Assembly (NCBI GenBank): GCA_010093515.1
Contig: MU001675.1
Span: 3,032 to 67,031, forward strand
From: Lineolata rhizophorae
Lineage: Eukaryota > Ascomycota > Dothideomycetes > Lineolatales > Lineolataceae
Length of the DNA stretch: 64,000 nt
Direction: 5' to 3'
Shown: one piece after another, positions 1-64,000 of the stretch
Position numbering within the stretch: position 1 is the first letter of the stretch
How the letters are laid out: the number at the start of each line of letters is the position of its first letter
Notes under the pieces: model-generated
Seen by the model: only the letters and a program-made list of their open reading frames with translations
The model's database searches: none
What the model was told of the DNA's origin: nothing
Program-made: the position numbers and the translations under genes

Positions 1-995
1 AGGAGACTAATATACCATATAATTGGAAGATTAGGGTCTCTGAAAATGGCTGGACAAATAATGCGCTTGGTCTAGAGTAGTTAAGGCACTTTGACGCGTA
101 TACAAAGGCGCGTCAGGTGAGGGCATATCGGCTTCTAATTCTAGATGGCCATGAGAGCCACCTCAACCAGGATTTCAAGGATTACTGCTTCGAAAACAAA
201 ATTGTCACGCTCTGTATGCCTGCGCATTCATCGCATATATTACAGCCGCTAGATGTGGTCTGCTTTTCGCCATTGAAGCTGAAGTACTCCCAACGCGTAC
301 GAGACTTGGCGCGCCGCCGCATCTTCCACATCACGAAGGAAGGCTTCCTACCAGCGTTTAGAGACGCGTTTTTCGACGTGTTTACGGAAGAGAACTGCAA
401 GAAGGCCTTTCAGGCATCTGGACTTGTTCCTCTAAGCGCTGCAGAGGTCCTTGATCGCCTTGAAGTACGATTACGTACCCCACCAGATAACTCTACACTA
501 CAAACGCCATGGGTATCAAAAACTCCAAGTAATACGCTTGAATTCGCATCGCAATCAAAGCTCGTACGCGATTCCTTCGGCATATCGCCAACAGCAACCC
601 AGGCGGGGTTTGCGCAGCTCGTTAAAGGAGCCGAATTGATGCTGCATCCGATGGCGCTTATGAGCTCCCGTATCACTGAGCTTGAGGAGCAGTTAGAGGA
701 GGCAACCAAACGGAAATCGCGTAAACGGAAGCAGATTCGGCAGGGCGATATGATGGAGTATGGTGCCGTGGCAGCGCAGGTGGCTGCTGAGGCATCTATA
801 GCGCCTCAGGCATCAAAGAAGGCTCGTAGTGGTCGTCACCAGAGGGCTCAGCGAGGTATACGGCGCTGTAGAAACTGTGGGGGGACTGGGCACAACGCGC
901 GAAGATGCAAAAAGGATGTGGAAGAGTCTTCTGAATCCGAGGCAAGCACGATTTCTATAAGTTCTCTCTGCAATAGCGATGAAAATTCATGTTGA
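1..995 (+). pseudogene. Fot1/pogo-type DDE transposase, 3' part, decayed
   Basis: This is the C-terminal part of a pogo/Fot1-family (DDE_1, CENP-B-like) transposase, the enzyme that cuts and pastes a Tc1/mariner-superfamily DNA transposon. One frame can be read from base 3 to the stop at 993-995. It carries the LILDGHESH segment with the second catalytic Asp and the MPAHSSHILQPLDV segment with the third acidic position, followed by a basic coiled-coil-like stretch. Near the C-terminus is a CCHC zinc knuckle (CRNCGGTGHNARRC). The frame is interrupted by TAG at 78-80, where the family normally has Trp in the ALGLEWL context. A TGG-to-TAG change is what RIP-like C-to-T mutation produces. The longest open stretch is 117-995. 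The 5' half of the element lies outside the window, so an intact copy cannot be judged from here. Family assignment is secure; the element name is not. Confidence 0.85.
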
Positions 996-1016
996 TAATG
1001 GTTGCCAAGAAATTCT

Positions 1017-1050
1017 GAGCGACTCGGTGGGGTGAGCGACTCGGTGGTGG
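1017..1050. repeat. Two tandem 17-bp units beyond the transposase
   Basis: Two adjacent 17-bp units (1017-1033 and 1034-1050) share their first 14 bases, GAGCGACTCGGTGG. They begin 22 bp after the transposase stop. They are probably subterminal or terminal repeat sequence of the transposon, but the matching left end is outside the window, so a terminal inverted repeat cannot be confirmed. Confidence 0.6.
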
Positions 1051-1706
1051 AATACGTTATACTACCCTGTATACAATATAAAACTACTTCGTATTTAGAT
1101 AGCCTTATTTTCTACGCTCTATACTACCGTTTTCTACCTTTTTATTAATTTTTAACCGAGGGGGGCTGTACACGTAGTGCAGCACCCGCGCGCGCGTACT
1201 GCGATTTTCGCTAAGTCCGACATGGGCATCGACGCGGTTAACCTATAACCTACGTAGATAACTAGTGTTGTCGTTATCTACTAATGAGAAAGGAGCGTAC
1301 CGAAAGTATCGACTCCTCTAGTTGCGGAATTAAGAAAGCACTTCCAATACCAAACCAAAGATTTTGGTCACGTGTGTAAGGCTCTCTCAGCACGCTTGCA
1401 ACCGTAGTACGGTGTCTTAGCAAGTGTGCAGGAGGACTCTTTGCGCGTTGATAGCCGACTACAAGTTTCGAGTGAGAGATGCAGGCCCATCCACTTCTTG
1501 GCGGCCAACGACTGACATACTTGTCACGTGCATGGCCGTTGCTGCGCTATGATGACGCACGGCCCGGTACATAATGGTCGAGGCTGCTCGGCGCCTAGCC
1601 CGGCGTTCGGAGCTTTTCCACCCGAGCAACGTGCTCTTTCCCGAAGCTAGATATCATTACGAGGAAACCTTCTAGGACCTTTCCAGCCTCCTTTGCGTCC
1701 CGTAAA
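1051..1706. other. Gene-free spacer
   Basis: AT-rich spacer at first (1060-1150), then mixed sequence with a GC-alternating stretch near 1185-1200. It holds the presumed 3' end of the transposon and the upstream region of the APH-family gene. I see no coding frame. Confidence 0.5.
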
Positions 1707-3337
1707 GTGACAAACCATTCTTCACAGCCCGTTTCATATCATTTTTTGCGAATGACGACCTCCCTCTCGCTCCTTAGGGGATCAATCACCTTGTCGGAAG
1801 CCCTGCGAGATGACAACCATATCCTTCAACAACTCTCCTATCCAGAACAGCGGCAGAAACTTTTCGAGGAACTCTTCACCTGTCGTCGCCAGATCGAATC
1901 TATTGCGTCGCTGCATCTAGGGACCCCTCGAGAGAATTGTCAAATGGGAAACATTGAGGAGTGGTTCCACGGCAGTTTCAATGTCTGCATACCTGTCCAC
2001 ATCAAAGATTCGGCCCGCCGCAGTAAGCGAGTCATGATCAGGATCCCTCTACCTTACAAGATCGGCGAAGCCCAATTTCCTGGCAACGCGGAAGAGAAAC
2101 TCCGTTGTGAAGCTGCCACCTACATTTGGATCCAGGCGAAGTGTCCGACAGTTCCAACACCTTATCTTTGGGGTTTTGGTTTTCCTGGAGGCCAAAGTGT
2201 AAGTAACACGAAAGGAGTTCTGATAGCTTTCTAAGCTAATTCAGTTGGGCATAGTTTACAAATCTCGAAAACGTATCTCTCCTTTCGCGACTCACATGGT
2301 ACTTTCGAAGGACGATGTCATGGGTGTTCGGTCGCCCCATCCCTTGTCGATACGTTGGACACAGGCGCAATGATTGCTTGCGGCACGGCTACCTGGTTAT
2401 TGACTATGTGGAAGAAGGCGAGATGCTGTCTCACAGCTGGAAAACATCCCGTCACGACCAGCGGCGAAAAGCGAATCTTTTTAGGGATTTGTCCCGCGTA
2501 GTACTTGAGCTATCTCGCTTACCTCTCCCACGTATAGGCTCTTTTACGATAGACAATTTTGGTGTACTAGGTCTAACAAATCGACCCTTGACGCTTCAGC
2601 TTCAGCAGTTGGAAAATATGGGAGTTCCTACGAACATAGCTAGGGACCAAACGTACCTCGCTACGGACGAATATTTGCTCGATCTCTTAGCGTGCCACGA
2701 TAGCCGTATCCTGCATCATCCTAATTCCATTCTCCACGAATCCGACGGCAAAGGCCAGCTTTCCGCCCTCACAATCATGCGGTCGATTATGCGGCACTTC
2801 GCGAGCCGAGACTCTAATCACGGACCTTTTATTCTCACCCTTACGGATCTGTATCACACCAACATTTTCGTCGATAGCGAATGGCATATTACGAAGATCA
2901 TTGATCTTGAGTGGGCATGTGTTCGTCCAGCAGAGATGCTTCGTCCACCGCATTGGTTAACCGATCGAGACGTTGATGATATAAACGATAAGGACCTTGA
3001 GGAGTACTGCGCAGAACTGGATGAGTTCATGGAGATCTTTGAGGCGGAAGAGAATCGCTTTGCGGGCGCCGGTATATCCTATACGAACTTGCTTAGGAAT
3101 GTCTGGAAGAGTGGGAAGTTCTGGTACTTCGCTGCATTAGACTGTCCAAGAGGGCTGTATGTCATTTTCGATGATCACATTCAGACGATGTTCGCAGCAT
3201 TGGACCTAAAGGCTTTTGACGAGTTTAACCGGTCTGTATGGCCTTACTGGGGCCGTAATGCAACCGAGGTCATTCAGGCCAAACTTAAAGAGAGGGAGCT
3301 TTACGTCGCCAAAATAAAAGATGCATTCGCCACCTAG
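1707..3337 (+). CDS. APH-family (aminoglycoside phosphotransferase-like) kinase
   Basis: A 525-residue protein of the phosphotransferase-enzyme (APH, PF01636) superfamily, protein-kinase-fold enzymes that in fungi are numerous and mostly of unknown substrate. Exon 1 is 1707-2198 and exon 2 is 2255-3337. The 56-bp intron has a GTAAGT donor, a GCTAAT branch and a TAG acceptor, and joining keeps phase 0 with no stop. The catalytic-loop equivalent is LTDLYHTNIFVD, followed by IIDLEWACVRP, which holds the metal-binding Asp. The usual HGD is replaced by LTD, which from memory is common in this fungal subfamily. The N-terminal third resembles the small lobe of the fold (phosphate-binding region around VMIRIPLP). 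A second in-frame Met at 1752 is possible. The gene stands alone in the accessory compartment beside transposon debris but looks intact. The substrate cannot be inferred; a role in antibiotic resistance should not be assumed. Confidence 0.85.
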
Positions 3338-3482
3338 AAGAGAGTGAAAATTGATGAGAGCGACAGGTGTCTTTGATTTCATGGTCCAAGGTGCTTTCCT
3401 CCGAAGCCGACTGTCCAGCGTGCACTTTTATAGTAATCCTCCTATGAGGTCAAGAGCAATTCCTTAAGGTAGGACCTGGATG

Positions 3483-3824
3483 TCAAGATCCCTTTTTACT
3501 ACTCTCTCCAGCTTTTTTCTCTGCCTCTTCACGTTTTCGCCTGTTATCCTCCCTCTTTCGCTTGGCCTGCTCCCCGGAAGAGGAGAGTTGCTGCATGTTT
3601 GTTTGATTAGATAGGCCAGTGTTGACCGCTTCCCTGGCTTTCCGTGCTTCCTCTTCCTTGCTGCTCATATTCTCGCAGACTTGCTGATAGGCGTGATACT
3701 GACGAAAAAAGTCCTCAATCAGCGGGGGATCATGCGATAGTAAAGACGGACGAGATGGGCAAGGTTTGACACTGGGGGAGTCTCTCCGCGAACCGTCAGT
3801 AGGTTGATTCTTAAGTGAATACGC
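3483..3824 (-). pseudogene. 3' fragment of an unknown gene with a charged tail
   Basis: One minus-strand frame is open from 3824 down to the stop at 3483-3485 (113 residues) with a stop just upstream at 3825-3827. It contains a plausible globular stretch (IEDFFRQYHAYQQVCEN), then a very charged Lys/Glu/Arg tail from the only Met (3668) to the end. It looks like a last exon or truncated C-terminus rather than a complete gene. I do not recognise the family. A 61-residue protein starting at 3668 is an alternative reading. Confidence 0.4.
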
Positions 3825-3827
3825 TTA

Positions 3828-4346
3828 GGGCTTACATTTTGAACTTGGATGTGCCGGCTACTAGATTGCTGTCGACACGAAAGGTCGCTTTCAGAGCAGA
3901 TGCATCTCAGTACTTTGTATCAACAGTCTGCTGTCTAATCGGAGTGGCAAAGCGGGGTAGGCATCCCCCAAAACTTGTTTTGATGCTCCATTTGACAGAT
4001 CATGCTAGTGCAGATGCAGGGTACATGGATTTCTGATAAGCCCTTTGGCTCTTACGATTCGAACCGATGAAAGGGCAAACTTGGCGATGTCCGTTGCAGC
4101 TTGCGTGCTGCGAGTCCCTCCCTATGATTCGTGTTTAGTAATTAGCGCAACAGATAGCTCAGCGGGGGATCACGTGCTGCAGCCACATTAGGCACAAAGG
4201 GCTGGCCCGGTGTGATTGATCCCATATGAGCTGGGCTGCCAAATATCCGCTATTCAGCATTTGTGCAACATTGGTCACGGGCGTTTCGCTGTGCTGCCTT
4301 CCCATGTACTCAATCAGAAGAATAATTGTTCCTCGTCAACGACGCG
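3828..4346. other. Spacer without recognisable genes
   Basis: No supported gene. Short open frames only. Confidence 0.45.
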
Positions 4347-4796
4347 GCGTTCAAAGATCTCATCCAGGGGATGACGAATCTGAACCCTAGGAACCGGATC
4401 ATAACGCGCCAGGCGTTGGAACATAGCCTCCGACAGCACTTGTGTTCGCGGCCAGCACGCTCACCATAGCTGTCAATCTTCAAAAGCTGGAATACGGCTC
4501 TGAAACGATGCGAGCATTACGCAAAGGAAGGTGCGATTGATATATTTATCATTGCCGTGGACTTGGAGAAGGTCAACAACATCTTTAGCGCCAGTGCCAT
4601 TGCGAATGCACTTCAGCTATCGAAGCTTGGGCTGTACAGTCACGAATTCCTGATGTGGCATGGAATACCGCATGATGCTATCGTTGCAGTTATACCCGCG
4701 ACAGGCGAACTTGCAGACGCAGAGGGTGTCTCTCTTGGGAGTATGAAAGTTCCCCGAGGCTTCAGCGACGTTGTCAGCCAACCGAGGAGGTTTTAG
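4347..4796 (+). pseudogene. Remnant of a fungal uncharacterised-domain gene
   Basis: A single plus-strand frame runs from about 4347 to the stop at 4794-4796, broken by one TAG at 4467-4469 where SPWLS would be expected. The readable part includes FKSWNTALKRCEHY, then IDIFIIAVDLEKV and HEFLMWHGIPHDAIVAVIP. This order (SPW-S, SW-AL, a beta strand, then HE-L-WG-IP-AI) resembles an uncharacterised domain widespread in fungal proteins (DUF7587 from memory, unverified). No start codon or 5' region is visible. The Trp-to-stop position again fits C-to-T mutation. It is a host-gene relic of unknown function. Confidence 0.4.
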
Positions 4797-7700
4797 ATTA
4801 GTCGCGGGAGCAACGACATCTTGCTCGGATCCCGAGCAACTGCTATCGTCGAGCATTCGAGACGTGCCGCTACAGGAATTATCATCATTTTATCTCATGA
4901 AGAGAAGGTAGGCCTACCATCCCACGCGTTTCTCCAGTCCGACGTGATTTGTTGTGGCTGCGATGTACGATCAATAGCGCTTGGTGCACCAACTCTCCTA
5001 TCTGGGGGTCCCGCAATGCCGACTCTTACGTTTGCTGGCTGTCCTGTGCTAGCTAATTCCTCGACGGAAGCGCCTTTTGCCTGGAAGGATGAAGGAAACA
5101 TCACCTTGACTTCAAATGCATAGCCCATGGAAGGAGCGCGGACTGTAGAGGCGAGCTTCCTCGATTGCTGCGCAGTGTCCCTTCCGAAACCAAGCGCCAG
5201 ACAGTGTTCTTCAGTCCTTTGAGAAATCGGTCATGCTCCTATGTTTGGGCAAATGTACTTGCAGGTCTGTGTATGCACTAACAACACAGGCGAGCAGTGC
5301 TGGAATAGTGAATTGGGGCTCCGGGCAATCGCTGAAGTCATGTCGCGCGTATTGCTCTGCCCCAAGGTGATAGAGCATATATTTCCTGGCATCTTTGTTG
5401 CCTAAGGAGTTGAGCAGTCGAGCAGGTGGTGGACCTAGCAGACGTAAGTCTTCTCTTCGTGTCAAGGCGGGGTTGTTGACGCACAGATTAGCAACAGTTC
5501 TACGGCTCGACTCTCGTTCCAGCCACTTTCCATCATCCCAGGGATCAGGCCGTCTATGGTGGATGTGGCAATGCGTGGAGCAGCATAGGCGCACTTTGTA
5601 ATTTATTACTTTATCCTATTACGAGTTGACCATCCAATGTGTGCCTTAAGAGATTATCGTGGTGCCATCTTCTGTTGTAGCTTCTATCGGAAGCAACGAG
5701 TAGCAATCCAACTTAAGCAGATATCCATCTTCGAACAAGATCGACACCGCATAGGCTCCCTATGCCTTTCTCTGAGTGTATCCGACGATCTTTTCAGGAA
5801 AATCCGCGTGAATGCGTTCAATACCGATAGGCGGGGATTGTGTCTGTGGAGGAAGGAGGGCTGGAGGACACGTTGAAGTTGGCATCGTCGAAAGGAAAGA
5901 ATATGCGAGGCTTTCCAACCCGTCCTGCACTGCATGTCAGCGATAATCCTTCTGACGCCCTGTAGGAACTGAACAAACTCTCGAAGCGCTGGCAGAATAG
6001 CCCGGTCCTGGCAAAACTACGCGATTGGCGCGTGGATTTCCCAAATTGTTGCCGACGCTGTTGTGAGGTCGTTCTTAAATCCTATATAGTGTTCTGTACG
6101 CCGCAATCGTGGCAGGCGGGATGCGAATGGTAGGCTTGCCGCTGTGGCCGCATCTTTGGGACGCGGTCATCGTTGTTCTACGCAGCGCCATCGTTTGTGT
6201 CGTACGCTAGCTACGCTCTATAGCTTCGGCTTTGCCGAGGCATCAACAACTCATCGCCAGCACCATTCAGAAGTGAGAGACAGAGCTGGTCGAGGAGATT
6301 GGGCTGAATTTCGTTCGATCGTTGTAGCTGACCGCGCAATGAGCCACGTATCTTTGTTGCCCATTTTTGATCGCATCTTCGAGTCGTTGTTCTTCGCTCA
6401 ATCTATCCCATCGTGCTCTCTTTCGGAGACCAGCTCCCGTAGCGTGCGCTGGAGGTAGAGTCTCCGCAAGCTATCGTTCCCGGACGTGTTCTGGTTCCGG
6501 TGCGAGCATAGGCCCAAATGAGTGTATAAATCCGCTCTCCGAGAGGTAGAGAGTTACAGGGCTTTGCCCCCCTGGGGTAGTGCAAAATTCATGTACCTGG
6601 CTGTGCGTGATTGTGGGTCAGCAGCACGCTATGCATACGTCGAGTGCGTCCCAAAGCAAAAAAGGAGCTCTTGTATTAGCCGAATCAAACCATCACGTAG
6701 CGCAAACTACACCCTTGCGGCTTGAAACTTGGCCCCGCTGCGGATCATTTCTCTCGTTGAAAACGCATACGTGGCCCGCCTTCCTTTTCCTAGAACACCA
6801 TGTCCTTAACACAGATGCGCTTAGGCATGACGAAGGACGTCATAGATTATTTGGAACGCCTCTATATGGAATTCAAAGCGCCCTACGCCCCGTAGAAGTT
6901 CGACAACGAACCTTTCTTCCAGCTACCGAGCAAACCCGAAACAGACACATACGTGAACACGTACCTCGAGGTAGTGCTAAACCCAGACAAGTGTCGATAT
7001 TGCGCTAATATAAAGAGCAGATAGCTAGAAAGCATGCTGTAACAATCCTAAACACCGCCGTCGAAAACGTTACCCTAATATAATCCTATTTCGCACTGTA
7101 CACAAACCTATACGCTCCTATAATACAGACGCCCAAAGCCAAGGATAGAGTAGTAGTCATATTAATTCTGGAGGAGCTAAGTCCTGAAAATGGGTTGCCG
7201 CTTTTCAAACTCTCCAATGACTTTCGATTCTTCCGCCTTGAAAGCGTTGAGATGCTTGGATTACTTAGAGACACGGCTCAGCTTTTTCCTGGTAAAAGAG
7301 GGGGAGTGGTTCATATATCCACGTGGCGAAATGCTGCTAGCTCGAGATAGTCGTAAAGGCTGATAGAGAGACGGAATAGTGCAAGGGAAACGTGACGATA
7401 ATACCCAACCCAGGGAGTCGAGGGAGTTGCAGGAGTTGTTAAGTAACCTAAAGTCATGTCGGAGGAACTATTAGTTGAGGATTTTTAGGAGTCGCAAAGT
7501 TATAGGGAGAAACTATACCTTATCATCCTAAATGATATCATCCCTGCCTCCGAAATTCACACACGATCCTCTATCAAATACTTAGTCCCCTCGCAGATAG
7601 CATTGCCACATGCTAACTCAATAGCCGTCTCGGATTTTTCAGCTAACTCTATCAGGACCGGGTGCTCGTAGATACAGGCCACTTTATTTTACCGCAGTCC

Positions 7701-9076
7701 TCATCGCCTCGTTCGTTAACTTCCGTTCGCTTATAGGCCTCGCTTACGCTCATCTGCTTTCCTATAGCGAAAGAGGTGCGTCTGTACCTAGATTCAAATC
7801 GTTGAGAATACGCTTGCAAGCTAGGTGCGTGTCCTAAACCTCACTCTTGACAATCTCGCCTTAGCAAAAGAATACGTTGGGTATGACAGGAAGACACCAT
7901 GTACCCCAGCAAAAAAAGATATTAAAAAAAGGAAAACAAAAGAACAAAGAGGAAACGACATAATGCTGGAGCAAGCTTCGACTCTCAACCCCCACAGCGC
8001 TCGAGCTCAAAATCCTAACGTACGCATAAACAATCGCCTCCCTGTCCGGTCAAAAATAGCGTGCCGCTGAGCACAAACGTTGCATATAAACATACACCAA
8101 GACCAACGCCTTGGAGAGCGCCTCGTACACGGCCAAAAGCGCTTAATGGCAGAGGGGGTCGATGAGAAAGGTTTGATATAGATATTCCTCTGCGGAGTAC
8201 ACATTTTGGTAGGCCAAGCTGGGCGTCATATTACACTGTCATAGTCGAGGATACAGGCTTGTGCAGCGGGCGATATGCAAGCGTGAAAGTGCTGAAGAAG
8301 CTTCTCTTTATACCTGGCGGGTCTTTGGAGTAACAGCAAGTACTCGCACCGCCACGTGATTATGAGTGATCCCATTTCGCCCTCACATCAAACTCGGATC
8401 TGTACACAGCCGTGTCACAAGATGTATGACGCTTGTCGAGTCTGGAATTAGGCGTTGTTGCACCCTCGCGCGCAGTTCGTCCGGCCGCTAGTTAGCTAAA
8501 TTGACTGTTTGGAGCTGCTTGGATAGACTAGTCGGCAAGCCGATGCTAAAGAGGCATACTACGAGATTATAGTGCACGCTGTCCCTAGACGCTAGTTGGA
8601 CTACCTCAAGAGGTGGTGCACCTAGTATATGTCAGCAAAATCAGCACAAACTCCCGCGACACTTGATAAGTTTATCATGCGATTAATGAGGTGCGAATAA
8701 TGACCGTATTAGAGGTGATCGGGCAGGTAATATTGCAGGTGCGCGCGCCATCTCAGAACTGCTAGTCATTGGGAGGGCCAACAATGCACTGGAAAGCGGT
8801 GGTGCTACAGACGAGGAAAGTGGATAGGACTAGGGCGAGTGAGATTTGATGGAATATGTCCATCACAGACAAATATGAGAAGGCTTTCAATTATTGGGGA
8901 AGTGTTGCCTTCGAATACTGTAAACTCAAAGGCCCTGACAAGCCTGGCAGATCGCAATTGTGCTCCATCTACGTGCCTGTAGCTGACTGGGGGCACTGGT
9001 ATAGCAATTGGGTCTTGTAGAACCCGGACTGCTGGTGATTGCGGAAAGCGGCTCTGCTACCAAATGTGAGTCACCC
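4797..9076. other. Gene-poor, decayed accessory DNA
   Basis: 4.3 kb with only short, unsupported open frames on both strands. Parts (about 7000-8000) are AT-rich and stop-dense, as in old mutated repeats. A short plus-strand frame near 8856-9020 has protein-like composition (several Trp and Tyr near its end) but no family I recognise. I annotate no gene here. Confidence 0.45.
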
Positions 9077-9229
9077 GAGGAGGATTGTCGTAAAGATTGA
9101 ATTCGCCATTAAATCTGAGAGTGGCCTGAGGAGGATTGTCGTAAAGATCGAATCCGCCATCCAATCAAAGAACAGCCTGTGGAGGGTTGTCGAGGTAATC
9201 GAGTCTATTCTGGGGTTGCGGAGCGTCGA
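9077..9229. repeat. 51-bp tandem repeat, three units
   Basis: Three units start at 9077, 9128 and 9179, period 51 bp. Units 1 and 2 share their first 21 bases (GAGGAGGATTGTCGTAAAGAT) and remain similar throughout; unit 3 is more diverged. Because 51 is 17 codons, the repeat preserves reading frame. On the minus strand it spells a motif of the form LYDNPPQ. It lies at the downstream end of a minus-strand open frame (9165-9497), so it may once have encoded a 17-residue protein repeat. Confidence 0.7.
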
Positions 9230-9497
9230 CCGAATAGTATTCGGAGCTGTTACCTATCTGCAGGGAGTTTGATGCCATATTCTCGTCATCTAATCTGGTA
9301 ATTAGCGTCCCTTGTAGTCCGCTAACGCGAGCATCTCGGGGATATAGCGACGTACCGTACATCTTAGCCAAGTTCTGTCCCACTGCTTCATCCCCGGATT
9401 TGCACTGTCGATTTCGTTCACGAGGAGTAGCTCTGGTCGCTGGCGAAGGGGGAATCGTTGTGGGATTCCGTCTTGTTCCTGAGAATGAATTCAGCAT
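9165..9497 (-). pseudogene. Unknown open frame ending in 17-residue repeat
   Basis: Minus-strand open frame of 110 residues, polar and Pro/Ser/Arg-rich at its start, ending in NRLDYLDNPPQAVL, which is one unit of the adjacent 51-bp repeat. I recognise no domain. It may belong to the same former gene as the minus-strand frames at 9862-10403, but the sequence does not prove it. Confidence 0.3.
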
Positions 9498-9861
9498 AGA
9501 ACACTAGTGCACAGCGTCTAACATACCTCGAGTTTTCTTCGCAAGCTCTGACTTCGCGAGTTCGTGCCACGGTCTAGCTGCATCTTCAACTAGAAGCGAA
9601 TAGTCCGTCTGCGACGCTGAGTTCGCTGAATCCGACGGATTACTGAAGAGTGTATTGCTTCTAGTCTCAGCATCTGCAGCCGGTTGTAGAATGGTGCATT
9701 AAATGCCATTGTCGTTCCTCGTAACGGGTTCTAGGCCGGCTCCTTCCGAAGTCATGCCGTGAGGTACGGGGGTAATTTCTTCTCCCACATGGTAGGTACG
9801 ATCCCTCTTGTCGCTTTCGTCGTCTAGCTTTCGCTCCCTGGAAGCAGACGTGGGGTCCGCT

Positions 9862-10403
9862 TTAGGTTAGCAACACCGCTGGCGGGTTACGGGTCCCAAT
9901 CGACCTACTGTTCCCGGGAATACCTAACTCCAAATCATTCTCAAAAGTATCACAGGAGAGAGAATCTTGGTTTGCGAAGATAAGTTGTATGAATTGCGCG
10001 ATATCCCCGTCCTTTAGGGCCGCCAGCTTCGTTCTCGCAATGGTGTACTCGACCAGACGCGCTTGGGCCGGGCCGACGAATGATCTCGAGTATCTAGAAG
10101 ACGCCTTCATTTTTCCTGTTCGCAAGATTCTTGTACTTCGTCCGTCTGCCCCAGCTATATGTTTTTATGCCCTGTGTTCGAATTCTTATTAACAGACTTT
10201 AGGAGCTCATCGTAGTGTTTTAAGACGTCCGATTCTTTCCGTTGCGATGACTGCCGGCAGGCACGTTCGGCCTGTATAGAGCGCCATGCGTAGCGATATA
10301 TTAATTCGAGTTCTTCAAGCTGAGCATTAGTTACGCCACTATAGCTATTGAGCCATGTTCGCGTGCCGCTCGGCAGAAGAAACTGGACGTCTACTTGGGG
10401 CAT
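9862..10403 (-). pseudogene. Two unknown minus-strand open frames
   Basis: Two adjacent frames, 10403-10155 (82 residues) and 10125-9862 (87 residues), both protein-like in composition and rich in helix-formers (for example NAQLEELELIYRYAWRSIQAE). Neither matches a family I know. Their position beside transposon-like inverted arrays suggests an element-associated or captured gene in decay. This is inference only. Confidence 0.3.
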
Positions 10404-10443
10404 GTCGACTGTAAAAGAGCAAAGACAGGGTCATCCGTAGCGT

Positions 10444-10606
10444 GAGGGAAAGAAACTAGCTGAGTTGGGTTCCAGACGAGGTCGGTTACTTGCCCGGAGG
10501 GGAGAGAAACTGGATGAGTTTGATCACTTACCTAGAGGGGAGAGATACTAGACGAGTGTGGTTACTCACCTAGAGGGTAAAGAGCACGGGATACTTATAC
10601 TACCCC
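10444..10606. repeat. Left inverted array of 38-bp units
   Basis: Clear tandem units begin at 10497 and 10535, each 38 bp and opening with GAGGGGAGAGA. A longer, diverged unit precedes them (10444-10496) and a partial unit follows (from 10573). The reverse complement of these units occurs at 11410-11530, so this is one arm of a long imperfect inverted repeat. The arm resumes after the LTR insertion, near 10927-11000. Confidence 0.75.
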
Positions 10607-10921
10607 TGTCACAGTCTGGAAGACAAGCAGAAATTCCCAAAGGAAAACCTTGAATTCGAGCTAATTGACAAGAGCTTACACGAAGAAGAAAAGAAAGGAG
10701 AAGAGAAGGAAGAAGAGTAGGCTAGAAGGGGTTTATATACACGAGCCGGGAAAGTTCCCAGTAGCAGTAACACGCATAGATCACGTTCTAAGAGTAACAT
10801 GCCAAAGTGAATGCTGCGGATAACACAAATGGTGACGCTAACGCTAGTATTAGTAGCAACGCTGGAGGTAGTAACCGTTAGATCCTGTGTGAATATAGAT
10901 TGGTGAGTGGGGCCCGTGACA
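10607..10921 (-). mobile_element. Solo LTR of an LTR retrotransposon
   Basis: A 315-bp solo long terminal repeat, read on the minus strand. It begins TGTCACGGGC and ends GACTGTGACA, so the TG...CA ends sit in a 6-bp inverted repeat. A TATATAAA box precedes a pyrimidine-rich stretch, as expected for an LTR promoter and leader. It is flanked by a perfect 5-bp target-site duplication, ACCCC, at 10602-10606 and 10922-10926. No internal region is present, so it most likely arose by recombination between the two LTRs of one insertion. It is a fossil. The superfamily (Copia or Gypsy) cannot be decided from the LTR alone. The intact duplication suggests it is not very old. Confidence 0.85.
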
Positions 10922-10926
10922 ACCCC

Positions 10927-11530
10927 TCTCAAAACGCCCTATACGCTCAGCCTAGGCAAGGTTCCCGGTATACCTGTACCCACCGTGCGTCGGCTCCTTA
11001 TAGCGTCCCTGGTATATTGTTCAACAGCGCGGAGCCGCGGGATGGGCAGCAAATGAAGGAATGATCTTTGGACAGACATACATCAGCAGCATTCAGATCA
11101 AAAAGAAACGCGGTTACATATGCCAAGGGTTTGGTCACCTAGCCTGCTATCTCAGCGTGGTGAGCATTCTCAAAGAATCAGGATGTATTCAGTAAGAGGG
11201 TTAGGCCGGTGAAGGAATGGAGCAAGGCTGAGTACGATTATATCCTCCATGCGTTGCTCTATAAGGGGAGTTTTTCGTTCATGCTGCTTAACGATTATAC
11301 TCTTTCCCCGGGGAGTAAGCTTATTGGTGCGCACGGGTATACCGGGAAAATCTCGGCTAACCCCGGAGCAGGGTCTACAGGGTATAAGTAGACCGAGCTA
11401 TCCCATTTCTTTCCCCTCTAGGCAAGTAACTAAACTTGTCCAGTTTTATACTTCTACGCAAGTAGCCAAACTCGTCTAATTTCTTTCCCTTTTAAGCAAG
11501 TGACCGAACCGGTTCAGCTTCTTTCCTCTG
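10927..11530. repeat. Core and right arm of the inverted-array element
   Basis: The right array (about 11410-11530) holds roughly three 37-38 bp units that are the reverse complement of the left units, for example the CCCCTCTAGGCAAGT segment at 11414-11428. Further in, TTCCCGGTATACC near 10962 pairs with GGTATACCGGGAA near 11336. Each arm is thus about 200 bp. Without the LTR the whole structure is near 770 bp. The core shows one short frame with a degenerate zinc-knuckle-like spacing (about 11118-11150). It looks like a non-autonomous transposon with long, internally repeated inverted ends. Confidence 0.65.
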
Positions 11531-12919
11531 GAAGGAACATAGAAGCTAAAGATTCTATATGAGCCTTTCCTTTCAGGAAATTCCTTCAGCTTCTCCTAAT
11601 GAATGTGATTCGCAATCAAGCTTTGCTAGCTTTTAAATCTATTTCCAGCTCTATCCGAGCCTCTTTAATCTACGTTCTTGCTCTACTAGTAAATCATACT
11701 ATCGAAAACCCACCTATATCACCTTGATAAACTAAGGGGCATGCAGTAGGATAACGGGCTGGCAGCAGCGGATCTTGCTTCTGCGGGCCGATGAACTCCA
11801 TGTACAAGCTACGGATTAGAATGAGGAAAGTACCTGTAAGGCCACTCTCCAATAGGAATTAGAACTCCTTATGCCGTTGGATAATGCTACTACGAATGTA
11901 AAGTCGCTTACTACCGCCCGCCCGCGTCCGCCCGCTACCTAGCAACTCGCTACCAATACCTGATTATTTCAATAACCCCCGCTATGAATCGAGTAAAATC
12001 TATCTTGGAATAGAGAGCCGCGTTTTCTGCTTTCTACGACACCATTTTTGAGTATTTAAAGCGGAGGTAGGGCGAATACGGGCGATTTTGCGGTCGCGCC
12101 CGCGATGCGCCAAGTCCGCACGACTTCGCCTAACTTCAACCCTTTGGCGGCGCGAATCTTTCTGCAACTATACGAAAAGACTCTAGTCGCTTGAGCCCGA
12201 GTTTGTTTCCAACCTATCGAAGAATGCTTAGTCCCTAGCGATACAAGCTTTATCGCAGTTTGTCTATTATTCGTCGTCTCGGGGAACCCATGCATGAGCA
12301 CGCTGGAGGTGGAGGTGCAAATAAACTACTGAAAAGCGAGAAATCAAAAATACCAATCTATAGCAGATGCATGCCTTCCCCACAGAAATTTCCAGGAATA
12401 ACGCCCCGATCTCAGGATTTCCAAGGTTTTGTGGGCCGCGTGGGGTGGGGGTACGGCCCGGTTTATCAACGTCAGTCGTCGAAAGATGACAGCGGTGCCC
12501 AATTGCCAAACTTTGAAACGATGGTTAGGGGTCTCTATCCGGTCCGACATTTCGTATAGGCAGAAAAAGTGGAGCAGTTTGCGGGGAAAGCGGTGGCACC
12601 CTCCGAATATATATGCCCACCGCACGTGGCTATTAGCCGTCATCCAAATGAAAAATTATGCGGAGGCAGCGTCGCGAGTGGTGCAGGCGAAGCATTTGTT
12701 TTCGGGCCCGAGGGCCGGGGTGCGTGCGTTTCCGACGCACCCCAGCATACCCCGGTTCGTTTTAATATGACGCTCTGGAATGTGAATTAGGTCGCGTCAC
12801 TGCTTCATTAATTCGCAAAGCGGGATCATGTGGGGAAGAAAAAAGCGGGCGACGTATATCATCGTAGTGTCCCCGGGGTTCTGGCGGCGGTTTGTGACGG
12901 CGGCATTCGATCCCTAAAA
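11531..12919. other. Gene-free boundary between accessory and core DNA
   Basis: No supported gene. A pyrimidine/CG-rich motif (CCGCCCGCCCGCGTCCGCC) lies near 11916-11935. The right end is the upstream region of the quinoprotein gene. Open frames at 12260-12770 overlap on both strands and look fortuitous. Confidence 0.45.
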
Positions 12920-14357
12920 ATGCTGTTCAATTCTGTTGCCTTCACAGCCCTCGTGGGGGGGTTCTTACCCCAGGTTATCGCGCAGTCATGCCCGACCATC
13001 AACCCTACGGCTGGGCAGCCCCAGATGTCATCTGGATACCAGACACGGGTCTTCACCAATGGCTTATCCTCGCCGCGAACCATCGTCTTCGACACGGAGG
13101 GTAATATGTTGGTGGTCGAGCAGGGCGGCGGCGGCGTGCGGCGCATTACGCTGAGAGATAACGGCGGGCTCGACGTCTGTCCCGACCAGAGCACTACCAT
13201 CATCCCGGATGCTTCCGTGAGTCTACACCGGCGCGCAGAAGAAAAGCACGACGCTAACCCGAACAGCTCAATCACGGCCTCGACCTTTCGCAGGACGGCC
13301 GCACTCTGTTCGTGTCCAGCATGAGCGAGGTCTACGCGTACTCGTACGATCCGTCCACTGGCCAGGTTGGCTCCAGCACGACCATTGTCACCGGGATGAC
13401 TCAGGGGGGGCATCAGACGCGGACGCTGCTTGCGTCCAAGTTCGTCAACGGCACACTACTCGTGTCCCGTGGATCGGACGACAATCTTGACGACCAGGCC
13501 GTGGACGAAAACAGCGGTCACAGCTTCATCAAATCGTTCAGCGTCGATCCGTTACCCAGCTCGCCGTACGATTACGCCAGCGACGGCGAGACCATTGGTT
13601 GGGGTCTGCGTAATAGTGTCGGCATGGGAGAGAACCCGTACGATGGCGGCTTCGTAAGTGTACCCACGTGCTTGGCGATTCGAAATTCCTGACCTGTCTC
13701 TCAGTGGTCGGTGGACAATGGGGTCGACAACATGATGCGAAATGGCCAGGATATCCACACCAACAACCCCGCAGAAGAGCTTAACTACCATGGCATCATC
13801 ACCGACGAGTCGGACCCTCAAAGGGGTCTCAACTTTGGTTATCCTGACTGCTACGCCGCCTGGGACGTTAATACCATCCCGAACAATCAAGGCATGGAAG
13901 TGGGCGCGCAGTTCCTCATCGATAATCCGTTCGTCTCATCCATGTCGGACAACATTTGCCAGACTCAGCGGGAGGGGCCGCGTCTCTCTTTCGCTGCGCA
14001 TACCGCTCCACTTGACGTGACCTTTAGGGCCGACGGTAGCGCCGCATACATTTCTTTCCACGGGAGTTGGTAAGTGGAGTTCGACGCGACGTGATTTGAA
14101 TTTGAACTAACGTGTCGCGCTCTAGGAATCGAGAGCCGGCAGATGGCTTCAGGGTTGGTAGAGTAGATTTCGAGGACGGCCAACCGGTGCCATCCGCCAA
14201 CACGCAGGACAACATCGAGTACATTATGCAAAACTCGAACTTGCAAATGTGCCCCTACAGCTGCTTCCGCCCGGTCGGCCTCACGTTTGACAATGACGGT
14301 CGTCTTTGGATGGCGAGCGATTCGTCCGGGGAGATTTACGTCATCACGGGTGCGTGA
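12920..14357 (+). CDS. Secreted sorbosone/glucose-dehydrogenase-like quinoprotein
   Basis: A 426-residue protein of the soluble quinoprotein glucose/L-sorbosone dehydrogenase family (six-bladed beta-propeller, PQQ-type oxidoreductase fold). Exons are 12920-13216, 13267-13653, 13705-14069 and 14126-14357. The introns are 50, 51 and 56 bp with GTGAGT or GTAAGT donors and CTAAC-type branches where visible; all junctions keep frame. The start was chosen at 12920 because it opens with a classic signal peptide ending VIAQS. Family landmarks are GLSSPRTIVFD, LNHGLDLSQDGRTLFVSS, GLRNSVGMGENP, FGYPDC and the C-terminal GEIYVI strand. Many fungal members keep the propeller without proven PQQ use, so the substrate is unknown. 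It is the first core gene after the accessory compartment and has no functional link to its neighbour. Confidence 0.88.
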
Positions 14358-14874
14358 GCAACGAGGTAGTAGAAACGGGGTTAGAGAATAAACTAGCATA
14401 GGAAATCTGATTCAGTTTGAAGTGTGATCGTCCCGAACGCAAGTTGTGGGGCTTCATTTGTGTATAGTTAGTGGTGAACCTGTCTGCACATTACGAGTGT
14501 AGAAATTACAATAGAAGAAGTTGCGACTTTACCCATATCAGCAATGTCCGACCAAATTTTAGAACCCGCGACGTCCTAAGAGATCAAGCGCTCTCGACCT
14601 ACTTAATTGCTCCGGCTCTTTCTTTGAAACGAGCTATGCGACTACGGTGTCCGTGTGTACTCTCTTTTAGCGTGCGCTCCTAGATTAATATCGCGAGACC
14701 TCTCTTCGCGCTCTTTGCGAGATTAGTCAATCGTCGTGGATCTCGGCGGAGCTTTATGCACAGTGGAAGTCCTCTTCAAATACAGCCAATCCCTGAAAGC
14801 GGGTAGAATTTATTGTTCCTGTTCCGAGTGAGTGGGCGGTGATTCGAGGCTCTATTCGACGACTTACGGTCTTG
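14358..14874. other. Convergent intergenic region
   Basis: About 0.5 kb between two convergent genes. It must hold both 3' UTRs. No gene is seen. Confidence 0.5.
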
Positions 14875-17405
14875 CTAACTAGAACTAGCGAGGACATCAT
14901 CTACCCAGCTAAGTTTCACCGAGCTAACGTTCCGCGCGTAGCTCCGGTTGGTGTAGACAAATTCACTAAACACGATTGCCTCGACCTTTTTGCCGAAGAG
15001 AACGCTAGACGGGTGGATTGCTACGGTCTGGTTGCCAAGAAGCGTCTTGAACGAACCATCCGGTAAGAGGCGAGCGGTATTCGACGCGAATCCGGCGAGC
15101 AAGCATCGCAAGATGGCGGCGGACCTTTCCTCCGACGCCTCCGATTGCCGTAACATGATTCCCGTATCGCAAAGGCCAAGCTGTTCGCACTGCTTCCGGA
15201 GCTGCTTGCGGACGTCCTAGCAGGTATTAGAGCTAATCGCTCTGGGGAGCAGCGTGAACTTACCATGACGTTTTGCATCGCGCGGTGGGAAACGAAATGC
15301 CGGGCTGACCACTGCTTTCGATCGGTCTGCTCGGACGAGTAGCTCTGAACTGTCGCAAGTAACGTGAGATGATCTCCTTCGCGCTTCATCAACTCCCGAC
15401 GCGCCGACTCCGCCTCTTCCTTTTTCTCTTCCGTGGCTAGGCTTAAAAAAATATTTTCCACGCTGAGGCAAGCCACGATGTCGATGATTTCCACTAAGCA
15501 GTCCTTATCCTCACTCGAAGCTTCGAGAATGACACGCCCTAGCGTAGGGCTCAAGGGCAACCTCGAAATTCGCACTCCGACGTCGCTTATACTGCCGTCG
15601 TCATTGAGCGCCCCGAGGTGGTATAGTTGAAGCAACGCGTTTTCCAACGACTCTCGAGGTGGCTTGTCCAAGAATGGAAACTCGAGCACGTTTTGAACTC
15701 CTCTGGCCTTTATTTTGAGAAGGGCATCGCTTAGATCGCATCGGAGTATTTCCGGGTTGGTCCTTTTCTGGAGATTCCGGTAATCGTCCTCGGTAAAGAG
15801 CCTGAAGCATTGGCCCGGGGCGTCACGGCCAGCTCGGCCTTGCCGCTGAATTGCGGAGGACTGCGAGATAGGCTTCACAAGGAGAGAGTCGAGGCCTAGA
15901 CGGTTGCGAAATTGCTTGAGCTTCACCTTTCCGCAATCGACGACGAACCGAACTCCCGGCACGGTAACAGACGTTTCGGCGATGTTCGTAGCGAGGATGA
16001 CTTTCCGTGAGTTTGGTGGGCACCGCTCAAACACCTTTTGCTGGGCGGCTTGCGGCAATGCCGCAAAAAGAGGTAGAGTTACCAACTAACAAGGCCATTA
16101 GCATCAAATCAAGAGCGGGCAACAAAAGTACTGTAGTTCTACCTTTGGGACATCTGCCTCAATCCCTAGAGCGTACTCGTTGACCAGGGCCTCCAACGCT
16201 TCCACGGTGTCCTGACCGGTCAAAAAGACAAGGATGTCTCCCGGGAGTGGTTCCTTGTAATGAATTTGGAAGACACGTTTTAGCGCCTCCTCCACAAAAT
16301 CTTGCGTTGGCTCGGAGAGGTAGTGAAGCTTGACGGGGAATTGCCTTCCCTTGACATAACAGACGGATAACCGCTCATGCAAATGGTCGGACTTGCCCTC
16401 GCCATTCTGACCGGCACTTCTACCGGAGGCCGGCAGGCCGGACCAGGACGAACCGTGATCTTGCGCCTCGGTACCCACGGCCGCTGCGTCGGGGTGGTCA
16501 TCAAAATACTCCATCAGCCCTTGCACATCTGCTGTGGCGCTCATCACAACAACTTTCAAGCTCCTGCTACCCCGGACGGCTTGCCTCTTCGAGACAATGT
16601 TACGCAAGAAGCCGAGAATGAGGTCGACGTTGACGCTTCGCTCGTGGACTTCGTCGACGATGACTGCAGAGTATTGTGGAAGAGTCGGGTCCCGCAGCAT
16701 CTCCTGCAAAAGCATGCCTTCCGTAATAAACTTAATACGGGTGCTCGGGGACACCGACGTGTCGAATCTGATCGAGTATCCCACTTTGCTCGCCGGCGAG
16801 GATGAGCCCAGTGGTGTTCCCATCTCCTCGGCTACTCGCCGAGCCAAGGATACCGCTGCGACGCGACGAGGCTGCGTGACCGCGATGCATCCTCCACACC
16901 ACGGTTCGTCGAGGAGAAATTGAGGCACCTGGGTACTTTTGCCGCTTCCCGTTTCGCCAACCACGAGAAGGACATCTTTGGAGCCGCGGAGCTGCTTGCG
17001 TATCTCATCCGCATACACCCATATCGGGAGAGCCTTTCTGGAGCTGAGTAGACTTAGGCTCTTCTCCTTTAGTGATCCACGTTTAGGCGCTTGACCGTCC
17101 GGTATCGTCGCTCGGCCGTTGCGTCGTAGGCGCTCACGTGACGAGGAAGTTACATCGCGCTGCAAGCTTGGGAGAGCTGCGGAATTGCCAGCCAACGTGC
17201 CATCTTTAGGTTTAGTTCCGGTCGAGGTGCGCGTTTCTTCCACACGCAAAGCACGGTCTTCTTTCTCGTGCCGTTTTCGCTTCACGCCCCATTTTGACGG
17301 ATGTGGAGGTTGTGCGGCAGGAGCTTTATTGGTGTTCGGCTCTACTATGCGGTCGGTGCGGTCGTCGCGGTCACCAACAAGGCGAGTGTATACTTTCTCT
17401 GGCAT
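14875..17405 (-). CDS. DEAH-box ATP-dependent RNA helicase, Dhr2-like
   Basis: An RNA helicase of the DEAH/RHA family, closest by eye to yeast Dhr2, a nucleolar factor for 18S rRNA maturation. Exons on the minus strand are 17405-16143, 16085-15264 and 15216-14875, giving 808 residues. The 57-bp and 47-bp introns are phase 0. Motifs in order: GETGSGKST (Walker A, about residue 150), TQPRRVAA (Ia), a DEVH box (VDEVHERS, instead of DEAH), MSATA (III), then in exon 2 ATNIAETSVT and QRQGRAGRDAPG (VI). The HA2 region follows, and the OB-fold end (FKTLLGNQ, then AIHPSSVLFGK) lies in exon 3. An upstream in-frame ATG at 17522 would add 39 residues, but it leaves only 65 bp to the Mtq2 stop, so I prefer 17405. 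Helicase identity is certain; the Dhr2 orthology is likely, not proven. Confidence 0.88.
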
Positions 17406-17587
17406 ACCGAGAAGAGTTGTCGAGTGTTGAGATTTACACGAATGATTATGCACGAGTGGAGCTCCGCCGACATTGCGGGCCCAAAAAGGTGCCGATTGGT
17501 GAAGCGCCAGAGCCAAGACCACGTGACTAGCGTCGGACGTCTCGTTCTAGCGGCCCCGGCCATCGAACGTTTTAGGCGAAATCACAT

Positions 17588-18358
17588 CTATTGCCATATT
17601 CTAATAACCTGCAATCTCTCCCATCCGGCCTTCTTCCCGCTGGATCCCACCGTCTCGACCTTCCATCCGCTGCCCCATTGCCGGACGAGACTCTTGACAT
17701 GGTCTGGCCTATTTTGCGCACAGAGAAGGATGTATGCGACGCCTTCTCCCTTGCGGAGGAGGGTCGGAATTTGACCAAGGAGCCTGTTTGTAACTTCCAT
17801 TCCGTCAACCCCCCCAGCGTACGACAAGGCCAACATGTGCGAGTTGCAATCAAATGAGTCGGCGCCGTGCTCGGTCACAGCGTTGAACTTGTCATGCTTG
17901 GACAGGTCGGGCAGCCCTTCCGTGGGGACGTACGGAGGATTGAATATCAGGACATCTAAGCTCCCCGCCCGCAACGGTGAGGCCAAGTCGGAATTGATGG
18001 AATCGAGGAATATGGGCACGGGAGCCGAGGGATTTTCGGAAGCATTTGATGCGAGAGCTAGCTGCAGTGTCTTCTTGGTTGCATGGCACGCAAAGCTGTT
18101 GATATCAGTAGCGACTGTCATGATATCACTTCTTCCGAGGATATGTAGAGCGTTCGCTGCGACAAATGCTAGCACCACACCTGAGCCTGTGCCTATCTCA
18201 AGCACGACAGGCGAAGCCCCTGCCGTAGCTGGGAACCTGGCACGGAGAAACTCTCTTTCCGATCGTGAGGATAGGGTGTCCAGCAGTAGAAATGAGTCTT
18301 CGGCGGGCTCGTACACATTCTCAAACGTGACGTGATCGGTCGATGGTGTAGGAAGCAT
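17588..18358 (-). CDS. MTQ2: eRF1 glutamine methyltransferase catalytic subunit
   Basis: A 256-residue single-exon class I SAM methyltransferase of the HemK/Mtq2 group. With Trm112 the family methylates the Gln of the GGQ motif in release factor eRF1, acting in translation termination. It shows the N-terminal VYEPAEDSFLLLD signature, the SAM-binding EIGTGSG (residues 54-60), an acidic post-II motif (VATDIN) and the catalytic NPPY (140-143) that binds the target amide. The length is normal for eukaryotic Mtq2 and the N-terminal domain of bacterial PrmC is absent. It reads away from SmD1 with 278 bp between the two start codons. Confidence 0.93.
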   Translation of the reverse strand: MLPTPSTDHVTFENVYEPAEDSFLLLDTLSSRSEREFLRARFPATAGASPVVLEIGTGSGVVLAFVAANALHILGRSDIMTVATDINSFACHATKKTLQLALASNASENPSAPVPIFLDSINSDLASPLRAGSLDVLIFNPPYVPTEGLPDLSKHDKFNAVTEHGADSFDCNSHMLALSYAGGVDGMEVTNRLLGQIPTLLRKGEGVAYILLCAQNRPDHVKSLVRQWGSGWKVETVGSSGKKAGWERLQVIRIWQ

Positions 18359-18636
18359 TGGACTGAAGAGCGGGAGTGCAGTCGCGTGGTTTGTAGCTTA
18401 CCTGCCTCGGGAGCTCGGTTAGCCGTAGTGAGTGTCACATGTGACCTCATTTGCCTGCCGCTTCGCTCACCGCCTTCGCCAAATCACAATGTAGCATCCA
18501 CCCTGCTTCAACTCTGATCTAGCGTCCCTCACAACAAGCACGGCGGACAACACCACGGCACGCATTCCCCTTCAAAAGCCTTCGCGCTTACCGGCTACGC
18601 TTCCTTACGCCGAGCGCATAGGAAACGGTTTTCATC

Positions 18637-19192
18637 ATGAAGCTCGTCCAGTAAGCCCACCGGTCGCGACTCCTCCTTGTTGTCCTAAGCTAAGTTATTT
18701 TCAAAGATCGCGCGAGATTGGGCGGGGCTGACGGCGTGTCCTATAGGTTTCTGATGAAGACTACCAATGAAACGGTCACGGTCGAGCTGAAGAATGGTGA
18801 GTGGTCCCTGCGCCCCTTTTCGCGCAAGCTTTGCATGCCACGCGTTTCGAGTTAACTCCGCTGTACATTCCGCTGAGTCTTGGACAGGATCGGTTGTCAG
18901 CGGAACCGTCGTCTCGGTGGCTCCGCAGATGAACGTTGTACTCAGGACCGTCAAATTGTCGCCAAAAGACCGGGAGCCGATCACGATGGATACGATCAAT
19001 ATCCGCGGTTCCACCATCCGTTACATTGTCCTTCCCGACGGCCTGCCACTCGATACGCTCTTGATGGACGATGCGCCAAAGCCTAAAAACAAAGCGCGGA
19101 AAGAGGCGGACCGCGGGGGCCGAGGACGTGGCGGAGGTCGCGGCCGGGGACGCGGTCGTGGTCGCGGTCGTGGAGGCGGCCGAGGGTTCTGA
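18637..19192 (+). CDS. SMD1: Small nuclear ribonucleoprotein Sm D1
   Basis: Core spliceosomal Sm protein D1, 122 residues, part of the heptameric Sm ring on U1, U2, U4 and U5 snRNAs. Exons are 18637-18650 (14 nt), 18747-18796 (50 nt) and 18888-19192. Splicing gives [22 protein letters not shown], matching the family from its first residue, which fixes the start. The Sm1 motif is followed by Sm2 ([13 protein letters not shown]) and the diagnostic LPLDTLL. The tail is an RG/GRG repeat from about residue 96, the usual target of arginine methylation and SMN/Gemin-type binding. Introns interrupt codons 5 and 22. Confidence 0.96.
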
Positions 19193-19685
19193 GGCGTACG
19201 CGACGGCTTGTTTCGATGCACTGAATGCGCCGGGTATGGAGTTATCCACAGACTTCAGGTCGTGCCGAAGTTTCAGGCAAGGGGATTGAAGGGGCGCGCG
19301 TACATGAAGCTGCGATGTTAAATGTTTGCTTGAACTAGCGGAATTCGTGCGAGGTGTGCTCTCTAGACCTAGGGGCACTAGCATTGCGGTTTAAAGTCCT
19401 CCATGGGCAAGTTTTGCGGCAAACCTACCTGCTGCGACCGACAGAGCAACCTTTGAGAGTTTGCAAATAGCACTTATAGCCCGGACTCATTTCAAATTAT
19501 GGGAAAGCACGGCGTATGTAACAGTTCGGACAAGCTTGGAACTACTATACATGCAAGTGACGTTCTGTAACTTCTAGACAGTCAATGTTACAGCACCTTA
19601 AGCCAATAACTTCGGACTCTAAGTGCCCCATTAGTGAATCGTGGGCATTGAACACAGCCCTCCTTCATCCATCTAGCCCGGTGCG
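19193..19685. other. Convergent intergenic region
   Basis: 3' flank of SmD1 and of the hypothetical minus-strand gene. No gene is seen. Confidence 0.5.
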
Positions 19686-20174
19686 TCACTGAAAACAGCA
19701 CGATGGTAGTTCCATGTTTACATCAACCCCAGGATCCCGGGCGCCCGGGCCGAGGCCAATCCGTACTCCAGTCCGTATTCTGCGTATGATCCTATTGTAC
19801 CGGTAGTCGTAGTGGTGGCCATACAAGCAACGCGGACAGTACGAGCGCGTTGTGGGGAAGACTTCGTGGTCGGGCAGGCTGTCGGAAATCCAAAGACTGT
19901 CGCAAGTAAATATGGGGCAAGTTCGGAGATCCATGCCCGGGCCACACGATTCCAATAGAACCAACCACATGTGTTTGCAGTCGACCGATTTGTAGATTCG
20001 GGCCAGGCACATCGTCAGAATACAATGAGCGCGTTCTACGTCGCGAGGATCTACGCGCGGTGCCACAATCCCAACACCCGCCCGCCGAGCAATCGCGGGT
20101 TGCAAAGCCTGTGCATCTTGAAAGGTTAGCACCCCTCCATAAGGATTGTAAGTGTAGTTAGTAGCCGCGCTCAC
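19686..20174 (-). CDS. Hypothetical protein with Cys pair
   Basis: A 162-residue single open frame. A CPRC pair followed by LYGHHYDYRYNRIIRRIR and an RIGLGPGARDPG stretch give it convincing protein-like composition, and the N-terminus is free of low complexity. I do not recognise a family. Other Cys and His residues (HCILTMC, CKHMW) could make a metal site. Its start lies only 16 bp after the SDH assembly factor stop on the same strand, so it could also be a long frame in that gene's 3' UTR, or a second cistron. Real gene more likely than not. Confidence 0.5.
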   Translation of the reverse strand: MSAATNYTYNPYGGVLTFQDAQALQPAIARRAGVGIVAPRVDPRDVERAHCILTMCLARIYKSVDCKHMWLVLLESCGPGMDLRTCPIFTCDSLWISDSLPDHEVFPTTRSYCPRCLYGHHYDYRYNRIIRRIRTGVRIGLGPGARDPGVDVNMELPSCCFQ

Positions 20175-20190
20175 GTGTCGTTGTCCGTGG

Positions 20191-20736
20191 TTATTTGCTA
20201 TCGTCCTCCGCGTCCGGGTTTTGGATGGTCTGCATGAGCTTGTAGAGTTGAGCTATCTGGTCGTCTACGATAAGGGCGAGATTGAGGATCAGCAATTAAG
20301 AGGGATGCGAATAACCGGTGCTAACAAGTCGACGAACCGCTCATTTTGTCCAGCGTTGCCTTGTCCATTTTATGGTCCCGCCAAGCATCGCCCTCGATCT
20401 TTTGCGCGTAGAGCTGCCATTGGGTAAGGAATCCGACCTGGCAATTCACCGATCAGCCCGCCGACTCCCCATAAACATCCGCCTCAGACATACAATATGA
20501 ATGGGATTCTCCACGTTGCGATGCGCTCGAAACTCGCTTTTGACGTATTCATCGCCTAGAAGGCGCATTTCCGGCGGCAGTTTGCGGTGGGCGCGGAGCA
20601 GTCGCCGGTAGAGCGGGATCGGAGGGAGTAGGGCCAGAGCTTCGGGCCTCATCTGTGCCGCCGCTGCCGTCGGCGTTGCCATCGCCAGTCGACCCAATGC
20701 CCTCATCTGTGGTGTCGCTTGCAGAAGTTCTGTCAA
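20191..20736 (-). CDS. SDH7: Succinate dehydrogenase assembly factor 3 (ACN9/Sdh7)
   Basis: An LYR-motif protein of the mitochondrial matrix that helps mature the iron-sulfur subunit of succinate dehydrogenase. Exons on the minus strand are 20736-20494, 20437-20338 and 20264-20191, giving 138 residues. The introns are 56 and 73 bp (GTATGT and GTTCGT donors). The N-terminal 35 residues are a likely mitochondrial targeting region. LYR is at residues 42-44 and is followed by [34 protein letters not shown] across the first junction, and [14 protein letters not shown] across the second. Both junctions restore family sequence exactly, so the structure is firm. The start Met is the first in the frame. 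Confidence 0.93.
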
Positions 20737-21332
20737 TGCTAACGTGGAGGTTGAGGAGCAAAAGTTGAGGGTTCACGCATTAGCACGTCAGCCAAGAACT
20801 ACTAGACCTAGGTGGCACAAATCATTTCATTGGCTAGCTCGACCCTACGGTTGACAATTTTTGGCCTTTTGCAGTCTAGCTACGGACAGGTAGGTATTGA
20901 TCTGTATCCAAACCCAGCTTCCTAAAAAGCTCTTCTTACTTGTTTTCTATGCTATTTATAGCTTGCATGTGCCAAAGCAGCGAGTTCCGGGTACGTTGGC
21001 CTTTCTCTAAGCCAGCAGCCATAGGTTTGGTCTTCCACGCAGTAACATGAGACGTCGGATTCAAGTCGACCAAGCTAATATTCAGGAATCTTCGGGTATT
21101 TGGAAACTTTCTGCGGGATATCTTGACAGATGAGGGATGGAAACGTCATGAAAATGAAACGCGGCGATAGCTGAACCTCTATCAGAAACGCAAACGCAGT
21201 ACAGGTACTTGTCGCCAACCACCTTCAACAACGGTCCGCACCATCCAAACGGCACGAAGCAAATGCAAAACTGGGTGTGGTCAGGGCGATCACTGCGCCA
21301 AGTCAGGCAGTATGAGCGACATCAATGCCACC
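20737..21332. other. Intergenic region
   Basis: Upstream of SDH7 and downstream of PKR1. No gene is seen. Confidence 0.5.
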
Positions 21333-21971
21333 TCATCTCTCTTTCTCCACCTGCTCCCATTCGCTATCCGTGCTCATCTCCCCAACCTCCAATAAGCTCC
21401 TTCTCCTCGTTACAGGCTCCTGTGCTTTCAACCCCGTATCGGCGCCAGTGGCCGATGCCTGGGGTGAAGCCGGGGCGGCCGATGCACCAGATGCGGCCTG
21501 CTGCCCTCCGGAAGAAGGGTCGTCGGAGGCGCTGTCCATGGCAGATATGTCTCCGAAGCTCTTCTCGGCTTCCATCTCGGTCTCGGTCTCATCTCCGGTA
21601 TCCATGACGCCCTCCTCCTCACCCGGGCCCTCTGCAGGGGTGAGTTTCTCAGCGGCGTCATCGCCTTTTTCTTTCGCTCGGTCACGCTCCTTGGCAGGAC
21701 CGCCGGCAGAGCGCCTAGCACCGCGGATGCGCTTCGCCTCTTCTTCCTTGGCTTGCGCGGCGGCCAGCTCGCCCGCAAACCAGTTGATAGCCCACCACAG
21801 GCTAGCGCTGAGGCCCGACAGAATCAAGAAATGAATAGATCGTGTGGCGGCCAGCAGGGCGAGGAGGAGAACTTGAAGAGCGGCGAAAGCGGCGTTTGTC
21901 GCGAGGAGCAGGGTCGGCGTGGGCCCGGGCGTAAAGATGGAGTTCCACAGGTTGGCGATGAAGTCGGCCAT
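21333..21971 (-). CDS. PKR1: V-ATPase assembly factor Pkr1
   Basis: A 212-residue ER membrane protein of the Pkr1 family, which assists assembly of the V-ATPase Vo sector. The N-terminus is the diagnostic part: LWNSIFTPGPTPTLL, then two hydrophobic segments (about residues 20-40 and 45-65) with LWWAINWFAGEL. The remaining two thirds is acidic and low complexity and diverges quickly in this family. Single exon; the start gives the conserved N-terminus. It lies upstream of SDH7 on the same strand. Confidence 0.93.
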   Translation of the reverse strand: MADFIANLWNSIFTPGPTPTLLLATNAAFAALQVLLLALLAATRSIHFLILSGLSASLWWAINWFAGELAAAQAKEEEAKRIRGARRSAGGPAKERDRAKEKGDDAAEKLTPAEGPGEEEGVMDTGDETETEMEAEKSFGDISAMDSASDDPSSGGQQAASGASAAPASPQASATGADTGLKAQEPVTRRRSLLEVGEMSTDSEWEQVEKER

Positions 21972-22756
21972 GATGTGTACGGTGGCTCGTGAGCGCGGCG
22001 CTTGGTCGCTGCTGAGGCAGCGGTATAGGTGCGGGAGCGAGGGTGCGGATGCCTATCGGCGGACGCGTCGAACGAGTCTCGAGTGTAGCAGTAGCAAGCG
22101 ACTGCGCGAGGGTCGGTCTGGTCAGCGCGAGGTTCTTCGGACCGAAGGCGTTGGGGCTACAGACGTGGCCGCCAAACAGGCCAACGCTTCACCGGCTGGC
22201 CCGGGCGGGGGCCGCACACCTCAACGTACCTATCCACTGGCGCGATGCGGCGCGGCGGCGCGTGTCGGCAGGGGCTTCTGTTGCGAGCGGGTTGGCGAGG
22301 CGGCGCGGCGGGCTGGAGAGGCTGGCAGTGAGGGCGCCGCCCGCGACACGGCAGCAGCAGCAGGACGCGGCGGGTGGAGGCCTGCGCGGCTGCGGCGGCG
22401 AAGTGGCTCGGCCGGCGGGGATGTGTCGCGCAGGGCGGGGCGTCCCCACGCCAAGCCCGCTTCGGACGCAAGCCACCGCCTTCGCCAGTATCCCGTGGCT
22501 GCCAAACAGCTTTTCGGCCTTTCGTTTGCCGGCGTGAAATTCCTCTCATATTTGCTAACACCTCCTTGATACAGCTGGACCTGTGGAGCCTGACGACCTT
22601 GTGCCTGTCTAGCTGGAAACGCTTCGAACACATGATTTGATTGAACTCCCCTCCCGCTAGCGCCGTACAATATGCTGGCCCCACGCTTGTCTTGCCGGCC
22701 GTCCAGAAAACCAAAAATGTTCCTCCACTAAGACTGATCCCACTCACTTACCGCAA
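21972..22756. other. GC-rich upstream region of PKR1
   Basis: GC-rich, with overlapping open frames on both strands and in several phases (22043-22747) that look like composition artefacts: Ala/Arg/Pro-rich, no motifs. It carries the promoter of PKR1 and the 3' end of the RecQ gene. Confidence 0.5.
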
Positions 22757-25700
22757 TCACACGGGCATCATTCCTATGCCATTCCCTCCAGCCCTTCTCG
22801 ATGAGGATGCTCCTCGCCCAGAGGCAAAGCCAGAAGCTGCACCGCGCTTCTTAGACTGCCTGCTCGAGCTTCCTTTCGAAATTCGCTCCTTAGGCATGCT
22901 TCCTCTAGAGAAGTTGCGTTTGAGGCCCCCTCTTGAATTTCCTCCCCAACCGCCTGCCTTCCCTTTCCCATGTCCTCGCGAAGCAGCACCCGTGCCCGGA
23001 GTTTGGCTCTGGCGGGCCTCTGGCTGCGCAGGCTCGAGCTGGGAAAACCTATTGTTGAACTCCTGGACGTCTCGAGGAGGAAAGTACGCGCTCTGGGTCC
23101 TATACCCGTGGCCCTGCTCGCCGTCGTCCTGCACATCGATGTCGCTGAGGACGCTCTCAGCCTCATCATCCGAGCTAACGAGGTCGATAATCTCGTGATT
23201 GGGATCGCGTATCGTCATTTCATCCTCGTCGCTTTCCTGCTCTTCGTCCACGGCCATGAGGCTCTCATAGTGAGCCTTTGCAGCCGCGAGCTCTTTGAGG
23301 ACGATCTTGCTATGCAAACGCGCTCGCTCTTTGTTGATGCCGGGCACGTTGCACAACTCCACGTCGTTCTTCGGGAAATCGATGGCTACACGGCGCAGCA
23401 TGGTATCCGTGAGAGGCATCTCCCTCAGTTGTTTCTTAATCATCACGTCCCTGAGGCGATCGCGGGTCCTTTGAACGAACTCCTCGACGACTTGTCGGTG
23501 GGCTGGTTCCAGACTGTCCATCAATTCATCGTTCGTGATAGGTGGGCCCAACTTTCGGGAAGGGCCGGCCTGTCCTCTGGTGCTGCTTTCTCTAATCGGC
23601 TCGAATCCGTCATCAGATTCATCGTCGTCGCCGCAAATGAAGGAGTCCCGAACGTAACCGCTGGTGTCGCGTTCTCCATACTTTCGCTGGGGCCGCGTCG
23701 AGGCTCCCTGTTTCCGCTTAGGTCCGCGCTGAACGGGAGACGAAACATTTGTCGAGAGAATGTTGTCTGGCTGGGCAAAATTGCTCCGACGAGCCTGCTT
23801 AAGACATGGTGACACGTCGCTAGGAGCAAGCGTTTTGACCGTCTTTCCGTTTGGAGATACACGCACGGGGAGCAAAAGCCTCTCTGACGTATCATCTCTA
23901 AATTTAGCAACCCTCCTCTGCGTGCCGAGCTACCAAGCGTTGTTAGTTTGCAAGATAAGCAGGAGGGAAGATAGGCATGAAGGAGTATATACCTTGACAT
24001 ATTGAATGACAGACTTGCTCGATCGATGCGCCACATTCTTCTCCTCGATCAAGCGTAATTTAAGGAGATGCCAGAACAAACGATCCACGTCAAGTCTGTC
24101 GAGATCTTTGCCAGCCCCATACTCCGCGCAGCCTCTGTATTTGAGGGCTGACTTCTTACCAGAGCCCCCAAAAACATCCATGCAGCACTGGAACGTCACC
24201 TTTTCCTCGGCAAGTTGCTCGACAAGATTAAGCGCCTGGCGAGCGTACTCTCTAAAATCCCTTTCCACGAAGACGCTGTTCGACACACATATGTCGCACG
24301 TACGGTTACACTCTTCTTTCCGAAAGTTCTCTCCAAAGTATGCGAGAATCTGCACGCGCCTACAGTCCGTGCGATTTTGGCAAAACTGAGTGATAGTGTT
24401 AAGCATCTCTTGCTGCCTTTCTCGCTGCTCTCTGCTTCCGCCTTGGCTTTTGCTAATCATGTGCCTCAGCTTTATGACGTCCGGAAAGGCGTAAAAAAGA
24501 TAACACCCCGAGCGCTTTTCATCGCGGCCGGCTCGCCCGGTCTCTTGGTAGTAGCCCTCCAAGCTTTTAGGAACGCTATGATGAATGACGAAACGGACAT
24601 CGGGCTTGTCGATACCCATCCCGAAAGCGATGGTAGCAACGATGACCCGGTATTTGCCGGCTTGCCATTCTTTCTGGACCCTCTTCCTCTCTGGAGCATG
24701 CATTCCGGCGTGGTAGTGGTGGGCTACGATGCCGAATTGATCGCGCAACGACCTTGCTACTGTCTCGCAAGCACTACGGGAAAGACAGTACACGATGCCT
24801 GACTTGCCGTTATATTGCTCCGTAATAATCCGGGCGATGCTGGTGAGAACCTCCGATGCGCTACCGCTCTTTCTCCGCACTTCGTAGGAAAGGTTAGGCC
24901 GGTTGAAGCTCTGGGTGAACACTTCACAACCTCGGATACCCAAGCAGTTCATGACGTCGACCTTCACATTTTCTGTTGCTGTAGCCGTTAAAGCCATGAT
25001 CGGAATTCCGGCGAACTGTTCGCATATTTGCCCCATCTCTTGGTAGTCCGGCCGAAAATCGTGACCCCATTGACTCACGCAGTGTGCTTCGTCGATGACG
25101 ATCCTTGCTAGTCTTTTGTTCCAGTGAAGGTCTCTGAGCGCTCTCATCATCATACTACTTTTGGTAAACATTTCCGGCGTTATGTAAAGAAGGCGGACAA
25201 ACTTCTCTACATCGCTGCGGCGGAGGGCGTCAGTAAGAAAATGACGTTGGTCCTTGCTGCATTCGCCGTTGTATAGGAAGGCCTGGATATCGCGACGTTT
25301 GAGATGTTGAACTTGGTCCTCCATGAGGCTGAGTAGAGGGGAGATCACAATCGTCACTCCGCGTGTCTTCCCCGAGTCGACTATGGCTGGGAGCTGGTAG
25401 CACAGCGACTTTCCTCCTCCGGTAGGCATTAGCACAAATACGCTCTTGCCCGCCAAGGTGGCGTTTATCGCCTCCAGCTGGTTCGGTCGAAACCCGCGCA
25501 AGTTGAATCGATCCTTAAGAGCTATTTTTACGTCCTTAGTCCAAGGATATTGAGGCAATGAATCCGGTTGATTCGAGAATGGATTTATCGCATTACTTTT
25601 AGAGGCTGTTCCAGTCCATCCTACAGGGTCCGTACGATGCTGATTCCCGGAAATCTCGGAGAAAATGCCCCGCGATCGCAGTTGGTGCCAGTCTGGTTTG

Positions 25701-27847
25701 CTTGGGGGGGCCTCTTTCTCGAATTGCTCTACGGCTTGAAGCATCTCCTCATCGCAATCCATATCAAAGTCGTCGTCCTCATCATCGTCATAACCCATTC
25801 TAGTTGGGGGTGTGCCCATCCGCGTACTGAAAAGCTCCTCCGGGAAGTCATTAGGATCATTGAATGAAGAGTCGCCGTAGTCAGTACCATCTGCCGAACT
25901 ATGTGATACATGCGAAGGGCTAGTCGGCAACGTCGGCCTGGGGCCAGCGTTGATAGAATCGCCTTTGGAGGGGAGGACTTCAGAATCGTCACGCCATTCG
26001 CGAGCAGGGCTGGCAGAGCCCGGATCCTTAACTTGACGAACCTGAGTCTGCACGACCATCTGGGTCCGCATTTCGCCGTATGCGGGGCGATCCACTAAAG
26101 CATTATCCCTAGACCTCGAAGCTGACACAAATTGAGTGGACTCAACGATAACGTTCGGCTCAGGCCGAGACGGAAACATTTCCGCCAAGCCACGGGCGTC
26201 CTTGAGTTCACACGACCGAAGAAGCCGTGCTAATCTGAGTTCCATCGCATTGATCTTAGAGCTAACCCTTTTGAGTTCGCTCACTTCATCTTGGTAGGTT
26301 TTCACGCTAACCTGGGCCTTCAAGTTATCTTTGATTGCAGTCTTCAGTTCGTCTTTCCGGATGCGCTCGCTTTGGATCTCGTTTCGTAGTGACAACAACT
26401 CGCCTATTCTGTCTTTCCTCGCCGTCATTTTGGCCATTTCTTGTTCGTAATCAATCAAGGAGATAGCCGCATCAGCGAGCAAGATCTCCACCATCTCGTT
26501 GCTAAGATCCTCGATCCGTTCCGAAAGAAACGTGTGCTGGTTCTGAACATGCGAAAGCGGGAGTTCCAGGAATGCCTCAATTAGGGCTTGGTCGTCCAGG
26601 GGAAGGTCAGTCCTATTCATCGGCGATGCAGTGGCGCTGGAGGACGGCACCGTCACCCTTGCCCCCGAGTTTGGCTTAACTGAACTTCTCAACGTAATAT
26701 CTGGCGACAACGTCTCCTGGCCTCTAGCATCATTCAGGCTTGCGCCAGGCCCGGGCTGTTGCGCACCTTGGATTTGTGAACTTGATCCCTTAATTGATGG
26801 CGAAGTGGTCGTGCATATCATCATTCGACAACGTGCAGGTTCGAGCAATTTGTCTTCCTCGTGCTCGATGAAATCCGTTGTCCGAGAGTCCAAGGGCTCT
26901 TCTTCATCCTCGGAGTCTTGTATTACCCTCCTCTTGGACCTCGTTGCTACGCGCAAGCGCCCATCGACACTTAGCCCGCTTGGAGAGGTCGGAATAGCCT
27001 CAGAGCCTGCCGTACTCCCACCTGCAAAGTCCCGATCCGTTTGGTGTTGCCTCGATTGTTGCCGATGCGCAGGCGTGCCTCGAACAGGGCTCAAGCTTTG
27101 CGGAAGTTCCTTGGACACCTGTACTTGTGAATACGGCGGCGGCGGTTCTGACGGAATGTCATCGATCGATACGAACTCCCGAGCATCACCAGCTCCGCCA
27201 GGACTGACTGCTGTCGACGGGCGGCGTTTGACAGGCCTGCTCTGGCTAGCAGAAGGATCTTTATCGCGCTCGAATTCATCACTCGTCCGCTTCTTGCCAG
27301 GTCGAAGAGCAGATGGAGATGCACGTTGAAAGAGATGGCCTTTCTCAGGTCTGCCGGTAAGATCTATTTCCTGCACGATTCTGCGTAGGTACTTCGACGA
27401 TGTCGGAGAACGTGGGTCGGCAGCCGGGCGGTAGACCGTGGCTGGTAACGGAGTGAGATCAGCTGGGTCTCCCCGGAGAGGCTCCGTTCTATTGTTTCGG
27501 TTCAATGGGGTATTTGCGTTCCGTGCAGTAATCCGAGGTGTATCGCGCGGCTTAGCCGGCGACACGGGAGGTGACCGCAACCGCGCCATTTGTGGAGACA
27601 ACCGGCCAATCTCGCCACTCAACTCTGGATCTTCTCCAGCTCCCGCAGCTACGATTGAAGAATCCCGCGCGATTCCTTCAACAGTTTGGATACCATCGCC
27701 TCCTGTCGAGACATCAGGTGCGTCTTCCGGACACGTCGGTAGGCTACAGGTGACGTCGTGTGCGTGAACTGTCGAACGGCGTGGTGGAACGCAAGGTTTG
27801 GACGTCAATAACCATGTTAAGTGATCATCTAGGTTATTCCTAGTCAT
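22757..27847 (-). CDS. RecQ-family DNA helicase, Sgs1/BLM type
   Basis: A large RecQ helicase (about 1,675 residues), orthologue of yeast Sgs1, human BLM, and the Neurospora QDE-3/Aspergillus MusN group. It acts in dissolving recombination intermediates and in replication-fork repair. Exon 1 is 27847-23993 and exon 2 is 23929-22757; the 63-bp intron has a GTATAT donor and TAG acceptor. The N-terminal 780 residues are disordered with acidic blocks. The core has PTGGGKSLCYQLP (about residue 807), IDEAHCVSQWGHDFRPDY (about 915), TATATENV, and QETGRAGRD. A zinc-binding segment with Cys clusters (RRVQI...ECNRTCDIC) and a winged-helix region span the intron. An HRDC domain lies near residues 1430-1500, followed by a Gly/Arg/Ser-rich basic tail. 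I start at MTRNNLDDHLTWLL (27847), the conserved fungal N-terminus, and not the upstream ATG at 28051. Confidence 0.94.
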
Positions 27848-28121
27848 GAGGGAGGAGCATTGCTCTCCAGGTTGTGGCCGACGTCCGACGTGGAGAGGAT
27901 GTTGATAAGTTGGCGTGGTGGATGCGGAATCCCGAGAGAGGTTTGGCGTTCGTGACCTGACGCGCCCTGGGATCGGCTCGTGACTTTGCTGAGACGCGTC
28001 GGAGAGCCAAAGCACGTGACACCGTGCGCTGTGCGCCCGAGGCCGGACCAAACTTAGCGTGTGTTCGAGTCTAACATCGCTATCCTCGCTCTCGTGAGTT
28101 TGCTGTCTGGCCTATTTTCCC

Positions 28122-29786
28122 ATGGGCGACTACGAATCCAGCACCGACGCCGATGATACTCTTTCAAGGGCTCGTGGGGCGCTTGCAGACGCCTTTCGCC
28201 AGGACGTTGCCGAGACAGTCCTACCGAGCCCAGAGTTGATTCGTCACAAACGAGACAAGCTTCATCAAACACTTCCAGACGGAGGCCTTGGTATCAGCCA
28301 AGTGACGAACCACCTCGACGAAGATATCGTCCCAGCCTTGAATACTTCCAGCCGTTCTCGCAATTACTACGGGTTTGTCACTGGCGGCACGACCCCTGCG
28401 GCTGCCTTGGCAGACAACTACGTTACGCTCCACGACCAAAATGTCCAAGTTCGTCTGCCAGACGAGACGATTGCAACCGACGTCGAGGATGCCGCCCTCT
28501 CCTTATTATGTCAGCTTCTGGGTTTGGATCCCTGCGTCTGGTCTCACCGCACTTTCACAACCGGTGCAACTGCAAGCAATGTTCTCGGCCTAGCTTGCGC
28601 CAGAGAATGGACCATCGCGAGGCTTGCTTCCATGCTAGGTGTACCGGTAGGCAGCGTAGCGGACCTTGGGTTTGTTAACCTGATGCGCCACGTTGGAGTA
28701 GAAGACATCCAGGTCCTCACGACAGTGCCACACTCGTCCCTTGGAAAGGCAGCAAGCATAGTCGGGCTCGGGAGATTGTCGGTCAAGGACGTAGGCATCC
28801 GACATGGTTCGCATAAATTTGACATGGACAAGCTGGAGCGCGCCCTCCAAGCTCCTCGCGTTGCTTCAATCGTGGTCATTTCTTGTGGGGAGGTAAATAC
28901 TGGGTTCTACGCCACTGAAAGCTTCGACGAAATGAAGCGCATACGCGACCTGTGTGCGAGATACGACGCCTGGATCCACGTTGACGGAGGTGAGTACGAA
29001 CCAAGTCTACGAACTCAGCCTTCAGAATACCATTCTATTCTTCATGTAGCTAATCCTAGTAGCCTTCGGATTACTGGCACGGATACTACGGGGTGACTCT
29101 TTCCGGCGAGTTCGAGAGAGCTGCGCAGGCATTGAGCTTGCGGATTCTATTACCGGAGATGGGCACAAGCTGCTCAACGTAGTTCGTAATCGCTCCTTAG
29201 GCACAAAAATGACCACACTAACACGCCAAAGCCCTATGATTGTGGTTTCTTTCTTAGCCGCAATATTGCGGTTGGCCTGCAGGTATTCCAGAATGCGAAT
29301 GCAGCGTATCTCCAGACCGCGTCACAAGGGATTCTGCCCATGACCCCATCTCCACTCGACATTGGCATTGAAAATTCTCGCCGCTTCCGCGCCCTCCCTG
29401 TATACTCGACTTTGCTTACCTACGGGCGAACCGGATATGAAGCCATGCTCAAACGCCAGGTTTCTTTAGCGCGCAGAATTGCAAGCCTCGTTTGTGACCA
29501 TCCCGAATATGAACTTCTACCAGAATCAAGCGAAGCAAAGGAAACGCGACTGGAACGAATCTTCATCATCGTGTTGTTCAGGGCAAAAGATGAGACTCTC
29601 AACACACAGTTGGTTCGACGGATAAACGCGACCAGGCGAATGTATGTTTCAGGCACGTCCTGGGCCTCGTCCCCGGCGTGTAGAATCGCCATTTCCAACT
29701 GGCGTGTGGATGAGAAGCAGGACTTTATAAAGGTCCGCGAAGTGCTAGACCAGGTGGTCCGAATATATGTACAGAGCGAGACATGA
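28122..29786 (+). CDS. Group II PLP-dependent amino-acid decarboxylase
   Basis: A 513-residue enzyme of the pyridoxal-phosphate decarboxylase family (aromatic amino acid/glutamate/tyrosine decarboxylase group). Exons are 28122-28989, 29063-29181 and 29232-29786, with 73-bp and 50-bp introns. Spliced exon 2 gives VDGAFGLLARIL, then GDGHKLLNVPYDCG across the second junction. Its Lys325 is the expected Schiff-base lysine and the HVDGAFG Asp binds the pyridine nitrogen. NYYGFVTGGTTPAA and TFTTGATASN are the other cofactor-fold signatures. The substrate cannot be read from the sequence. Its start lies 274 bp from the RecQ start on the opposite strand. Confidence 0.9.
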
Positions 29787-29982
29787 ACTCTAAATCCCGC
29801 CAGCTGATCACAACGCCACGACCATACATGCCACAGAACTAATTGCGTAGCCACGTGATTTGGCCCATGAAATAGATACTATTTCCCGGAAATAAAGGAC
29901 TCCATCCACATTTTCAACCCAGACGGGGTTTGGTATAAACGGCATAGACAAGTCGAAGGAGTAGCAATATACGGAGTACCAG

Positions 29983-30396
29983 TTAAAAATCCTCAATGCG
30001 GTATACCTCGTACGCCGGCTCCTCGTACGGGTGAGCCCTAGACAACCGCATCAATGCTTTGAGTCCATCGCGAACGGACGGCCTAGTAACGGAGTGTTCT
30101 TACTTTTTCAGAGCTGCGACTGCCTCCGACACGACATCCTCGCCCACACACAGGGTCTCGCACCGAACTTCTCCCACTTCTTCAAGTTTGCCGGGCTCAC
30201 CAACGTTTGGATTCGTACCGGGTCCGGGACGGAACTGGCCGAACCCCGGTGTCGTGAAGCAGCACTCGGTATAGTTGCCCTTGCCCGGATATTTGCCAGC
30301 TCCAGCGGCAAAGATGGCCGACTTGCACTGGGGCAACGCGGTCGGAGGCACGAAGAAAACAAGTTTGTAGCGCGCGGGTACTGCCGAAAGTGACAT
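29983..30396 (-). CDS. Small Nif3-like/CutA-fold protein
   Basis: A 115-residue protein matching the compact alpha-beta (CutA-like) domain found inserted in Nif3/YqfO proteins and, in fungi, as a free-standing protein annotated as NGG1-interacting factor 3-like. Exon 1 is 30396-30104 and exon 2 is 30037-29983; the 66-bp intron has a GTAAGA donor and TAG acceptor. Splicing yields the conserved C-terminal HPYEEPAYEVYRIEDF. The N-terminus has YKLVFFVPPTAL and the middle GNYTECCF and GEVRCETLCV. The last exon is only 55 nt and would be missed by a simple ORF search. The molecular role is unknown. Confidence 0.88.
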
Positions 30397-31187
30397 GTTG
30401 CGTCAGAAGGGCCAGATTCGATTGCTAGGCTCGAGACACGGATACTGGGCACACGAAGAGGCCTTTGGCCGAAGTGTTCAGGTGCCAGGAAGAAGATGCT
30501 CGTTCCTGCATGATGCACGTCAGGTGATTGCGGGGCCGGAGACCATCCCCGCAAGGCTGACGGCAATCAACCAAAACCTAGGTGGACACGGTCTCGCCTC
30601 TCCCGGCCCAGCAAACGCTCGTGACGTATGCGCGCTCAAGAAAATGTTGTAGCTTTACGATACGACCGTCGGCACCTGCAGCTTCATGCCAGCGCATTCG
30701 GCAGGCCCGTCGGGCTACAAAGGTTGCCTATTTACCCACCTGGCAGTGTAATTGAAGTGTCAACCACTGCTGCCGGCCAGGGTACGGAGTGATCTGTGGC
30801 GCGGCTGTTAAGGTTATGCGAGTCAACGGCGCCATGCGTGTGGCTCGCGGCGGAATGACGTCAACAGGGGCCAGATCGCGATAGCAATGACGACGGAAAT
30901 GCCATGCGCCACCCATGGGAAATCCAGTGGGCTAGACCATGACAACTTCCAGGTTCCGGGCGCCGCGCATTCGCAGCACCTCGAACCGTGAAAGCGCCTG
31001 CCACGCAAGGCCGCCCGTCCTCTGGGGCAGTCGCGACGCTAACCGGTCCCTCCACGCGATGACGATGCGGCGACGTAGCCAGCCGCATGACCGGTCCGCA
31101 AGCGGAGGCAGGCGGAGGCAAGCGGCCGCGCCTACGCGTTTCAGTCGCACACAACGCAGTCGCTCGGCCTTCCAGGCGGCCGTACTA
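30397..31187. other. Intergenic region, no gene seen
   Basis: Mixed to GC-rich sequence with overlapping low-information frames. It separates the divergent Nif3-like gene and Hsp12. Confidence 0.5.
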
Positions 31188-31335
31188 CCCCTCTCACTGT
31201 GACGCCAGATACGGTGACGTGCTTGCCCGCCGTCGGGAGACCGCCCGCCTACAAAAACGGACCCTTCTTGCCCCTCGCCGATAACTTCTCTTCCATTACA
31301 CTCTCACAGCGAAAGTCTTCCAACAATCCGCCCCT
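31188..31335. promoter_or_regulatory. Three STRE-like CCCCT sites upstream of Hsp12
   Basis: CCCCT occurs at 31188-31192, 31271-31275 and 31331-31335, all within about 200 bp of the Hsp12 start. CCCCT/AGGGG is the stress response element bound by yeast Msn2/4-type zinc-finger factors, and Hsp12 is a classic target there. A 5-base motif is common by chance, so function is only suggested. Confidence 0.35.
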
Positions 31336-31389
31336 TAGCAATCAAACGAACAGTTATCCGCTGCAACCCAACCATACCAAACCACCATC

Positions 31390-31773
31390 ATGTCTGACGA
31401 CGCTCGCAAGGGCTTCACCACCCGTTCGTCGCCCACCTCTTCACCCTTCATGCCGCTCGTGCTAATGTCGTTCTGTAGAGGCCAAGGAACACCTTCAGCC
31501 TGACTCCACCAAGTCCACCCAGGAGAAGACCAAGGAGACCGCTACCGACGCCGCAGACAAGGCCGCTCGGTATGTTCCCTCGCACGCAGTCGTTTGTCTC
31601 GACCAATCCCAGCTAACACCCTCCTCAGCGGCGCGCAGCCGGACGATCAGAAGTCCACCCAACAGTCCATCGGTGACAAAGTCGGCCGCAGCAAGGACGA
31701 GCACAAGCACGGCGGCTCGGGTGCCAGTGTAGTCGACAAGACCAAGCACGCGCTCGGCATGGACAAGAAGTAA
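31390..31773 (+). CDS. Hsp12/Hsp9-family stress protein
   Basis: An 89-residue hydrophilic heat-shock protein of the Hsp9/Hsp12 family (PF04119), intrinsically disordered in solution and folding on membranes under stress. Exons are 31390-31423, 31479-31569 and 31629-31773; the introns are 55 and 59 bp with branch sites GCTAAT and GCTAAC. The spliced start MSDDARKGFTTQAKE and the DSTKSTQEK stretch are diagnostic, and the C-terminus VVDKTKHALGMDKK is the usual amphipathic end. No Cys or Trp is present. The CCCCT sites upstream fit stress induction. Confidence 0.93.
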
Positions 31774-32953
31774 ATTGGAGCGGACGGTGGTAGCTCTCGC
31801 GGCTAGCAAAGGGATAGCGGCGTGACAACGGGGATGTAGGTGAAGGAGCGCGTCCCGTACGACTGGTGCTTTCATACCTGTTCCCTATGATACCTTAAGT
31901 TAACAGGACACGAAATAATTGATTTCTACTGCGTTCATGATGCGCCTGTGACTGCGTTGGTAGTGATGATCTTTGTGATGCTGAACATTTCTCCGTCGGG
32001 ACGGCAGTCCTCCTCGCATTCCAGGCACTTTGACATGAAAATTATAGAACGCAGAGCAAATGAAAATATTGATAGAAAACCGCCCAAAGTCGACGAGACC
32101 ATTGAATGCTTGGTCGCGAAGCTTGGAGCCCGGAGTTGCGCGGGTGCCACCGTTTGGCATTCGGGCTCGTCCGTCTTGTGATGTGCTGTCTCAAGCCACG
32201 TCGGTGCTGTCCTGGTGCGCGCACGGCCTGTTTATCAGTGGACCAGAGAGGTGGGGGAAATTCGGCAATGCGAATCGAATGCGCGGTGGCTGGTGGCTGG
32301 GAGAGCCATCGTGGATGCCAAGAGGTGGTGAGCGGCAAGCGGCAGCGGCCGGGCGCTTTGGCGGGGTCCGGGCCTGGCGTTGCCCTGGCAGTGGTTGCCG
32401 GGGCGGGCCGTAAACAAATGACGCAGCGCGCTTAGGCCAGTGCGCTCGCGTCGTGCCCCCGAGGAGGCTGGTATCACCACCCGGTGGCTGGGCACCCTTC
32501 AACCACCACAATTCCCGCGCAATACTACTGTGACCACAGACTGCTTTGCAGAGGGGAGTTTCTCCTTCCGTCCTACATCTCGCTCGCTCCCGCACTTCTG
32601 CCATTGCGAAGAGAGACACCATTTCTGACCACTTCTGCTCTACTGCAGTGCGACTCCGAGCCCTCGCTTGGCCGACAAACGCAATCGCTGCCGTCCGCCG
32701 TCAAGTTCACTCTCTACCAAAGGCGATTTTGGACGCTCCGCATTCTCGCCCAGGAATTCGCGCCTATCATTCCGGTGACAGAGCTCGCATTCCTCACTCC
32801 CCGCCCCGCCCGCCGTCGTCGCGCTGGGACCCGAATCGAGTCGCAGCGACTGCATTCCGCTCCGCACAGCTCCCGGCCCTTCGGGAGCCGTAGGAGAAGC
32901 TCTAGCAGGCCGTTGTAGCGGGAACGCAGTCCGGAGGTAGAGACACCGACAAG
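31774..32953. other. Intergenic region between Hsp12 and Fig1
   Basis: 1.2 kb without a supported gene. Long but featureless frames between 32060 and 32918 overlap in several phases. This probably holds the Fig1 promoter and a long 5' UTR. Confidence 0.5.
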
Positions 32954-33965
32954 ATGGCGCGAATGAGGTTCGCCGTGAGGATCCAGCGTGAGTCCACGCC
33001 ATACCCGCCGCATTGAGTGCAGGAATTTTGCTAACAGCCGTCATCGCAATAGGGTTAATACCGTTCCTCGGATACCATCACATTTTGATGATTCTCATTG
33101 CCATTGCGATAATCCTACTGTGTAAGTCTAATCCCGCTGTACTGTCGCTCCATTCGGTATACTGACAAGTTCTTCCGCAGCTCTACTTCTGGCTGGCTGC
33201 TCCAGCACGTCCCCGCTGATACCGGACATCTTCCTCCTCTCACTTTACTACGACCACTACACACCAACGTACGACCCAGCTCAGGTCGACCCGGGTGTGA
33301 CTTCCGCCATCGCCAACATTGTCGGCAACGCCAACCTTGAAGTGCGCGTGGGCTATTTTGGCCTGTGCGTGAATCCATCTGGTGGCGCGTTCCTCTGCTC
33401 CAACAATGCGACGGCGCTCGCGGAGCAGGTCAGCATCGATCAAGACCCACTCAACCTGATCTGGGTTGCCAGTACTTTCAAAGACAGCATTGTCTTCCCC
33501 TACCTTCTGTGAGTATCCTCGTGCTTGCAACGCCCTCCGTCCGACTCCTGGTCATCAGCGATACTGATACACCCTTTTTTGTTTCCCCACAGCATCGTCG
33601 CCATCGTCCTCGCCTTCATCACTTTCGTCCTTCTCGCCACCTTCCCCGGCTGGCACGCCGAACGTGACGCCCACGGCTCCGACATCGACGTCAAGCCTTT
33701 CCCTTCCCGCCCCGTCTCGCAGGTGGCGCTCGCGCTCATTTTTATCGCCTCCATATTCGTGCTCGTCTCGGTGCTGTGGCAGCACACGGCGTCGGTAGCT
33801 GCGGCCACGATCGCGCAGGACTTGGGGAATGGCAGCGTGAAGAGCGGCGTGGGCACGGCGGCCATGGTGCTCGGCTGGTTCGGGTTCGTCTTGCTGATCA
33901 TCGTGACCATCGGCCTGTTGGTGATGATATTGAGCATCATCGTCTTGGATCGGTTGACGGGGTGA
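32954..33965 (+). CDS. FIG1: Fig1-family Ca2+ regulator / mating membrane protein
   Basis: A 267-residue four-pass membrane protein of the Fig1 family, a component of low-affinity calcium uptake needed for cell fusion in mating and, in filamentous fungi, for sexual development. Exons are 32954-32987, 33053-33121, 33181-33508 and 33593-33965; all junctions are in frame. TM1 (about residues 18-38) is followed by the LLLAGCSSTSPLIPDI segment. The large extracellular loop has the family motif VRVGYFGLC and a second Cys (FLCSNN). TM2 starts at FPYLLIVAIV, TM3 is VALALIFIASIF, and TM4 ends at MILSIIVLD. The first exon is 34 nt. Length and order fit Fig1 of Pezizomycotina. Confidence 0.92.
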
Positions 33966-34587
33966 TCAAGGCGATGTGCGAATTGAAGACGTGGCGGGTA
34001 GGAAGAAGTACATATGATTGGGATGGCTGTCACGTGTTGAATTTGCGAATGCCGGGAGTTCTGTGCCGATTGGGATTTCTTTTTCTTTTGAAGCCCGCGC
34101 CACATACCCGCAAAACAAGTTGCGTTCACCCATTGCACACATCATTATCATTTCTCTTTTTCCATTCTGCTCGGACGCTTCTAGCGCGCCGGGCTCGTAT
34201 TACTACGTGGAGCGAAAGGGGGTGAGTGTGTTTAGCGAAAGATCAACTGCATCACGGGCGTAATTGGGATTTGCTTTAAACTACTCGGCATCACTATGGA
34301 CGTTTTGTGCGGAGGAAGATTTGAAGGCGGGCCTCGATTGGCTAGGGTAATTGGCAACTAGTCAGACTGCTGGAATAGATCGGACGGATTGGGTCATGTA
34401 AATAGTTTCGAGACTGCCAACCTCTAAATCAAAGAATCACGTTGGCGCAAATGATTGCGACCTGCGCCATGTCTGTGACACCTTCAAAACAGTTCCCAAC
34501 TGCATTCATTTTCATGACGTGCTACCTATCTAATAAGTGCACGCAATGGCTTCGACGGGTTCGTTTTCCCAATGCCATAATCGAATC
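33966..34587. other. Convergent intergenic region
   Basis: Between the ends of FIG1 and COG3; no gene seen. Confidence 0.5.
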
Positions 34588-37398
34588 CTACATGCTCCCA
34601 CTTCTGCTCACACTCCTGCTACCGCTACTCATGCCTTCCTCATCCCCACCTCTGCCGTAACCTCCTCCTATCTTGCCGACGCCGAATACACCAGCGCACC
34701 AGTCCGAAAATAGATCCGGATCCCAAATACCGTCCTCTCTCCCCTTACCTTTCGCCTGCTCCAACTTTTTCATCCCGGCTCCACGCTTGTTCCCCTCCCC
34801 TTGCTCTCTACGCTGTACAAATTCCTCGTAGCGCTCCACGGTGAGGTCCATGACTGCCGCCACCAAGGTTTCTTTGGTCCGTCTATCCTCGAGGTACTCG
34901 TCCAGCTTCTTCCTCAAAAATGGCACCTGCGTTTCGACCTCACTCCTCACCGCTGCCACTGCCGTCGTTGGATTGAATCCCTTATATTCCGTCTTACCTT
35001 TTGCGACACTCCCGGTCATTCGGTTCGCGAAACCGCCAGTGAAGTCGTTGATAACGGTGCGCAAACGCCCGTCCAGCTCCGCCTTGGCATCCAGCATATT
35101 CTCCACGACGCGGGGCATCAACTTTCCACCCAGAACCAGCCGGACTAGGTTTGCCGGGTTGAAGAGGCCACCGCGCTCGCGCAGCTCCCAGAAAGTGTTG
35201 GTCGCGGTCGTAAAGTCGAAGCCAACCTCTGGCGTCACGAATTCGATGTCGAATGTAACGATCTGCTGTTTGAGGAGTAACAAATGGCGGATCAGGAAGA
35301 GTTGTGCGTCGGTTGGCGAGTGGCGCTTGGCGATTTGCGCCGCGGCCGTGTTGAAGGAAAGCACTGTCTGGTGGACGATCTGGTGGGCGAGGTCATCGAA
35401 GACGGTGCTGTTAACGAGTCGATATATGCGGCTAAGGAGCCAAATGGCCTTGCGCAGAGTGGGGTACCAGCCGGCATAAGCGGCTTCTGTGTCAAGGATC
35501 GTTTGGGCGCCGTCTTCGGCCTCAATAACAATAGATCTATGAGGCATGCTGGTTCCGTTGCTCTTCTTCCCTGAAAGGACCGGACCCTTAGGTCTCTCGG
35601 CATGGGTAGCTGCCTGCTGCTTGTTCCCAGCAGGATATTCGAGATCGTCTGGCTTCGGCTTATAGTACTCGATATCATCTCTAATAACGGCCAAAGCAAG
35701 GAAAACCAGGCGGGTTTGCGCGTCAGCTAGCGCAGGACGAATCAGGGCCGAGAAGTCGAGTTTACGGACGGGCTCGTCCAGAAGGACTTCCTCCTCATCA
35801 TCTTCGTCGTCCTCCATATAACGGGTTTGGATGAGCGCGCAGAGTTCGCACAGCTTCAGCAGTTGAGTTTCGTGAATTGTGTGGGGTCGAAGGTGGTCGT
35901 ACAAGGGCTCACATATGGCCTCGAGAAAGTCGTACAAAGCGCCATCAGTCGTGAACCATTCTCCCCATAAGTCATATTCATCCAGACAGATGCCCCGAAT
36001 GTAGCTGATGCAACTCCGGGCAAACGCAACGAGATCCTTGGCCGTGCTCGGCGCCATGGCGATTTCGTTCATCTTCTTTGCAATGATGGGAAGTATAAGC
36101 CTGCCTCTGGTGGCCGAGTAACTTTGATAGAGTTCATTCATCAACGACTGATATTCCGCTTCTGCTCCCAGTTCCGCACCGGCAGGGAGGACGGCGCGTT
36201 TCTGTATTTCCATCCCGACCCGCTTCATTTCAGGGGCACCCACGCGGAATTTGGCGTAGAGTAGCGCGGACATGGTGGTGTCGTTGAGCTGACGATCGGC
36301 GATACGTCTCGACACGTCAGCCGCTGTCTCGCGGAGAGTGTTGGTGAAATGGACGCGAATAAGGGTCAGTGCTCGAGTTAGGAGAAGCCTGTAACGGGAT
36401 CGGTAGGTGGCGGACTCGAGGTGATTCGGCTAGATGAGTTAGCACCGGCGGTTTGCCACAGGCGACGAAAGATTTGCGTACATGATTCTGCATGTAGTCG
36501 ACGCAATTATCCAGGTTGGAGAGCATCTCGGAATACTCCCTGCTCCGAACAAAGTTGCCCGCGCCTGGCGCGTTGAGCTTCCGCGTGATAGGCTCGAGGT
36601 AATTGTAGTATTGTAAGTTTTCCGCAATGTCGTCCGCCAGCGCTGAGATGCGCTTTTGGTCCGACAGCACACCCTCGCACTGCTCCTGGAAGGCCGCCGT
36701 TTGCGCGTCGACCGCTTTGAAGGAGTCGGAGAGCGACGTAAGGATGTCGAGGGATGACGTGGTGCTCGCAAGAAGGGAATCCAGATGCGACTCAGCCAAA
36801 CGGAGCTGGTCCAGGTAAAGACTGTGGATACATCAACACTACTATTTTCTTCTGAATCCTCACGACCAAGGGTACCGACTGATATTCGGTATGGCTAGCG
36901 TCCACCAGCCCGTCGGACACGCCGGCATACCAGTCCCCAAAGTCGAGCTCCGACTTTAGGTCTTTCAGCTCCTTCGTCTTGGGCCTCCTCTTGCGCTGCT
37001 CGAATTGGTCCAGGCGGTCGCGCCTCTCCAGGGCCGCCTTCTCCTTGCGCAGGTGGGAGCGCACGATATCGTAGAAGTCGCTGTAGGACTTAGCCCGCCG
37101 CGCGACGGTCGCGGGCGGCGGCGCCGGAAAGGCATTAGCCTGGTGCAGCAGCGCTTTGATGCCGTCTACGGGCGCTGTATCGGCCTGGCTCCCAGCCTCC
37201 TGCGGTTGCGCGTCAGTACAAATGGCCTCTCGGCAGGAGGCCCAAACGGCGGAATTGGCAGCCCGTGGGCAGGCGAACGCTTACATTGGGCTGCTGGAGC
37301 AGCGAGGTACGGCGGCGGCGGCCGGAGCGAACCTGGGAAGGCACATCGACGGTCGACTTGGAGGCGAAGGGATTGTACCAGGCATGGTCCTCGTACAT
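34588..37398 (-). CDS. COG3: Conserved oligomeric Golgi complex subunit 3 (Sec34)
   Basis: Subunit 3 of the COG tethering complex, which recaptures retrograde vesicles at the Golgi; 871 residues. Exons on the minus strand are 37398-37285, 37199-36880, 36821-36482 and 36429-34588. The start gives MYEDHAWYNPFASK, the usual fungal N-terminus, followed by LLQQPN joined to a linker and SYSDFYDIVRSHLRKEK. Exon 3 opens with the YLDQLRLAESHLDSLL coiled coil of the Sec34 domain, and ITRKLNAPG follows. Exon 4 carries ADRQLNDTTMSALLYAKFRVGA and the helical C-terminal legs. The exon 2/3 donor (GTCGGT at 36879) is weak, but it is the only one that restores frame. The tail is a Gly/Ser-rich stretch. Confidence 0.92.
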
Positions 37399-37838
37399 GG
37401 TGGTGGAGGCAGTGGAGCATTTCCAAGCACGAGCGCCAGGGCAACGGTGGCAGCAGGTGGTTCGGCGCCGCGCACCTTGGCCGGGCCGGCGGCGTTAAAA
37501 ACCGCTATTCTGGGCGCCACAGCAGCTGTGCGCCACACCGGCCCGGGGCTGGGAGCTCTCTCGTCGCGGCTCAATGACGTTCTAGACTTCCCTCTCACCA
37601 CCCCGTCCGCGTCTCCGCATCCGTCCGTCGTCGCCGTCTTCCGCCTCTCGAGCCTGCGACGTCACTCGATCCAGTTGCGCGACCGGCCTGGCCGCCAACC
37701 CTTATGCCACCCGCGGCAGGCTCCATCTTCCCAGCGGTGGCCTGAGGACGATCACGCTTGTCCCGCCTTCCCGCTCGGCCCGCACGACAGCGTCGCTCGA
37801 CGCTTGCTCCTGCGCGCTTTCCGCCTCCAACTACCATC

Positions 37839-39689
37839 ATGATGGCACAATCCCTTCCCCGCGCGGCGCCGCGCGGCGCCCAATCTTTCTTTCACCTCTC
37901 CCGCTGCCACCTCTCGACCCGCACGCGCCGCAGCGCCGATGGCTTCGCCCGGACCGCCACGTCGTCCGCCTACGCCGCCCGCCGCCAGCAGCACTTTGTC
38001 CGCTCCATCCTCTTCGTCGCCATCGCGGGCGGCCTCGCGACGTCGTACCAATGGTTCTCGCACGGGACCTTCTTCCGCGACGTCCACGCCGAGGCGCCGC
38101 CGTCCCCGGCCGTGACTCCGGGCGCCGAGGCCGCCTTCGAGAAGCCCCGCCGGAAGGCCGCAACCAAGGAGGAGAACCGCGACATCCTCAGCAGCCAGCA
38201 CCTGCAGGTCAAGCGCAGCTGGGAGAGCCCGGGCGTGTATGCGTGGGGGTCCAACATGGGTAAGGTGGTGGCCCCAGAGTCGGACGAAGGCACCGTCAAG
38301 GCGCCGCGGCGCATTGCGGCCTTTGATGGCGTCTTGCTGCGCGACCTGAAGCTAGCGCGGGATTTTGGTGCCGCCGTCGACGAGGAGGGCGACCTCCTGC
38401 AATGGGGCGCGGCCTTTATGTCGGACGGGGGCGCCAAGCCAGAGCCGGAGGCCACGCTCAAGGGCAAGAAGCTGACCTCCATCTCCATCTCGGCCGACCG
38501 AATAATCGGCCTGAGTGGCGATGGTCGCGTCTACAGCGTCGCGGTCAACCGCGCCGAGCAGGAGTCGGGCCCCAAGCCCGTCGAGGACTCGTGGCTGCCC
38601 TTCTGGAGCTCCCGCTCGGCGGTCAGCTACCGCCAGCTGCGGCCGCGCAACCTCGGCTGGGGCGAGAAGGTAACGGCCATAGCGGGCGGCCAGGAGCACG
38701 TGCTGCTGCTGACGAGCCACGGGCGCGTCTTCAGCGCCGCCGCCAGCGGCGAGAGCTACCCCAAGCGCGGCCAGCTGGGCGTGCCCGGCCTCACGTGGCT
38801 AAGTCGGCCCGAGGGCCCCTTCGACGCCTGCCACGAGCTAACGACGCTGAAAGGGTTCGACATCGTGCGCGTGGCGGCCGGCGACTACCACTCGCTCGTG
38901 CTGGACCGCGAGGGCCGCGTCTTCAGCTTCGGCGACAACCAGTTCGGCCAGCTAGGCATCGAGACGGATGCCGAGTCCTCGATGGTGGATGCACCATCGC
39001 TGATCCCGCTGCACAGGCTGTACCCACCGTCGTCGAATCTGCGCGCTCGCGTCACCGGCCTCGCGGCCGGCGGCAACAACACGTTCTTCACGGTCGATAC
39101 GACTCGTGTTGAAGGCGCTGGCGATTCAAAATCCAATCTTCGCGCGCAACGTGAAATCGGGCGCGTAACCGCAGACGTGTGGGCGTGTGGCCAGGGTATC
39201 ACCGGCGCCTTGGGCAATGGGCGGTGGACGCACGTGCAGAGCACTCCCATCAAGGTAGGTGCTCTCAGTGGGCTATTCGAATACGACGACAAGACGCAGC
39301 GGCCGAGCCCTATCCGATTGGCGCGATTCAGCGTCGGCGCGACGCACGTGGCGGCCGTCATGGACAACCTAACGAGCACAGCGGTTGACTCGGTCGGGGG
39401 TAAGGGTGGCGGCGGTGAGAACGACATCAATTGGGGCGCCGACGTCCTATTTTGGGGCGGCAACGAGTTCTTCCAGCTGGGCACCGGCAAGCGTAACAAC
39501 GTATCGAACCCGACGTATATCCAGGCGTTAGACGAGGCCGCGGAGCGCAAGATCAGGGGCAAGGAGCGAGAGCAACACCGGTTCCAGATCACGCCGAGGA
39601 AGAAGGTCAAGGTCGGTGGGCGACTGGTAAGCATGGAGCAGAGGGTCGTCTGCGGGGATGGCGTCACAGCAGTGTATTCGGCAGTGTAA
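37839..39689 (+). CDS. FMP25: Fmp25-like mitochondrial RCC1-repeat protein
   Basis: A 616-residue mitochondrial inner-membrane protein with RCC1-like repeats, orthologous to yeast Fmp25, which is linked to assembly of respiratory complex III. The first 45 residues are rich in Arg, Ser and Ala with no acidic residues at the start, as in a matrix-targeting presequence. A single membrane segment follows (SILFVAIAGGLATSYQWF). RCC1-type blades include YAWGSNMGKV, FSFGDNQFGQLGIE, WACGQGITGALGNGRW and FWGGNEFFQLGTG. Single exon. I use the tandem ATG at 37839; the frame is open further upstream but has no ATG there. Confidence 0.92.
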   Translation: MMAQSLPRAAPRGAQSFFHLSRCHLSTRTRRSADGFARTATSSAYAARRQQHFVRSILFVAIAGGLATSYQWFSHGTFFRDVHAEAPPSPAVTPGAEAAFEKPRRKAATKEENRDILSSQHLQVKRSWESPGVYAWGSNMGKVVAPESDEGTVKAPRRIAAFDGVLLRDLKLARDFGAAVDEEGDLLQWGAAFMSDGGAKPEPEATLKGKKLTSISISADRIIGLSGDGRVYSVAVNRAEQESGPKPVEDSWLPFWSSRSAVSYRQLRPRNLGWGEKVTAIAGGQEHVLLLTSHGRVFSAAASGESYPKRGQLGVPGLTWLSRPEGPFDACHELTTLKGFDIVRVAAGDYHSLVLDREGRVFSFGDNQFGQLGIETDAESSMVDAPSLIPLHRLYPPSSNLRARVTGLAAGGNNTFFTVDTTRVEGAGDSKSNLRAQREIGRVTADVWACGQGITGALGNGRWTHVQSTPIKVGALSGLFEYDDKTQRPSPIRLARFSVGATHVAAVMDNLTSTAVDSVGGKGGGGENDINWGADVLFWGGNEFFQLGTGKRNNVSNPTYIQALDEAAERKIRGKEREQHRFQITPRKKVKVGGRLVSMEQRVVCGDGVTAVYSAV

Positions 39690-40410
39690 TTCCGGATGAT
39701 GGTGGCTCAAAAAGCTGTGCGTATAGGTCTATTCCGCTCTTTTCGAGGCCCGATCTTCAGGCGTTTTTTCCCAGGCTCGCTGTATATATTTGATTGGTTT
39801 TAAGAGGACAAAACCGAGAGCTGAGGTTATAGCTGCTATAGGGCGGCCAAGGATGACATTGTCTACCAGTTGAAGAATGAGGAGTTTAATTGAATGAAGA
39901 TAATCAACAGAGTAGAGGAGTAAGCTATAGTGACTTCAACCATCTACCCAGTCAGATGTATTGACCCGCTGCCAAGGCCATGTCACTAGTCGAATTTCCT
40001 ATTATTAAAGTCATAGGCTACGCATCATCTCCACGATCAAGTTAGGTTCGCACATCCGAGACATGCACAATACTGTTATCTTGGCTTCTACGCAGTTCAA
40101 AATACACCTGTAACCTAGACAATTCCGATTTATGCACCTGGTTAAACAGAGCACTACTCCAGTCGCCCTCCACATAGCAGAGGACTACAAGTTGAACAGT
40201 AAATCCTCCAAAATCCGAAAACAAGTAACTCCGTATGCTCTAAAGCTCTTAAGATCCTAAGCAAGCGTTGAGGCTCTTGCCCGACAAACCTTTTGGTTGA
40301 ACCTCGCTCGAACTGCTAAACCAAAACACCAAACCCGTATTTGCAAAATGCACTGCACTTCCGAAATGCCATCCCCGCTAAGCTTCAAACATTCTCACTG
40401 CGCCGCTTGC
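39690..40410. other. Convergent intergenic region
   Basis: AT-rich 0.7 kb holding two 3' ends; no gene seen. Confidence 0.5.
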
Positions 40411-42000
40411 TTAGACCGGTAGAGGGAAGGCGCCCGCCCACGCAGCCACCTCAGCCTTCAAGTCAGCCAGCTCCTTGACCTCACCACTCGCCACCTTGGC
40501 CTTGAAATCCTTGAGCTTGTTCGCCTCCTTGGGCAGTTCGCCCTGGACCTTCTTGGTCAGCTTGATGCAGGCATCGATGTAGCGCGCAATGCGCTTGAAG
40601 TCCTCCTCGCCCATACCGCGGCTGGTCATGGCTGGCGCGCCGATGCGAATGCCGCACGGTGTCAGTGCCGATTTGTCGCCTGGCGTCGTGTTCTTATTGC
40701 AGGCAATATTGATCTGCTCCAGCACGGCCTCGACTCGAGCGCCGTCGAGCGACTGCGGCTTCAAGTCAAGGAGCACCATGTGGTTATCCGTGCCGCCCGT
40801 GACGAGCCTATAGCCGAGCTTGGTAAGCTCCTCCCCAAACGCCTTAGCATTCTTGATGACCTGCTGCTGGTACTGCTTGAACTCGGGCATCATGGTCTGC
40901 TTAAGCGCGACGGAAAGGGCAGTGATTGTATGGTTGTGGGGACCACCCTGGTGGCCGGGGAAGACAGAGAAGTTGATAGGACCTTCGAGATCGTACATGA
41001 TCTCCTTGCCGGTCTTGGGATCCGTCGAACGAACACCCTTGCGGAAGAAGATCATGGCGCCGCGCGGGCCGCGCAGAGATTTGTGGGTAGTCGTGGTGAC
41101 GACGTCACAATATTCGAAAGGAGACTTGTTCACGCCCGCTGCGATGAGCCCAGAGATGTGCGCCATATCCATCATCAGATATGCCCCAGCCTTGTCGGCG
41201 ATCTGGCGCATGCGAGGGTAGTCGATCTCTCGGCAATAAGCCGAAGTGCCGGCGACGATTAGTTTCGGGCGATACAGCAAGGCGTTTTCTTCGAGCTTGT
41301 CATAGTCAATCAGGCCAGTCTCGAGGTTCACACGGTAGGGGAGGTTTTCAAAATAAGTTGACACGGCAGAGATCCTATAGAAGCGGTTAGCGTTGGCGCA
41401 AGAAGGCCCAATGACGAGAGCTATCCTTACTTCTTGGATGGCGTCTGGTAGCCGTGGCTCAAGTGGCCACCATGCGGCAGGTCCAAACCCATCATCCGCT
41501 CATGCGGCCTCATGAGCGCCTGGTACACCTGGAGATTCGCGGGGCTTCCGCTAAGCGGCTGCACATTGACACCCCATTTCTGGTCGTCAAGGCCAAACGC
41601 TTGCAGCGCGCGCTTCTGACAAAGCAGCTCGATCTCGTCGATGTGTTCATTGCCGCCGTAGTAGCGTGCACCAGGGTAGCCCTCGGAGTACTTGTTGGAC
41701 ATGCACGAACCGAGAGCATCGTACACGGCGCGCGAGGTGACGTTCTCGGAGGCGATGAGCAGGATGGACTCCTTCTGGCGCTTGATCTCCTTTTTCTATT
41801 TGAGGTGAGCACGAGCATGGCAACAGAAGTGCGTTCTTTCCACAAGAGCATACCATAATTTCAGCCACCTCCGGATCGGTGTCAGCCAGCGACCTCTCCA
41901 TAAGCTGCACGCAGCTGTTAGCTGGCTTGTCCTAAGCGGTGACAGGCAATGGGATACTGCTCACGTCCTGGTGGGACTTGGGAAGGGCGTAACTCGACAT
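40411..42000 (-). CDS. Serine hydroxymethyltransferase, cytosolic type
   Basis: PLP enzyme interconverting serine + THF and glycine + 5,10-methylene-THF, the main entry of one-carbon units. It has 471 residues, the usual length of the cytosolic form. Exons on the minus strand are 42000-41965 (36 nt), 41904-41854 (51 nt), 41795-41431 and 41374-40411. The spliced start is [20 protein letters not shown], with no presequence, so cytosolic. Signatures include [45 protein letters not shown] and the PLP lysine in [15 protein letters not shown] (Lys249). [12 protein letters not shown] and [19 protein letters not shown] bind folate and substrate carboxylate. No interruptions. Confidence 0.96.
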
Positions 42001-42530
42001 CACGAACTACCACGTCGACTAGGTTGCTGCTGTGAGTCCTGACGAGAGTCCTGGGAGCAATTGAGAGGGTGCGCAGGTCTGAGCTGGCGAAGTTGGGGAT
42101 TTTGCAGAAGCCAAAGAGTTTTCTGTGACTCGCTAGAAAAGTTTCGCCCGATTGCGGCGGGGCGCGCGGCATGACGCGAGGCGACAGGCCCCGCAACCAA
42201 TGAACGCACCCGGGGGGAGCTTGGGACCACCAGCCCCCTGGTGTCGGCCATGCTTCGACTCGAGAATTCAGTCGGTCCAATCCGTTTTGCAACCTCAGTT
42301 GCGGATGTCAATTTGAGCTGGTAAAATACACGCCAGAGCGCCCTGCTATACAAAGAAGACGTAGGTTTTCGGGTTATAGTCTGCCAGCATGCTTTTTCAA
42401 GAGCTCACCCGAAAACCCCAAACCGTTGCGCCCTGGAAGTGACCCCGCCCGTAATTCTACAGCATATTACGCAGTTCTTCTTCGGATCAAAGCCAGTCGA
42501 AGAGCCAGATTCTGGATTCTTCTGGATTCA
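42001..42530. other. SHMT upstream region
   Basis: 0.5 kb between UNG1 and SHMT on the same strand. No gene is seen; the frame 41918-42292 is not conserved-looking. Confidence 0.5.
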
Positions 42531-43554
42531 TCAAACGCCAGCAACCTCCGGAGGCACGTTCAGGTTCCAATCGATCTCCGCATCCTTACCATACCGCTTG
42601 ACAAGCCATTCGTTGGTCTTCTTAAAGTGTCCGCAATCCATCTAAGGCACTCGCGGTCAGTGAATTGCAGTCATAAGCTAGAAGGAGTTCAGCTTACAAA
42701 TCCCTTGTGCGCACTCAGCGGGCTAGGGTGCACGCTCTTCAAAACCAGATGCTTCTCCGTGTCCACTTTCTGAACCCTCTTCTGGGCCGGGGATCCCCAG
42801 GCCAAGAACACGACGCCGTTAGTGCGCACCTTAGTGACAATCTCAATCACCTTTTGAGTGAACCGCTCCCAGCCGCGATTCGCGTGGCTGTTCGACGACC
42901 CCCTCTCCACAGTCAAACACGTGTTCAGGAGCAGCACGCCGCGGTCGGCCCATGGCGTAAGGAGGCCGCCCTGCTTGGGAGGAGGCTGAAACGACGGGTA
43001 GTCCTTGGAGAGCGCTTTGTAGATGTTCTGGAGCGAGGGAGGAGCGGGGGTCGGAGGCCGGACAGAGAAGCACATCCCATGAGCCTGGTTGGGGTTGATG
43101 TAGGGGTCCTGGCCGATGACGACGACCTTAACGGTATTGAGGGGTGTATGGCGGGACCTAGAAAGTAGTCCCGGTGAGCAGGAAGCTCGACAAAAAGAAT
43201 CGAGACAGTCTGAGTCGGAGCTTACCAGCTGTATACGTCCGGCAAGGGGGGGTAGATGGTCTTGCGGGCATCCTTCTCCTTCTTTATGAATCGTTTCAGG
43301 TCGAGAAACTCGGGAGTCAGCATTTCCTCTTTCAAGTGCTTGAACCAGCTCTCGTGGAGCGTGTCGATTTCAAGCTTCAGCAAGTCCTTCTGCTCGTCGG
43401 TGAGCTTGGAAACCCAGGCATTCTTGTCAAACGGGACGGACGGCTTGGCAGAAGCCTTTGGGGCGCCAAAGAAAGACGTGATGCTCCCATTGCTCTTGGA
43501 CTTTTTCGAGTCGGCCGTGGCGAGCGAGTCGGTCGACTTGCGCTTGAGGGACAT
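42531..43554 (-). CDS. UNG1: Uracil-DNA glycosylase (family 1 UNG)
   Basis: Removes uracil from DNA as the first step of base excision repair. Exons on the minus strand are 43554-43226, 43157-42698 and 42641-42531, giving 299 residues from [10 protein letters not shown]. The water-activating motif is GQDPY (residues 125-129; catalytic Asp127) and the minor-groove intercalation motif [11 protein letters not shown] ends exon 2 (253-263). [13 protein letters not shown] and [11 protein letters not shown] are core strands. Residues 1-45 are basic and include a [11 protein letters not shown] element like the RPA/PCNA-binding tail of other UNGs. An in-frame ATG at 43791 would add 79 residues with the character of a mitochondrial presequence, so two isoforms are possible. 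Confidence 0.95.
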
Positions 43555-44282
43555 GGTGCGAGTGAAGCGTCTCAAAATGAGATTGGACGGATAGATTGCG
43601 AATACTCTGGAATGAATTGAGGTTGAGTGTTTTCTTTCCGACCAGGTGGACTTGGGACGGCAGAATTGAGGACGTGACGGGATTGAAGGGGAGCGGAGGC
43701 TGATAAGGGAGCAGGCAGAAACGCGGTTCGGTGACGTTGGACGCGACGCGTCTATCACGTGTGCGAGTCGCGCTCCGGTCGCGAGACGCATGACTCGGGT
43801 ACCCGAACCCCTTTCCCCAGCCTCACAACGTCTCTACCTACGTTAGGGTTAGCCACATAGCGGCGGGGAACACGCTCCCGGTCCTTCCGATGCGGCCGTT
43901 GTGCCCTGTTGCGACCCATGGTGGCGTGGCGGGCCGAGAGTGCTAGCGAGATGTCCAGCTCCCGCTTGGCTTGGCGTCTTGGGGATGCCTGCCTACAAAG
44001 TCGACGCCAAGCCGACCGGGGACGTTTTCTCGCCAATGGGTTCGCTCGTGATGCTGCAGGGTCCATGCAGCTCTGGGTACCATGGGACTGCAGTCTGTCT
44101 AATTGCCAGAACTGGCACTCGCGGTTCCTCAACCGCGGTCCTGGGTCCCAGCTGGCCAGCTGTCTCCTCGTTCGAGAAGGCTCTATAAACACGTGTCGGG
44201 CATCCTCTCTGCCTCACGATGCCTCCTCTGCAAAATTATCTATTGCATCCAGCTTAGCTCTGGTATTCAGCGTCTTACTGGG
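43555..44282. other. Shared upstream region of UNG1 and HOP2
   Basis: 728 bp between two divergent starts. It includes the possible 79-codon N-terminal extension of UNG1 (43555-43791). No other gene is seen. Confidence 0.55.
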
Positions 44283-45412
44283 ATGGCACCCCGCAAGGAG
44301 AAAGCAGAAAAGGTCACGGCTGATGAAGGTGGAGGCTTCCATACCAATCACTGCCTTCCGTCACACATCGCTGACCATCAATCCAGCTGTTGATACAATT
44401 CTCAGCTACTTGCGTGCGCCTGCCAACTAGACTTGACCTATAACCTTCTCTGACTATAGCTCCTTTTAGGCCAGCAAAAGTCAGTGCCAAATTTGATTCT
44501 CGACTTGCCTGTACAAGGTCACATTTTGCAGTGCTCACATAACCATTCCCGGGTCCAGTCGTCCATATTCGGTTCGTTGACTAGTCCACATGGCATTTCA
44601 TACCGCTAATTGCAGGCAGGCGATCGACATATCTGCCAATCTACACAATAAAGTTACCAAAGGTCCATCTAAAAGCAAAAGGAAAAGGTACCCTCAACCT
44701 AGCTGATGCTCTGTTTAGCTGCTGCCACCAAAATCTTGAAAGACCTACATGAGAAGCAAGAAATCGAAGGACGGGCTGCGGGTTAGTTTGCTCCAAGAGG
44801 AGACAGCACTGGATCGTCTTTGGATACTTACTTCACCCAGGCAAGCAGATTGTCTACCATGCCAAGCAAGTGAGTCCCTCCCATTTTTGCTCAATTCTAC
44901 GTTACAGTAAACGAGATCCATGCCCTGACGCTGCTCAACTTAGGACCCCTCGGAAACTGCCTCTTCAGAGGAATTAGCCTCCCTAGCCTCCCGGATTAAA
45001 GAACTCCAAACTGAAACAGCCGCCTTCAAGGCCGAGGAGAAGACCCTCCGCACTTCCCTCACTGCCACCAACGCCACGCTCCCAACATGCGACCTGCGTG
45101 CCGCTGTCGCAAGCTGCGAGACCGAGATGCAGGATTTGTCGTCCCGTCTAACTTCTATACGGTCCGGAACTATCAGACCAGTGAGTGCCAAGGAAAAGAA
45201 CGGTGTCGAGGCGGAAGTCCGAAAGTGGGAGGGGATCGAGAAGAGAAGGAAGAGGATCAGCGATGAGTTGTGGGGTTTGATTGCGGAGAATGTGCCGGAG
45301 GGAACAGAGACGAAGGAGCTGAGGGTACGTGCGGGAGAAATCGATTTATCCTTTGTCTCAAGAGTATGCTCAATGCTAATGTATGCAGGAACAACTCGGG
45401 CTCGACGAGTGA
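44283..45412 (+). CDS. HOP2: Meiotic homologous-pairing protein Hop2 (TBPIP)
   Basis: Hop2 partners with Mnd1 to stimulate Dmc1/Rad51 strand invasion in meiosis. Nine exons can be placed: 44283-44328, 44387-44413, 44470-44479, 44559-44571, 44620-44662, 44719-44781, 44841-44869, 44944-45324 and 45389-45412; together 211 residues. Exons 3 and 4 are only 10 and 13 nt. With them the winged-helix start reads ILSYLRQQNRPYSAIDISAN, the family pattern; without them it cannot be made. The winged helix continues with NKVTKAAATKILKDL and GKQIVYHAKQD. A coiled coil follows in exon 8 (EELASLASRIKELQTE and onward), then KEKNGVEAEVRKWEGIEKRRKRI and the ELWGLI C-terminal segment. Donors are GTGGAG, GTGCGC, GTCAGT, GTTCGT, GTCCAT, GTTAGT, GTGAGT and GTACGT, several of them weak. 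Frame is kept through all eight joins. Confidence 0.88.
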
Positions 45413-45776
45413 TTAAAAATGGCATCCTGCAGTTGCGCCGTTTGCTCGTTGTCCACCGTAAGTGACAATATGATTGCAATGGAGGGTGAGAATAGACGGT
45501 ACACCACAGACAATTGAGCTCGGAGTTATCGAAAAAACACCTTTAACCCTAAATCATCTTCCTTTACCCAAACTGTCCCATATGTCTAGTTCAATGATAA
45601 TAAAACTGGAGAATTGTTTCATGCAAAACGGGGCGCCCCAGACCTGTATCTACATGCATAGACAGAGATGTTCCCCCACACCAGCCAGGGGTGCACGGCA
45701 GCCCATGATCAGCTCCTCCAAATATGCACCATCACATACGTCCACCTAAGATTACTAACCTGAAAATGCGATGCGC
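45413..45776. other. Convergent intergenic region
   Basis: 364 bp between the ends of HOP2 and OCT1; no gene seen. Confidence 0.5.
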
Positions 45777-48212
45777 CTAATCCCATACTCCCCATTTTCC
45801 AACTTCCTTCATTGCCTCCGGCCCACCCTCAGCCAGCCGCTCATCTCCTAAAGCACCAGCCACACACTTCCACCCATCCCTTGCGCCACCCCATCTCAGC
45901 ACTTCCTGTTTGAACTTCTCCCCCGCCGCTCGATCTACCGCTCCGCCTTCCGTCCGCTGGAACACGTCCTTCCACATTTTACCAGCAATAGCCCGGTCAA
46001 ACAAGTACGAGTAGTACGTAGCTCCGTAGCCGTATAAGTGACCAAAGTATCCCTGCCAGCTGGTCCCCGCCGGCTCCGGCACAGACGAATACGCGTTCTT
46101 GATCTCGTGGTACGTCCCGGTGCTGTCGAATCCCGGCTCGAGCGGCAGGCGCGAGTGGTACGCCTGGTCGAGGAACGAGATAACGATCTGCGCCTCGGTG
46201 TCGACGGCCTGCATGCGGTGCTGCATGGCGACGCGCTCACGCACGAGGCGCAGCGGCAGCGGCGCGTCTGTCTCCCAGTGGCGCGCGTACAGGGCCAGCG
46301 CCTCCGGTGCCGACGCGAAGTGCTCCATCAGCACCGAGGGCAGCTCCGCGAAGTCGGTCGCGCACCGCGTCCCCGACACGTTTTGCAACCGCGTCCGGCC
46401 CAGCATGCTGTGCACAGCGTGGCCCATCTCGTGGAAGAGCGTCTCGACTTCGCGGAAAGTGAGCAGCGCCGGCGGCTTCTTCCGGCCACCGGATAGGTTA
46501 CTACCGTTGGCTGAGTGTTGCGAGAAGTTGCAGATGAGCGCTATGGTTGGTAGCTGGTAAACCGTTCCCGTCGCGCGGTCCACGGCAAAGGCCATGCCAT
46601 CTGTGGCCGCTAGCGTCGGGTCCTCGGAGAATGGATGGGCTGTTGCCGTGGCGGCCTCCGCGATCTCGTCCTCCGGTATCTCCCGCGAGCAACGCAAGGT
46701 GAAGTGCGCCGGGTTCGCCGCCTTCCCAGGTCTCGAGAAGAGATCGCAGTAGACGACGGCGATGCGACCCTCGTTTTCATCGACGACATCAAGCCGCCGC
46801 ACGTCGTCGTTCCACGTCTCACCTGGAAGGGTCTCTCGGGGAACGAGGCGAATGCCGTAGAGGCGGTGAAAGAGCCGGGAGAGGCCTTGCATGACCGTCC
46901 CGACGGAGAAGAAGGATGAAATGTAGTCGGGGCCGCTCGTACGCGATTGCATGCTAAAGAGGAGTTTAGAAATGTAGTAGTCTTTGTCCCAAGCCGTGAG
47001 TTGGTTGGGGAAGTTGCCAAATCGTGCATCGCCCTTCTTGAGCTCCAATAGGTCGTTCATCTCGTCATGGACTTGCACGTGGTTGTTTGAGATGAGGGCT
47101 TCCAAGAATTCGTGAACTGCTTCCGGAGAGCCAGCCATCTTATCTGACAGTGCCATATGCGCGTACGTTTCAAATCCAGTTTTCTGGGCCAATTCCGCTC
47201 TTTTCTTGAGCAACCTTTCCAAAAGGCCAATACTCTTTTTTGAGGATTTCCGACTGGCAATGTAAATCTCTCGCCTTACATCCGGGTCTTCCACTGACCT
47301 CAATGCCACATTCGACAAGTAGCCGACAGTAGGCAGATTTACCATTCCCCATCTTGTCAGCTGCTTGATCAACATGGGATCCATGCCTTTGAGCTTGCTG
47401 CTCTTGTACACCAGATAGGGGGTTTCCGGTTCACCAGCTTCAGCGAACTCTGATCCAACAGTCGCAATCTCATTGGTGAGCTCCACGAAGCTGTCGCGCT
47501 CCCCGTCTTGAAAGTCAATCGCTGACTTGGAAAAGTCCTTCAGTAATATTCCCGCCACAGTCCGCTCTTCCTCGGTCCACGAACGGACCAGGTCCGGCGA
47601 GTCGTTCGCCTCAATCAACTTCTTATACAACTCCTCGCTGGAGTTGAGCACATTCATGTACTCAAATACCATAGCATAGCACTTGGTGGCCGCATCCTGG
47701 ATGTTTAGGTCGGGATGCGTCGCCCTTACAAAGTCCGACAGGTCGATTGCCCTGCACAGCAGATCGCTGATTCGATCCAAGTCGCGCGGGATGCTGCGCA
47801 TCTCGTCCAACGAGCTCGCCGCCAGCACCTTCGCCAGAACCGTCCTGCACTTGTGTATCGTTACCGTGGCGAAGTCCTGGAAGCCCGCCGGGTGGGTAAG
47901 GTAGCGATTCTGGAACAGTCCTGCGGGCTTGCCGGACAGGGCGTTCGCCTTCGCATCGCGGGAGAAGTCGCGCCAGAAGTCCGCCGAGTCGAACACCTGG
48001 CGCAAAGTGCGGTCATCGTGGGTGACGGACGGCGAGGAGAGGTCTGCCGGGACGTGGACGCCGCTGCTATCGCGGGCTAGGCGCTGTTGGTGGGCAGCGG
48101 ACGGGGAGGCGGCCGAGGCAAAGGCTCGACGCGGCGCGTGGAGCTGCTGCCGCCGGAGATGAGAACATCGCGCGCAGGTCCAGGGCTGTCGTGCCCATAG
48201 GCGCTTGAGCAT
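45777..48212 (-). CDS. OCT1: Mitochondrial intermediate peptidase Oct1
   Basis: Matrix metallopeptidase of the M3 (thimet) family that removes an octapeptide from imported precursors after the main processing peptidase. Single exon, 811 residues. The N-terminus is a presequence (MLKRLWARQPWTCARCSHLRR). The zinc site is FHEMGHAVHSM near residue 594, with the third ligand Glu in the following helix (FAELPSVLMEHF). LPTIALICNF and GYGATYYSYLFDRAIA are family signatures. Length equals that of other fungal Oct1 proteins, and no intron is needed. Confidence 0.96.
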   Translation of the reverse strand: MLKRLWARQPWTCARCSHLRRQQLHAPRRAFASAASPSAAHQQRLARDSSGVHVPADLSSPSVTHDDRTLRQVFDSADFWRDFSRDAKANALSGKPAGLFQNRYLTHPAGFQDFATVTIHKCRTVLAKVLAASSLDEMRSIPRDLDRISDLLCRAIDLSDFVRATHPDLNIQDAATKCYAMVFEYMNVLNSSEELYKKLIEANDSPDLVRSWTEEERTVAGILLKDFSKSAIDFQDGERDSFVELTNEIATVGSEFAEAGEPETPYLVYKSSKLKGMDPMLIKQLTRWGMVNLPTVGYLSNVALRSVEDPDVRREIYIASRKSSKKSIGLLERLLKKRAELAQKTGFETYAHMALSDKMAGSPEAVHEFLEALISNNHVQVHDEMNDLLELKKGDARFGNFPNQLTAWDKDYYISKLLFSMQSRTSGPDYISSFFSVGTVMQGLSRLFHRLYGIRLVPRETLPGETWNDDVRRLDVVDENEGRIAVVYCDLFSRPGKAANPAHFTLRCSREIPEDEIAEAATATAHPFSEDPTLAATDGMAFAVDRATGTVYQLPTIALICNFSQHSANGSNLSGGRKKPPALLTFREVETLFHEMGHAVHSMLGRTRLQNVSGTRCATDFAELPSVLMEHFASAPEALALYARHWETDAPLPLRLVRERVAMQHRMQAVDTEAQIVISFLDQAYHSRLPLEPGFDSTGTYHEIKNAYSSVPEPAGTSWQGYFGHLYGYGATYYSYLFDRAIAGKMWKDVFQRTEGGAVDRAAGEKFKQEVLRWGGARDGWKCVAGALGDERLAEGGPEAMKEVGKWGVWD

Positions 48213-48459
48213 TCTTGCGGCAAGCGACGGACACAGCGGCCGCGACGTTAAGGAGGTGGAAGAAGAAAAGTTAGGCCAGAGGCCGCCGCGATAAAGCCCT
48301 TGGCCGCGGCACGGCGCCGTGGCGGCCGCAGATATTAGCGCCGCCGCGCTACCGATGCCCAGGAATCGCTCGGACCTCCATCGCGAGAGCTGCCGCGACC
48401 TGCACCCTTCTGCAAACCTCCACCCGCCTCGAGTGCGATTTCGGCTGCCGGCTGCGCCA

Positions 48460-49328
48460 ATGGCTTTCAGATCTCTGATGCGGCAGGTATTTCAGCCGCT
48501 TCGCCGCGCCAATTGGACTTTGCTGACCTTGCCGCAGCGCTATGCTGCTCCGCTGGCGGCCACTCTCGGAGCAGCGGGTTTGGCTCTCTACCCACGACGC
48601 TATGTCCACGCCGAAGCTCCTCCTTCAGACGACGACGGTGTAGAGGTGCGTGGCTCTTCCCTGTAATGGGAGGGAAAAGGAGGTGTTTTTCAGCTAATCA
48701 AGCAATCGCCGGCCAGCGGAGACCCATCTACGATGACAAGCCATCCCTATACCCTCCGCCCGAGAGCTCTCCGTCCGACAATCCTCCTCCGCCCTCGCCC
48801 TCTACGTCCTCTCCGACTCCGACCGACCGCCTCACCGTCCATATCAAACGCGCCCGTCTATTCTTGCACGGCCACGCCGTTGTTGCCGAGGACAAGGTCA
48901 ACGAACTCATGACGTCCTTCCTCAACCTCGAGTCGTCCTTCACCTCGACCATAGCGGGTCTGGCTCCGCCCAGGGAGTCCGGAGAGCGCCTCCTGCCCAA
49001 CGGCATCTACGTGCTAGTCGCTGCAATGGCCGGCAGCATCGTTACGCGCAACCGGAACATTGTCTTGCGCGCCAGCGTGCCCGTGGCCGTCGGCGTCGGC
49101 GCCGCGTACGCTGTCCTGCCGATTACGATGCGCAACGTGGGTGACCTAGTGTGGACGTATGAGGAGAAGTACCCGGCGTTAGCGGAGAATCACATCAGAA
49201 TCAAGGAGCGGGTCCAGCGGTTCTGGGAGACGGGCAAGGCTCATACGGCCATGACGGGCGCCATGATTGAAGACAAAGTGAGCGAGGCACGTGGCGCTGT
49301 TGAGGATTGGGTCAAGAAGGGGAAATGA
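48460..49328 (+). CDS. MICOS complex subunit Mic26/Mic27 (apolipoprotein O-like)
   Basis: Inner-membrane subunit of the MICOS complex that shapes crista junctions. Exon 1 is 48460-48645 and exon 2 is 48717-49328; the 71-bp intron is phase 0, with a GCTAAT branch. The protein has 265 residues. A presequence-like N-terminus (MAFRSLMRQVFQPLRRANW) leads to the segment YPRRYVHAEAP. After the junction comes RRPIYDDKPSLYPPPE, a Pro/Ser linker, an amphipathic helical region and the apolipoprotein O-type core: ERLLPNGIYVLVAAMAGSIV, the two hydrophobic segments, and YAVLPITMRNVGDLVWTYEE. I start at 48460 because it gives the targeting sequence; an upstream in-frame ATG (48319) is less likely. Confidence 0.9.
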
Positions 49329-51775
49329 GACGGCTTTGCGTTTTATTAGGGTTTTTATGTATGCACAAAGATCGCTTCAGGGCTTAGACTTCCTGTGTAA
49401 CAATGCAAAAGAGGTTTTTTTTGCCGGTTCGTCAAGAGCCAGCGATTTTGGGAGGTTGGAAAAGTTCGAGGAGCCTTCGTTACTAGCCATTTTTGGGGAG
49501 CTAGCTCGGAACCGGGTAGGTTGATTCGGGCTCAAAATTTGACTGCTCAAAACTAGAAAGCTTTTACTTACTTATCAGTTTTGCAAAAGCCTATCAAAAC
49601 CTACCCTAAATGTAGAACTTGCAGCATACCAGAACAGCGCCTAAAAATAAACGAAGCAAAATACATCCGACGATTGCCAATGGCTAAGATACAATTTTGA
49701 GCATATAGGCCAGTGCGTATGTAATAATTAGGGCCCTTGGGGCCTTACTGCCCTGAAAGTCCTATACCATTATCAACAAGAACACGGAGAAAATTCGCAG
49801 AGTAACGGTTTGATTGTCTTACCTGCTCACAAGAGAGAAGATGTCGACAAACTGGAATAGCCCGTATCAGGTGTCGGAAGATGGGAAATGTTCGAAGCGA
49901 ACGCCAAAGGGCGATTCTTATAATCCATTTTGTGGCCCACTCTCAATGTTTAGCCACTACAGAACTGTTAAGTCACTAGCTGAGATCTGCTGCGATGCCA
50001 ACTCAAAATAGCTTCGATGGCAGGCAAAATTCCCAGAATGGCCACAATTAGCTGAAAACCTCCCACCTACGAACAAAACTAAGGGAGCTTTATATCACAG
50101 CTTGGGAGGTAAAAGGAATCAATGACAACCTCACAAGAACAATCGAGTTCGACTTATCGATAGACGGTATGAGCTATGTCTGTGGTAGTTTAGATGTGGT
50201 TGACTGCGTGGCTGGGATAGTTAAAAGTTCTTCAATTATATGCCAGGTTAAAACTACGTAGACTTCTCCAATTCACTAACACAGGGATAGTTGTTGTTGA
50301 AGATGGAAATACGCATTAATTATAACACTTGTTATAAAAGCTATGGCTTCCGTAAAGAGTAAATGACAATGTAGGCTAGTCGTAACAGTTTGATATCTAA
50401 AAATATGATTGGAAGCTAACGTGCTACTTTTGCGAGCCAAATACGTGACAAGCTCGGCAACGTGAAATACTTTCTTAAATTAGACGATGCTTAGAAGAAG
50501 TTTTCTCCTGTAATACGCATGAGAATTGTCAGCTTGCTACTTGGTGAAAAATGTGGCAGAATAATCTAGGCGATTTCATGGAGTTAGTGTAGCGTCATAG
50601 CAAAGAGGAACGTAGAGTACATAGAAATTCGTAAGTATACTAAAGCCTACGAAGAAGTCAAAAACCTCCCTAGCATAGTGAGGATTGTAATGTAAAGCGA
50701 AATCTCTGCCAGCAGTAGCATATAAAGTGACCGCCTGCGACTAGAGCTCGAGTACCATCTATCTCCTCTTCATATGCCTAGAGATACAGGGAAAGTTACA
50801 ATATACGGGCTCGAAGTCTAGTGGGCATCATATCCCACGATGACCTAAAGTTTGTTGGCTTACTAGGAGGAACTTGTACTAGACTAAAGTTGGCCAAATT
50901 GAAAAGCACATAAGCATACCAACGTTCAAATATGAGACTTAATCTCTTGGTCTTTGGTTACATTAGAGTCGTTGAAGGCGGAGAAATAGCTAGCAACTCT
51001 TTAAAGACCAAAACACTGATATCGAACTCGACCGAATGTCTTGAGTTCGTCCGGATAAGATGCCATCCTGCTTTAGCTTCCGCAGGCATGGCAATAAATT
51101 ACAATGGGCGGTTATACCATCAACATCCGTGCATCTATCTTTATACGCAGGAAGTCGCAAGTTGATTAGACAGCAAACAATGAGCAAGTGGGAACATCTA
51201 ACCACCCATCCTAGGCCTCAAAACCACTTTCTGAATCTTGCAACATGAGCACTTATTTCATATTACTCCATCACATGCATGTTGAGTGCTCTGCATGCCG
51301 CATACTCAAAGCTATTCTGGGTTGGTGCTTTGAGATTATTGCCTTCGAAACAACGCTTATTTACCAGTCCCAAACCATATTAACTGCCGACATAAAAAAG
51401 TCAGGCTACTAGAATGGTAAAACAGACACAGCGATAAACTAATCACGCTCATATTTCAAGCACATGTCATATATATATAAGTGCCAACTATCATATGCTT
51501 TAGTATAGTGGGATTTGGTTCTGCAGTCATGAGGTGCATATTCACAAACATTGCTAGCAAGAAGAATGTGGATGCATGTGAATTATGAGACCTTTGTCTC
51601 ACCGTGAACTACCTATGTCCACGGCTGCCAACGTGTTTGCGCATCGGCAGAAAGAAGTGGTCTCAAGTAACCATCTAGGCGCTGCAGTCAAGCTTGCCCC
51701 GTCCTTTTTGATACGCCAAACAGAACCCTCTTTGATGCTCAAGTGCTGACTGCCAACCCTGAATGGGCATTGGTC
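49329..51775. other. AT-rich gene-free stretch
   Basis: 2.4 kb, visibly AT-rich compared with both flanks, stop-dense in all frames. No open frame beyond about 110 codons and none with a recognisable domain. It may be an old mutated repeat (RIP-like decay) but I could identify no element. The right end overlaps the 3' flank of GRC3. Confidence 0.55.
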
Positions 51776-53928
51776 TTACTCCTCATTGACGGTGTCAATG
51801 TCATCGGTAGTAGACTGCTGATCAACTGCAGTTGTTCTAGCCCTCCGTCGCTCCTGCGAGTGTCTTATTTTCTCCATCACATGTTTGGCCATGTAATACT
51901 TCTCGTGGGAAATCCACCCCATGCCATACCACTCCCCAATTATGAGCAGGATTTTTGGCCTCTCGCCCTCCGCGCGTCGAGTGTAACGTTGAATAGTGTA
52001 CTCGGGGATAGGAGTCAATACGTGGAGGCATTTATTCTCTGTGTCGATGCCGCGAACAAAGACGAAGCCGATGCAATGTGAGTGCTGCGGACTGAGAGCA
52101 CCTGAAAATACTCCGAAACTTCCGAAGACGAAAGGAAGCTGCGTATCAGTGGTGCGTGCGATTTTGACTTTAGGAAAAGAAAGCGCATCGTCAGTGATGC
52201 GGGAATCGTTAGGCCCAGGCTTGCGTAAGCTGGCGTGATTTTCGCGTGGTCTAAATGCTTTCTCGCCTTCGATGACGACGACAGCAAGATGATTGCAATT
52301 GGTGAGAGTAAATAGCGAGTCACGCGCAAATCCGTGACCCTGTCCTGCTATTCCAAGGATGTCGGAAGATTTAGGTCCATATGGCACGACCCATGGCCGC
52401 ACGTCAACCATGGGTAAAGCGTTCCAGCGCACGTTGCCATGGACTACGCCGTCTTGATGGAAATACGACATGTAGTGCATTTCCTTCCACTGTACGTCTG
52501 TTCGAGTCTCGACCTGGTACGACTGCGATTCTAGGAAAATTGGCTGCTTCTTAAAATCGGGCAGGTACTTTTCCTCAGGCTTCCTCAAATACAAAATCTC
52601 CGTTGGGTCGAAATCTTTTTCTAAAATTTCGAGCATGGCACCACCCATGCCTTTGACAGCGCCCGGGAAGTTCACAATTAAGGGAGCGCCTGGGAACTCG
52701 CGGCGGAGATCTTTGTAGCAGGCGAATAGGTTATTTGCAGCGCGGAGATAGTGGTAATAGTATGTACTGGAGGTAAAGCCAAAGTTGGAGTGAGCCCGAA
52801 TGATCCGACTCGATTCGGTTAGATCAGTCAAGGGATGCGTAAAAGCTGGTCCAAATATCGGTTCTTTGATCTGAACGAGGCTGAGTAGGCCAGGAGGTAC
52901 GAACTCGGGCGTGCCGGCGTCAAGGTCGAGGAAGAAGATTGTACGCAAGGAATTCGGCTTGCGTGCCGACTTCTCAGCGGATTCGGCCAATTGGGGGGGC
53001 TTCAAGTAATGGTTGCACAAGAGGCGGCACAGCGTCGACTTGCCGGACGCCTTGCCTCCTGCCACCATTATGATAGGCACTCTCCCCGTCTTGGGCTTGA
53101 CGTGAATAGTATCCCAGACGTTCCATGATTCATGAACCGTCAACGGTGAGATCGGACGTCTAAGTCGGTCATCGCGTACCTTGTTGATCTAAAAAGGTTT
53201 CGTCACTATTAACGGTCAACTAGTAGAGGCGGAATCCATACCCAACCAAATGACCACCGTCGGTTGTGAAGCGAATGATTCCAGACTCGTTTCCAGAGAG
53301 ATGGCGCTAAATGTTTGAGACCGCGCATCGTATGCTTGCAGTGGCGCACCTCAATCTCCGCACGATCCAACTCTGCTCGAATGATGGGAAGAGCGTGTGT
53401 CGCAGGCGCAAAGATACGATAGCGGAATCCGTCGGCTTGCAACGTCGCACCGTAAATAGAAATAATACCTTCCTTTACGACTAGGTCGTACTGGCCAATT
53501 GCAGAAAAGGTCTCTTCATGCTCTAGACTAATGTAGACCATGCAATCCTCTTCGCGGCAATTGGTTTCGCTGGGCCTCCAGTTCGAAATTATGCCGATCT
53601 TCTGGATTGTAGGAGGCTTGTCGATGTTGCGCTGCTCCCACTCTTCATAATCCTCAGTATCGCTCAGGGATTCGTAGCCTAGACCATCGTTGAGGACTTC
53701 CGGTACCAGCCCTTCCTTGTCTGGATCTTCGCTAGAATCTGTTTTCTCTTCGAGTTCCTCCTGCGAACTGGACGTATCGGACTCCTCAGAAGGGTTAGCG
53801 GGCGCAGGCTGAGCCTGAGCTTGAGATTGCATTCTTGCCGCGGCGAAGGCGCTCATTGGCCGTAGCCCAGCAGAGCCAGAGGGCTCGCCCTGCGTTGGAG
53901 AGCTCTGGGCTGATTTCTTGGGAGGCAT
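51776..53928 (-). CDS. GRC3: Polynucleotide 5'-hydroxyl kinase Grc3
   Basis: Grc3/NOL9-family kinase. With the nuclease Las1 it processes ITS2 of pre-rRNA and is also linked to Pol I termination. Exon 1 is 53928-53242 and exon 2 is 53188-51776, 699 residues in all; the 53-bp intron joins SFGW to INKVRDDRLRRPISPL in phase 0. The N-terminus is Ser/Glu-rich and disordered, then a beta-rich domain (FSAIGQYDLVVKEGIISIYG) and ALPIIRAELDRAEIEV. The kinase domain has Walker A GGKASGKST (about residues 273-281), FLDLDAGTPEFVPPG, and NFPGAVKGMGGAML with Walker B character. The C-terminal domain has LVFVRGID-like strands. Two separate long frames were merged into this gene by the family match on both sides of the intron. 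Confidence 0.93.
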
Positions 53929-54457
53929 GGTGTGAATTTTGGGCCGTCCCGTCCGTTTTGTACGCTTATCCTTTCGATAATGGCACTGATATCTCTCGAA
54001 CAAGTGGCTCAGACTAGAAGAGGATTTCGACTGCGAGCAGGTAGTTCACTAATCGATCAAACTGGGTTTGTGCGCCCTCCGCTGGGACAGTCCTCGATCG
54101 TGGCCCAGCAGGGCCGCAGAGCGGCAGAGGAGTTGGAATATCTGAGATGAATGCATTTAAGCCCAGCGGAATTTCAGACAAGCCTAAATTGTAGGAAATG
54201 TGGGGTACCTGTGAGCTCTTAGGTCGGTGCGCAAAGATTTGTTGAGGATGGCGGAAGTTCGTGCGGTGCAGGCCGCGCACGGAGGGCGTTGATGACCTTC
54301 GAGACACGTGACCTTGGAGCTTGGGCCGCCGACGCGCGCTAGCCAATCGGAGGCTCTAGGGCGTTGGAAATTTGAGAAGTTGTACGTAGGCATGTAAAAG
54401 TCACACAACCCGACACCTCGTGCGCCGCAACCCTTTCCTCCGCGGTTGTCTTTTGCA
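53929..54457. promoter_or_regulatory. Bidirectional upstream region of GRC3 and RPA34
   Basis: 529 bp between the two divergent starts. It includes both presumed promoters and 5' UTRs. I recognise no specific factor site. Confidence 0.45.
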
Positions 54458-55888
54458 ATGGCAAAATCGAAGGTGCCGGAGCCGAGGAGGCTAACAAAGG
54501 ATACGAGCTCCTCTCGGAAACCTTCGAAAAGTCCCTTAAAGTACCTGAGCACTGAATTCGTTGCGCCGAGCGACGATTCGTCCGTGGGCGAGAGAAGCGA
54601 TAGTGATAGCGAAGGCCAAACTGGCAAGGGAGCCAAAGTCACAAATGCGAGAGCGAAGACGGTAAAGGACTCTTCTTCTCCAAAGAAAAGAGTTTCGTTC
54701 GCCAGAGCGAAAGACAGCCATGAGGAGGTTGAAGAGAACTCTTCGGCAAGCGATGAGGATGTGGAGATGCCGGATAGGCGGGAAGGAGCTTCCGGGAGTA
54801 GCGTGGAGGATAGCAAAGGGCAGAGCGATTCCGGGAGCGAAGAGAGTACTTCGAATCAAGATTCCGACTCTACCTCAGAAAGCGGCGCTAGTTCTGAGGG
54901 TTTCGATGAAGACGAGATAGAGGCGCATCATGCGAAGGGAGCTACTAGGTAATCTCACTGACGTCGTATCCTTGCTTGAATGGCTAACTAATAGTTATAG
55001 ACCTTCCAGGAAGGAAGTTCATCGATCAATTCGAGAGTTAACGCCACCGTTCGAGCCGCCACTGGGTTTCAAAAAAGCCGATAATTCGACCACCCCGGAG
55101 ACGGCCAATCCATTACGTAATCTCACCGGCAAACAACTATGGCATATCTCTGCGCCAGCAAGCGTTCCACTTGCATCTATCAAAGAAGTTGTGCTGGAAG
55201 AAGTGCTTCGGGGAGCTCCGGTGCTAAAGCACAACGGCGTGGATTACTGCTTTTCAACGGATGTCCCCGGAGACAAGCGCGCGACCATGGCCCTGGTACC
55301 TACCGAGAAGGGCTATACTACAGGTAGGAAGACTCCTATGGCAGTTCTCGCGCAATTGGCTGATCCCGTATAGTTCCAACCGCGTTTGAGGAGACTCTTC
55401 ACCTTCAGCAAGTAGTACGACTGCCAAACCTAGGTTCGGAAACGCACCACTCATCACTAGATCAACGCCGCAACTCAGCCGCCAACGGCGTCGCCTCTAG
55501 AGACCCACGAAAACAACCGAACGGTCTCCGTATGCGGTATAGGCCGCCTGGGTTTGGAGAAGAAGACCCCGGCACGATTGACTCTTCCCAAAGCGAAGGG
55601 TCAGACGTAGATATGAACGGGGGTGGGTTGTCTCAACAGTCTACGGATGCTATGAGCAACCAGAAATCCCAGAAAAAGCGCAGGCGAGAGGAAGGGGGTG
55701 GCTCGCCAGAAGCTCGGAAGCATTCGAAGCGGGCAGAGAGGAGCGGGACTGGCAGCGCGGCGAACGGAACCAAGGGGGAACGTCATAAGAAGAAGCCTGA
55801 AGGCAGAGAGGGCAAAATGGAGAAGTCAGAACACAAGGATAAAGAGAAGCGCAGGGAGAAGAAGAAGAGAATGAAAGAGAAGGCATAG
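54458..55888 (+). CDS. RPA34: RNA polymerase I subunit Rpa34 (A34.5)
   Basis: Subunit of the A49/A34.5 heterodimer of RNA polymerase I, related to TFIIF, active in the nucleolus. Exons are 54458-54948, 55001-55323 and 55374-55888, giving 442 residues. The first exon encodes an acidic, Ser-rich disordered region. Exon 2 has the conserved dimerisation part: LTPPFEPPLGF, then LTGKQLWHISAPASVPLASI and VLKHNGVDYCF. The 50-bp second intron (GTAGGA donor, TAG acceptor) joins EKGYTT to VPTAFEETLHLQQ; read through unspliced it hits a stop. Exon 3 ends in the typical Lys-rich tail (repeated KKKRMKEK-type blocks). The match to PF08208 is by eye. Confidence 0.88.
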
Positions 55889-56826
55889 GCGCAAGGGGCA
55901 ATAGATGGAGGATGGCGTTTGAGTGCAACTGCAGGGCTGCAGATCCATGTGCATGGTATGGTGTGGTGTGGATCTGTCGCGTAGTAAGAAACACCCAAGC
56001 AGAGGTATGCGCTTGTCCACAGTACCTAGACCGCTTTGCATGCAACTTGAGACCGTGGGTGACGAGCGGAGGAATTGGAACAGCGCAGGGATCCGAGGAG
56101 CAAGATGCGCGCTCCCGGGATGGTGACAGGGACGCGCTAACCAGTTGGGGAATGTTTGGCGAGGCGGGACCTCACTCGCCCCTGCGTCGCGCGCGTGGAG
56201 GAGCAGCCGCCCCGAGCAACGCCCCGTCGCCCGGCAGCCACACGCGATCGCCCCGGGCCGGGGAGTCCACGTCTGTCGCTCTGCATCATCCAAGGGGCTT
56301 GCTTCTTCGGCAGTGCATGCCGCAACACCACTCTAGAGCCCTCCCTTTCGCGAACCTTCCCTTCTACTTCGCCGCAGCCCTTTCCCATGCGATATGCTCT
56401 TGGGCCACGCCTGGCTGCTGCTTACAACGCGACTGCCGAACCACAACACGCGGATCGCGTCTGCGCGCGCCGTTGCTCGCTGGCGCCACCCGTCGTCGCC
56501 TACGGCCCCGGTGCCGATCACCAGCTCACCCCCGAGAGCCACCAGGCGACCTCTCCCGCGTTTGGCCCCTTTCGACCTTGAAGACGGCGCTGCATCGTGC
56601 CTGGGTTCCGAGGATTCGATATTGCATCAAGGGCGCCCGGGTCCGGTCTGTTTGACTGTGCGGCTCTGACGCTGCAGCCGTGGATGCGTCACTGCTGCTC
56701 CGTGCCATAAACAACAAACACGGACCACCGAAATTTTCCTACTCTACCTTCAGCTGTGTCCGCATCCAACTCCAGCCGAACGCATCTTGCGCGCGTTTCA
56801 TGGGCCACGGCCCGTCGTAGTCCGCC
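55889..56826. other. Upstream region of the Mto1/ApsB gene
   Basis: 0.9 kb; a 247-codon frame at 55912-56655 is open but has no motif, biased composition and no homology I recognise. I treat it as non-coding. Confidence 0.5.
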
Positions 56827-59800
56827 ATGTCCAACAACGACGACTCAACCGGCCTGTCCTCAAATGACAATTCCATACTCAGCTTCGTCGGCCCGCCGGC
56901 CATCGATTTCCCGCCGTTGCCTGAAGCCGACGAGCAGGAGAACAGCGATCTCCTGGCTCCGCCGAGCGGCTCCGGCGACAACAGCAACGTCGCCGGCGCG
57001 AACAACAGCGACGGCAGCGCGCTGCTCGACGAAAAGGAGATGAAGCGCAAATTGATGGATGTGGAGTCGAGTTTCTTGCCAGACATAGAGCACGTAGAGG
57101 AGACGCAGCCAGTTGGCACGGACGATACGTACTTGTATGGCGGGTCGCCGGGAAACGGCATGCGACAAGTGGAGCAGACAGCCGCCGAGGATAGCACCGA
57201 GGACAGTAAAGCTAGGAACATTTCGGAGAAGGATGTTGAGTTCGGTATGTCAGGGCAGGAGAAGGAGTCGCAGCTGCTCAGTTCGCCCGCGACACCGGCG
57301 GACGCGTACAAGACTCCCGCACCGGCGCAGACGGGCACGGAGTCTGCGGGCGATTACGATGAGGACGTTCAGCGCCCCGAAAATACCGTGTCGACATTCG
57401 GTACGGTTCCGTCCTCCCCAGCGGCCGCAGCAGCGCAGCGCAACCACTCCCGTGGTCTCTCCAACCCAGAAAACCGACCAAATGGCGCCGCGAAGCACGA
57501 CCGTCAGGCATCGGCGGATGACGCCAAGTCGGTTAGTTCGTTCAGACCGAGTTCTCGAGCTTCAACCATAAAGGCACCGGGATCACCTTCGTACCAGGAT
57601 ACTTCCACCGTGCAGACGGAAGAGCCGTCAGACCAGGGTATGGATACCACGCGCTCTGAGTCTTCGAACGCGTCAACATCACGATTGAGGGGACGGCCCA
57701 GCTTTTTAAGGAGTCGCCAGACGAGTCAGCGTTCCTCGGTGTCGTCGTTTGCAGGGCGCTCGGACGTCTCTGGCGATGCTGGAAGCGACTTGAACAGCGG
57801 AGTTGACTTTGCGCTTCAATCTGGAGGTGCCGCACCCTCAGGATCGACTGGACATCCTAGCCAGGGGCTTTCTAGGTTGCCTAGCTTAGGGAGCATCACG
57901 TCGTCTATGTCTGCCATGAGCGATTCGGGGCCTTCCTTGGAGCGGTCTAAAAGCGCGAGGGATCGCAAGTTACATAGGCTCACGGAAGAGAAGCGATCGA
58001 ATTCCGGTTCGCCGCCGGAAACACCGCGACCTGGCACCAGTTCGGCCAACTTCGCTCCAACCGACACTGTGATTGCGCAGCACATTCAGAACATTCGCGT
58101 TCCGGACACTGTAGCGAGGGAGTACCGTGAAAAGCACGATAAGAAGCTATCTGGCGGCATCGGAGGAACGCCCTATCATGGAACACGCAGCACTAAGAGC
58201 AACCTGACTCTAAAAGAACAGAACAGCAAGATTGACAAGTTGAGCAAGGAGAATTTTGACCTCAAGCTCAAGATCCACTTCCTCGACCAGGCGCTGCAGA
58301 ACCGCTCAGACGAGGGGGTTAAGGACATGATCTCCAAGAACGTACAGCTGCAGACTGAGCTTGCCACTGAGAAGAAAGAAAACCAATCGCTACGTAGAAA
58401 AGTGCGAGACTTGGAGCGTAAGGTCAAGGCTCATGAGGAAGGGGAAGCTGCGAAGGCTCGATCTTCGGGGTCTGAGGACGAGAAGAGTGATTCTTCTGCC
58501 AAGCAGGCGGAGATGGAAGAAGAGATTCTCTATTTGCGTGAAGTCCTGCAGCATCACGAAACCACCATCGAGAAACTGCGCGAAGAAAATATGGCCAAGG
58601 AAGTGGAGAAGCGACGCATGGCAGCCTACGCTAAGTCAATGACAGAACGCAAGACCCCGGACCAGACCGAAGGAGTCGAAGAAGCCATTGTGGGTCTTGG
58701 ACGCGAATTCTCACTATATATCAGAACTAATAACTCGCGACAGGACATGTGGAAGGACCTACTCGAGGCCGAGACTGCTCGCCGTGAGCAGGCCGACGAG
58801 GACGCCCAGAAACTCCGCGAAGAGGTCGAGCGCCTCCGCACCCAGATCGCCACCCAACCACCCTCCGCCGTTACTAATAACCATTCATCTCGTAACATGT
58901 ACACCATCTCAAAACGGAATTACATGTCGCAGGCGACACGTTCGCAGTCCGGCGCCGGCTCGGATGTGGGTAGCGAAGCCAACGGCGGCCTTTCGGCCAG
59001 CACTGCGGCCGTCAGCAGCACCCTCGTCGAGCAGCTGCGGCATGAAAATGCTGAACTACGGCGCGACTTGGGCGCACAAACTTCGATGTTGACGTCGCGT
59101 AACCGTGAGCGAGAGAGACTTCAGCAGGAGATCGAGGACTTGAAGCTCAACCAGCGCCGCGAGGGTACGCGTTCCATCGCTGGCGACAGCATATTTGAGC
59201 GGTCCGTGTCGCGCGCGCACCAGCGGTCGGCGTCACGAGCGAGCGGCGCGACGAGGGTCAGCCAGTTCAGCGACGTCGAGCGCGAGGAGTACGAGAAGAA
59301 GAATGCGACACTGCGTGATGAGATTTCCCAGATCAAGCTCCTCAACCAGGATCTCGAGCGCGAGCTGAACGCCCACCTCGACATGCTCACTCAAGCGGAG
59401 ACGGAAAACCGTGCGTTGAAGGAGGAGAAAAACCTCACGATGGAAGATCTTCAGGCCCTCCAAGCCGAACGGGACGAGGCGCTCGAAAACTTGGAAGATA
59501 AAGAGGCCGAGTGCGAGAACCTGCGCGACGAGGCCAACAAGATGCTTGACCGCTTAGAGGAAGAGATCGAGCACAAAGAGGGCGAGCTCGCGCGCATTGC
59601 GGCCGATCTCGACAACCGCAACGAGGATTTCGCCAGCCTGCAACAAGAGATGAAGAACGTCAGCGAGAGCTTGATCCAGCTTGAAGACGACCGACTGACG
59701 GCGCAGCGCAAGATCGCCAGCCTTGAACAAGAGCTCGAGGACACGAACCGAGAGTTTGAAGCGCTAGACAAGCGGTTTCGCGATGCGTGCGCGAAGAACG

Positions 59801-61616
59801 AGCGGCTCGAGGTGCAGCTCGAGAGCACGCAGGGTGAGATTGCGTTCTTGCGTGAGGAGCAGGAGAGTGACAAGATCAAGATTGGCGAGCTCGAGGCGTC
59901 GCTGAACGCTGCGCAGACAAGTGTTCAAGAAGAGAAGGAACGCTTTCGCGATCTCGAGGAGCGCCTTGCGGCCGAGCGCCGCCAGCGCGAGATCCTGGAT
60001 AGCCAGGAGAAGGAAGAGGTCCAGAAAGTGCTTAATGATCTCAATTCTCAAGCATCCAAAGCTAAGGACGAAGTTCGTCGGCTCCGCAAGAACCTATCGA
60101 GCAAGGAGGTCGAGGCTACGACGTGGAAAGAGAGGCTTGACGACTTGGAACAAAATCTCAGGGAGGCGCTTGGTGATCTCAACGGGACGCGATCGAGCTT
60201 GCTCAAGGTATGTCATCACATTATCATGCGGTATATCACGCCGCTGGGTTTCGATACTTAAGTTCCCTCTAGGACGTTCACAAGTTGCAACAAGACTTGG
60301 ACAATACACTGCAAGAGCTCGACAACACCAAGACAGCGCTTGCAGAAAAAGAACGTGTGCTACGCAATCGCGATGCGCTTCTCGAGAGCACCGGGCTCGA
60401 GTCGCGTCGTCTTTCTGACATGCTCGACAAGGAGCGCCAGGCACGCAAGCAAGATCGCATACAGTTCGAACAGGCTTCACGCGTTCATCAATCCACGAGT
60501 CGCACCATCAACCAGCATGAGACGCGTATTATGGAGCTCGAGGCGGCGCGTGGCAATGACAAGCGGAAGATGGCGCATCTGGAACAGCAGTATCGCGACC
60601 AACTCATGGACCGTAACAACCTACTCTTTGCGCTATGGAACCGCCTCAGCACTCTCTGCGGCGCCGAATGGGCCAAGAATCACAGTCTGATCAACGGCGA
60701 GCTGCCGTCGCTTGACGTGATTCAGCGCAACCTAGCTGGCTTCAACCGCAACATCATTAGCGCGGTCAAGACGGTCGAGTCGATTGTGGGCGGGTTCCGG
60801 ACGCGCATCCGCAGCATCGAGAAGGACCTCTGGCGCGAGTTCCAGACACTAGAGCACGCCCTCGACGTGCGCGCCAAGCGCATGGACCAGCTCGAGAAGG
60901 CCGTGCTAGCCAACCAGGGCGGCGGCAGGCGCGGCGCGTCGCGCAGCGCGGACCGCAGCGGCGGTGGGACTGACGGCGCCGAGGTCCAGCGGCTCAGGAA
61001 CGAGAACAGGGTGCTGCGCGCGCAGGTCGACGCCGGGTCTGGCGGCGGCGGCGGGCGAGGCTCGTCGCGCGGCCCGCCCGCGGGCGGACGCGACGCCAAC
61101 CGCGCCAGCATGGCCAACACGCTGCTGCGGCATCACACGACGAGCGCGATCGAGGGCGGCGGTGGCAGCAGCCATCACGCGACGACAACGGCGGCGGCGG
61201 GGGGCGCGCAGGCGGGTGCGGCGCCGCACGACGCGTACGACGAGTTCAACGCGCCGCTGCAGCCGACGGAGCAGCGGTGGATCCACCGGCTCAAGGAGCT
61301 GGAGCGGCGGCTCAAGGCGGAGCGCGAGGCGCGGCTCAACGACCGCAGCGGCGCGCGCAGGCGGCTCGAGGAGCACGCGCTCGAGAACGACGAGCTACGC
61401 AGGCTGCTGGAGAGGGAGCGCGAGAAGGGGTGGGTGGCGGACGAGATGGGTGGCGGCGGCAACGGCGGCGGGCCGGGACTGGGCGTGGGCGGTGTTGGCG
61501 GTGGTGTCGGCGGCGGCGGGTATGGGGGCTTCGGGAAGAGGGTGGGTTCGGAGAGGAGGGGGAGCGTCGGGAGTAGGGGGGAGCCGTTGGTGGATGCGTA
61601 TGGGGATGAGGACTGA
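56827..61616 (+). CDS. Mto1/ApsB-type microtubule-organising centre protein
   Basis: A 1,574-residue coiled-coil protein of the centrosomin family (Aspergillus ApsB, fission yeast Mto1), which recruits gamma-tubulin complexes to spindle pole bodies and septal organising centres. Exon 1 is 56827-60207 and exon 2 is 60273-61616, with a 65-bp intron in phase 0. Residues 1-410 are Ser-rich and disordered. The CM1 (Cnn_1N) motif is LTLKEQNSKIDKLSKENFDL and onward (from about residue 462). Long coiled coils follow to about residue 1230. A helical block (ALWNRLSTLCGAEWAKNHSL) precedes the Mto2-binding segment RWIHRLKELERRLKAEREAR. The C-terminus has a Gly-rich stretch (about 61450-61545) before KRVGSERRGSVGS. 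Confidence 0.92.
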
Positions 61617-64000
61617 GGTTGAGGGGTTCGCGGGCGAGAAATGAGAAGGAGCCGCCAAGGGCGAAAGAGGTGTAATTTGCGAGTTCTGATATCCACTCGG
61701 TAATGCTTTCTGTGTAGTATAGTTTATTCTCCGGGCAAAGGCGCAAGATGGGGTTCGCGTTTCCAGTGTCCGTCAGGGCAGGCAGTCGGTTTGTTTTGAT
61801 TCACTGAGTATGTAGACTGTTACCCCGTGCGTTTACGGGGTCGAGATTGGGGCGTTGTTTTCCTTCGGAATCAGGGAATGGAAAGGGCTCTTTGCGTTCA
61901 AGGTAGGATCGTCGGGACCGCGCGCGTCCTCAGATCAATCAGTTCGACGGAATGCTCCTCGACTTAATACACCCATCATCGTGGACTGCACTGTTTGGTG
62001 GTTGCGCTGCCTCCGCGGATCGCAGCGTTCATTAGGCTGTCGAGGCATAGCAGCGAGTGAGTGACCCGTCGAGTCCTGTTGGACTCGCAGCAGCCTGGCC
62101 GATGGGGGATCCATTGGCTGTCGCGTTGCAACGTTGGAGGCACCGTTGGAGCTGAGCGGTGTCTTGTCCGGCCGGCGACGTCGGCGCGGATTGGCCGCCG
62201 GCTATGCGTCGTCGGCAAAAAGGGAGCTGGCAGCTGCGCGTATGCAGCGCCGGGGCAGATCTTTTTCTTCTTTTCGACGGGCGTGTCCTCCATTGAGTGC
62301 CCTAAGCTTCCTTCCTATCTGCCTATCTTCTAGCTACATACGTATCTAAGGGTACGGCGTTTTTCTTCGGTTAGACTTGGAGCTTGCTGTCAGGGGGCCC
62401 TTGCGAGGCAAATTATTTTTCACTTCACTCCCAACGCAGTTCATATAGGTCATGGTCGAGTTGAGAATATCACATAGGCTATGGCCATGGCCAAGTGGCC
62501 TTGTTGATCGCACGTATGTAGCTGGCCGGGTATCAAGCTGAGTGGGGGTTGATGAGGAGGGAAGAAAAAAAAAAAGGTCAGCCTCAAGCCCGTATTGCGT
62601 TAGGAAACCGCCAATTTCTTTGCTTTATCGAAGAAGAGAAGGGAAAAAAAGAAAAAAAAATTAGTTCTACACAATAGAGAAAAGTCGCAATTCAATAATC
62701 AAAGGAAGCGTGGCCATCACACGCGTCGGGCAGGGCTAGACGGGTCGAGCCAGGTACATACGTAGATGCATACCGGCAGAGGGCGTTCAAAGGATCCTTG
62801 TGGCGTTTTGGTTATATCCCACGCCGAGCGGGTACATGTGCTATGTGGACGATAATCAGATGATTTGTATTCGAGCGGGCGGCCGGGTGGTTGGTTGGCG
62901 CGGGACTTTTTGATGAGGGAGGAAAGAAAAGCGAACTCTTTGGGCCATTAATCGAATTCTACTATTGAGGCACGCACACAGGCGCGCACCCCTAGAAATG
63001 ATGGGCACGCGAGAGCAAGGGCACCCCGGGCGAGGGACTGCCGTGTCGTTTCCGCCAGCCCGGATTGCGATCCACGGGGCCTGGGACGAGCAACAGCTCG
63101 ACTCGACAACGACTGCCACACAACGGCCGAGTCGAGCGACGATGACGGCGATGGACGCCGTCTGCAGTCGACCAACCCAATGCACGGAGATACGGCGGCG
63201 AGACGCGGCGGGCGCAGAGCGCAGCGCGCAGCGCGGCACGCAGAGCGCAGCACGCAGAGACGTGGTCGAGCAGCTGGGGCCCGCGGCGGCGGTGCCTGCG
63301 CACATCGCTGGCCGGGGAACGCCTCTTTTGGCGCGACGGCTGCTCCCCGTTCGCCGTCCTGGCGCCCGGAGATCGTCCGCCGGAGCGGCCGGACGGCAAG
63401 GGGGTCCGCCGGCTCGGCTCTGGCTGACAGGCGGCGCCTTCGGAGAGCCCGCTGGTGGGCCGCCACGGCCATGAGGCTGGTCCGGGATAGGCTCGTCGAG
63501 CCGGCGTCCTGCGCGGCCGAAGCAGCCGGTTGATCGCAACAGTCCAGACGAAGGGAGACCCTTGCCCAGCTGGACTCGCCCGCGGCCGGCCGCACCGCTG
63601 CAGGGCTGCGGCGGAGGGAAAAAGAGACGAGCGGGCGTCCACAGGATGCGCGCGGGAGCAGCCCCTGGAGCGCCCTCGGGCCTGCCCGGGCTCGAAGGGG
63701 TTGGCGTCTGCCGGCGGTCGACGTCGAGAGTCGCCGCTCATGGCCGCACGAACCCCCACCACCGCCTCTTTGCCGTGCAGCAGCGCTCGCCGCGGGCCGG
63801 AGGCTGCGTCGCCGTCGCCGGCTTGCGCTGTTGTCGCCGTCTCTGCGGCCGGCGCCGCGAGCCAAGAACCCCGCGCGGCGGCTCGGCAGATCTGCTTCCG
63901 CAGTGTTGTGATGGGCCCGCCCCGACCGCGTCGTCGCCGCAGCCCAAACGCCCCGAAACCTACGAAAAGGCGAACCCTGAGCCCTCCTCGTCCCTCGAGC
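61617..64000. other. Gene-free right end, with A-tracts and GC-rich part
   Basis: After the Mto1/ApsB 3' end the sequence has A-tracts (about 62566-62577 and 62644-62660). From about 62960 it becomes strongly GC-rich. Frames up to 305 codons on the minus strand (62948-63865) are Arg/Ala/Pro-rich, overlap each other in several phases and show no motif. I annotate none. It may be the promoter or 5' UTR of a gene beyond the window. Confidence 0.5.

Follow-up and report, generated by a model that had tools for sequence, protein, structure and literature searches.

Very short internal exons have been described in fungi and in plants. In the filamentous fungus Trichoderma, a 20-nt exon that had been missed in annotation was found in the gene Xlr2, and the accessible part of that report, dated 2024, calls functional microexons previously undescribed in filamentous fungi (PMC11121469). 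An exon of 1 nt was reported for the CYP621A gene of Fusarium, where it is supported, according to the accessible text, by 20 Fusarium orthologues and by 18 reads of transcripts from two species (PMC12940212). For ten plant species, 2,398 micro-exons of not more than 15 nt were found by RNA-seq, and the excerpt of this study states that such exons are often misannotated or missed (PMC8831610). HOP2 itself is known from Saccharomyces cerevisiae, where the gene, which is orthologous by name, depends on splicing for its expression, its splicing being regulated and its 5' splice site poor, whereby the accessible parts of the two reports mention no micro-exon (PMC3226532, PMC4607428). Because HOP2 is absent from the nine two-intron genes of S. 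cerevisiae in the accessible part of PMC3226532, and a further intron, located over the stop codon, is described in PMC4607428, the yeast gene appears to have far fewer introns than the gene described here. Among the literature matches listed, there was no report of a micro-exon in HOP2, which is no proof of absence.

Here, we analysed a stretch of 64,000 nt from the presumably filamentous fungus Lineolata rhizophorae (the window), in which a HOP2 gene was modelled by hand at 44283-45412 on the plus strand and spliced by script. The model consists of nine exons and eight GT-AG introns of 48-79 nt each. It comprises 636 coding nt including the stop codon, translates into 211 aa, and is open throughout. 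The coding exon lengths are 46, 27, 10, 13, 43, 63, 29, 381, and 24 nt, with 4 of the 7 internal exons (27, 10, 13, and 29 nt) not exceeding 30 nt. Exon 1 (44283-44328, 46 nt) provides the start codon and encodes MAPRKEKAEKVTADE plus 1 nt, whereby the spliced frame remains open over 211 codons. It is followed by intron 1 (44329-44386, 58 nt), which has an average donor GTGGAG and a CTGAC 11 nt before the AG, and by exon 2 (44387-44413, 27 nt, AVDTILSYL). Intron 2 (44414-44469, 56 nt, donor GTGCGC, CTGAC 15 nt before the AG) leads to the first micro-exon, exon 3 (44470-44479, 10 nt, GCCAGCAAAA), which holds the end of R25, Q26, Q27, and the start of N28. The second micro-exon, exon 4 (44559-44571, 13 nt, TCGTCCATATTCG), holds the end of N28 together with R29, P30, Y31, and S32 and is separated from the first one by intron 3 (44480-44558, 79 nt), which has the donor GTCAGT, a CTCAC and an ATAAC before the AG, and an alternative acceptor whose AG ends at 44531 and whose use would keep the frame. 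Downstream of intron 4 (44572-44619, 48 nt, donor GTTCGT, CTAAT 9 nt before the AG) lie exon 5 (44620-44662, 43 nt, AIDISANLHNKVTK), exon 6 (44719-44781, 63 nt), exon 7 (44841-44869, 29 nt, KQIVYHAKQ), which ends the winged helix, exon 8 (44944-45324, 381 nt), which follows it, and the coding part of exon 9 (45389-45412, 24 nt, EQLGLDE and the stop codon). All of these features are on the plus strand. An earlier note on this DNA had placed two consecutive micro-exons at 44470-44479 and 44559-44571 within the interval 44414-44619, each flanked by AG and GT and joined in frame across four exons. Our model arrives at exactly these positions, with intron 2 starting at 44414 and intron 4 ending at 44619. 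Both micro-exons are bounded by AG upstream and GT downstream, introns 2, 3, and 4 have the phases 1, 2, and 0, respectively, and splicing of exons 2-5 yields YLRQQNRPYSAID in frame.

Since fungal (Xlr2, CYP621A) and plant micro-exons have already been published, as far as the accessible texts go, the HOP2 case joins a known class. As in Xlr2, the exons are internal, lie within a DNA-binding domain, are flanked by canonical introns, and have lengths that are not a multiple of three. Xlr2, however, has one such exon, the glucose-regulated inclusion of which was demonstrated by RNA-seq, whereas the two adjacent HOP2 exons of 10 and 13 nt are predicted from the sequence (comparison with the excerpt of PMC11121469). 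With the exon of Fusarium CYP621A they share the location of an ultra-short exon within a conserved motif and its deduction via homology and phase; the 1-nt exon is backed by reads and orthologues, while the HOP2 exons rest on frame and homology. The plant micro-exons are of the same size class as those of HOP2. The claim that internal exons this short are rare in fungi agrees with the wording of PMC11121469, although an even smaller exon, of 1 nt, has been published in PMC12940212, both as judged from the accessible text.

That the gene is Hop2 had also been proposed, and several lines of evidence bear this out, namely the profile match, the structure match, the best-aligning exon chain, and the shuffle control (see below). 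The spliced protein matched PF07106 (TBPIP/Hop2 winged helix) with 63.1 bits (E 2.2e-17, cut-off 22.8), whereby the alignment spans residues 15-75 of the protein and positions 1-61 of 62 of the profile. The sole PDB match at E <= 0.001 was 2mh2, a HOP2 winged helix (phmmer E 1.9e-9), which we take to be that of mouse HOP2 (database title "Homologous-pairing protein 2 homolog"). The 15 remaining PDB matches up to E 1 were apolipoprotein E chains with E >= 0.16, aligned over the helical part. The segment YLQEQNRPYSAQD of 2mh2 aligns without gaps to the spliced product of exons 2-5, so also across the joints between these exons. Exons 3 and 4 encode most of RQQNRPYS, of which QNRPYS is identical in the mouse protein. 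This homology test is based on a single sequence, from mouse, and on a single Pfam model. When seven residues were artificially deleted in frame, the PF07106 score was 34.3 bits, a value that serves for comparison only and does not represent the product of any exon skip.

The gene reads as an open HOP2, the product of which is predicted to pair with MND1 and to assist DMC1 during meiotic recombination. MND1 is present in the genome, where PF03962 detected it in a six-frame search, and it scored 82.5 bits, which is over the cut-off. DMC1 is present as well, with a partial protein of 289 aa that scored 474.3 bits with TIGR02238 against an equivalog cut-off of 447.7, and the RAD51 model gave 376.8 bits on the same protein, below its own cut-off of 478.05. 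Thus, HOP2, MND1, and DMC1 all occur in the genome, in which no second HOP2 copy was seen.

AG and GT dinucleotides are abundant in the micro-exon region, and 32 in-frame GT-AG chains with introns of 40-130 nt connect exon 2 with exon 5 within the 206-nt interval, so that one might suspect chance splice sites inside an intron of a decayed gene. However, the claimed local chain scored 37 against the mouse residues QEQNRPYS, and the next of the 32 chains reached 21. Of 4000 dinucleotide-preserving shuffles, in which the outer GT and AG were kept and peptides longer than 20 aa were dropped, none attained a score of 37, the best shuffled chain scoring 14. A scorable chain was absent in 213 of the shuffles, and in the other 3787 the best chain had a mean score of -6.0 (sd 5.4). 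Moreover, the entire 636-nt frame is open, the encoded residues match those of mouse, and the MND1 frame is open, as is that of DMC1 over the modelled part, which argues against gene decay. We therefore consider a chance origin of the micro-exon chain hardly credible. A further enumeration started at the ATG, ran through exon 5, and covered GT-AG introns of 40-130 nt and chains of at most seven exons. It yielded 1995 open chains from the ATG, 650 of them in frame with exon 5. The claimed chain aligned best of the 650 to the mouse HOP2 fragment, with a score of 74 against 69 for the runner-up, which contains both micro-exons as well and departs from it in exons 1-2 alone. Other exon chains within these limits were rejected on this basis. 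Altogether, we put the probability that the predicted gene model with both micro-exons is correct at roughly 0.88.

One variant of this model, which relies on the acceptor TTTTGCAG at 44531, was absent from the earlier reading. If this site were used, always or in a minor isoform, exon 4 would be extended in frame by 27 nt (44532-44558, plus strand) to 40 nt (44532-44571), which would place nine extra residues within NRPYS. The 40-nt exon is free of stop codons and shrinks intron 3 to 52 nt, near the size of the other introns; its acceptor scores 2.6 compared to 2.2 for the chosen one, and it ranks second among the 32 local chains. The PF07106 score falls from 63.1 to 48.1 bits with the insertion, although it is still over the cut-off. 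Furthermore, mouse HOP2 (2mh2) has no insertion at this position, and the AG at 44531 is preceded by neither CTNAY nor NTRAY, whereas the 13-nt version has both. Taken together, we regard the 40-nt version as quite unlikely and keep the 13-nt exon 4.

CTRAY is the branch-point form of fungi. This motif is present in 6 of the 8 HOP2 introns and NTRAY in 7 of 8, compared to a background of 25% for the latter. CTNAY, a form of CTRAY that was loosened after the introns had been inspected, was detected 4-30 nt before the AG in all eight introns (actual distances 8-20 nt) but before only 11% of the 4198 AGs of the window. Splice-site strength was scored with crude models that had been trained on 12 predicted introns, ten from DMC1 and one each from MND1 and the presumed RAD51. 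Among 3484 GTs, introns 2, 3, and 4 have donors at the 87th, 91st, and 97th percentile, respectively, and within 44387-44662 only four GTs score above 2, these three donors among them; the donor of intron 1 was average (51st percentile). The acceptor model did not distinguish used from unused AGs and lends no support to the HOP2 model. For introns 3 and 4, the acceptor ranked at the 54th and 37th percentile, respectively, and that of intron 8 was poor (10th percentile), its exon being otherwise secured by the frame. Within 44387-44662, 12 of the 15 AGs with a score above 0 outscore the exon 4 acceptor, including the one at 44531 and several within introns 2-4. The AG at 44615 scores 3.7 compared to 1.2 for the chosen exon 5 acceptor, which is four bases away, and its use would shift the frame.

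Neither 10 nor 13 nt, nor their sum of 23 nt, is a multiple of three, which means that the micro-exons are not frame-neutral cassettes. Skipping of exon 3 leads to a stop at codon 50, skipping of exon 4 to one at codon 49, and skipping of both to one at codon 35. Because the frame is broken in each case, exons 3 and 4 are obligate. A true structure that lacks one or both micro-exons was rejected on the grounds of frame and homology. Retention of intron 2 leads to a stop at codon 30, that of intron 3 to one at codon 69, and that of intron 4 to one at codon 35. When exon 2 is skipped, the frame is kept and nine residues are lost, and retention of the last intron gave no stop within the translated stretch. 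With any skip of exons 3 or 4 and any retention of introns 2-4 ending in a stop by codon 69, it might be that splicing acts as a gate, such that outside meiosis the micro-exons are skipped or introns retained, the frameshifted RNA is degraded, and correct splicing is specific to meiosis. Such a gate would be compatible with the exon structure preferred here. In S. cerevisiae, unspliced HOP2 RNA builds up outside meiosis and the 5' splice site of the gene is among the three poorest, as stated in the accessible part of PMC3226532. This regulation makes a gate conceivable in the present gene but is not evidence for it. A frameshift upon mis-splicing would be expected of any exon with a length that is not a multiple of three, and introns 2-4 do not have weak donors, so that we consider a splicing gate unlikely. 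Equally doubtful is an elaboration in which vegetative HOP2 RNA would become translatable only once both exons are included in a meiotic splicing state, the acceptor at 44531 would give rise to an isoform with nine additional residues, and the intron-dense DMC1 with its predicted 23-nt exon would be controlled likewise.

For the preferred structure with two constitutive micro-exons, ordinary splicing is the most likely mechanism. Three closely packed spliceosomal introns of 56, 79, and 48 nt would leave the exons of 10 and 13 nt between them. Most likely, each short intron is recognised as a unit, with U1 at the donor and the branch point and acceptor only a few dozen nt away. The introns would be removed independently and probably sequentially, so that a tiny exon never needs binding across itself, and such a stepwise removal would avoid factor crowding around the 10-nt exon. 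Inclusion of both micro-exons would be required, since the conserved QQNRPYS, which lies early in the winged helix, is encoded by them and the frame is broken if either is left out. We infer the use of these sites by the spliceosome, intron definition, constitutive splicing, and the order of removal, while exon chain, frame, homology, donors, and branch-like motifs of HOP2 were computed here. In contrast to exon definition, pairing of splice sites across short introns does not require that the exon itself be recognised as a unit. The earlier remark, which places such exons at the limit of what intron definition can manage, is thus probably to be reversed, because introns of 48-79 nt are short enough for pairing across the intron. 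The limit for tiny exons would rather stem, probably, from exon definition or from factors that crowd at both sides of the exon. A study of splice-site pairing by intron definition in S. pombe is cited, in the accessible part of PMC11121469, for fungal micro-exons that have been tested. A search for introner-like copies of 44414-44619 in the genome matched only the interval itself (E <= 10; one candidate scored, common words skipped) and lends no support to an introner origin of the intron cluster. For a comparison of intron positions, pattern matches were obtained from a prokaryotic (80) and a viral (11) collection; none of them was a relative, and these collections say little on fungi.

The intron structure of other meiotic genes was deduced from the genome sequence. 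DMC1, which is located on the minus strand at 2911-1196 of L005 (G000:C28), was spliced by hand, with the gene ends left out, into at least 11 predicted exons. These include a predicted micro-exon of 23 nt at 1444-1422 (EFNICVLM) and one exon of 37 nt. MND1 (L002, G000:C20), likewise spliced by hand, has one predicted intron of 63 nt at 1396-1461 right after the ATG, so that the coding part of its predicted first exon is only the start codon and the remaining frame is a single exon. The match of PF08423 to the presumed RAD51 gene (C3) consists of two long pieces, whereby this gene was told from DMC1 only by reading its sequence. Intron density is high in two of the three meiotic genes looked at, and a sample of four genes does not suffice for a general claim. 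In the vicinity of HOP2, the divergent neighbour at 42689-43791 on the minus strand carries GQDPY and HPSP motifs, the first one reading GQDPYI. By these motifs it looks like a uracil-DNA glycosylase, the usual form presumably being GQDPYH. The first reading frame of this gene, which is not the one that bears the motifs, had no Pfam match. On the other side, the intron-dense HOP2 is adjoined by a peptidase family M3 gene (PF01432) at 45780-48212 on the minus strand, the 811 codons of which form a single frame free of interruptions. A partial DDE-type transposase (PF03184) is located close to the window's left edge, at 117-992 on the plus strand.

The earlier note expected automatic gene finders to probably miss or truncate this gene. 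In order to see how far the gene can be found by homology, the genome was searched directly. When PF07106 was run against all six frames of the entire genome (E <= 0.001), it gave no match; the same was true for 14 control genomes, so that this search had no positive control. A comparable six-frame search with PF03962 found MND1 at once, its domain being encoded in one exon. With the HOP2 protein as the query of a translated search (E <= 1), two matches were obtained, one to exon 6 (residues 45-69) and one to exon 8 (residues 76-208), whereas nothing was detected upstream of exon 6.

Since the six-frame profile search gave no match, the statement "HOP2 absent" in a survey of fungal genomes may stand for a HOP2 that was overlooked. 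Among the papers found, and as far as their accessible text goes, only few micro-exons are documented for filamentous fungi. Adjacent exons of 10 and 13 nt in the conserved DNA-binding domain of a meiotic protein would provide a test case for annotation, and the HOP2 micro-exons would likewise serve as a test case for the smallest exon that a spliceosome working on short introns can manage.
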